The notes below the pieces were generated by a model. That model did no database searches. It saw only the letters and a program-made list of their open reading frames with translations, and was not told the DNA's origin. From the IMG/VR virus record IMGVR_UViG_3300043446_004179, positions 1-37,210 of that record: a stretch of 37,210 nucleotides of DNA; one strand, written 5' to 3'. Position numbers and translations under genes: made by a program. This DNA is from a virus. The stretch's first letter is position 1. Each line of letters starts with the position of its first letter. Positions 1 to 37,210 of the stretch are shown in pieces.

Positions 1-344
1 GGTGCAAGAAGAAGATTTCTGTATTGGTTGTAAATTGCTTTGGTTGGGAAAAGCAAACTGCCTTGAGACGAACCTGTGTCGAATGCAGAAGATCCAGAAC
101 CAGCATAGTGTCCGTATGAGATAGAAAAGTAAATATCGGCATTTGATGATCCTGTTGGAGCATCATACACATTGGTATAATACAATCCATTCAAAGGTTC
201 AAACAATGATGCGGATTGCTGTACTTGACGGCTGCTGGTGTAAAATGAATCCCAACTTGCGGTACCATCACTCCATAAACCAGTTGATACTGGTTGAGTT
301 CTGCCCGCCACTATGTCCGTTGTATCAAATTGTTTGAAAATCAT
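1..344 (-). CDS. Tail/baseplate-associated structural protein, N-terminal part (runs off left edge)
   Basis: An open minus-strand frame starts at ATG 344-342 and stays open to base 1, so only about 114 N-terminal residues are visible. It begins MIFKQFDTTDIVAGRTQPVS and continues with a Ser/Gly/Tyr-rich stretch (for example SISYGHYAGSGSS) typical of phage beta-rich virion proteins. It follows the 213-residue structural gene after 12 nt and is the last visible member of the baseplate/tail block. From memory, proteins opening with this 'FDTTDIVAGRT' pattern recur in marine T4-like phages as uncharacterised structural proteins; I cannot check this here. No Shine-Dalgarno site is obvious. Confidence 0.6.
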   Translation of the reverse strand, partial: MIFKQFDTTDIVAGRTQPVSTGLWSDGTASWDSFYTSSRQVQQSASLFEPLNGLYYTNVYDAPTGSSNADIYFSISYGHYAGSGSSAFDTGSSQGSLLFPTKAIYNQYRNLLLA

Positions 345-356
345 GGCTGAAGATTA

Positions 357-998
357 TTATGAAGTTGTTGAGCCTTTTACAGTGACGGTCACTGGAATGG
401 TGACGGATCCACCGCTTTCATTTCCAACCACGGTCAACGATGTCGAGAGCGTTTGAGTCAATGACGAATTTGGAACGAAACGGAAACGCAATCCCAAACT
501 GACTTGTGCGGTTGTGGAAGAAACGTCTCCGATGAAAGTAGGAATGGTTGCGTTTGTGATGTTCTGCAACTGCTCGCCAATAATTGTTCCAGCTGACTTG
601 TTTGACAAAATTGCCGTATATCCCAAAGTTGTGTTGTAAACTGGATTTGTTGAAGGAACAATGACAACTTCTCCCTTGTAATCCTTGTCCACATAAATGG
701 CACTTTGACCAAGCGAGATGATAGGAATGGATGTTTGGCCAGAAGGCAATGTCACAAGCTTGTATTTCAGCAATTGTGTTTCATCGGTGAAAGCTTCGAA
801 CACAGGCGTGTTGCGGATTGCCAAATCATAGTATGCAGAACCTTGAGGATGATCAGGTTGATACAAACGATAGTCTATTTCATCATCGGCCAAAGCATAT
901 GACGTGATATTCAAACCGCCATTTGCCGCGAGTAGCTCTCTACCCTTCTTTGTCAGCACCGCATCAACGGTAATAATCTCATTATTGATATACGCCAT
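357..998 (-). CDS. Putative virion structural protein (213 aa)
   Basis: It starts MAYINNEIITVDAVLTKKGR and is rich in Thr, Ser, Val and Ile, with an alternating hydrophobic pattern in the C-terminal 80 residues (TLSTSLTVVGN, VTIPVTVTVKG) that suggests a beta-sandwich end. No enzymatic motif is visible. It lies downstream of the 1566-residue tail protein and upstream of another structural-looking gene, so a role in the baseplate or tail is inferred from context. The upstream 51 nt hold a TATTTATT octamer 16 nt before the ATG and a weak GAGAAAG in place of a good ribosome site. I do not recognise a named T4 counterpart. Confidence 0.6.
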   Translation of the reverse strand: MAYINNEIITVDAVLTKKGRELLAANGGLNITSYALADDEIDYRLYQPDHPQGSAYYDLAIRNTPVFEAFTDETQLLKYKLVTLPSGQTSIPIISLGQSAIYVDKDYKGEVVIVPSTNPVYNTTLGYTAILSNKSAGTIIGEQLQNITNATIPTFIGDVSSTTAQVSLGLRFRFVPNSSLTQTLSTSLTVVGNESGGSVTIPVTVTVKGSTTS

Positions 999-1049
999 AT
1001 AGTGTTACTTTCTCAATAAATATATATCTAAATACTTTTTTTACTATTT

Positions 1050-4000
1050 TTACACGGTTTTTGTTTCGACTGGCTCTGTGTTGTCCAAAAGACCGGTTGT
1101 AGGATCCACGGTGGTCTTTTTGTTTTGGCTGTTCTTTTTCCATTTAAATGGGGCGTTGGTATTATCGTATGAGTTGATTTCCTTTAGGGAAAATTGCTGC
1201 TTAGAGTATTTATAATGGTTTGTATAATAACCATTCATCAATATCGCATTGCTTGGATAATATTGCATGGAATAGTCTTTTCTGTAGCTTATTCCTGATG
1301 ATAGAGCCCCAAAGAATGGGCCATTCGTATTATATCTGAATATGTCAAAAATGCTGCTGCCTGTTGGTGATGTATAAAATGTCGTGTCATATTTTGCAAG
1401 ATTCAAAGATGCAGGTATGCCGCCACTTATATTTCCGTAAAAGTAATATGAACCAGAGAAATAATCAAACAATCCATTATATGATAATGGATATGCCGAT
1501 ATATAATCGGCACCAATTCTTATGCCCGGAGAAAAAATCTCACCCTGTCCAGAATCACCAATTATTGTTCCATACAAATTTCCATCCAAATGGTGTGATG
1601 AAGATATTTGATAATTTACCGCCGAACCTACAAATCCCGGATTAAAATCCACACGACCCACGAATACCGCATTCAAGTAAGAACAATCTTGACTATATTC
1701 AAATAACACAGGAAGTTTTGCGAGATTTATCTTGTAGTATGAAGATGTGATTGTTTGGAGACTTCCATTCAAGTTTACATAGGTATCGTAATCATCCAAT
1801 ATTCTTGACCCCGTGTACATCAATGGATTTTGACCAACATGTTTGTTTGTTTCACTGATATATGTTTTTACATCGGAGTTTGATGTAAGATAATATTTGT
1901 TTTTTACTTGTATTTGCTTCTTTATCTTTATGATATCCGCTCTGTAATATTCTCCATTGTAGTATGTTATGCCATTATCAGAATATACTCCAAACCCATA
2001 CTCATCTTCGTCCTCTGGGAAAAATCTCTGATTTACATCCTCAACTATGGTTGTTCCGTCTATTCTTGTGGTCAATGTGTCGCGCAAATCCGATGCCTGT
2101 GTTGCTGTGACATTTCTTGAAACCGGTACCGTTGAGTCTCTCTGACCAACGTTTTCTCTCTTGATTGGTTTTAACTGTATTTTTGGACGCTCCAATATGG
2201 TCGGTTCAACCAATATTCCATCAATGAGCTTTGCTCTGGCTGGAACCACGGATTGAATGTATTTGAACATTGCCTTGTCGAAATAAAAACGAACAACGTT
2301 CATGAAGAACTGATAATCTATGTTTCCAAATCCCTGATCATAGAATATTTGTCTGAACTTTTCAAATCTCGCATATGAATATTCATATACTGTCGAAGGG
2401 TCTCCTATCAATTCACTTAATGGATATTCTCCAAAGAATTTTATTATCTCCGTGTTTTGTATTTCGGCGGGAGAGAAAAACAAACCAAGTCTATTGGAAT
2501 CGACAGAAACAAGCTTGCTGGATTGGGCCGATGATCTTTCCGTTGATGACAAAGGAGCCAATAGTTCTTGCTCCATATAGTTTATCTTGTTGGTTCTGAA
2601 TTTGCTCGCACCATAATCTGGTAATTTCACTGTCTGACGAGTGTCCTTGCGTGTAAATTGATATGGGAAAGCAGCAACCAATGAAGGATCACATTCACTG
2701 ATCTTCTCGGCTATTGTCAGTTTTTGTGGGAAATTATAAGCCTCGAATGTTGGAAAATCTGAGCGAAATGCCAGATTTGAAAGAGAAGAGGATGTGGACG
2801 AGTCATATAGGTCAATAGGTCTCTCAAATGATATTCTTACAAGATTATCAACGATCATGTTGACTGGAGATTCCGAGTCATATGAATTTTGATGGAGCGT
2901 GTGACTTTGGAATCTAAAATCATCCAACGGAGCTTCCCACAATTTTATCTCGTCTATGTTTCCAAAAAATGCCTCTGGGTCCAAATTCAATGACGCGGTA
3001 TTTTGACTGTAATTTCCAACATACACAAATGAACCAGAACGGAATTCAGAATTGTAACTTCCACTCAAATATTGACTCGCGGTTGCTTCGAATGTTATGC
3101 GCGAATCTTCCGCTCTTTGTACAATAACATCGTACTTTATTGGATATTGATCTATTTGTGATGGGATAAAATCATACATCTCAAATCCCACGGATGCATC
3201 ATTTCTGCGTATCATCGCATGATATGTGTTTCCATCAAACAAAGGTGCTTTTTCTGTCATTATCGTTTTAACCGATCCGCCACCGTTGTCTATGCTAAAA
3301 AACAATCTTCCCCAAGAAAGTCCCTTGTCTCTGTACACTCCAACCACCCAATGGTTTGGACAGTTAACAAGCCTGAATACATGACCTTCCTCGCTTATAT
3401 TGTCTGTGTCAAATGCAAAATTGAATTCCAACGTCTGGGCGCTTCCCGTCCAATTGAATTTGAAATATTCTCCACTTCCACTGAAATATGGTTCGTATTT
3501 TACTTCATCCACCACATACAGTGAAGTATCCTGAAGATTATGAGAGTTTTGTATACCACCATATTCTTTCAGTTTTATGACGTTCTTTGGAATTCCAAAA
3601 CAGCTTAGTAGTGATGATAGCGATGCTTCTGTTCCCTTTGTCTTGTAGATATATGGAAGGCTGTTCAATATTCTCTTCCATATTATTTGATTACGTTCCA
3701 TCTCAGACAATGTGCGTGAAAGTTCATATAAAGGACTTCCCACATCAAACTGGGCTTTTGAGAAGGATGAAAGAAGAAGCGGTAGATTTTCCTTTGAGAT
3801 TTCCGCTTCCCATCCCAATGATGCAAGCATGTCTTGTACAATATCGACAGATATTCCATAATTCGGGCTGCTTGAATAATTGTTCTTCTCGGTAAACTGC
3901 TTTACCATCAATGAAATATTGTCGAAGAAATGACCGATCATTCCCACAAAAATAATATAATCGGCATTTTGTTCACGATCTTCCACTATGAACTGTGGAA

Positions 4001-5750
4001 GATTGTTTATCAAAGAGTTTATGTTTTCTCTGTCATACAACGACGCGGACGCATCATGTTCCTGATACCATATAGGATTATTGTATAAGAACAACTCATA
4101 TCCGTCCATCGATGCCTCCAAATCATCTATTTCACTGTTGGCATCTGTAATTTCCTTTGCATAAAACTTGTCGTCTGGATTAGTGTCCAACTTTGCTTCC
4201 AAATCGGCTATGTTTTCTTTTATGGTATCGATTTGAGATTTCTTGTTGGCAAAAGCATCAACACGAAGTCTTGCCGATGAGAAATTAACAAAATTTTCAA
4301 ATTCCCTATAATTCGTGTTGTCTGGCATCACATTAGCATTGCCAGAAATCTTGGAAATCATCTCGTTATAAAGACTGCCAGTCTGATCTATCAATTTTTC
4401 CATTGACAATGCTTCTGTGGAATTGCCTTGGCTTTCTACCTTTATGTTGAAATTTGGTCCTCTTAAAGCGAATGTTTGTATTATGTTCTGTGTGAAATAA
4501 TACAAATTTTGGACTATTGGCATGAAGCCAAAATTGTTATTGATCCAAACATCGCCGCCAATATCAACGGACTGTGGAAGAGGCTTCTCCAGTTTCAATA
4601 CAAGTCTGTCGTGGTATCTTTTGTCTTCGGAATATACTATCTTCTTATTAAGGATGGAAATTTCTCCTCCATCATAATTCAGATAATTCTTAAAGTATCC
4701 AGATAGATCTATGTTATGTTTTACCTGTAATTTGTAAAATGCTGGGTAAAATACATAATTGTAGTATATTGTCTGCAAGAACGCCAAAATCTGGTCATAC
4801 TCGGCTGGTTTTGAATTTGTGATGCGATTCAGTTCCTGATCGGTTATGAATCTGAAAAGACTATAGTAATAATCTTGAATTTCTTGGAATGTCAGACCAG
4901 TTTCATAATTCTGATACAACCAATTTTTGAATTGGTCATACACACCAAGTATGTCATTTGTGGAAATTTGGCCGTTGTTTCTTGTTCCTCCGCTGCGAAC
5001 TCCATAGTACATGTCGGTGATGAATGATATCACATCAATGTCATTTCCAGCATCATTTTCACGGGTATTGAATCCGTAATTGAACTTGAGCAGCGCCGAC
5101 CCAGTTGGGTCTTGTTCTTTTGCCGCGTAATAAATATTATATATCTCTGGAGAAGAAATTGCATCAACAAGATCGTCTGCAATCTCTTTAATTTCAACTT
5201 GATCATTCGCAAATACTGAAAAATCCTTGGTTAATTCAGTTTTTACCCCATTCAATGTCTTTGGAATCAGCGCAATTTCATCACGCTTTGTGGATATTGC
5301 GTCTATCATCAATTTGTCATCTGATGATTTTTCAGACCCAATGATATTTCTTAGCAATTCTATTGTTATCTTATAATTGCCATCGTTTATGTTCAAGTCG
5401 CGAAAGTTTTTCGCGATATCTATGAACAACGAACTTGTTTCCCCAGAAAGAACCGAAGCATTACTGTTGAATACAGAATATGAATAAGTCACATATCTGT
5501 TTGTTACATCATAATACGATTGTGTGTAATTCCTATACGATCCGCTGAAATACACCATTGAAGATGTAACCAAAGTGTCGTCAAAATTATATACGCTTAG
5601 TTTGATGGCGTCTTTTTCCGATTGTCCAAATGGAAAGTTTACAGATGAAATTCCATTGGTGTAAAATTTAATATCATCTTCTGTCATCGTTGAACCATAA
5701 TTCAATGACGAAGTATTTTGCGTTTTATACTTTATGTCGGTAATGTTCAT
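1050..5750 (-). CDS. Giant tail/baseplate protein with coiled coil and LamG-like domain (1566 aa)
   Basis: This is the largest complete gene in the window. Residues ~1-480 are mixed alpha/beta. Residues ~500-550 form a heptad-rich coiled coil (QIDTIKENIADLEAKLD). Around residues 690-725 is a conserved-looking LPYIYKTKGTEASL...FGIP segment like those in other large phage tail proteins. Residues ~755-940 form a LamG/concanavalin-like beta-sandwich (FKFNWTGSAQTLEFNFAF ... FFGNIDEIKLWEAPL), probably carbohydrate-binding or structural. The C-terminal ~500 residues are Tyr/Ser-rich and beta-like. The start codon overlaps the stop of the 73-residue gene before it (ATGA, 5750-5747), implying translational coupling. 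Position after gp25/gp6-like genes supports a baseplate-peripheral or tail-fibre attachment role; the exact role is inference. Confidence 0.75.
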   Translation of the reverse strand: MNITDIKYKTQNTSSLNYGSTMTEDDIKFYTNGISSVNFPFGQSEKDAIKLSVYNFDDTLVTSSMVYFSGSYRNYTQSYYDVTNRYVTYSYSVFNSNASVLSGETSSLFIDIAKNFRDLNINDGNYKITIELLRNIIGSEKSSDDKLMIDAISTKRDEIALIPKTLNGVKTELTKDFSVFANDQVEIKEIADDLVDAISSPEIYNIYYAAKEQDPTGSALLKFNYGFNTRENDAGNDIDVISFITDMYYGVRSGGTRNNGQISTNDILGVYDQFKNWLYQNYETGLTFQEIQDYYYSLFRFITDQELNRITNSKPAEYDQILAFLQTIYYNYVFYPAFYKLQVKHNIDLSGYFKNYLNYDGGEISILNKKIVYSEDKRYHDRLVLKLEKPLPQSVDIGGDVWINNNFGFMPIVQNLYYFTQNIIQTFALRGPNFNIKVESQGNSTEALSMEKLIDQTGSLYNEMISKISGNANVMPDNTNYREFENFVNFSSARLRVDAFANKKSQIDTIKENIADLEAKLDTNPDDKFYAKEITDANSEIDDLEASMDGYELFLYNNPIWYQEHDASASLYDRENINSLINNLPQFIVEDREQNADYIIFVGMIGHFFDNISLMVKQFTEKNNYSSSPNYGISVDIVQDMLASLGWEAEISKENLPLLLSSFSKAQFDVGSPLYELSRTLSEMERNQIIWKRILNSLPYIYKTKGTEASLSSLLSCFGIPKNVIKLKEYGGIQNSHNLQDTSLYVVDEVKYEPYFSGSGEYFKFNWTGSAQTLEFNFAFDTDNISEEGHVFRLVNCPNHWVVGVYRDKGLSWGRLFFSIDNGGGSVKTIMTEKAPLFDGNTYHAMIRRNDASVGFEMYDFIPSQIDQYPIKYDVIVQRAEDSRITFEATASQYLSGSYNSEFRSGSFVYVGNYSQNTASLNLDPEAFFGNIDEIKLWEAPLDDFRFQSHTLHQNSYDSESPVNMIVDNLVRISFERPIDLYDSSTSSSLSNLAFRSDFPTFEAYNFPQKLTIAEKISECDPSLVAAFPYQFTRKDTRQTVKLPDYGASKFRTNKINYMEQELLAPLSSTERSSAQSSKLVSVDSNRLGLFFSPAEIQNTEIIKFFGEYPLSELIGDPSTVYEYSYARFEKFRQIFYDQGFGNIDYQFFMNVVRFYFDKAMFKYIQSVVPARAKLIDGILVEPTILERPKIQLKPIKRENVGQRDSTVPVSRNVTATQASDLRDTLTTRIDGTTIVEDVNQRFFPEDEDEYGFGVYSDNGITYYNGEYYRADIIKIKKQIQVKNKYYLTSNSDVKTYISETNKHVGQNPLMYTGSRILDDYDTYVNLNGSLQTITSSYYKINLAKLPVLFEYSQDCSYLNAVFVGRVDFNPGFVGSAVNYQISSSHHLDGNLYGTIIGDSGQGEIFSPGIRIGADYISAYPLSYNGLFDYFSGSYYFYGNISGGIPASLNLAKYDTTFYTSPTGSSIFDIFRYNTNGPFFGALSSGISYRKDYSMQYYPSNAILMNGYYTNHYKYSKQQFSLKEINSYDNTNAPFKWKKNSQNKKTTVDPTTGLLDNTEPVETKTV

Positions 5751-5968
5751 AGTTCGTTGAACGCTGTAGAATATCTTGTTTCTACTTTCACTGGATCATA
5801 TACCGCGTTTTGCAAAGGTATGGTTATCGATGATGAATACATTTGACCAACTACATTCTGTATTACCAAATTTCCGTAAGAATCTATGTTTGGGATTATT
5901 GATCCGCTTCTGTATAGATTCTGAACATCATTTTGATTGTATCCTAATAAATTTGGATTCGGTTTCAT
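5747..5968 (-). CDS. Small structural-context protein (73 aa)
   Basis: I place the start at ATG 5968-5966, which overlaps the TGA of the preceding gene as ATGA. A longer reading from 6028 would overlap that gene by 64 nt. The protein begins MKPNPNLLGYNQ, is Asn/Tyr/Ser-rich and has no recognised domain. It sits in a coupled chain of three genes (433 aa, 73 aa, 1566 aa) with 4-nt overlaps on both sides, so it is probably made in proportion with them and may be a small adaptor or chaperone of the large tail protein. That role is inferred from context only. Confidence 0.65.
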   Translation of the reverse strand: MKPNPNLLGYNQNDVQNLYRSGSIIPNIDSYGNLVIQNVVGQMYSSSITIPLQNAVYDPVKVETRYSTAFNEL

Positions 5969-7266
5969 CTTGAAATCTTGAAGGCGGTTGGAATCGGGAA
6001 TGTGAGAACCGAACCGCTCTGCTCGCAACGGATTTCAACCTTAAAATACCTTTCCATCGGAAGACCGCTTGTGTCCAATGTAAAATAATTTCCGCTGCCA
6101 TCAAAACTTAAACGGGTATATTCATCATATGGAATAATGATGTTTTCGCTCTCTGCATCCTTGATCTGATAAAAGCTCGATGAAGGCAAATAGTATGGCT
6201 CCAAATAGTCAGAAAGTTTGTTTGTGAATGTTTTTACTGGATATCTTTTTCTTGCCGCGACATCCATTCTTACAATAGAACCAAACTTGTATTCCTTTGC
6301 CATGTTTTTCATGTTGACGACGGCATCTCTTATCTGAATAGGATCTGTGGAACCCGTGACAAACACAGAGTCATTCCAACATACATCGATATATGGAGAG
6401 TATATTGTGTTGGTTTCTTTGCTGAAGAACTTCAATGATCCGTAGTCGATGGAACTTGTTTCATCTCCATGCATGAGAATCACGCCATTATTAACAATGG
6501 ATCCGCTTATCCAAGCATATACCATGTTTGTGATGTCTATACGAGCATCTCCGCTTTGATAATCAAATGTCTGTCCACTTCCCAGCGATCCTGTGGTTTG
6601 TGCAGAAGAGCTTGGAAAATACCAATTTTCATATGAAGGCTGGACATATCCAGATCCAGTTCCGACCACTCCCTCGGATACCCACCAATTTCCACCACCC
6701 GTGCAATCCACCAAAGATCCACTGTTCCATTTTTGGGCTATTCCATCCACAAACTTCCAAGAAACTCCATCCGCAACTGCCGCACCATCATATTTGTAAC
6801 CAGTTCCCATAATCCAAGATCCAGAAATCGGGTAAGCCGCCAAAGAATACTTTGTTGGAACTTCCACACTCTCGCATATTTTCAAATTTAGGAAAAATTT
6901 TGGATTAACTGGTTTATTTGCATCATCGGAAATAAGTGACGCGGAAATTTGTCTCATGTCAAATTTGAGCAATGCTCTTGACAACACTGCCCCAGCCGAA
7001 GGAGAATTTTTGTATACATAAGAACTAGATACAACCCTTGGATCAGTTGACCCAGAATCATATGATGCGGACATAGACCCGCTTAATAGTTCAATACTTG
7101 AACTTGTATATCCAACTTGGATAATATACGAACCTTGACTTGCACAACTATGAAAAGAAATTCTCTTTTCAACCTCAAGAATTTCATCCAACCCCGTATT
7201 TTTGAACATATACGATGGATCGTTGCTTATATATGCGTCTTCGGTTGGATATAAAAAGTAGTGCAT
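5965..7266 (-). CDS. DNRLRE-like beta-sandwich virion protein (433 aa)
   Basis: The N-terminal third reads like DNRLRE-type or carbohydrate-binding-module-like domains in surface and phage proteins: an opening FLYPTEDAYISND, then a SRALLKFDMRQIS strand typical of the 'LLKFDL' core. Trp/Gly/Ser-rich beta segments follow (ISGSWIMGTGY, GNWWVSEG), and the C-terminal 100 residues are also beta-like. It follows the gp6-like gene, so it is probably a baseplate-peripheral or fibre-attachment protein. A TATTTATA octamer lies 18 nt upstream of the ATG with only a weak AAAGAA in between. Its end overlaps the next start by 4 nt. Confidence 0.6.
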   Translation of the reverse strand: MHYFLYPTEDAYISNDPSYMFKNTGLDEILEVEKRISFHSCASQGSYIIQVGYTSSSIELLSGSMSASYDSGSTDPRVVSSSYVYKNSPSAGAVLSRALLKFDMRQISASLISDDANKPVNPKFFLNLKICESVEVPTKYSLAAYPISGSWIMGTGYKYDGAAVADGVSWKFVDGIAQKWNSGSLVDCTGGGNWWVSEGVVGTGSGYVQPSYENWYFPSSSAQTTGSLGSGQTFDYQSGDARIDITNMVYAWISGSIVNNGVILMHGDETSSIDYGSLKFFSKETNTIYSPYIDVCWNDSVFVTGSTDPIQIRDAVVNMKNMAKEYKFGSIVRMDVAARKRYPVKTFTNKLSDYLEPYYLPSSSFYQIKDAESENIIIPYDEYTRLSFDGSGNYFTLDTSGLPMERYFKVEIRCEQSGSVLTFPIPTAFKISR

Positions 7267-7284
7267 TTGCTATGTTCTTTACAT

Positions 7285-7292
7285 TATAAATA
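7285..7292 (-). promoter_or_regulatory. TATTTATA octamer upstream of the DNRLRE-like gene
   Basis: On the minus strand this reads TATTTATA, 18 nt before the ATG at 7266. It is one of a set of identical sites before minus-strand genes; a phage promoter element is the favoured explanation. Confidence 0.4.
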
Positions 7293-7322
7293 TACGCCGA
7301 GCCCAATAAATTGAGCCTATAT

Positions 7323-9278
7323 TTACGCCACTCTGCCTACTATGTCTTTGGTTGGGAATCTTACTTCAAATACACTTGGATCTATGGAAGGATACACAAC
7401 CTTATCGACGGTAGCTTTTGCTATATCATATTCGAATGGAGAATAATCTCCGTCACGAGATGTCAAATTTTTGATTTTTAGCTGAGTTACCGATTGTACA
7501 CCGTCAATCTTTGCAATTTCAAGTTCAAGTCTGCTTAGGTTGATTGGTTGGCAGAATTGCATGTTATTGATATCAAAATATTGCTGAACAATTGTTAGGC
7601 AGTTTGCCAAAACTTCACGCTTATTATAATTTTTATAAGCTATAATCGTAAAATCCACGCCAATATTAATGATATATCCGTCTAACATGTTCACGCTATC
7701 GGTAAGCATGCGATATTGATTTAGATAATTCTTTAAATTCTGACGTATTGCTTCGTTTGTCGTAATAAGACGTTGACTTGTATCATAACAAAGCAGATAC
7801 AAGTTCACGGCAAATGGATTATTTTGAGAAACCGTTCTCGTGTTTACTGCCGATGGAGAAAATGAACTTGTAACATCTGCGCTCGGTTGAGCTTGAACAT
7901 TTGCTGGATCAAGTTGGGTGTCTGTTACGGCATATGCTTTTGCTATAGATCCATACTTCGATGGCATTGCATAAGAACGAATCATATAGTCTTTTTGTGT
8001 TACTGCTCTGCCTTGAGACGAGAAATTTGCAAGTGCATTGTTTCTTATTTCGTCGTTTGTTTCCGAATTTTTTCCACCCGTTGCCGCCGTTGGATTGTTT
8101 ACCTTTATGGACTTTCTTACCAAGCTTGTCAAATTTTGATCAAAGACTGGCAATTCTGTCAAATCTCCAAAAAATTCAACCGATGTCACATTCTTTATGC
8201 TATTTGCATTTACATTACTTTGAATTCCTCCGCCAACTATGTATCTTATAGTCAGAGTTGTATTTGATGGGGCTTGGCCAAATGCTCGTGACGAAAGAAA
8301 ATTCGAAGGATCGTAATTTACACTTTCATTTCTGAATGTGGAAACCTTGCCCACGGTATATACACTTGGAACAATGACCTCATCATCGGACACTCCAGTA
8401 CCAGAACCGAACTCCAAGAATGTGCTGTTATCCGCATTAACTCCCGTTACAAATCTCTTGGATGTGCGAATGTATTTTAATATAAATGGAACCGTGTCTC
8501 TGTACACGGAAAGTGCGGAATCATTTTTGAATATATTTTCGGTCTCAATAGGAACAAGATCTTGTGCAAGATAGTCGGTCTCATACCACCGATTTCCATC
8601 CGAATCATATACGTCAAAAACCTCTATCACGTTTGTATCAGTCAAATTTATCTTGAAAAATGGCACAGGGGTGGAGACAGATACCGTAGTGGTGACCAAT
8701 TGTCCAGAAAATGCATCAACTGTCTTTTTCAATACATAAAATTCAGGTTGTCCAGCCGCATTTCTTTGATAGACTGAAATTTCCAATGGATCATTTTTTG
8801 TATCAACGGTGAAATCAACCGGTACGTTGGTTAGAAATGACACACCAGAATCACTCACACATGCCATTCCCGGCTTTATGATTTGGGCATATGACATGTC
8901 TGGAGAAATTGACCCATCCTCGTTTATTTTTGATGGTACCAATTGATACACGTCAAGTCTTGTAACACTTGGCGCTGTTGGTTTGAATTTATATCCCATA
9001 GAACGCGCTGCATCAATTATGTTTTGACGCTCTTCCGCATTCACCAACATGGACTCTTTGAATTGGTAATCTATGTAATATGACAACACATCCCCGACAT
9101 ATGCAGCCATTTCAATGAACATCATTCCCGTCGATGCATCACTGAAATCCTTGTATGTATCTGGATAATATGTCTTGGCAAAATTAACAAGCGATTCTTT
9201 TAATTGAGAAAAATCCTTGTTAAGATACTTTACATCTTTTTTGCCCGGCTGAAAGGATTTTGGTGTATCTAGAATCAT
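7323..9278 (-). CDS. 6: Baseplate wedge protein, T4 gp6-like (baseplate J family)
   Basis: At 651 residues it matches T4 gp6 (about 660). The N-terminus has features I associate with gp6 of T4-like phages: LNKDFSQLKESLVNFAKTYY, then DASTGMMFIEMAAYVGDVLSYYIDY around residues 45-75, and SMGYKFKPT. The central part carries the baseplate-J-like region (SQGRAVTQKDYMIRSYAMPSK near residue 430), and the C-terminus has the expected LSRLELEIAKIDGVQSV segment. In T4, gp6 dimers form the inner ring of the baseplate wedge. The start overlaps the gp25-like stop as ATGA (9278-9275), so the two wedge proteins are translationally coupled. Confidence 0.9.
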   Translation of the reverse strand: MILDTPKSFQPGKKDVKYLNKDFSQLKESLVNFAKTYYPDTYKDFSDASTGMMFIEMAAYVGDVLSYYIDYQFKESMLVNAEERQNIIDAARSMGYKFKPTAPSVTRLDVYQLVPSKINEDGSISPDMSYAQIIKPGMACVSDSGVSFLTNVPVDFTVDTKNDPLEISVYQRNAAGQPEFYVLKKTVDAFSGQLVTTTVSVSTPVPFFKINLTDTNVIEVFDVYDSDGNRWYETDYLAQDLVPIETENIFKNDSALSVYRDTVPFILKYIRTSKRFVTGVNADNSTFLEFGSGTGVSDDEVIVPSVYTVGKVSTFRNESVNYDPSNFLSSRAFGQAPSNTTLTIRYIVGGGIQSNVNANSIKNVTSVEFFGDLTELPVFDQNLTSLVRKSIKVNNPTAATGGKNSETNDEIRNNALANFSSQGRAVTQKDYMIRSYAMPSKYGSIAKAYAVTDTQLDPANVQAQPSADVTSSFSPSAVNTRTVSQNNPFAVNLYLLCYDTSQRLITTNEAIRQNLKNYLNQYRMLTDSVNMLDGYIINIGVDFTIIAYKNYNKREVLANCLTIVQQYFDINNMQFCQPINLSRLELEIAKIDGVQSVTQLKIKNLTSRDGDYSPFEYDIAKATVDKVVYPSIDPSVFEVRFPTKDIVGRVA

Positions 9279-9679
9279 ATGTTGGTGGTGTTCATATTAA
9301 CTTCAAGGACTTGTTCATTTGTTATACCAACAGATGGAACGGTATATTTTACGGTAACATGAATCAAATTCTTTGATGAGTCTGTTGTATTATCAATATC
9401 CACGGATTCCACATTAACATAACGCATCCAATTTGTTATATCCTTGCGTATAGTGTCTTCCACTATGGAAACCAAATTTTCCGTGTTTTGTTCAAACAAT
9501 ACATTCCATAGCCCAGATCCAAATTCGGGATTCATTCTGCGTTCTCCTTTTTTTGTTCTGAGAAGCATATTGAGATTGCTTTTGATTTGGTCCGATATGC
9601 TGAAACTTTGTGCAAAATACCCTTGGTTGCCACGTGCTATTGGCAAAGTTATTCCATATGGTTTTGCATTGGTTGCCAT
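9275..9679 (-). CDS. 25: Baseplate wedge protein, T4 gp25-like
   Basis: The length of 134 residues is close to T4 gp25 (132). The core signature is present: KKGERRMNPEFGSGLWNVLF, then TIRKDITNWMRYVNVESVDI and a final beta strand. gp25 belongs to the gp25/GpW-lysozyme-like fold family and locks the sheath initiator to the wedge. The N-terminal arm (PYGITLPIARGNQGYFAQSF) fits the longer arm common in T4-like phages of environmental origin. It ends in an ATGA overlap with gp6 and follows the 153-residue gene after 4 nt. Confidence 0.92.
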   Translation of the reverse strand: MATNAKPYGITLPIARGNQGYFAQSFSISDQIKSNLNMLLRTKKGERRMNPEFGSGLWNVLFEQNTENLVSIVEDTIRKDITNWMRYVNVESVDIDNTTDSSKNLIHVTVKYTVPSVGITNEQVLEVNMNTTNI

Positions 9680-9683
9680 TTAT

Positions 9684-10145
9684 TTATGGGCGTTTTGCCT
9701 TCGCTTTGGCATCAACTGCCTTCATAAGCTGAGAATAATCTCTATTGAGGGCACTTGCTACCGCCGCAACCTCTTTGTTTTCATTCAAAACTTGGGCTGG
9801 AATGGTTTTGATCGTGTCCATTACAGTTGGAGCGGTTGCTTCTTCTTCCAACGGAACTCCGCCGACGGTTTCATTCAATACCTGATTCAATATTGGATTG
9901 GATGTAAATGTTCTTGGAGTCGGAGCGGGAGGTTGCTTCATATTTCCATCTAAGCCAACGTTAAATAGCTTCTTCGTAGGCTTTTGTTGAATAGTAGTAT
10001 CTGTTGTTTTTTGATTTTCCAACAGACCGCTTGAGTTTTGTGTGATTTTTTCCGCCAAAACTTCCATGAGAAGTTGAGGAAGTGCATTATTGACTTCTTC
10101 TTTGACCAACGTTCTTATAATTTCTACTAGTTCGCTCTTTTTCAT
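9684..10145 (-). CDS. Hypothetical baseplate-context protein with 'MKKSEL' N-terminus (153 aa)
   Basis: It opens with a charged amphipathic helix (MKKSELVEIIRTLVKEEV) followed by a Pro/Thr/Gln-rich, probably disordered middle (residues ~55-100) and an Ala-rich C-terminus ending in a basic KAKAKRP. There are no catalytic motifs. The opening resembles that of the protein at 16287-16595 (MKRSELRALIREVIQEW), which suggests a shared short N-terminal module. It lies between the Pro/Ser repeat protein and gp25. There is no Shine-Dalgarno site; a TATTTATA octamer sits 6 nt before the ATG. Confidence 0.6.
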   Translation of the reverse strand: MKKSELVEIIRTLVKEEVNNALPQLLMEVLAEKITQNSSGLLENQKTTDTTIQQKPTKKLFNVGLDGNMKQPPAPTPRTFTSNPILNQVLNETVGGVPLEEEATAPTVMDTIKTIPAQVLNENKEVAAVASALNRDYSQLMKAVDAKAKAKRP

Positions 10146-10151
10146 ATATAT

Positions 10152-10159
10152 TATAAATA
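10152..10159 (-). promoter_or_regulatory. TATTTATA octamer before the 153-aa gene
   Basis: The sense-strand octamer lies 6 nt before the ATG at 10145 inside a wholly A/T spacer (TATTTATAATATATATG). Confidence 0.4.
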
Positions 10160-10180
10160 TAATCGTAGTTTAGTTTATTG

Positions 10181-10735
10181 TTATCCTCCGCCACCAATCT
10201 TTGGTAAAGATGGCGCCCCTATAGATGGTATTTTTGATGTTAAATTTGAAGTTGATGGTATTTTTGATGAAAGAGAAGATGCACTTGGAATTTTTGATGT
10301 AAGCGCCGATGCATTTGGCAGCTTGGATGTCAATGAAGAAGCGTTTGGAAATTTTGATGTCAAACCAGAAGCCGCTGCCGCAACTCCTCCTAAAGCACCT
10401 ATACTTGGCAACTTGGATGTTAATGAAGATAAACTTGGCATTCCTTTTGGAGCGCTTACCAAGCCACCTATACCACCAATAGTTTCTGATGAAAAATTTG
10501 GCTTTTTTACACCCGCCAATATTCCGTCTATTCCTTTTGGCTTTGGGATGTCAATTTTTGGCAAATTTGGTTTTGGAATATCAACCTTTGGTAAATCCAT
10601 TTTTGGAATATTCGGCAAATTTGGTTTTGGCAATTGAGGTGATGGTATTTTTGGCAATTCCGTTTTTGGAACACTTGGTAGTGACGGAATCGAAACATTT
10701 GGCGCTGATAACTTTGGAATAGGCAATTCTGGCAT
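10181..10735 (-). CDS. Pro/Ser-rich repeat protein in the baseplate block (184 aa)
   Basis: The protein is almost entirely repetitive. Residues 1-67 are a Pro-Lys-rich array built from LPKP/IPK/LPNIPK units. Residues ~68-95 are a Gly-rich hinge, and residues ~100-175 are a roughly 10-residue repeat of the type [FLI]P[NS]xSxLTSK (FPNASSLTSK, LPNASALTSK, IPSASSLSSK, IPSTSNLTSK). It ends LPKIGGGG. The ribosome site is unusually good for this window (AGAGGATTAATATG), and it starts 1 nt after the gp5-like stop. The periodicity suggests an extended fibrous element, perhaps a spike-tip, hub-linker or tape-like component; this is inference. It has no HxH motifs of the kind used to bind metal at spike tips. 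Confidence 0.6.
   Translation of the reverse strand: MPELPIPKLSAPNVSIPSLPSVPKTELPKIPSPQLPKPNLPNIPKMDLPKVDIPKPNLPKIDIPKPKGIDGILAGVKKPNFSSETIGGIGGLVSAPKGMPSLSSLTSKLPSIGALGGVAAAASGLTSKFPNASSLTSKLPNASALTSKIPSASSLSSKIPSTSNLTSKIPSIGAPSLPKIGGGG
10216..10366 (-). repeat. ~30-bp degenerate tandem repeat inside the Pro/Ser repeat gene
   Basis: On the plus strand the motif 'ttTgATG...GgaatTTTTGATG' recurs every ~30 nt about five times. It encodes the 10-residue [FLI]PxxSxLTSK unit. Copies are diverged at wobble positions, so the array is older than the perfect tandem repeats elsewhere in the window. Confidence 0.6.
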
Positions 10736-10736
10736 A

Positions 10737-12245
10737 TTAATCCTCTGTCAATGTTCCACCGTCATACCCAGGCGCACCCCCGCCACCAACCGTGAATACA
10801 CGCTGACTCATCAACGATGGTAAAGAATCTCTGAGAGCGATCAGCTGCTCCTTCATAGTTCTCAACTGAGATGCATAATTTTTCATCTTGCTTGCCCAAT
10901 CTGGTTTTGGTGGCATCTGCATATCTTTTCGAGAATCCATGTCGTGCACATGTTGTGCATGCCAATTTTCAGCCTGATCAATCAGCAAATCTGTTTGTGC
11001 TATTATCCAATTGCACAATTGATATAGCCAAAATACACTTGTTCTGCCCAACAGCACCGGTTCATCCTCGTCTCCATATGCTCCAAGATATATCTTCGGC
11101 GAGTTTATCGTCGTTTGAGCATTTGTGGTAATCACAACTTGCTTATGAGCATCAACAGTATACTCATCATCGGTCACTATTGCATATCTCTTCTTTGAAA
11201 AATGGAATGTTTCGTTTGCTTTTGATGAGAAAATCAATCTATCACTGTTTATTACAATTTGATCACCATCTTGTTTTGGATATTCAAAATCGGTGGAACC
11301 ATCGGGTGAATAATTCGCTTGTTCTTCTTTTATTCCCATTTGGAACATTATCTTCTTCGTCGCAGTTATGAAATCGGAGATGGTTTTACCCGATGTGAAA
11401 TGCATGGAAGATCCGTCCTTGTTGATATCCTCTTCCGTATATCCTTTCGCGCTTAATCCTTGTTCACCTTGTATTGGCGCTTGGCGATTTCTGATCAATA
11501 TCTTTGGGTTTCCTCCACCATCCTCATATTCTCCCAATCCATTGTCATTTTCTCTGACATTATCATACGATCCAAATCTTATAGTTGATCCAAACCGTGA
11601 TTCTAAGATTGTATCTCCTTCGTATCTTTTCAAAGCACGAATTTTTGGATTAAACTTAAAATAGTTTCCAAGGATTCCTGTGTAATTTTTTCCTCCATCA
11701 AAATTTAACTTAGATTCTGGACCTTCGTACTTTTCTTCCGTATATTCGTTTATATTTTCCTCGACTTTTCCGGCAACTCGCTCTGTTATAAACGAAGCAT
11801 TGCTATTGACCAAGGATTTGAAATTCAATTTTCTGGTATAATAGAATTTACCAAGATATTGAGCCACGACCACAGTTTCATTCATCAATGGCCACTCGGT
11901 TATTCCAGTGTTTTCCATTGGATATGCCCAATTCAGATTTTCCTTCAATTTGTTACGCTCTGAATTTAGAAATCTGAACTTTATGCACCCTATTCTTCCA
12001 TAATCAACCGAACCTTGTTCCGCCTTTTTTCCATCTATGTTTGGTGGAACGCTGTCCACGTCCACGGAATTATTTTGCACCTCTGGATGATTTTCATCAT
12101 ATATGACATCCAATACAACTGCCTCTTCAAGCTCATAAAACAAGGCAGTTTCTGGCTTTGTTCTCAGCACAAATCCAATAGAAGCAAGCCTATCGTCCTG
12201 CTTGACATTAAGGTCGCTTCTTCGATTTATGATGATGTGGGACAT
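10737..12245 (-). CDS. Baseplate hub/spike protein, gp5-like (502 aa)
   Basis: The N-terminal ~150 residues look like an OB-fold/hub region (FYELEEAVVLDVIYDE, GRIGCIKFRF, then PLMNETVVVAQYLGKFYYTR). Residues ~205-260 carry a segment I associate with spike-type proteins of T4-like environmental phages: GDTILESRFGSTIRFGSYD ... GNPKILIRNRQ. A beta-rich stretch follows (QIVINSDRLIFSSKANETFHFS; TVDAHKQVVITTNAQTTINS; KIYLGAYGDEDEPVLLGR), compatible with the OB-fold-plus-beta-helix plan of spikes. The C-terminal ~90 residues are helical and end VGGGGAPGYDGGTLTED. No lysozyme catalytic region like that of T4 gp5 is evident. It directly abuts the upstream 126-residue gene (no gap). Confidence 0.7.
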   Translation of the reverse strand: MSHIIINRRSDLNVKQDDRLASIGFVLRTKPETALFYELEEAVVLDVIYDENHPEVQNNSVDVDSVPPNIDGKKAEQGSVDYGRIGCIKFRFLNSERNKLKENLNWAYPMENTGITEWPLMNETVVVAQYLGKFYYTRKLNFKSLVNSNASFITERVAGKVEENINEYTEEKYEGPESKLNFDGGKNYTGILGNYFKFNPKIRALKRYEGDTILESRFGSTIRFGSYDNVRENDNGLGEYEDGGGNPKILIRNRQAPIQGEQGLSAKGYTEEDINKDGSSMHFTSGKTISDFITATKKIMFQMGIKEEQANYSPDGSTDFEYPKQDGDQIVINSDRLIFSSKANETFHFSKKRYAIVTDDEYTVDAHKQVVITTNAQTTINSPKIYLGAYGDEDEPVLLGRTSVFWLYQLCNWIIAQTDLLIDQAENWHAQHVHDMDSRKDMQMPPKPDWASKMKNYASQLRTMKEQLIALRDSLPSLMSQRVFTVGGGGAPGYDGGTLTED

Positions 12246-12626
12246 TTATTTGGTGTTATTTTTGATTTCTTCAGGAGCTTGAACAGCTTTTGCGGTTTCT
12301 TCTATTGCCGACATCAATTGCTTCTTTTCCTCGTCACTCAGCATTAAATTCCCAGCCTCTGCTTCGTTACCTCCTTTTCCAGACATAATTCTTTGAACAA
12401 TTGCTGCGAGCTTTATAAGCTGTTCATCATTTCTTATTCCAACATCAAAGTATTCTTTGAGCAAAGGCACAACCATCACAGCATCATTGATTGTTTTGAT
12501 CATTTCTCTCAAATCAGTGATCAACACATCAATTTGCTGCTTTTTTTCTTCACTGTTTTTCACAATATCCTTGCACAGTGAAGCAAAGCTTTTTCCTTTG
12601 TATAACTCAAAGTCGGAGGTTTCCAT
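12246..12626 (-). CDS. Hypothetical helical protein upstream of the spike gene (126 aa)
   Basis: The sequence is mostly charged helix: METSDFELYKGKSFASLCKD, then VKNSEEKKQQIDVLITDLREM, and a C-terminal DEEKKQLMSAIEETAKAVQ. A short Gly-rich linker lies near residue 85. No known domain is recognised. It begins the transcribed baseplate block, directly before the gp5-like gene with no spacer, so a chaperone or assembly factor for the spike/hub is possible but unproven. A TATTTATA octamer is 4 nt before the ATG and no ribosome site is visible. Confidence 0.6.
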   Translation of the reverse strand: METSDFELYKGKSFASLCKDIVKNSEEKKQQIDVLITDLREMIKTINDAVMVVPLLKEYFDVGIRNDEQLIKLAAIVQRIMSGKGGNEAEAGNLMLSDEEKKQLMSAIEETAKAVQAPEEIKNNTK

Positions 12627-12630
12627 ATAC

Positions 12631-12638
12631 TATAAATA
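12631..12638 (-). promoter_or_regulatory. TATTTATA octamer before the baseplate block
   Basis: The sense octamer is 4 nt before the ATG at 12626. It is the natural place for a promoter driving the baseplate block, just downstream of the sigma-factor gene. Confidence 0.4.
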
Positions 12639-12654
12639 GTCCAGTATATATGTT

Positions 12655-13560
12655 TTATAGCGCAATCATACCTCTGTTCATATACTCACTTTTTATATTA
12701 GATTGTGGACCCGCCATCTTGTTGATTACTTTTGTTATATGCTGAGTTTGGCAGTCTGCGATCTCTCGTATATATAGATACAATGCCTTTTTGTTGAATA
12801 CATCGATTCTATCTGAATTTCTGAATATTTCAATAACCGCGTTGGCAATTTTCAAATCGCGTTCTTTGGTAAAATATTTGCCGACATTCTTGTCCCAATA
12901 TTCAACCATCAAACGAATAAATTCACGAGTTTCACTTTCCTGCTTTTCATGCTCTGGTTCTATCACAAATTCTCCAGATTCTCCTATTTGCTCACAAATT
13001 TCAACATGCTTTTTAAAACGACGATATGTGGTATTATTATCCAAGATAAACCAATGTTTTGCCACGATGCTAAAATAGCTGAATGCTTTGCCCTTACCTT
13101 TTTCATATTTGGCAATATTTGCGACCATATGTGATATTGCTTGTTTTTGGATTTCAAGGGGACTTACATCCGCATAACTGAATTTGAATGTATTGTATAC
13201 ATTCTCTGCAATTTTGGCAAACGCAGCCTGTATTTTTTCGTTGTAAATTCTATCTTTTTCCTTGGGATCCTCGGTTTCGTTGTACGCAACGATGGCATCT
13301 TCGGTATCGTGTGTGAAATACACATTCGATACCTTCTTATCCTCGGAATTTAATTGAACTTTTTTGGATTTACTTCCTTTTGGTCTTCCACGTGGACGAG
13401 AAAGTTTCTCTGGTATATGTGGTTCCCCTGAAGTTATAATCTGCTTTTTAATCTTTTTCAGTCGCGTATTTTTCGAAGGAGTATTTTTTGAAACCTTTTT
13501 AATTTTCTTGACTTTTTTTGCTATCTTTTTGGACTTGTTAATCCGCTTGCGTTTCTTCAT
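12655..13560 (-). CDS. 55: RNA polymerase sigma factor for late transcription, T4 gp55-like, with basic AT-hook extension
   Basis: The protein has 301 residues against about 185 for T4 gp55. Residues 1-67 are an extra Lys-rich arm ending in an AT-hook core (RPRGRPKGSK, residues 55-64). Residues ~105-185 resemble sigma region 2 of gp55-type factors: EIQKQAISHMVANIAKYEKG, then KAFSYFSIVAKHWFI (core-polymerase and -10 recognition). The C-terminal third has the gp55-like segment ERDLKIANAVIEIFRNSD followed by NKKALYLYIREIADCQTQ and HITKVINKM. T4 gp55 uses a hydrophobic/acidic C-terminal tail to bind the sliding clamp; here the end is SEYMNRGMIAL, so that tail is not obvious. It lies just upstream of the baseplate block. 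Assignment rests on remembered family patterns. Confidence 0.75.
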   Translation of the reverse strand: MKKRKRINKSKKIAKKVKKIKKVSKNTPSKNTRLKKIKKQIITSGEPHIPEKLSRPRGRPKGSKSKKVQLNSEDKKVSNVYFTHDTEDAIVAYNETEDPKEKDRIYNEKIQAAFAKIAENVYNTFKFSYADVSPLEIQKQAISHMVANIAKYEKGKGKAFSYFSIVAKHWFILDNNTTYRRFKKHVEICEQIGESGEFVIEPEHEKQESETREFIRLMVEYWDKNVGKYFTKERDLKIANAVIEIFRNSDRIDVFNKKALYLYIREIADCQTQHITKVINKMAGPQSNIKSEYMNRGMIAL

Positions 13561-13563
13561 ATT

Positions 13564-13818
13564 TTATTTAATTTTATCGTCAAATTCTTTTGTAATTCTA
13601 ACAATCTCCGAGAAGACAAAACCTACATCGTCGTCTTTTTCAAACAAATTTCTGTCATCAACGGCCTTGATACGTGTGTATACTGAATCGATCTCAGTAC
13701 GAAACATATTCAACCAATCTTCATAAACTTCAATCTTTTTGAGAAGATTATAACATGCATATCCCAACGCACAAGTCGTTAGGAAGAATATAACCATTAA
13801 CGTCCATAATATCCACAT
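13564..13818 (-). CDS. Small single-pass membrane protein (84 aa)
   Basis: I choose ATG 13818-13816 because a strong GGAGG lies 9 nt upstream (TTGGAGGAATAAATTTATG). The longer frame from 13866 would add a basic leader overlapping the previous gene by 44 nt. Residues 1-25 (MWILWTLMVIFFLTTCALGY) form one membrane segment or uncleaved signal anchor. The rest is an acidic helical domain with EDWLNMFRTEIDSVYTRIKAV, then LFEKDDDVGFVF and SEIVRITKEFD. I recall this tail pattern in other T4-like environmental phages without a known function. It ends 3 nt before the sigma-factor start. Confidence 0.7.
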   Translation of the reverse strand: MWILWTLMVIFFLTTCALGYACYNLLKKIEVYEDWLNMFRTEIDSVYTRIKAVDDRNLFEKDDDVGFVFSEIVRITKEFDDKIK

Positions 13819-13822
13819 AAAT

Positions 13823-13984
13823 TTATTCCTCCAATTCACTATCCTCGTCTTCTTCTTCCACTTCATATCCCAGTTCTTCTTTAAGAATAGTCAGAGCATC
13901 TTCTACAGACGGCCAACTACGATATTCAAGTGCATATTCCAACATTTCTTTGATTTCTTCCAGATTATCTGTGTTGATATTCAT
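13823..13984 (-). CDS. Small acidic protein (53 aa)
   Basis: A 53-codon frame runs from ATG 13984-13982 to TAA 13825-13823. It begins 1 nt after the deformylase stop and ends 4 nt before the membrane-protein ATG; its last codons supply that gene's Shine-Dalgarno site. The product starts MNINTDNLEEIKEMLEYALE, contains YRSWPSVEDALTILKEELGY and ends in a strongly acidic tail (EVEEEDEDSELEE). Both helices are amphipathic. The tight fit between neighbours and the absence of overlap support a real gene. Function is unknown. Confidence 0.65.
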   Translation of the reverse strand: MNINTDNLEEIKEMLEYALEYRSWPSVEDALTILKEELGYEVEEEDEDSELEE

Positions 13985-13985
13985 A

Positions 13986-14600
13986 TTATAGGATTTTCCA
14001 ACCTTGATTCAAAAGCTCTAGCGCTTTCTTGTATTTTATATATTGGGTTTCTCCATCTTTTTCTATCACAACCTTATCATTTCTGCCATGTTTTACGGCT
14101 TTTTCAACTTTTTGCACATATCTGACCCCATCATCCACCATAAGAACTCCATTCGTATGATCTATTTCATGTTGAATACATACACATTCAAGCAATCCAT
14201 AATCCGAACCAACTGTTTCTTGTGTGATTGGTTCTGTGTCTGGCCCGAATGACAGCGGATTTGCATGATTCAACGTTGAAATTGTTACTTTCAACGAACG
14301 AATTGTGTTTACAAGTTTTCCAGGAATGCTCAAACATCCTTCTGTGAATACAAGCTTTTCCTTGCTCGATTCTACAATGGTTGGATTCATCAATATGATT
14401 GGATTTGCATCTTTTCTTACTCTTATTATCGATACCGCCTTTGGTATTCCTATTTGAATGGCACTCAATCCTATACCATTTGATAGCTCGTCGAGTGCTT
14501 CAATCAATTGCTTTGCTATTTGCTCTCCTTCTTCGATACTTTTTACTGGCTCTGTTTTCTTGTGAAGAAAATCTTTGTTTTTGATTATCTTGTAACGCAT
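13986..14600 (-). CDS. def: Peptide deformylase
   Basis: It removes the formyl group from nascent protein N-termini. All three signatures are present: motif 1 GIGLSAIQ (residues 42-49, with Ser where the family usually has Ala), motif 2 EGCLS (87-91, metal-ligand Cys89), and motif 3 QHEIDHTNG (143-151, two His ligands and catalytic Glu). An insertion between motifs 2 and 3 (residues ~111-133) is longer than usual. A C-terminal tail of ~45 residues beyond the catalytic core (KVEKAVKHGRNDKVVIEKDG) also goes beyond short cyanophage deformylases. Deformylase genes are well known in marine phages and are thought to speed maturation of host or phage proteins. Confidence 0.93.
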   Translation of the reverse strand: MRYKIIKNKDFLHKKTEPVKSIEEGEQIAKQLIEALDELSNGIGLSAIQIGIPKAVSIIRVRKDANPIILMNPTIVESSKEKLVFTEGCLSIPGKLVNTIRSLKVTISTLNHANPLSFGPDTEPITQETVGSDYGLLECVCIQHEIDHTNGVLMVDDGVRYVQKVEKAVKHGRNDKVVIEKDGETQYIKYKKALELLNQGWKIL

Positions 14601-14631
14601 ATATGTGATTAATAACTAAATAGAACTCACA

Positions 14632-14659
14632 TATATATGAATATATTTACATTTGTCAA
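14632..14659 (-). promoter_or_regulatory. Candidate sigma70-like promoter for the deformylase gene
   Basis: On the minus strand TTGACA (14659-14654) is followed after 16 nt by TATATA (14637-14632), giving a ~25-nt leader before the ATG at 14600. A CTATTTAG element (14623-14616) lies between. The 11-mer TTGACAAATGT recurs exactly upstream of dnaK (18617-18607). The region is very A/T-rich, so chance matches to -10 are easy. Confidence 0.4.
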
Positions 14660-14683
14660 TATATAATAAATAATATTTGACAA

Positions 14684-16225
14684 TTAGCGAGGAGAAACTT
14701 TTCCACTGACAATACCATGAGGAATCGGTGGAGGCGGAGGCGGAACATTGTTTTCGATGGATTCTTCGGATTCTATGGGATCTGAAATTTGGACCAAAAG
14801 TTCCGTGGGTATTGGTGTGAGCGTTGCCGTTGGTGTTACCGTTGGAGTCGGCGTTGGTGTTGGAGTATCGGATTGTGTTGGAGTCGGTGTTGGAGTCGGC
14901 GTTTTAGTTGGAAACGGTAACGGCGTTGCAATTGGGGTTTCTTTGGGAACAATGTCTGGAGATTTTGACTGTGGCATCTTTTCTTTTTTTTCTGAAATCA
15001 TCACGTTAAATGCCAATACAAGACAAACTGCAAGCGGGTCAAATACGAGCATAATGGACCATATAAATCCATTCACTGCGGTATCCAATGGAATATTAAG
15101 ACTCTTTGCTATGAATTTAAATGTACCTACATCGGTGTGAATTATTTTTTCTTTATATTCATCATTCTGTGCGTGTATTACTTTTATCTCGTCCCTGTTT
15201 TTCTGCGCCTTTATTTTGTTTTTTTCGACCTGCTCGGCTTTTGTGTTATTCAAATCTGCAATTTTTTTGTCCGATTCCCTATTGTACGCCGATATTTCAT
15301 CCATAGTTTTTACATTCTCTTGTTCTATGGATTTCACACTGGCTTCAGCTTCCGTTCTTTGATTTTTTCCACGATTTTCAATCGTTGTAATACGATCATT
15401 GTATGCTTTTACTTGATCATTGTAATCTCTTCTCAGCTTCTCTATTCTATCCTGAGAAGATTTTATCTGAATATCGATGTCCGCACGTTCTTTAGCCTGA
15501 CCTTCTTTCACAAGTCTTGCTTGTTCTAATCCATTCTTTTTGAATAATCCACCAGTTCCTTCATCCATCCATCTTTGAACTTCCTTATCAAGTATCTCGA
15601 GCCGAGAATTGTACAGTTTTATTTGTTCCAGTTCTTTCGATGTATCCGATTCAAGCGCAGACTTTGATATCTCAAGTCCCTGTTTTGCCGCTAATATTTC
15701 TGAAGAATTGTCTCTGCCAGATTCTATTGATTTTCTTATGTTTTCTATTTGTTTTGTACGATCATCAATCAATTTTAGTCTTTGATCTATAAACTTTTTC
15801 CTGTTTTCATTTATGGCGGTTGCTTCTGCTTCATTGTATGGATCTTTTCCAAAATCAATGATCTCTTTCTCAAGCTCTTTTATCTTCGTTTCATTCAATT
15901 GTATTTGCTGTTCAAAACCTTGAACAGCTACATTTGTCGCATTGTATCCAGCACTCAAATATCCATAAATTCCAACGGAAGTGATGCCCATAAGGAACAA
16001 TGTGGCGATCATCATGTATGTTTTCATCAACAAGCCTATATCGTTCCATTTTTGTTTGAGAAATGTGGCAGTTATCAATTTTCCAATTTCAAGAGCGGCA
16101 CCCATTACTATTATGGAAATTCCCCCACCAACAAACAATAATTTGAGTCCAACGATACTAAAATATGCTCCACATGCCGCTATGACAATCGCAGCCAATA
16201 ATACCAAATAAGCTAAGAATTTCAT
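14684..16225 (-). CDS. Multi-pass coiled-coil membrane protein with Thr-Pro-rich C-terminal tail (513 aa)
   Basis: Residues ~1-25, 28-50 and 68-91 are three hydrophobic membrane segments (FLAYLVLLAAIVIAA; LLFVGGGISIIVMGAALEIG; MMIATLFLMGITSVGIYGYL). Residues ~100-370 are a long charged coiled coil, followed by a fourth hydrophobic segment at ~385-412 (FIWSIMLVFDPLAVCLVLAF). The tail from ~422 is low-complexity: [20 protein letters not shown], then a VPPPPPPIP stretch and GIVSGKVSPR. The segment plan suggests an inner-membrane protein with a large helical domain. The TP tail matches linkers in the virion proteins far upstream, which is odd for a membrane protein. Function is unknown; host-membrane remodelling, exclusion or lysis control are open options. 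Confidence 0.7.
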   Translation of the reverse strand: MKFLAYLVLLAAIVIAACGAYFSIVGLKLLFVGGGISIIVMGAALEIGKLITATFLKQKWNDIGLLMKTYMMIATLFLMGITSVGIYGYLSAGYNATNVAVQGFEQQIQLNETKIKELEKEIIDFGKDPYNEAEATAINENRKKFIDQRLKLIDDRTKQIENIRKSIESGRDNSSEILAAKQGLEISKSALESDTSKELEQIKLYNSRLEILDKEVQRWMDEGTGGLFKKNGLEQARLVKEGQAKERADIDIQIKSSQDRIEKLRRDYNDQVKAYNDRITTIENRGKNQRTEAEASVKSIEQENVKTMDEISAYNRESDKKIADLNNTKAEQVEKNKIKAQKNRDEIKVIHAQNDEYKEKIIHTDVGTFKFIAKSLNIPLDTAVNGFIWSIMLVFDPLAVCLVLAFNVMISEKKEKMPQSKSPDIVPKETPIATPLPFPTKTPTPTPTPTQSDTPTPTPTPTVTPTATLTPIPTELLVQISDPIESEESIENNVPPPPPPIPHGIVSGKVSPR

Positions 16226-16232
16226 TATAGTA

Positions 16233-16240
16233 TATAAATA
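16233..16240 (-). promoter_or_regulatory. TATTTATA octamer before the coiled-coil membrane protein
   Basis: The sense octamer is 7 nt before the ATG at 16225 (CTATTTATATACTATAATG). No ribosome-binding site lies between. Confidence 0.4.
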
Positions 16241-16286
16241 GTCATATATACCAAAAAAAGCTTTCTAACTTCAGCCCCAACAACAA

Positions 16287-16595
16287 TCAGTTGTCTGCTT
16301 TTGGTAACTTCATCAAATCGATGGCGGTTTGTGGTCCGCTTCCTATTTGACGAACATAATCTGGCCAATCTCTGCGATTTTTTATATTTTCCGGATTATC
16401 CTTATTCTTTTTTATGAAAGTTTTCAACGCATTTGCTCTTTCGGAAGTCTTTTTCATTAACTCTTCTACATCATCCAATACTGATATAGCTCCGTCATAG
16501 TCACCTTTTCCAATTTTATCATACAACGACTCATCGCCACTGGACCACTCTTGTATTACCTCTCTAATCAATGCTCGCAGTTCGGATCTCTTCAT
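16287..16595 (-). CDS. Hypothetical protein with 'MKRSEL' N-terminus (102 aa)
   Basis: The frame is open from 16700, but that extension would run through a perfect terminator hairpin and reads as unlikely protein, so I use ATG 16595-16593. The product starts MKRSELRALIREVIQEW, like the protein at 9684-10145, and continues with acidic helices (LYDKIGKGDYDGAISVLDDV; EELMKKTSERANALKTFIKK) before a WPDYVRQIGSGPQTAIDL end. No catalytic motif is seen. A TATTTATA octamer 5 nt upstream, right after the dnaK terminator, suggests that transcription restarts here. Confidence 0.65.
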   Translation of the reverse strand: MKRSELRALIREVIQEWSSGDESLYDKIGKGDYDGAISVLDDVEELMKKTSERANALKTFIKKNKDNPENIKNRRDWPDYVRQIGSGPQTAIDLMKLPKADN

Positions 16596-16600
16596 AATAA

Positions 16601-16608
16601 TATAAATA
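16601..16608 (-). promoter_or_regulatory. TATTTATA octamer between the dnaK terminator and the 102-aa gene
   Basis: The sense octamer is 5 nt before the ATG at 16595 and just downstream of a rho-independent terminator, the position expected of a new promoter. This is one of the stronger contextual supports for the motif being transcriptional. Confidence 0.45.
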
Positions 16609-16620
16609 TATATCAAATAT

Positions 16621-16652
16621 AAAAAACAACCCCCGAGAAATCGGGGGTTGTT
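16621..16652 (-). terminator. Rho-independent terminator after dnaK
   Basis: Perfect 12-bp stem (AACAACCCCCGA / TCGGGGGTTGTT), a 4-nt loop and, on the minus strand, a T-run followed by TATATTTG. It ends the hsp20-dnaK unit about 60 nt past the dnaK stop. Confidence 0.92.
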
Positions 16653-16709
16653 AGGGGTGATAGGAAACCACCCTCCACCAGTCAGCATAATGGCTGACAC
16701 ATATAACCT

Positions 16710-18566
16710 TTAGCTTACCACTTCCGCATCTACCGTCTCTCCGTCCTTGGCTGGCTTTGGTCCCTTGTCTTTATACACAAGTTCTCCAAGCTTGCTAAGT
16801 TCAGAGATGGCATCTTTCATCTTACTTACCTCATCACTATCCAATGCTTTCTTGGCATTGGAAATACCTTCATTGACTTTGGAAACAATATCATCACTGT
16901 ATTTGTTGTCTTTCAGTTGTTTTTCCCAACCATATATCATATTGTCCAAACTGTTCTTGGTTTCAAGCTTTTCTTTTGCTTCTTTGTCTTTATCGGCATT
17001 AGCTTCAGCATCAGCCTTCATCTTCTCAATTTCTTCTTTTGACAGACCAGATGAGTTTTGAATAGTAATATTCTGAGCCTTACCTGTTCCAAGATCCTTC
17101 GCGGACACGTGTAGGATGCCATTGGCATCAATGTCGAATGTAACTTCGATTTGAGGTGTACCGCGAGGGGCGGGAGGAATACCATCCAACTTGAAGTTAC
17201 CAAGACGCTTGTTGTCTTTGGACAATGGGCGCTCTCCTTGCAATACTACGATGTCAACAGACGGCTGATTGTCGCTATATGTAGAGAACACCTGTGACTT
17301 CTTTGCAGGAATCGTGGTGTTGCGGGGAATCATTGGGGTAGCAACATTGCCAGCCGTTTCGATGGCAAGTGTGAGCGGAGTAACGTCAAGCAATAGAACA
17401 TTATTGACTTCACCCTTCAACACACCGCCCTGAACGGCTGCTCCTACTGCCACAACTTCGTCTGGATTTACACCTTGGTTTGGAGTCTTGCCGCCAAACT
17501 TCTTGGCATAATCTACAACCTTTGGCATTCTGGTCATACCACCAACAAGAACAAGCTCATTAAGCTCGCTGTTTGATACTCCCGCATCTTTTAAACAGTT
17601 CTTGTATGGAGCATCCATACGCTCAAACAACTTTTCACAAATCTGCTCCATCTTTGAGCGAGAAATGTTCAAGTTCATATGCTTTGGACCAGAGGCATCA
17701 GCCGTGATAAATGGAAGATTAACATCATATGATGTGGCAGAGGACAGCGCGATCTTTGTTTTTTCTGCTTCTTCACGCAAACGCTGGATAGCCATATTGT
17801 CCTTTGACAGATCAATTCCATTCTCTTTTTTGAATTCGGCAATCATGTAGTCCATGATCGCTCTGTCCCAATCATCGCCGCCCAGATGAGTATCACCATT
17901 GGTTGCCTTTACCTCAAATACACCGTCCCCGATTTCGAGGACGGTAACGTCAAACGTACCACCGCCAAGGTCAAAGACGGCGATCTTCTCGTCCTTCTTT
18001 TTGTCCAGACCATAGGCTAAGGATGCTGCGGTGGGTTCGTTGATGATACGCAGAACTTCCAACCCCGCAATAGTGCCAGCATCCTTGGTAGCTTGACGTT
18101 GAGAGTCATTGAAATAAGCAGGAACAGTGATAACCGCCTTCTTTACGGACTGTCCCAAATATGATTCTGCATCTGCCTTGATCTTGCCAAGAACAAATGC
18201 GCCGATTTGCTGTGGAGAATATTTCTTTGCTTCGCCGTTTTCGGTGACTTCAATCCAAGCATCTCCATTCGGACCTTCCACGACTTTATATGGAAGATTC
18301 TTGATTTCTTCTTGAACTTCGCTGAACTTTCTGCCAATAAGCCTTTTGGCAGAGAAAATTGTGTTCTTGGGATTGGTCACAGCTTGTCTCTTAGCAGCCT
18401 GTCCTACCAATCTTTCTCCATTTTTTGTAAAAGCAACAACCGATGGGGTTGTACGAGCACCTTCTGAATTGGTGATTACTGTGGCTTCACCTGCTTGCCA
18501 GACCGCCACGCACGAATTCGTCGTACCAAGGTCAATACCAATAACAATGTCATTTGATTTACTCAT
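16710..18566 (-). CDS. dnaK: Molecular chaperone DnaK (Hsp70), full length
   Basis: I start at ATG 18566-18564 ([19 protein letters not shown]); an extension to 18617 would run through the upstream inverted repeat and has no family counterpart. The 618 residues match bacterial DnaK. Visible motifs are the phosphate-1 loop [14 protein letters not shown], phosphate-2 [17 protein letters not shown], adenosine motif [11 protein letters not shown], the linker region [13 protein letters not shown], the substrate-binding domain ([20 protein letters not shown]) and a helical lid, ending [10 protein letters not shown]. It lies directly behind hsp20. GC is clearly higher here: two 60-base lines counted by hand gave 30 and 31 G+C, against 17 in a line of the 1566-residue tail gene. 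This suggests a later acquisition from a bacterium. No GrpE or DnaJ gene is in the window. Confidence 0.97.
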
Positions 18567-18576
18567 AAATTTGGTT

Positions 18577-18608
18577 GTTGAGCCATATACATTGGCATAT
18601 GGCTCAAC
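18577..18608. repeat. Perfect 12-bp inverted repeat upstream of dnaK
   Basis: Arms GTTGAGCCATAT (18577-18588) and ATATGGCTCAAC (18597-18608) flank an 8-nt loop, ending 10 nt before the dnaK ATG. No T-run follows on the minus strand, so it is not a standard terminator. It differs from the CIRCE consensus. It could be an operator, an mRNA thermosensor or stabiliser, or an intercistronic processing hairpin. Confidence 0.8.
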
Positions 18609-18626
18609 ATTTGTCAACTTTTTATT

Positions 18627-19079
18627 TTATAGGAGTTTAATACGCTGTGGCTTTTGTTCCTCAATCTTTAAACGAGGAAGAGTAACCTTCAATGTACCAT
18701 TTGTGAAATCGGCCTTGATATTGTTTTTATCAATACCTTCACCGACGCTGAATGAACGAGTAAAACTGGAACGCTTGATCTCTTTATAGATATAGCGGCC
18801 CTTACTTCCGTTCACAATTTCTGGCTCTTGCTTCTTTCCACCACGGATGACGAGTGTATCGCCTTCCAGTTCAACAGAAACATCTTCTTTACGAAGACCA
18901 GCAAGATCTGCTTCCAGTTCATATTTGTTGTCGTATTCAACAACATCTACTTTTGGATAGCTGGTTTTGCTATATGATCCAGCGTATGGAGTTACGCCAA
19001 ATCCATTGAAGACATCGTCGAATAGACGATCAAATGGGGTGAGGAACTCATCCCGTGTATATCTGCTTAGTGTACTCAT
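18627..19079 (-). CDS. hsp20: Small heat-shock protein, Hsp20/alpha-crystallin family
   Basis: The 150 residues have the family plan: an N-terminal arm with FLTPFDRLFDDVFNGFG, an alpha-crystallin domain from ~45 to ~140 (YPKVDVVEYDNKYELEADLA; RKEDVSVELEGDTLVIRG), the conserved NGTLKVTLPR (A-x-x-x-G-V-L-x-x-x-x-P-like) strand, and a short tail RIKLL resembling the I-x-I oligomerisation motif. Hsp20 holds unfolding proteins in a refoldable state and passes them to DnaK, which follows 60 nt downstream, so the two probably act together. Hsp20 genes occur in many T4-like cyanophages. A modest AAGGA lies 11 nt before the ATG. Confidence 0.95.
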   Translation of the reverse strand: MSTLSRYTRDEFLTPFDRLFDDVFNGFGVTPYAGSYSKTSYPKVDVVEYDNKYELEADLAGLRKEDVSVELEGDTLVIRGGKKQEPEIVNGSKGRYIYKEIKRSSFTRSFSVGEGIDKNNIKADFTNGTLKVTLPRLKIEEQKPQRIKLL

Positions 19080-19156
19080 ATGTTTTATATCCTTTGTTTA
19101 TATCGGCTCCACTATGGACACCGACGCCACTATATTTGCAAACGGCGTGCCAACGA

Positions 19157-19224
19157 TTTTGTCACACCCTTCTCCTCTGAAGATACAAAAAAGAGCATCA
19201 AAATGATGCTCCGTTTTGTCACAC
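19157..19224. repeat. 11-bp direct repeat flanking the UGM terminator
   Basis: The plus-strand 11-mer TTTTGTCACAC occurs at 19157-19167 and again at 19214-19224, 57 nt apart, on both sides of the terminator hairpin and upstream of hsp20. On the sense strand it reads GTGTGACAAAA. It could be an operator pair or chance. Confidence 0.5.
19187..19211 (-). terminator. Rho-independent terminator after the sugar operon
   Basis: On the minus strand GAGCATCA-TTT-TGATGCTC (8-bp perfect stem) is followed by TTTTTT. It lies 31 nt past the UGM stop and closes the four-gene glycosyltransferase/mutase unit before hsp20. Confidence 0.9.
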
Positions 19225-19241
19225 GCTTGAGACGGCTTGTC

Positions 19242-20351
19242 TCAAAAATTAGGATGCCATTTCTCCAAATAAACCAACTGCGTTGCGCAGTCTAATGCAC
19301 TTCTTATAACTTGGTGCATATCATAATATTTGTATTCACCGAGTCTTCCTCCAAAAATCACATTCGGGTGGTTTGCGGCTTCTTCTTTGTATTTTTTATA
19401 TATCTCTGTATTCTTGGCGTCATTTACTGGATAGTATGGCTCTGTCTTTTCTGGAACATATTCAACGGGAGTTTCCCAACTAACCCAAGTGAATGGGCTA
19501 TCCGATTTTTCGAAATGCTTATGTTCGATTGTGCGAGTGTGCGGAACTTCTTTTTCTGTGTGATTTATAACTGCCACGCCTTGATAATTTTGCATGTTCA
19601 TCATCACATGATCCAATTGCACAGTCTTATATTCCAAATGCCCGTGCTTGTAACCAAAGAATTTGTCAATGGGACCAGTGTATATAACTTTCTTATGCTC
19701 TGGCAAATCTGAAGTAAAATAGTCAGTACTTGTTCTTACTTCTATGCCATTTAATAATTTTTCAAATATTTTGGTATAGCCTCCGATTGGAATGCCCTGA
19801 TACTTATCATTGAAATAGTTGTTGTCGAATGTGAATCTGACAGGTAGACGCTTAATAATTTCCTTTGGAAGCTCCGTGGCAGATTTTCTCCACTGCTTCT
19901 CAGTATATCCTTTGATTAGTGTATTATATACATCTGTGCCAACCAACTTGATTGCTTGTTCTTCCAGATTTTTTGGCTCGCCTATGCCAGATGATTGTTC
20001 CTCTATCTTTGCCTTTGCTTCTGCTTCTGTCTGCACTCCCCATAACTGGTAGAATGTCCACATATTGAATGGGAGTGCGTAAAGCTTTTCTTTGTGTAAA
20101 GCAACTGGAGTATATCTAAAATTGTTGAACTCGGCAAATTGATTTATCCATTTCCACACTTCATCGTCCGATGTATGAAATATATGCGGACCATACACAT
20201 GGAGATTTATGTTGTCACGGTTCTCGCTGTAACAATTTCCTCCAATATGATTGCGAGAGTCTATGACAAGAACCTTCTTTCCAATCTTGTTTAGCTCATA
20301 AGCACATATACTTCCAAAAAAACCAGCGCCAACAATCAGATAGTCGTACAT
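19242..20351 (-). CDS. glf: UDP-galactopyranose mutase
   Basis: This flavoenzyme converts UDP-galactopyranose to UDP-galactofuranose, the donor for Galf in cell-surface glycans. At 369 residues it has bacterial UGM length. It begins with the FAD-binding Rossmann motif DYLIVGAGFFGSICAYEL (GxGxxG), then VLVIDSRNHIGGNCY. It keeps typical UGM segments: NLHVYGPHIFHTSDDEVW, IKGYTEKQWRKSATELP, RLPVRFTFDNNYFNDKYQGI and the C-terminal VIFGGRLGEYKYYDMHQVI. The start is 1 nt after the stop of the GT25-GT11 gene, so it is the last gene of the sugar operon. The products of this operon could use Galf, but no obvious GT2-type galactofuranosyltransferase is present. Confidence 0.96.
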   Translation of the reverse strand: MYDYLIVGAGFFGSICAYELNKIGKKVLVIDSRNHIGGNCYSENRDNINLHVYGPHIFHTSDDEVWKWINQFAEFNNFRYTPVALHKEKLYALPFNMWTFYQLWGVQTEAEAKAKIEEQSSGIGEPKNLEEQAIKLVGTDVYNTLIKGYTEKQWRKSATELPKEIIKRLPVRFTFDNNYFNDKYQGIPIGGYTKIFEKLLNGIEVRTSTDYFTSDLPEHKKVIYTGPIDKFFGYKHGHLEYKTVQLDHVMMNMQNYQGVAVINHTEKEVPHTRTIEHKHFEKSDSPFTWVSWETPVEYVPEKTEPYYPVNDAKNTEIYKKYKEEAANHPNVIFGGRLGEYKYYDMHQVIRSALDCATQLVYLEKWHPNF

Positions 20352-20352
20352 A

Positions 20353-21852
20353 TTAAGTGCAAACTATATAACCGTTATCCCATTTCGTGGGTATTTTTAT
20401 CCAATCGTCGCACCATATATCTCTTGGATCTTCCGCCACATCTGGACCAAACCATGTTGATGGCGATATTACTACCTTGTCCTTGTTTCTGGATAACCAC
20501 GCTCCCCACCAAGAAAATGTGGAATTTGAAATCACATAATGATCGCATAATGAAAGTAACCACATCGCATCTTGGTCATAATAATTTTCCGCAAACACCA
20601 TGCCTTCATATGGAAGATTTTTCTTGCACCATTCAATATCATCGCTCACCACCAATTTTATGTCGTGATATGGAAGTTTGTTGATTGCCTTGTCTATGTA
20701 TCCATGAGTTACAACCGGATGGCGGCGGGGCTGAGTCAAATAATCTCCCCTTCTCACGTTTATAGCAGCCACCCGATGGGTGGCGAGAAAGGGGTAATCG
20801 GCAAATGCCTTTGCTATAAATTCTGGAGGAGCCGAGAATGCATCCTTGATTACCTCTTTGTATTTACCAAAAAATTTTTCAGACTGATACCATCCGGCAT
20901 ATATTGTTGGTTGATCTGTGGAAGGAGGTTCAATAGGTCCATGTGTAAATGGACCCCATATATGCTTTGACCTTGATGGTTCAGGTATCTTCTGTATTCT
21001 GAAATCAAACTTTCTAAACAGTCCTTTCTCCAAATGCCCAGTTGAAGATTCTTGTGACGGCACAATAAACTGGCGATCATATTCCAACGCTTTGGTATAT
21101 GCATGAGCAATCTGAAACATCAGATTTCCTGTTCTACCTTGCAATCTTGGTGCAATATAATTTGGCTCAATCATCGGTCCCAGTTGTTTCATATTTTTTG
21201 AAGGTTTGAACTTTACTTTTTTATAGCTGGTCAGATATCCACTTGGCCCGTCGCTTTTTCCAAAAGCATTTAAATCACTGTCCCCGTCCATTTGGGCTAC
21301 TGCCAGTTCATTCGTTATATATTTTCTTATGTGCGGTCTCGCGGATACCCATCCATCAATTGCACTGTCCGCAAAAGGCTTGTATGGAAGTATTTTCTCG
21401 ATTCCTTTTCTGGTATATCCAGTGGCATGCATTGCCAATATTTTTTCTGGAACGGACAAGTTATCCGAAACCTTGTGCATAATTCCAATCGGATGTCCTC
21501 CAAAATAAAGCATGTCCCAGTCTGGAAACTTTTGTATGTCTTCCAACGCGGATTCTATGATTTCAATAGCCGTTCTTGGGCCGTCATTATAAAACATTAT
21601 ATCATCCTCGAATATGAGAACTCTATCATGTCCTTCATCGATGATCTTTTTGAACAACTGCATATATGAGGAACCACAATAATAATGACGCTTCATATGA
21701 TCCGGCTCATTGATCCCATCGTGCGCTGAAAATCTTTCAAAGAAATTTTCCAATCCGACCTTGGATATTTCCTTTTCGAAATGACTCTTGCGATCACTTC
21801 GTCTATCAAGGTTTATGTAATACGCTTTCTGGAAAAATTTATCTATTTTCAT
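20353..21852 (-). CDS. Two-domain glycosyltransferase: GT25-like N-terminus fused to GT11-like (alpha-1,2-fucosyltransferase-type) C-terminus
   Basis: Residues 1-~215 match the GT25 (LPS/collagen galactosyltransferase-like) pattern: KAYYINLDRRSDRKSHFEKE near the start, acidic donor-site motif VLIFEDDIMFY near residue 80, and MLYFGGHPIGIM. From ~235 the protein resembles GT11: GRTGNLMFQIAHAYTKALEY (GRxGNxMFQ opening), AAINVRRGDYL (HxRRGDY-like GDP-sugar site) and ISNSTFSWWGAWLS (SNSTFSWW signature). GT11 members usually transfer fucose in alpha-1,2 linkage. Having both catalytic domains in one chain suggests two consecutive sugar additions. Its start overlaps the previous stop (ATGA), and the mutase follows after 1 nt. 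Acceptor and sugars are not predictable from this sequence. Confidence 0.85.
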   Translation of the reverse strand: MKIDKFFQKAYYINLDRRSDRKSHFEKEISKVGLENFFERFSAHDGINEPDHMKRHYYCGSSYMQLFKKIIDEGHDRVLIFEDDIMFYNDGPRTAIEIIESALEDIQKFPDWDMLYFGGHPIGIMHKVSDNLSVPEKILAMHATGYTRKGIEKILPYKPFADSAIDGWVSARPHIRKYITNELAVAQMDGDSDLNAFGKSDGPSGYLTSYKKVKFKPSKNMKQLGPMIEPNYIAPRLQGRTGNLMFQIAHAYTKALEYDRQFIVPSQESSTGHLEKGLFRKFDFRIQKIPEPSRSKHIWGPFTHGPIEPPSTDQPTIYAGWYQSEKFFGKYKEVIKDAFSAPPEFIAKAFADYPFLATHRVAAINVRRGDYLTQPRRHPVVTHGYIDKAINKLPYHDIKLVVSDDIEWCKKNLPYEGMVFAENYYDQDAMWLLSLCDHYVISNSTFSWWGAWLSRNKDKVVISPSTWFGPDVAEDPRDIWCDDWIKIPTKWDNGYIVCT

Positions 21853-23027
21853 TTAAGCAGATCGGAGATGAAGTCTGCCCACATGTGTCCGATTTTCTTG
21901 GAATTGAACTTCGAGTAGATATGATCTTTTCCATTTGCTCGTATCTGTTCTTTTATCTGTGGATTTTGTTCAAGATATTTGATTTTATCCACAATATTGT
22001 GGGTGCATGTGAATTTTCCATCCAAGTCTTTGCTCAACGGTTCTGCCTGCATTGCTTCTGGATTGGTATTATTTGGCCAATCGAGCCATTGGCAAAAGCC
22101 GTCGTAATATTCTGGCAATGCCCCTAACCTATATGTGATTACAATCGCACCAAGAGCAATTGCCTCGGCAACGACGCAGGAGAATGTATCTTTGTGAACA
22201 TCCTTGTAAGGCGTGTATAGGGGGTAAATAAAATAATCACTCTCGGCTATATGAGTAAACAATGTCTTCTTATCGACACCGTTATGCATTTTGAAAAATG
22301 AATCCTGATGTGCATGTGTACACATCAAATAGTCAAATGCATGAAATTCAGCATCTGACCAATTAAGATCTCTCACAGCTTGAACGGCGACATTTCCGCC
22401 TCTTGCCCACGCGGCATGAAAAACAACCTTGTGCTGTTTTCTTGTTGGATTTTTCTGTAACACTTCATCGACCATTTCATCCATTATTGGATTTCCTATC
22501 AATGTTGTCTTTGTAGATGGGAGAGCATTTATCGCCCTTTCTATGGTCGTCTTGTTCATTCCCTTCTCCCACTCGGATATATTTACAAATCCAAGTTTCA
22601 AATTGTGCTTTTTTGCATAATTTATAGTTTCGTCTATGCCGTATATCCATTGCATATGACACCAATAAATCAGCGCCTTTGTGACCTTTATGGGAAGATC
22701 GTCATATTTGCTAAACCATAGACTGTTTACCAATATGTCAAATTCCCTGTTCTCTATTCCATCCAACTGGAAGTTTGAATATGTCACACCTCTGATCTTT
22801 TTTCCGGGATTGAAGAATATGCCTTGGCTTGCATATTTGGCTTCCAAATGAGGTTCAAGCTTCTCCGACAAGATGAAAACTTCATGACCTTGTGAAGCAA
22901 GTTGTTCGGCAACAATTATGGTGCTGCCGTCTGTGCCAGATCCTCCTCCATTTCCATATCTTATGGTGTTTCCGTCGAGATAATTACTACGGCGGCTATT
23001 GCCCAATACGGTAAATAATATTCTCAT
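21849..23027 (-). CDS. GT-B fold glycosyltransferase, GT4-like (392 aa)
   Basis: The N-terminus (MRILFTVLGNSRRSNYLDGN) opens a Rossmann domain and is followed by a Gly-rich donor/acceptor loop (RYGNGGGSGTDGSTII) typical of GT4 enzymes. The middle has HMQWIYGIDETINYAKKHN. The C-terminal Rossmann domain has FHAAWARGGNVAVQAVRDL and the nucleotide-sugar site FSCVVAEAIALGAIVITYRL with GALPEYYDG, the usual ExxxxxxxE-like region of GT4. There is no signal peptide or membrane segment, so it is cytoplasmic. ATGA overlaps on both sides tie it into the sugar operon. Donor sugar and acceptor cannot be inferred. Confidence 0.85.
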   Translation of the reverse strand: MRILFTVLGNSRRSNYLDGNTIRYGNGGGSGTDGSTIIVAEQLASQGHEVFILSEKLEPHLEAKYASQGIFFNPGKKIRGVTYSNFQLDGIENREFDILVNSLWFSKYDDLPIKVTKALIYWCHMQWIYGIDETINYAKKHNLKLGFVNISEWEKGMNKTTIERAINALPSTKTTLIGNPIMDEMVDEVLQKNPTRKQHKVVFHAAWARGGNVAVQAVRDLNWSDAEFHAFDYLMCTHAHQDSFFKMHNGVDKKTLFTHIAESDYFIYPLYTPYKDVHKDTFSCVVAEAIALGAIVITYRLGALPEYYDGFCQWLDWPNNTNPEAMQAEPLSKDLDGKFTCTHNIVDKIKYLEQNPQIKEQIRANGKDHIYSKFNSKKIGHMWADFISDLLK

Positions 23028-24283
23028 AGTTTTTTCTCGTATCGCTTACCCCATTGCTTTGATTTGCTGAAGGAATACATCACCAATCGCTCTGGTGCGT
23101 TGTCGGCAATAATTTCAACGTCAACGGAACTCTTCCTGTACTTGAAAATATCAGGATGTGTGCTTGGTTTAAAATCAACTCTGTACAAATTAGTATTGTA
23201 CTTGTCAACAATTCCAAAGGTAATGAATTCAAAGTCTCCAATATCCTCTTCAATGAAGTGACCGACATCCCAAGACACGTTCATTTTGAGTCTTTCCTTC
23301 TTGAATTGCTCTTCCCAATCTGGCGGATTGGGTGGTTCTTTGACGAGCAGTGTATAGTCTTGAATTTTGCATGCCTTGAAATGGAATCCTCCATATACTT
23401 CATAATCATGCAACGATCTTTCTTTACCAAGACCATAAATTCCCATATCAATACCATGTTCTTCTTGTCCAAACAACTGGCGAGTCTTGTTTCGAGCATA
23501 TACATCTCTTTCGCCGCTGGTTTTCTTTGTGGCGCTTTCCTTGCCGTGATCGTCCCAATGTTTCGGACGATATTTGCGAGTATATTCATGCCACATTACC
23601 ATGCGGTATGGACTGAAGAAATCATACCCATGAGTGAAAGCACGCACGCTCATGGTAGTTTCTTCGGTATACCCTCCAAAGTAAATGTCCGGATCGTATG
23701 GAACTTCTTCAATGAATTTTCCTTCAACAAAAAAGAAATGTCCGCTTAATGTACGAGCCTTGATAACAGTGTTTCTTGTCTTGTAATCCTGTATGTACCA
23801 AGGCATGCTCATAAGAAGCTTGTCATAACTGAATTCATATTGGGACATGAGGCACGGAACTTGTCCCGCCTTTTCAACTGGTTCCTTTGTATCAAATGGA
23901 GTGCAATATGTGCTGATGATTGGTTTTTTTGCCATTGTCAATGCTTGATTGTAATCTTCCATAAGAATTACATCCCAATCTTGCACAAAACGATGATGAC
24001 TGTCTATTTGCAGTGTGTATTTTTCTCCGCGATACAATTTGTTGGTGACATTTCTTGCCCAACCAAGACCTTGACTTTCAGAATAGTCATATGTTTCAAT
24101 TCTGAAATTCGGCTTGCCAATGAATTCATCCAAATTTTCAGTGTCGTCCTTTTGCCAACAAATTCCGAATGTCAATTTTTCCGGATATTTTGCTTTCTCA
24201 ATCATGTCCTTGATAGTGGGAGCAAGTTCAGGATCGCGATACGAAGCAATTTGTACAAATATCAAATCATTGTTATTACTCAT
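23024..24283 (-). CDS. GlcNAc-transferase-like protein, GT60-type (PF11397 family), 419 aa
   Basis: The GT-A domain starts IFVQIASYRDPELAPTIKDM, followed by LTFGICWQKDD and the sequence SQGLGWARNV. The metal/donor site reads YTLQIDSHHRF (residues ~90-99), the QIDSHxRF signature I associate with the 'glycosyltransferase (GlcNAc)' family. It also has SGHFFFVEGKF, PYDPDIYFGGYTEETTMSVR and MVMWHEYTRKYRPKHWDD. Characterised GT60 enzymes are eukaryotic polypeptide alpha-GlcNAc-transferases acting on hydroxyproline of Dictyostelium Skp1 or on Thr of trypanosome mucins; bacterial and phage homologues are mostly untested. It is the first gene of the sugar operon and overlaps the next by 4 nt. AAAGG lies ~10 nt before the ATG. 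Confidence 0.85.
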   Translation of the reverse strand: MSNNNDLIFVQIASYRDPELAPTIKDMIEKAKYPEKLTFGICWQKDDTENLDEFIGKPNFRIETYDYSESQGLGWARNVTNKLYRGEKYTLQIDSHHRFVQDWDVILMEDYNQALTMAKKPIISTYCTPFDTKEPVEKAGQVPCLMSQYEFSYDKLLMSMPWYIQDYKTRNTVIKARTLSGHFFFVEGKFIEEVPYDPDIYFGGYTEETTMSVRAFTHGYDFFSPYRMVMWHEYTRKYRPKHWDDHGKESATKKTSGERDVYARNKTRQLFGQEEHGIDMGIYGLGKERSLHDYEVYGGFHFKACKIQDYTLLVKEPPNPPDWEEQFKKERLKMNVSWDVGHFIEEDIGDFEFITFGIVDKYNTNLYRVDFKPSTHPDIFKYRKSSVDVEIIADNAPERLVMYSFSKSKQWGKRYEKKL

Positions 24284-24294
24284 AAATTAAAACC

Positions 24295-24322
24295 TTTATA
24301 TCATTTAACTATCGAATATCAA
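24295..24322 (-). promoter_or_regulatory. Candidate sigma70-like promoter for the sugar operon
   Basis: Minus strand TTGATA (24322-24317), 16-nt spacer, TATAAA (24300-24295), upstream of the GT60-like gene. The predicted start site would be only a few nt before the ATG at 24283, which weakens it. The 55-nt gap before the operon contains nothing else. Confidence 0.3.
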
Positions 24323-24338
24323 GACAAATTTAAACAAT

Positions 24339-24539
24339 TTATTTGTTATAATAAACTTCGTCTTCTGATAATAATTCAATTGGACCACTTCTGTTGGATG
24401 GCACAAGCTTAATGGTCGTTTGATTATAAAACATACCATTGCATTCTGTTATGTTTCCATTTCTATTGAGGAATATTGGCACAGAATTCATCAAAACCGC
24501 TGAAATATCCGACACATTATGTTGCAATACTGTTTTCAT
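24339..24539 (-). CDS. Hypothetical small protein (66 aa)
   Basis: I start at ATG 24539-24537, 7 nt after the stop of the large TP-rich gene; the longer frame to 24590 would overlap that gene. The product begins MKTVLQHNVSDISAVLMNSV and has a beta-like pattern (VPIFLNRNGNITEC, NQTTIKLVPSNRSG) and an acidic LLSEDEVYYNK end. No domain is recognised. Its position between an adhesin-like gene and the sugar operon suggests that it belongs to the upstream virion gene, perhaps as a small partner. No clear Shine-Dalgarno site is present. Confidence 0.6.
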   Translation of the reverse strand: MKTVLQHNVSDISAVLMNSVPIFLNRNGNITECNGMFYNQTTIKLVPSNRSGPIELLSEDEVYYNK

Positions 24540-24546
24540 ATAAATT

Positions 24547-26871
24547 TTATGAGCATGAGCCGTTTGTAGACCATGTACCTGCCGGAGCATTTCTCAAGCA
24601 GTTTGATGTGGTCTGTCCATCATACACAGTTTCTGCACCGGTGCCACCATTGCAGAGATCTACGCTACCAACATATGTGTATCCATTGTCGTTCTTATAA
24701 TAGAAACACACTGGCGTGTTTGTTGGGGTTGGAGTAGGAGTCTCGGTTGGGGTTGGAGTAGGAGTCTCTGTTGGCGTTGGGGTTGGGGTTTCAGTTTCCG
24801 TCGGTGTTGGGGTTGGGGTAGGCGTATCCGTTGGACCAGCCGTTGTATTTGTAGGTGTTGGAGTTGGAGTATTGGTTGCCGTTGGGGTTGGAGTCGGAGT
24901 TGCCGTTGGACCAGCCGTTGTATTTGTAGGTGTTGGAGTTGGAGTATTGGTTGCCGTTGGGGTTGGAGTCGGAGTTGCCGTTGGAGAAGACGGATTGAAG
25001 TATTGAACAACGGTGGTGCTGTAATATGTTCCAAGATTTGTGACCAATACACCGCGAGCTTCAACCCAATATGGAGGAGGATTATATGGCTGAACATTTC
25101 CTATAAACAGATAGTCGCTATTTGCTGGAACATTGCTTGGAGGTGCGCTATTTGAACCTTGTGACACATATGATGCAGCACTTAAGCCCGGTTGTGTTGC
25201 AGCGGTTCTCATTTCTATTCTATGGGAAACAAATGTCTGTGATTGAGCATAGGCCGAAGAATCTGTATCCATGTAGCTTGAATATACATGTATTTGTACA
25301 TCAACCGAAGGAGGTATTGATGTGGGCGTCGGTGTTGGGGTATTTGTTCTGGTAGGTGTCGGTGTTGGAGTAGCTGTCGGCGCTCCAAATGGAGTATTTG
25401 TTGGGGTCGGTGTAGGCGTCGGTGTGCGTGTAAGTGTTGGTGTTGGAGTTGGCGTGAACGTTGGTGCTCCTGGTGGAGTTGATGTCGGAGTAGGAGTAGG
25501 AGTAGCGCTTGGTCCTACGGTTGGCGTAGGCGTTGGGGTTGAAGTGAGTGTAGGAGTTGGCGTCGGAGTGCCTGTTGCTGTCGGAGTTGGCGTAGGCGTA
25601 GGTGTAGGTGTAGGTGTCGGAGTTGGAGGCAAATAAAATACATCCCCATATTCCGCAACATATCCTTCAAAACTAAATGTGCATGGTGTGGCGCTTGCGC
25701 TGTAATGCACATATAATGTTCTATCTGTATGGGCCACTCCCAACTCAAGCAATTGCAGATTGTTTCTGCTGTATTTCGCTTCCGTCAATGCAACACGATT
25801 GTTGTTCCAAGAATATAGCCCACTTGCTCCGAGGGGCGCTGGGGTTGAAGTAGAACCAATGGAAAGAAGTGGAGATCCTGAACAATACACAAATGCATCG
25901 GTCAATACATATCCGATAGGAAGAATTGGACGGTCTGTGCCATTTCCGAGGAAGCTCGATGTGCCGTCATTTGTAAATCTTAGGCTAAATTCCTTGTCTG
26001 GATTTGTGGCATATGCTCCTGTCACAGGAAGCAACAAGTGATGATTTGATTTTGAATCAAGCCACTGTGTTGGTCCCGGATTAAGATTTGTCGGAGTATA
26101 TGAAGATACAAGGGTGGCATCTGAATTCTTCACTCCACCATTAAACAACGATGTGACCTGTGCTTGGGTTAGCGCGGCATTAAAAACATGCGCCTCATAA
26201 ATTGTGCATTCTATATTTGGCAATGTGAGATGTCCATTGCCCATTATGATATATGAACTGGTGATCTGTGTTGCTGCTCCGCTCAATGTTCCAACAAGAG
26301 TTGAATTCAAATACATGGACAACAGTCCGGCATTTGTTCTTGTCAGCACGACTTCAAATGGTTTGTCCGTGTAATTGTCTATGAAGTCCGAGAATGTAAT
26401 TTTTTTGGTTGCTGCCCCGTCGTCGGTATATCCTATCAAATCATAATCTTCAACTCCGATATATGCTGATTGCCCACCCGATGTAACATCATCTGGAGAA
26501 TTTCCGACACCAAACAATACTCTTGAGTTGGCTTCAGTCAATATAGAGGACGGTATGAATGCTCTTACCATCAAACTGAATTCCGTTCCTATATTTGGAA
26601 ATGTTGAATAGCAACGAAGATTTACATCCGATTCTGGGAATATCGTCTGATCAAATGCAAGTCCATTTGCTGTTTGATATGGCTGTCTTGGAATAGCCAC
26701 ATCCATCAACCCACCAGAAATAATATACTGAGCCAACTCACCAGCATAGATTGCTTTTGTTTCTCCTGTAGGGGATGTGTTTTCATTCACATCCACCAAC
26801 GGAATCAAATCGCCAAAAACAAGTTGGCTACCACTTACTCTTCTCAACTGGGTTGTTTTCTGATTGGACAT
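24547..26871 (-). CDS. Thr-Pro-rich adhesin/tail protein with LamG-like domain (774 aa)
   Basis: Residues 1-~60 start [20 protein letters not shown] and look like a short virion-attachment domain. Residues ~75-240 form a LamG/concanavalin-like sandwich ([60 protein letters not shown]). Another beta domain runs to ~410. Then come a TP-rich linker (~414-517), a second folded domain (~520-625), a second TP linker (~627-720) with two perfect 25-residue repeats, and a Cys-containing C-terminal domain ([20 protein letters not shown]). No signal peptide is seen. The plan of folded beds joined by mucin-like linkers suggests a long flexible receptor-binding protein. A TATTTATA octamer lies 15 nt before the ATG. 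Confidence 0.75.
24828..24977 (-). repeat. Perfect 75-bp tandem duplication in the TP-rich gene
   Basis: Two adjacent 75-bp units (24828-24902 and 24903-24977) are identical base for base by eye. Each encodes 25 residues of a Thr-Pro linker ending TNTTAGP. Perfect identity, including wobble bases, points to recent duplication. Confidence 0.85.
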
Positions 26872-26886
26872 GTGCTATCTTTTCAT

Positions 26887-26894
26887 TATAAATA
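26887..26894 (-). promoter_or_regulatory. TATTTATA octamer before the 774-aa TP-rich gene
   Basis: The sense octamer lies 15 nt before the ATG at 26871 (GATATTTATAATGAAAAGATAGCACATG). The 86-nt gap upstream also holds a GCGGAA/TTCCGC hairpin (26904-26926). Confidence 0.4.
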
Positions 26895-26957
26895 TCAATC
26901 AAGGCGGAAAATATATACCATTCCGCTTTCTTTTATTATAACGAGTTTTTATAGCGT

Positions 26958-27707
26958 TCAACCAAGATTTTTGATCTTTTGGACAATGAACTTTACAAGC
27001 TCACTGCGCAGAATATCGTCTTCTGTGAATTCAAACGTATATATGCCATGCTGTTTGCTATCATCATCGTTGAATAGATTGAATATACTTTGAAATCCGC
27101 TTCTACCATTGATATCAGACTGCTGAGGATCTCCACAGATGAATATTTTGCTGAATTCTCCTGCTCTGGTCATTAACGTGACCAGTTCTTTCTTGGTACA
27201 ATTCTGCATTTCATCGGCAACGACGGCTTTGGCGTTCCAATTCAAACCGCGCAGATATCCAACAGGTAATCCTTCAATGCGATTGTCCTTGATTAGATAC
27301 GCAATATCTTCTTTCGGCAAAAGCTCATCCAGTTTATCGATGAGTGGACGCTTATATGGGCTGAGTTTATCGTCGGCTTCGCCAGGCAATGTTCCCATTT
27401 TCACGTCTGCGCTTTCAACAATGCTGCGCACATAAAGGATGTCACTGACCTTTTTTTCATTTATAAGCATCAGTGACGCGAGCACAGACAAATATGTTTT
27501 TGTTGAACCGGCTGGGCCAGATACCAGTAATAATTTCACTCGCTTATCGAGTGCCAGTTCTATAAATTTTTTCTGTTTATCTGTTAATTCTCGCTGAAAT
27601 ATTGTTAAGAAATGTTCTACTTTGCTTCGTTGGTGGACTACTGGACTTTTATCTTTTTTCTGGTTTTCCAATTCTTGTTTTTTAAGTAGACGTTTCTTTT
27701 TTGACAT
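26958..27707 (-). CDS. phoH: PhoH-like P-loop ATPase
   Basis: After a basic N-terminus (MSKKKRLLKKQELENQKKDK) comes the PhoH core: LTDKQKKFIELALDKRVKLL, a P-loop LVSGPAGSTKTYLS (residues 62-74), Walker B AVVADEMQNCTKKELVTLMT (~160-179), and sensor region FSKIFICGDPQQSDIN. The P-loop has Thr where the classic GKT Gly stands; phage PhoH proteins often show such variants. PhoH-like genes are widespread in marine phages. Their exact job is unsettled, with RNA-related and phosphate-stress roles proposed. It follows the 130-residue gene after 2 nt. Confidence 0.93.
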   Translation of the reverse strand: MSKKKRLLKKQELENQKKDKSPVVHQRSKVEHFLTIFQRELTDKQKKFIELALDKRVKLLLVSGPAGSTKTYLSVLASLMLINEKKVSDILYVRSIVESADVKMGTLPGEADDKLSPYKRPLIDKLDELLPKEDIAYLIKDNRIEGLPVGYLRGLNWNAKAVVADEMQNCTKKELVTLMTRAGEFSKIFICGDPQQSDINGRSGFQSIFNLFNDDDSKQHGIYTFEFTEDDILRSELVKFIVQKIKNLG

Positions 27708-27709
27708 AA

Positions 27710-28078
27710 TTATTTTTTTGGGGTTTTTAAGTTGAATATCAATCCAATCTTATCAAGTCTCAACGTGAGTTTTTTTATCCTCGCGCACAATTCGAATTTT
27801 TCCTTGGATACACTGAATTCATATATGTTTTCCAAGGTCTCTTTGAAATCTTTTCGATGAAGCACAACTACAAAATTTGAATTTTTGAAACTAAACAATT
27901 CAACTCCTCCCAATTTATTTTCCAATGCATATTCTATACCTTCCACTATCTTGCTGTTTATTTCTATTCTATTTTCCAATACATACTTCTCCATCGCATC
28001 ATTGTTTGACGGCAGTTCCACCACATTATGTCGGAATTTAAAATCTGAATTAGACTTCTTTCTCGGAGTCTTTTTCAT
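27710..28078 (-). CDS. Hypothetical phage protein (122 aa)
   Basis: I use ATG 28078-28076 (MKKTPRKKSNSDFKFRHNVV). A TTG at 28102 and an ATG at 28084 are possible alternatives, the first overlapping the upstream gene further. The sequence has a basic start, an ENRIEINSKIVEGIEYALEN helix, a beta hairpin with GGVELFSFKNSNFVVVLHR and a helical SKEKFELCARIKKLTLRLD. It has no recognised domain, though I recall similar FELCARIKKL endings in T4-like environmental phages. It overlaps the metallopeptidase-like gene by 29 nt and precedes phoH by 2 nt, suggesting co-expression. Confidence 0.6.
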   Translation of the reverse strand: MKKTPRKKSNSDFKFRHNVVELPSNNDAMEKYVLENRIEINSKIVEGIEYALENKLGGVELFSFKNSNFVVVLHRKDFKETLENIYEFSVSKEKFELCARIKKLTLRLDKIGLIFNLKTPKK

Positions 28079-28436
28079 ATACATTAGATAAATATATTTC
28101 AAGCCAAGCTTTACCCATCATATTCACAAATTTCTCATTCTGAGAAAGTTCTTCCTCGCCCAATGCATCCAGTATTATATGAGTTACCTCATGGAAATAT
28201 GTCTCGATCAATGCATTTTCCGTGATGTTGATTTTTGTGTCTGGCATATCCGCGTCATCGTAATTTTTTCTTGACACTTCGCCCACATCCTGCAATCTTA
28301 TTTGTTTTAAATCTTCATCCGCATCACCATAACATCCCTCATTTTCAAACAAATCTTTTTTTATAACGACATTATACTTGTGCCCGAAAAGGGTAAATTC
28401 TTTAGGTATGTTTACTTTTTTATCTGGGTTAAACAC
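28050..28436 (-). CDS. HExxH zinc metallopeptidase-like protein (128 aa)
   Basis: The start is GTG (28436-28434); no ATG fits the frame upstream. The N-terminal half is beta-rich (FTLFGHKYNVVIKKDLF). Residues 82-86 are HEVTH inside a helix (ALIETYFHEVTHIILDALGE), and Glu101 in LSQNEKFVNMM is a candidate third ligand. This is the compact zincin fold seen in ImmA/IrrE-like and small phage metallopeptidases. Substrate is unknown; a role in host takeover or in cutting a regulator is possible. A TATTTATA octamer lies 4 nt upstream, in the short divergent gap it shares with the plus-strand gene. Confidence 0.75.
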   Translation of the reverse strand: MFNPDKKVNIPKEFTLFGHKYNVVIKKDLFENEGCYGDADEDLKQIRLQDVGEVSRKNYDDADMPDTKINITENALIETYFHEVTHIILDALGEEELSQNEKFVNMMGKAWLEIYLSNVYEKDSEKEV

Positions 28437-28440
28437 TACA

Positions 28441-28448
28441 TATAAATA
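28441..28448 (-). promoter_or_regulatory. TATTTATA octamer in a 14-bp divergent gap
   Basis: On the minus strand it reads TATTTATA, 4 nt before the GTG at 28436. On the plus strand it reads TATAAATA, 2 nt before the ATG at 28451. It could serve either gene or both. Confidence 0.35.
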
Positions 28449-28450
28449 TT

Positions 28451-28726
28451 ATGGAAATAAATAAAGAACCAAATTTAATAGATAAAGCCAAGAGCCTTAG
28501 TACCGCAGCCGTAAATTGGGCAGCAAAGGATGGATTTCAAAGAGTATCGGAAGAACAGTTCCAAGCTCGAAAAAATATATGCTTGGCATGCCCAAATTGG
28601 GATAGCACTGCATTTAATGGAATGGGAAAATGCAGACTTTGTGGATGCACTGGTATGAAATTGTACATACCTAGTGCAAGATGTCCCGACAATCCACCGA
28701 GATGGGATATTGTCAAAGTTTCTTAG
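28451..28726 (+). CDS. Cys-rich zinc-ribbon-like mini-protein, plus strand (91 aa)
   Basis: This is the clearest plus-strand gene. After a helical arm (LIDKAKSLSTAAVNWAAKDG) six Cys residues are spaced as C44-x2-C47, C61-x2-C64-x-C66 and C78: ICLACPNW, GKCRLCGCTGMK, SARCPDNPPRW. Such CxxC sets bind Zn or an Fe-S centre. The pattern CLACPxW...GxCxxCGC...CP is, from memory, a recurrent small protein of T4-like phages. It starts 14 nt from the divergent metallopeptidase gene, and its 3' end overlaps the convergent Cys-rich gene by 14 nt. Codon use looks like its neighbours. Confidence 0.8.
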   Translation: MEINKEPNLIDKAKSLSTAAVNWAAKDGFQRVSEEQFQARKNICLACPNWDSTAFNGMGKCRLCGCTGMKLYIPSARCPDNPPRWDIVKVS

Positions 28727-28925
28727 AATTGCATGAGGTGCAAATCTTCATCAATTTCATACAATCATCACAAAAATGATAATGAATAGTTGGGGCGGCA
28801 GTTGAATCATATTTCAATAAAATAATTTTATTGCGATTGTCCTTGCAGGATCGGCATATCCACATCGCTCCTCTCGATTTTCTTGTATCAAATTCCTGCT
28901 GCGTTATTTCTACCTTGAGAGACAT
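28713..28925 (-). CDS. Small zinc-finger-like protein (70 aa)
   Basis: Three CxxC pairs are visible: C24-x2-C27 (WICRSC), C52-x2-C55 (HFCDDC) and C62-x2-C65 (ICTSC), with His48 and His50 near the middle pair. This spacing suggests one treble-clef or ribbon-type zinc site plus an extra pair. The N-terminus is MSLKVEITQQEFDTRKSRGA. Its start overlaps the upstream metallopeptidase-like gene by 16 nt and its end overlaps the plus-strand Cys-rich gene. It may bind nucleic acid or a host protein; there is no stronger evidence. Confidence 0.75.
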   Translation of the reverse strand: MSLKVEITQQEFDTRKSRGAMWICRSCKDNRNKIILLKYDSTAAPTIHYHFCDDCMKLMKICTSCNSKKL

Positions 28926-29374
28926 TGCATCAATAAATCGTAATAATAAATATAATCTTGATCTGTTCTAACCATAGATGATTTGTGCTTAAAAACGGTA
29001 TTTACCGTTGCAAAATCATCCCCCAATTTTTCATTTTTAAAATACCATTTGGTCAAAAACTCATTTACCTGAATATCTTGTGCAATATTACACCACTCTC
29101 TATTTAGATTTGGATTGATGAGCCAATGTCCGAATGACACATGACACATTTCGTGGCAAATCACGAACAATTTTTTGGATTTATTGTATTTTTTCCAAAT
29201 GGTTGGATTTGCAACAAGACGAAAATTATTGTTGTTAATTTCCAACTCAATAGATTCGGCGTCTTCGTCAAATACCATTGGTTCAAATTTGCGCCACATC
29301 TCTCCAAACAATGGATTGATGATGTCGAGATGCATACTCAACATTTGGTTCTCTTTTTTTCCCAATTTTTTCAT
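28910..29374 (-). CDS. Putative metallopeptidase, VWA-associated (DUF2201-like N-terminal) type (154 aa)
   Basis: It has a zincin motif HEMCH at residues 74-78 (LFVICHEMCHVSFGHWLINP) with a second His at 83, followed by NREWCNIAQDIQVNEFL. This order (HExxH-x4-H, then N-x-A-x-D-x-x-x-N) matches the 'putative metallopeptidase domain' found with VWA domains in bacteria, but the VWA part is absent, as is common in phage versions. It is the second HExxH protein within 1.5 kb. It begins just after a bidirectional-looking terminator and overlaps the zinc-finger gene by 16 nt. Confidence 0.8.
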   Translation of the reverse strand: MKKLGKKENQMLSMHLDIINPLFGEMWRKFEPMVFDEDAESIELEINNNNFRLVANPTIWKKYNKSKKLFVICHEMCHVSFGHWLINPNLNREWCNIAQDIQVNEFLTKWYFKNEKLGDDFATVNTVFKHKSSMVRTDQDYIYYYDLLMQCLSR

Positions 29375-29382
29375 AAAATAAT

Positions 29383-29404
29383 AAGGGGAGGTTTCCCTCC
29401 CCTT
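29383..29404. terminator. Hairpin terminator, possibly bidirectional
   Basis: A 9-bp stem AAGGGGAGG / CCTCCCCTT with loop TTTC. On the plus strand it is followed by a T-run; on the minus strand by TTATTATTTT. It sits 3 nt after the stop of the 69-residue minus gene and 8 nt before the next start. Confidence 0.75.
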
Positions 29405-29407
29405 TTT

Positions 29408-29617
29408 TTAGCGACTACGACGAATCTTTTTCTTCTTCGCGGGTTGCTCTGACTTTGTCGGAGCATACTTTTCACCCGCAGCCTTGCGACGAGCCGCATT
29501 TTGCCACGAATTTCGAGTCTTTACACTCGCAAACTCGTATGTTTTTCCCTCTGTCAGTAGTTTCTTGACCTCTTCCTCGGAGGTAGCCGACAGGATTTTT
29601 TGTCTTAGACCCATCAT
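29408..29617 (-). CDS. Small basic hypothetical protein (69 aa)
   Basis: It starts with two Met codons (MMGLRQKILSATSEEEVKKL). A helix-rich N-terminus is followed by TYEFASVKTRNSWQNAARRK and a very basic tail (KSEQPAKKKKIRRSR) that could bind nucleic acid. No known domain is recognised. It lies 5 nt behind the 65-residue gene and is closed by the terminator at 29383. The three small genes at 30032-29408 form a plausible short transcript. GC and wobble use look higher than in the tail genes. Confidence 0.65.
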   Translation of the reverse strand: MMGLRQKILSATSEEEVKKLLTEGKTYEFASVKTRNSWQNAARRKAAGEKYAPTKSEQPAKKKKIRRSR

Positions 29618-29622
29618 AGGTT

Positions 29623-29820
29623 TTAACGACGCTTGTTATTGAGTTGGCGAATCTCAAGTTTGCTGCCATCTGGATGCCGCTTAATGATGCCCGTCCAGTA
29701 GTCCAGTTCTCTCTGGGCGTCCATCTTGGAGTCGTACTCCGAATCGCTTACGCGGAAGCCGTTCCGAAAAACGGCATACATTGTGGTTTCAGTTTTCTCA
29801 ACCATTGTGTTTTCTGTCAT
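29623..29820 (-). CDS. Small hypothetical protein (65 aa)
   Basis: It begins MTENTMVEKTETTMYAVFRN and contains an alternating charged/hydrophobic segment (FRVSDSEYDSKMDAQRELDY) and WTGIIKRHPDGSKLEIRQLN, consistent with a small alpha/beta domain of the kind found in many phage accessory proteins. No motif identifies a function. It sits 11 nt after the AT-hook gene and 5 nt before the basic 69-residue gene. An internal Met (residue 14) is an alternative start. Confidence 0.6.
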   Translation of the reverse strand: MTENTMVEKTETTMYAVFRNGFRVSDSEYDSKMDAQRELDYWTGIIKRHPDGSKLEIRQLNNKRR

Positions 29821-29831
29821 AATATTATCTA

Positions 29832-30032
29832 TTATTCGTTGTAATAACGACCATAAACAAAGCTATCCATGCGAACCAATTCATCATTAAGATCGTGGAT
29901 ATTGGGCTCCAATAGACCCGGAATTCCTATGGAAGCTTCCGTCTCGGTGGAGACATTGCTGGCGACTGCGCCCTTCTTTGGACGACCACGCCCACGCTTT
30001 ACTGTGTTTGTATTAGTTGATGTATTATTCAT
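29832..30032 (-). CDS. AT-hook DNA-binding mini-protein (66 aa)
   Basis: Residues ~12-21 are KRGRGRPKKG, a textbook AT-hook core (GRP flanked by basic residues) that binds the minor groove of A/T-rich DNA. The rest is Ser/Thr/Ala-rich followed by GLLEPNIHDLNDELVRMDSF and an aromatic end (VYGRYYNE). In an AT-rich phage it could coat or regulate its own genome, or act on host chromatin; this is inference. The gp55-like sigma factor carries a similar hook. It lies downstream of the only divergent gap with the plus-strand 44-residue ORF. Confidence 0.75.
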   Translation of the reverse strand: MNNTSTNTNTVKRGRGRPKKGAVASNVSTETEASIGIPGLLEPNIHDLNDELVRMDSFVYGRYYNE

Positions 30033-30090
30033 ACGATATATACGATGCGCAAATTTTATGAAAAGTCAATAACTTTATGAAAAAATCTGC

Positions 30091-30098
30091 TATTTATT
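30091..30098 (+). promoter_or_regulatory. TATTTATT element before the plus-strand 44-aa ORF
   Basis: On the plus strand TATTTATTATAATAC lies 18 nt before the ATG at 30117. It is the same element as on the minus strand but in the orientation of this ORF. The rest of the 84-nt gap is A/T-rich without another clear site. Confidence 0.35.
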
Positions 30099-30116
30099 AT
30101 AATACAATTTAATGGC

Positions 30117-30251
30117 ATGAACACATTTAGAGACAGAATGAATCATGCTAAAATACATTTTAGATGTTTACTAACAACATTGCGTAAAGGAAAAAATCCA
30201 ATGTTTTATATCAAGGGATTATTTCGTACCTTCTTTAGCATCAAGTATTAA
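30117..30251 (+). CDS. Small basic plus-strand protein (44 aa)
   Basis: A short frame from ATG 30117 to TAA 30251 encodes a highly basic peptide: [20 protein letters not shown], then [20 protein letters not shown] and SIKY, about a quarter Lys/Arg/His. The amphipathic, aromatic-basic composition fits a DNA-, RNA- or membrane-associated peptide. An upstream ATG (30112) is followed at once by a stop. The frame overlaps the convergent TP-rich gene by only 4 nt and fills the gap neatly, and the motif upstream is in its own orientation. It is short, so chance cannot be excluded. Confidence 0.45.
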
Positions 30252-31729
30252 CAGAGGCGAGTTGAAACCGTTGCAGATCCTTTGCTAACGCTTGTTATTG
30301 AAACTCCGCATGCAACAGCATATACTGGCGAATTTGGTGCATTAAATCTTCCATTTGCTGTTCTGCTTACTCCATATGGATCAACATAAACAAATGAATA
30401 TTCATTGTTCAAATTTGTGACCGCGTCTATTTGATAAGACGGCGTTCTTGGGTCGGATTCCGCACATGAGTATTTGAATCTATAGTTTGTTCCATATTTG
30501 ATATTCAACGATCCTGCTCTTATGCAAATTCCATCAAGCTGAGAAGGTGTTGTATATGGAGTGCCATTCAACAATCCGGTGCTTTGATAATTTCCAGATG
30601 CATCGACCCACTCCGCCTCTGCCAATCCATAATTATCATGGTCAATCCATATTTTATAATTTGGAGGAGTTGCCGTTGGAGTCGGTGTTGGAGTTGGGGT
30701 TGGTGTAAACGTTGGCGTCGCTGTTGGAGTAGGTGTTATCGTGGGAGTTGATGTTGCTGTAGGAGTAGGTGTGAATGTAGGAGCCCCTGTTGGAGTTGGA
30801 GTAGGTGTTGGTGTCGGAGTTGCCGATGGATTTATTGTCGGCGTTGACGTTGGAGTTGGTGTAGAAGTTGGGGTTGCAGTTGGAGTTGCGGTCAAAGTTG
30901 GTGTCGCAGTCGGCGTTGGAGTCAAGGTTGGAGTCGGCGTTGGAGTTGGAGCGCCACACTCTTTCAATTCTCTCGGATCAAACACAAGAGTATCATTATA
31001 TCCCAGAATCTCAAGAAGCTCTATAGAAGGAGAACCAACCAATGACGATGTTATAACTTGACTCGGACCGCTTTGGACGCTGCTTATAACTCCAGCTGTT
31101 CCACTGAACAAATTTCCTGATAAATTTCTGGTGTGATAGATATATTTTCCTGTTATAAAATTAGACTTCAGTGTTATATTGCTTGTACCATCGGTATATC
31201 CGTACAATGTCGCCGATCTTATTTTTCCAGTACCAAATGTTGAAATTTTTAATTTTGCAGTATCTAGCGTGCTTGATTGGCGAGAAAAACCGAAGTTAAA
31301 AATTGTAGGAGAGTTCCCATATGCCGTGGAATAATATTCAGTTTCTCCGTTTGTCAATGAAGATGTTGAATTATTTCCAAACACATAAACTGGATCATTT
31401 GGTGATGCTGCTCTCGACCATGTTGCCGCAAATGAAATATTTGTTACATTGTCTGTTTCCCAATATAATTTTAATTCATTGTTGCATTTTACCGATCCCG
31501 TTACTTCTATCAACGTGGTTGAAAATGACTGGGTTGGGAATGGCAGCGGAGTAGGCGTTGGAGTTATCGTCGGCGTTGGCGTAGGTGTAAGCGGATTTCC
31601 CCATCCATCATTCAATGTATCCGCTTCTCCTTTGTAGTATGCAACACCAAGGTCGGTTCCTATTATTTCTCCGATTTTTCCAAACACGCTTCCTGTTGGA
31701 GTTCCATGTGATGAAATTGTATTAGACAT
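30248..31729 (-). CDS. Thr-Pro-rich adhesin/tail-fibre protein, paralogue of the next gene upstream (493 aa)
   Basis: Residues 1-~44 form an N-terminal module shared with the 350-residue protein ([20 protein letters not shown], then Y-K...D..N.GW). A short TP linker follows (~45-63), then a beta-rich domain (~65-255: [40 protein letters not shown]), a long TP linker (~258-357), and a C-terminal domain ([40 protein letters not shown]) ending STRLC. There is no catalytic motif. The shared N-terminus probably attaches both proteins to the same site on the virion while the rest binds different ligands; this is inference. Confidence 0.75.
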
Positions 31730-31741
31730 ATGGTAAAGATA

Positions 31742-32794
31742 TCAAATTGGTATAGATATTACTATAAAACCGTTTCCACTGGATTCCGATGCACTGTTTG
31801 AATATCCTCCATTTTGTCCGCCATAACCACCTACTATATTTCCTGCGGCCCCTCCCAATCCCCCTCCACCACCACCACCACCACCGCCGCCTCCAAGGGT
31901 ATTTGCTGTGCCATCACCACCGTATCCATCAATATATTCTCCATCAACATTTACAAAAACCCCATCACCGCCTCCGTTGTATGCGCTGCCTCCACCTCCT
32001 CCACCACCTCCTCCTGCATACGCCATAGGATCTCCGTTATTATCCAAAATCACAGATGCTGCGCCACCTCCTCCGCCGGCTCCGTCACCAGCACCTCCTT
32101 CAGCAACACCGCCGCCGCCTCCTCCACGCAATAATCCATCACCACCAGATCCTCCTACACTTATATAGTCATCTCCCCTAAATGCATCTCCTCCGCCATT
32201 TCCAGGAACCAATGCATACGGGGCGGTTGATAAATAAAAATTCCCATAACTTCTTCCGCCTGGACCACCAGATCCCCCAGGATTTCCGTTGGCATAAGAT
32301 GAGTCTCCATTTCCCCCCGCCGCTCCGTAAATATCATATCCAATATACATCGTGTTTCCATGATAAGAACTTATTGTCCATGTACTGTATCCAGAAACTA
32401 TCAATGGACCTCTTGCATCAAGATCCCAAACAGTGACTCCACTAACAGCTGGACTTACATTTATGGTTCTCATTCCATACCCAGTCGTTGTAGGAGTAGG
32501 AGTAGGAGTCACAGTTGGTGTTGGTGTTGGACTTGCGGATGGATCTATTGTTGGCGTTGGTGTTGGAGTGGCAGTTGCCGTTGCTGTCGGTGTCGGTGTT
32601 GGAGTTGGTGTAAAAGTTGGTGTAGGAGTTGGTGTGGGAGTAGCATTGTATGGAAACCATCCCACATTGAAAGAATCAGAATGCATTTTAACATACTTCA
32701 ATCCATCGCTCATTTCAATCAAAGATCCTATGGTTCCAAATACTTGGCCATTCGGATTTCCGTGTAATGGAATTGTTCTTACATTATTGCCCAT
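31742..32794 (-). CDS. Gly-rich adhesin with shared N-terminal module and TP linker (350 aa)
   Basis: Residues 1-~48 repeat the module of its neighbour ([20 protein letters not shown], then GWFPY). A TP linker covers ~50-103 (GVSGVDPSA-like breaks are absent; it reads [16 protein letters not shown]). A small beta domain ([20 protein letters not shown]) leads into a ~190-residue Gly-rich region with [40 protein letters not shown] and [18 protein letters not shown] blocks, ending FIVISIPI. Long Gly runs arranged this way are known from phage gp38-type receptor-binding adhesins, which pack as polyglycine-II sandwiches. It starts 1 nt after the upstream stop. The family link is inferred from composition. 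Confidence 0.7.
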
Positions 32795-32795
32795 T

Positions 32796-33662
32796 TTAAT
32801 TTATCAAATCCTTTAATTTTATTGTATTTTCACGAGGAGGCATTGCTGCACTTGCCTTGGCAGGAAAATCAAATCCTTTCGCCGCCTTGTTTCCTTGTCT
32901 TCCCCAAAAACTTGAGCCAAATTCTGCTTTGTCTTTTTCCAAATGTTTCTTGGCAAGCAATTCTTGTTTTTCAGCAGCGCTTAATTTTTCTTTTGTATCT
33001 GGAAGTTGTCCGGTTAATTCATAATGAGTATAAAATCCGCGACTATCAATAAATTCATATAAAGCCTTCTCGACATTCATGTTCAAATTTTTCATGAAAC
33101 TCAACACCTGTTTCATATATGGCATAACCTTGTCTTTTTCATTCCAAAAACTTATTGCATTTTTATTCACCCAAACTCTACCAGAAATCTCGTATGCCTC
33201 TACACCATTATTTCCACCTCCGCGAATTTCAAGGTCGGAAAAATATTTGCCATGCTTTTTTATATATTTGCGAATATCATCAAGCTTGCTCGCATTTAAG
33301 CCGTGAAAATAACAAGATACTTCGTTGTCTCTTCTTGATACAAACCCTGGATCTCCATGCAGATGACCAAATTCATAACTAAATTGAAATGTATTTTCGC
33401 TATCCAATCTTTTTTCTGCACCGCGAAGCATGAGTTCCAAACGGCCATGCGCGGAATTGTGTTTGTATATTACTATCTTGTCTTTTGGTTCTATGAAAAA
33501 CGGATATGCGTCAGATTCAGTCCAATAAGCCGCACCAACGTCTCTTTTTATACCAAGTTTTTTAAGTTTTTGCTGATCTTCTGGAGCAATAGTAAATTTA
33601 TCAGGACTCTCCGATAGGATGCTTTCCATCAAAAATTGGATATCAAAAGGTACTCTGTTCAT
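32796..33662 (-). CDS. Hypothetical protein (288 aa)
   Basis: It begins [20 protein letters not shown] and contains two probable alpha/beta parts: residues ~25-105 ([60 protein letters not shown]) and a helical part after ~115 ([40 protein letters not shown]). The last 60 residues are charged and probably disordered ([20 protein letters not shown]). No catalytic signature is seen. It lies between adhesin genes with a 1-nt gap downstream. A TATTTATA octamer is 10 nt before the ATG, so it may lead a transcript with the two TP-rich genes after it. Confidence 0.6.
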
Positions 33663-33672
33663 ATATTCAATA

Positions 33673-33680
33673 TATAAATA
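33673..33680 (-). promoter_or_regulatory. TATTTATA octamer before the 288-aa gene
   Basis: The sense octamer is 10 nt before the ATG at 33662 (GTATATTTATATATTGAATATATG). Confidence 0.4.
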
Positions 33681-33695
33681 TACGAATAGATCCTA

Positions 33696-33890
33696 TTATA
33701 GAGGCTTTTTGGGGGCTTGCGGCTTGCCTGACAATTGTGGGGTATAGTTTACTTTGGCATCATTTTTATCCTGTATGCCTTGTTTTACAATATCAGCCGC
33801 CGCCTGATTAAAAGTTGGTGAGTTGCTTGCTGCACCCATAACTTGCATTTGTTTTATGACATGTCCGATTTCTCTTATATTTGGATTCAT
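33696..33890 (-). CDS. Small hypothetical protein (64 aa)
   Basis: It starts MNPNIREIGHVIKQMQVMGA and continues SNSPTFNQAAADIVKQGIQD, then a basic Pro/Lys-rich end (SGKPQAPKKPL). It is mostly helical with a disordered tail and has no recognised domain. It starts 8 nt after the stop of the giant TP-rich protein. The spacer (TATATATATG-rich) holds no ribosome site. Its location next to fibre genes suggests a small virion or assembly component, but nothing in the sequence proves it. Confidence 0.55.
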   Translation of the reverse strand: MNPNIREIGHVIKQMQVMGAASNSPTFNQAAADIVKQGIQDKNDAKVNYTPQLSGKPQAPKKPL

Positions 33891-33898
33891 ATATATAA

Positions 33899-36800
33899 TT
33901 ATCTGTAGTGCGCGATAATTGGCGAATCGCTGCCACTTATATCCTGATTTGTTGTCAAACGAACTTCTGTTTTTGGATCAAATGAGGCAGTATAATTAAA
34001 ATATGTCACATAAAACAGATTGCTTCTAACAACCGTGATTGGAGGATGAATCTCATAATAATCAAAGCTATATTTCTTCTGAGTTGCGTTCATGACAATC
34101 TCGTCGCCATATGTAAATTCATCTTGAGGAACTTGTATACTTTCTTTTCCAAGGCCAAAATATGTGTTGAATAGATAATCAACAACAGGAATCGCCATTC
34201 TTCTGAATCTTGGATATTCTGTGCTGTATGTCACTCCGTAGTTTTCCATTTTTATTCCATCGTTCGTGACTGGATCATAAAGCACATCGCACGGATTTCT
34301 CGCCAACAGAAGCAATCTTGATTGTGGTATTTTCTTGAACGGAGCAATTGGTCGATTGAATGATTTTTCACCAACAACATGATCATATTCATCATACAAT
34401 CCTTTTCCTCTTACAAAATTGAAATTTGTGATGTATCCATAAAAATGATCATCCACATTAGGCTTTGTTCCTCTACCTATTATCAACGGATCCTTGTTGT
34501 CCGTGATTCTGATATTGTCATCTCTTAAATCTCTGGCCAACAACACTCCGTCTTGGAATATGTGTATTTTGTTACTGAAATGTGAAACTGCGATGTGGGT
34601 CCAAACATTCAACGATGAACTTAATGTGGCCGAGAGTCTGACTCCATTGTCCATAAAAAATTCAAGCACACCTTCGTTTATTCTCGCACCAAGATCAAAG
34701 CTTGCAGAAATTGGGCTACCCAAAGAAAATACCGTTTGTGGATTATTATTTGGAAATGAACCTGTATATGTCTGTTTCATATACCATTCGATTGTAAAGT
34801 CCAATGTGCTCAGTGCCCAATAACTGCTTGATTCAACTTCTGCACGAGAAGATCCATCAAAATACATGCTACCAGTAGGATTGTATGGGCACGGTGTTGG
34901 GGTTGGGGTTGGTGTTGGCGTCCCCGTGTTTGTCGGGGTTGGAGTTGGCGTAGGTGTCCCCGTGTTTGTTGGAGTTGGAGTTGGTGTCGGATCAACGCAA
35001 GGCAGATTATCTATTGTAACCGAAGAATCGTGCATAGACCAAAACTGGTCATTCTTCCATAGAGCAACGTACATATTGCTTCCACTCTGCACGCATATTG
35101 CATTTGGATATGTTCCAACCGAAGTAAATGTTGAACTTACACTATCTCCGGAACAATTTTTGTAATACACATACATTGTGTGGTTGGCAATGAATTGATT
35201 GCCAGTTGTATTGTCATAATCGTTTTGACCGAATACGACTGTGTATGATGAACATTGCAAAGGAACTGGAGTCTCTGTTGGCGTCGGTGTTGGAGTTTCA
35301 GTTGGAACCGGTGTCTCTGTTGGAGTTGGTGATGGAGTAGGAGTCGGTGGAAGGATTATGTATGGATAATCTGTGCTATACGAAGCACCGTTGTATTGCG
35401 TGACGGTATATCCAATCGGACCGCTGTCTGTCAAATATTCTGCCTCGCTATTAACATCAAGTAGTAGCTTGGTGTTTACTATAGGAGATATCGGCAACGG
35501 CGGGTTAAAATAGTATTCTCCAATGTTGCTGCCGCTATACAAACCCGTTCCTTTGACGAAATGGAAGTTTGTGATATTTCCTTCAAAGTATGTAGCACTA
35601 GGAACCGCTGGGTCATAGCCGATGATGAGAGGGTGCAAACCATCCGATATGTTTGTAGCGTCTCCTCCGCGAGCAATAAGAACTCCGTTTTCAAAAATGT
35701 GAATATATCCACCCACCCTACTTACCGCATAATAGTTCCAATTGTTTTCCCAGTTCGTCATCGTTGCCGTGAGAGCTTGGCTTCCGTTTTCCCAAACAAT
35801 GAAGTTACCCAGTTCCACACTCACGCCGAACGACGCATTGGGATATGCGCCGAGGGTGAATAGGCGGGAATAACTGCTGGCACCAAGTTGTTGCTTTTGA
35901 TACCACTCCACGGTATAGTCGCCTGTACCGACGCTCCAATCAGGACTGTTTGGTATGCTTAAATATTGCGTATAGCCATCAAAGTGAATGCTTCCTGAAG
36001 TGCTGTATGGTGTTGGTGTTGGTGTTGGGGTAGGTGTGTCTGTAGGAGTTGGCGTGGCACTCGGCGTAGCAGTTGGTGTCGGAGTGGATGTCGGCGGAAC
36101 AGGAGTGGCGGTTGGCGTCGGCGTAGGAGTATCTGTAGGTGCAGGAGTATCCGTCGGCGTTGGCGTCGGCGTCGGAGTGGATGTCGGCGGAACAGGAGTG
36201 GCGGTTGGTGTCGGCGTAGGAGTATCTGTAGGAGTTGGAGTATCCGTTGGTGCAGGTGTTGGTGTCTCCGTATCTGTTGGTGTCGGTGTCGGCGTAGGAG
36301 TATCTGTAGGAGTTGGCGTATCTGTAGGGGTCGGCGTTGGCGTCGGAGTTGGTTCTGGGAAATTACCCTGATACTCATTATACTCTGTCAATATTTCTCC
36401 ACTGCTAAGTGCGCAATTATAAATCTTGATCAATCCAATATTACCGAGGAAATATGAAGTAGGAATACCAACAAAGTGAGAACCTATGTATGTGTTTTCA
36501 GCGGTGTAAGTTTCTGTTACAGAAGTTTTTATGTCAACTTGAACGCCGTTCTTGTACAACGCCATTGTATTTGTCGCATCATTGAATGTGACAGCGACCT
36601 GATACCAAGAGTTTGGAGTTATAGGATCTGATACAACAGAATAATTTCCGCCTACACCCGCATACAGATTTCCACTGCTTATCCAAAATGGACTATTCTG
36701 ACTTGATACTATATTTCTTGCCTGAGTTACTTCTGTTGGAAATACCCACGCTTGAATTGTGTATGAAGTTCCTGTATTAAGCGGTTGACCAATGCTGATA

Positions 36801-37210
36801 TTACTACTGCCATTGAAATAAAATGATCCGCTGAAATCTGTGGTCCATGTTGCGCCATTTATACTGCCAGACAAGCTTGAAGTATCAGCAAGATTGTACC
36901 AAGTGTTCCCACTTTGCGGATATGAACTTGTATTTTGGGCATCATAGTATGCAACAAGACATGATACGGGAGCATATGTTGGAGTTGGTGTTGGGGTAGG
37001 AGTAGCGGTGTCGGTAGGAGTAGGCGTTGGGGTTGCCGTGTCCGTTGGCATTGGTGTCGGAGTCGGCGTGTCGGTTGGTGGCAGCGGCGTTGCTGTTGGA
37101 GTTGGTGTCGGAGTCGGCGTGTCGGTTGGTGGCAGCGGCGTTGCTGTTGGAGTTGGTGTTGGAGTCGGCGTGTCCGTTGGCGGGATTGGCGTTGCTGTTG
37201 GAGTTGGTGT
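33899..37210 (-). CDS. Giant Thr-Pro-rich protein with three LamG-like domains (N-terminus beyond right edge)
   Basis: The frame is open to the right edge, so at least 1103 residues are visible and the true start is outside. From the edge: TP linker (1-80), LamG-like domain 1 (~85-280: [33 protein letters not shown]), TP linker (~283-403), LamG 2 (~410-600: [39 protein letters not shown]), short TP linker (~622-649), a Cys-containing beta domain, TP linker (~738-773), LamG 3 (~780-965: [38 protein letters not shown]) and a C-terminal domain. LamG 2 and 3 are clear paralogues. LamG folds often bind sugars. The flexible string of beads suggests a long receptor-binding fibre. No signal peptide can be judged. 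Confidence 0.8.
36078..36232 (-). repeat. 93-bp-spaced near-perfect direct repeat in a TP linker
   Basis: A ~62-bp segment starting GTCGGAGTGGATGTCGGCGG at 36078 recurs at 36171 with one visible base change; the unit offset is 93 bp (31 codons). It lies inside the linker between LamG 1 and LamG 2. Confidence 0.7.
37053..37205 (-). repeat. 51-bp minisatellite, three copies, at the right edge
   Basis: Units at 37053-37103, 37104-37154 and 37155-37205, each encoding 17 residues of Thr-Pro linker. The first two are identical by eye; the third differs at a few bases. The array may continue past the window, so copy number is a minimum. Confidence 0.8.

Follow-up and report, generated by a model that had tools for sequence, protein, structure and literature searches.

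A fused GT25–GT11 glycosyltransferase within a recurrent phage gene module, and its putative part in glycosylation of a Thr/Pro-rich fibre

The fused gene and its two domains

The window analysed here, itself an IMG/VR virus record of 37,210 bases, carries a group of glycosylation genes that all lie on the minus strand and mostly touch or overlap by 4 nt. Among them is a single open frame encoding 499 amino acids, in which two glycosyltransferase domains are joined by a short linker. The relevant features are as follows; the boundaries of halves and linker within the fused protein are approximate.

19242..20351, minus strand: UDP-galactopyranose mutase (UGM, glf), 369 aa; TIGR00031, 403 bits (cut-off 303.75); PF03275, 5e-72
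20353..21852, minus strand: GT25-linker-GT11 fused glycosyltransferase, 499 aa, one open frame with Pfam and PHROG matches; the same 499-aa fusion occurs in contig L001
20356..21162, minus strand: GT11 half, residues 231-499; PF01531 and phrog_2644, alignments, model
21163..21264, minus strand: linker, residues 197-230; fast-evolving in comparison with L001
21265..21852, minus strand: GT25 half, residues 1-196; PF01755, alignments, AlphaFold model
21849..23027, minus strand: GT4-like glycosyltransferase, 392 aa, overlapping the fusion gene by 4 nt; weak Pfam GT1/GT4-type matches below cut-off, phrog_2170 at 1.3e-8, conserved in the module
23024..24283, minus strand: GT60-type polypeptide GlcNAc transferase homologue, 419 aa, overlapping the GT4-like gene by 4 nt; PF11397, 1.3e-59; phrog_24687, 7e-86
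24547..26871, minus strand: Thr/Pro-repeat fibre-like protein, 774 aa, candidate acceptor; 146 Thr and 99 Pro, weak lectin-like match

An initial annotation of this DNA had placed the fused gene correctly at 20353-21852 and had given no strand; the strand is minus, and the plus strand of the same interval is full of stops in the same frame. The five motifs it quoted are all found in the translation, starting at residues 13 (INLDRRSDR), 82 (EDDI), 239 (GRTGNLMFQ), 366 (VRRGDY) and 443 (NSTFSWW). Its central observation, that one chain unites two distinct glycosyltransferase families, is borne out by domain searches, in which the N-terminal part matches GT25 and the C-terminal part GT11, each above its Pfam cut-off.

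The PF01755 (GT25) match covers residues 8-90 (E 1.1e-8; 35.7 bits against a gathering cut-off of 24) and does not extend beyond the profile's first half. Residues E82, D83, D84, G118 and D166, which are invariant in 42 phage GT25 relatives, are all present in the fusion, and the EDD motif aligns with FEDD of COLGALT1. An AlphaFold model of this half, built from a GT25-only alignment, has a pLDDT of 93.4. Its best Foldseek match is the GT25 domain of COLGALT1 (TMq about 0.69), and its best PDB matches, namely COLGALT1, mimivirus R655 and a bacterial GT25 beta-1,4-GalT, agree with the model in assigning a GT-A fold. Alignments and model together point to a galactosyltransferase-type, GT-A domain, predicted to transfer a galactosyl or glucosyl residue from a UDP-sugar.

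The C-terminal half matches PF01531 (GT11) over residues 363-487 (E 3.3e-25; 89.4 bits against a gathering cut-off of 23.9) and PHROG 2644 over residues 238-487 (E 2e-45). R367, R368, G369 and D370, the SDD at 403-405, and S444, F446, S447, W448 and W449 are invariant in the GT11 alignment (A4), so that the HxRRxD and SNSxFSWW motifs have invariant counterparts in RRGD and NSTFSWW. The model's pLDDT is above 90 across almost the whole of residues 231-499. Foldseek's best PDB matches for this part are AtFUT1, NodZ, FUT8 and POFUT1, with E-values of about 1e-7 to 1e-4 and low TM scores, since the query was the full-length model with its poorly modelled N-terminal half; they place it within the GT-B fold of the fucosyltransferase superfamily. 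We infer a GT-B domain of the alpha-1,2-fucosyltransferase type, with GDP-fucose as the predicted donor.

Each half departs from its family in one motif: the GT25 half reads YCxxSY where most relatives read GCxxSH, and in the GT11 half N replaces the usual H two residues before RR (NxRR rather than HxRR). Close relatives share both departures.

Origin and conservation of the fusion

A tblastn search of IMG/VR recovered the same 499-residue fusion in an independent contig (L001, 5001-6500, found a second time as L190), 73% identical to the window's protein and aligned without gaps. The GT25 halves are 78% identical, the GT11 halves 74% and the 34-residue linkers 35%, with pN of 0.14, 0.17 and 0.47 respectively; pS is 0.83 in the GT25 half and 0.76 in the GT11 half, values at which synonymous sites are saturated and no dN/dS can be given. 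To judge from this comparison, both halves appear to be under purifying selection, and the pattern of sequence divergence is that of two functional domains held together by a loose linker. In separate trees of the two halves, the window and L001 are monophyletic (support 100/100 for GT25 and 98/93 for GT11), which points to one shared origin and makes a single fusion event the simplest account. The GT60 genes of these loci give a tree that branches differently, with unfused loci (L188, L189) closer to the window; given this conflict, exchange between phages of the fused gene, or of its flanks, is probable.

Fusions in the order GT25-GT11 are known from this one lineage only. Most relatives are unfused, with the two families encoded by separate neighbours in the order GT25>GT11, overlapping by 4 nt or lying a few nt apart, while others have the order GT11>GT25 with an overlap of about 16 nt. 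When the GT25 half alone was used as bait, 31 distinct phage loci were found, 10 of which have a GT11 gene within 150 nt and 17 of which have one somewhere in the locus. Among the 80 best bacterial GT11 loci, GT25 is adjacent or overlapping in 13, in both orders, and none of the 80 contains a GT25-GT11 fusion; nor was the full-length fusion found as one chain in cultured phages or plasmids. Cyanophage S-SM2, a cultured phage, has the same two families as overlapping neighbour genes (SSM2_215/216), although there the genes are separate, in the opposite order and in other surroundings. A 747-residue phage protein (L035, 4971-7214) resembles the window's fusion in carrying GT11 and GT25 in one chain, but in reverse order and with a third, galactosyltransferase-like domain in the middle (GT11-GT7C-like-GT25); it is an independent fusion. 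GT4-GT25 fusions also occur within the same module (L189, 9245-11098; L218, 9260-10911). On the evidence of these loci, gene boundaries in the cluster shift often, domain fusion recurs and the link between GT25 and GT11 is a recurrent one. Two of the loci also carry an extra gene of 229-234 aa near GT25 (L188, 12285-12974; L003, 4310-5014), the products being 49% identical to each other; in L188 it sits between GT25 and GT11.

The frequency of separate, adjacent genes among relatives raises the question of whether the open frame was created by a frameshift or an assembly join between two such genes, which the initial annotation had named as an outcome that would overturn its reading. We regard this as scarcely credible and reject it: the frame is uninterrupted, an independent contig has the identical gapless 499-aa architecture, which by itself makes an assembly join very unlikely, and the linker is homologous but diverged between two fused genes that are sisters in the trees. 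The same annotation would have been overturned by a half that had lost its catalytic residues, and family-invariant residues are kept in both. A related reading, that a single half is active and the other has become an acceptor-binding or regulatory domain after losing activity, could draw on the two motif departures of the window's clade described above. We consider it improbable, because it sits poorly with the invariance of the EDD, G118 and D166 positions across the 42 GT25 relatives, with that of the RRGD and SxFSWW residues across A4, and with the slow amino-acid change in both halves.

A recurrent module beside Thr/Pro-rich genes

Although the initial annotation was right about the two complete families, it overlooked the larger module in which they lie beside Thr/Pro-rich fibre genes, and these surroundings matter more than the fusion itself. 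The GT60-type neighbour scores 202.9 bits against PF11397 (cut-off 21) and is 61-79% identical to its module homologues; a sequence-profile search for related solved structures returned none. Scanning with this protein gave 80 loci, and after dereplication 35 with a GT4-like gene, among which GT25 is found in 28, GT11 in 21 (every one also with GT25) and UGM in 27. A PF11397/GT60-type transferase, a GT4-like enzyme, GT25, GT11 and UDP-galactopyranose mutase make up a recurrent, co-directional phage module.

In the 774-residue protein encoded next to the GT60-type gene, TPTPTP stretches occur within residues 404-528 and 618-729. Thr/Pro-rich frames are a frequent companion of the module: one lies no more than 6 kb upstream in 16 of the 30 module loci with enough sequence, compared with 3 of 22 other GT60 loci (Fisher p 0.004, optimistic because the loci are related), and in 12 of those 16 it is within 400 nt. 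In 22 of 47 loci, against a chance expectation of 5.3, the Thr-richest frame is the one immediately upstream of the GT60 gene, an enrichment whose significance is inflated by the same relatedness. About half of the module loci have no Thr/Pro-rich frame upstream.

Three more TPTPTP-repeat proteins are encoded at 30248-37210 of the window, one of them a 1103-aa frame that contains several concanavalin-like (Laminin_G_3) domains; they are possible additional glycan acceptors. More distant phage GT60 genes (L242, L252, L259) lie near upstream, Thr-rich proteins with collagen-like GTSGTNG repeats.

Proposed function and comparison with known systems

On balance we lean towards a joint explanation, drawn from the sequences and from the analogies discussed below: GT25 and GT11 would once have been separate neighbouring genes, which fused once and were kept, and the resulting protein would be a bifunctional glycosyltransferase in a module that decorates the phage's own fibre, rich in Thr, with a short O-glycan. 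Synthesis would start on Thr residues of the repeat-rich fibre, where the GT60-type enzyme would attach a first sugar. Gal or Galf would then be added by the GT4-like enzyme and by the GT25 half, with UGM as the source of UDP-Galf, and the chain would end in a fucose-type sugar that the GT11 half takes from a GDP-sugar. The fusion would hold the two activities at a 1:1 ratio, and one half could use the product of the other as its acceptor. Such a scheme accommodates the two sequential additions, galactose and then fucose, suggested in the initial annotation; these are reasonable inferences in which donors, order and shared acceptor are putative, and they are strengthened by the repeated neighbourhood of GT25 and GT11 in phages and bacteria. 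A broader generalisation, possible but on the doubtful side, is that a widespread phage group encodes a mucin-like Thr O-glycosylation pathway, with a GT60-type initiator, GT4-like, GT25 and GT11 extenders that are sometimes fused, and UDP-galactopyranose mutase, decorating its own Thr/Pro-repeat fibres with an oligosaccharide that contains Galf, Gal and Fuc.

A PF16363 search for GDP-mannose dehydratase (GMD) was empty for the window and for the L001, L002 and L003 records, which may be incomplete; a supply of GDP-fucose by the window's phage itself is thus unsupported, and the donor would need to be provided by the host or by genes outside the sequenced part. Five relatives do carry GMD homologues, near GT25/GT11 genes in three of them (L018, L066, L068) and near GT11 in the other two (L033, L029). 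All but one of these homologues score somewhat below the TIGR01472 cut-off; their position supports a GDP-fucose donor in those relatives.

The main rival to fibre glycosylation holds that the enzymes alter the surface of the host cell, be it LPS/O-antigen or capsule, for instance in superinfection exclusion. Both GT25 and GT11 belong to the classical LPS/EPS families, and they adjoin in bacterial genomes, and cyanophage GT11/GT25 genes near sugar-nucleotide genes were read as cell-wall modification genes by their authors (PMC9602691). The core of the present module is, however, a PF11397 polypeptide-type GlcNAc transferase located just downstream of Thr-rich structural genes, and annotation of the window's genes revealed neither a flippase nor a polymerase. 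We therefore judge modification of the host surface unlikely, while taking it seriously, and continue to prefer a glycan on the phage's own fibre.

The preferred scheme has a close parallel in the Skp1 pathway of Dictyostelium and Toxoplasma, in which Gnt1 (GT60) is followed by PgtA, a bifunctional GalT/alpha-1,2-FucT composed of GT2 and GT74 (PMC6939170). Like the fusion, PgtA combines GalT and alpha-1,2-FucT domains in one chain and acts after a GT60 GlcNAc transferase, its domain order varying between species; unlike the fusion, which pairs GT25 with GT11, it is a eukaryotic cytosolic enzyme acting on hydroxyproline of Skp1 (PMC6939170). No prolyl hydroxylase (2OG-Fe(II) oxygenase, PF13640) was found in the window or in the L001, L002 (168 kb) and L003 records, possibly incomplete; a Skp1-like, hydroxyproline acceptor chemistry is thus unsupported, and Thr is preferred. 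Chlorovirus PBCV-1 provides another virus-encoded multidomain glycosyltransferase with Gal and Fuc domains, A111/114R (GalT-XylT-FucT), which builds consecutive residues of a structural-protein glycan; it differs in having three domains, with a GT8-like GalT and other families, and in acting on a capsid-protein N-glycan of a eukaryotic virus (PMC7826918). In Trypanosoma cruzi mucins, alpha-GlcNAc-Thr is formed by a GT60 enzyme, and some mucins contain Galf (PMC3769586, PMC7504415). The phage module shares with that system a GT60-type enzyme as predicted initiator, a Thr-rich repeat protein as candidate acceptor and the logic of a UDP-galactopyranose mutase; it differs in belonging to a phage with a bacterial host, and its glycan is a predicted one. 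To our knowledge, GT25/GT11 extension enzymes are not part of T. cruzi mucin O-glycosylation. A literature search yielded no description of a phage GT25-GT11 fusion or of a bifunctional phage fucosyltransferase, which is weak evidence given the limited collection searched. The enzyme logic, GT60 followed by GalT and alpha-1,2-FucT in one chain, is already known from the eukaryotic Skp1 pathway; what is new is the variation on it, with GT25 paired with GT11 in a phage module.

As a 'Rosetta stone', the fusion links two families that adjoin in many phages and bacteria and predicts that they act jointly on one glycan. The module would offer a concrete example of O-glycan synthesis by phages themselves, the candidate acceptor being encoded next door, and glycosylation of the fibre could influence adsorption, protease resistance and phage antigenicity. 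If active, a bifunctional Gal/Fuc-type enzyme of GT25 and GT11 would also be useful in glycan synthesis.

Elsewhere in the window, a full-length phage DnaK (Hsp70, 6.9e-261) adjoins an Hsp20 small heat-shock protein at 16710-19079, and a peptide deformylase homologue (PF01327, 1.1e-28) is encoded at 13986-14600.
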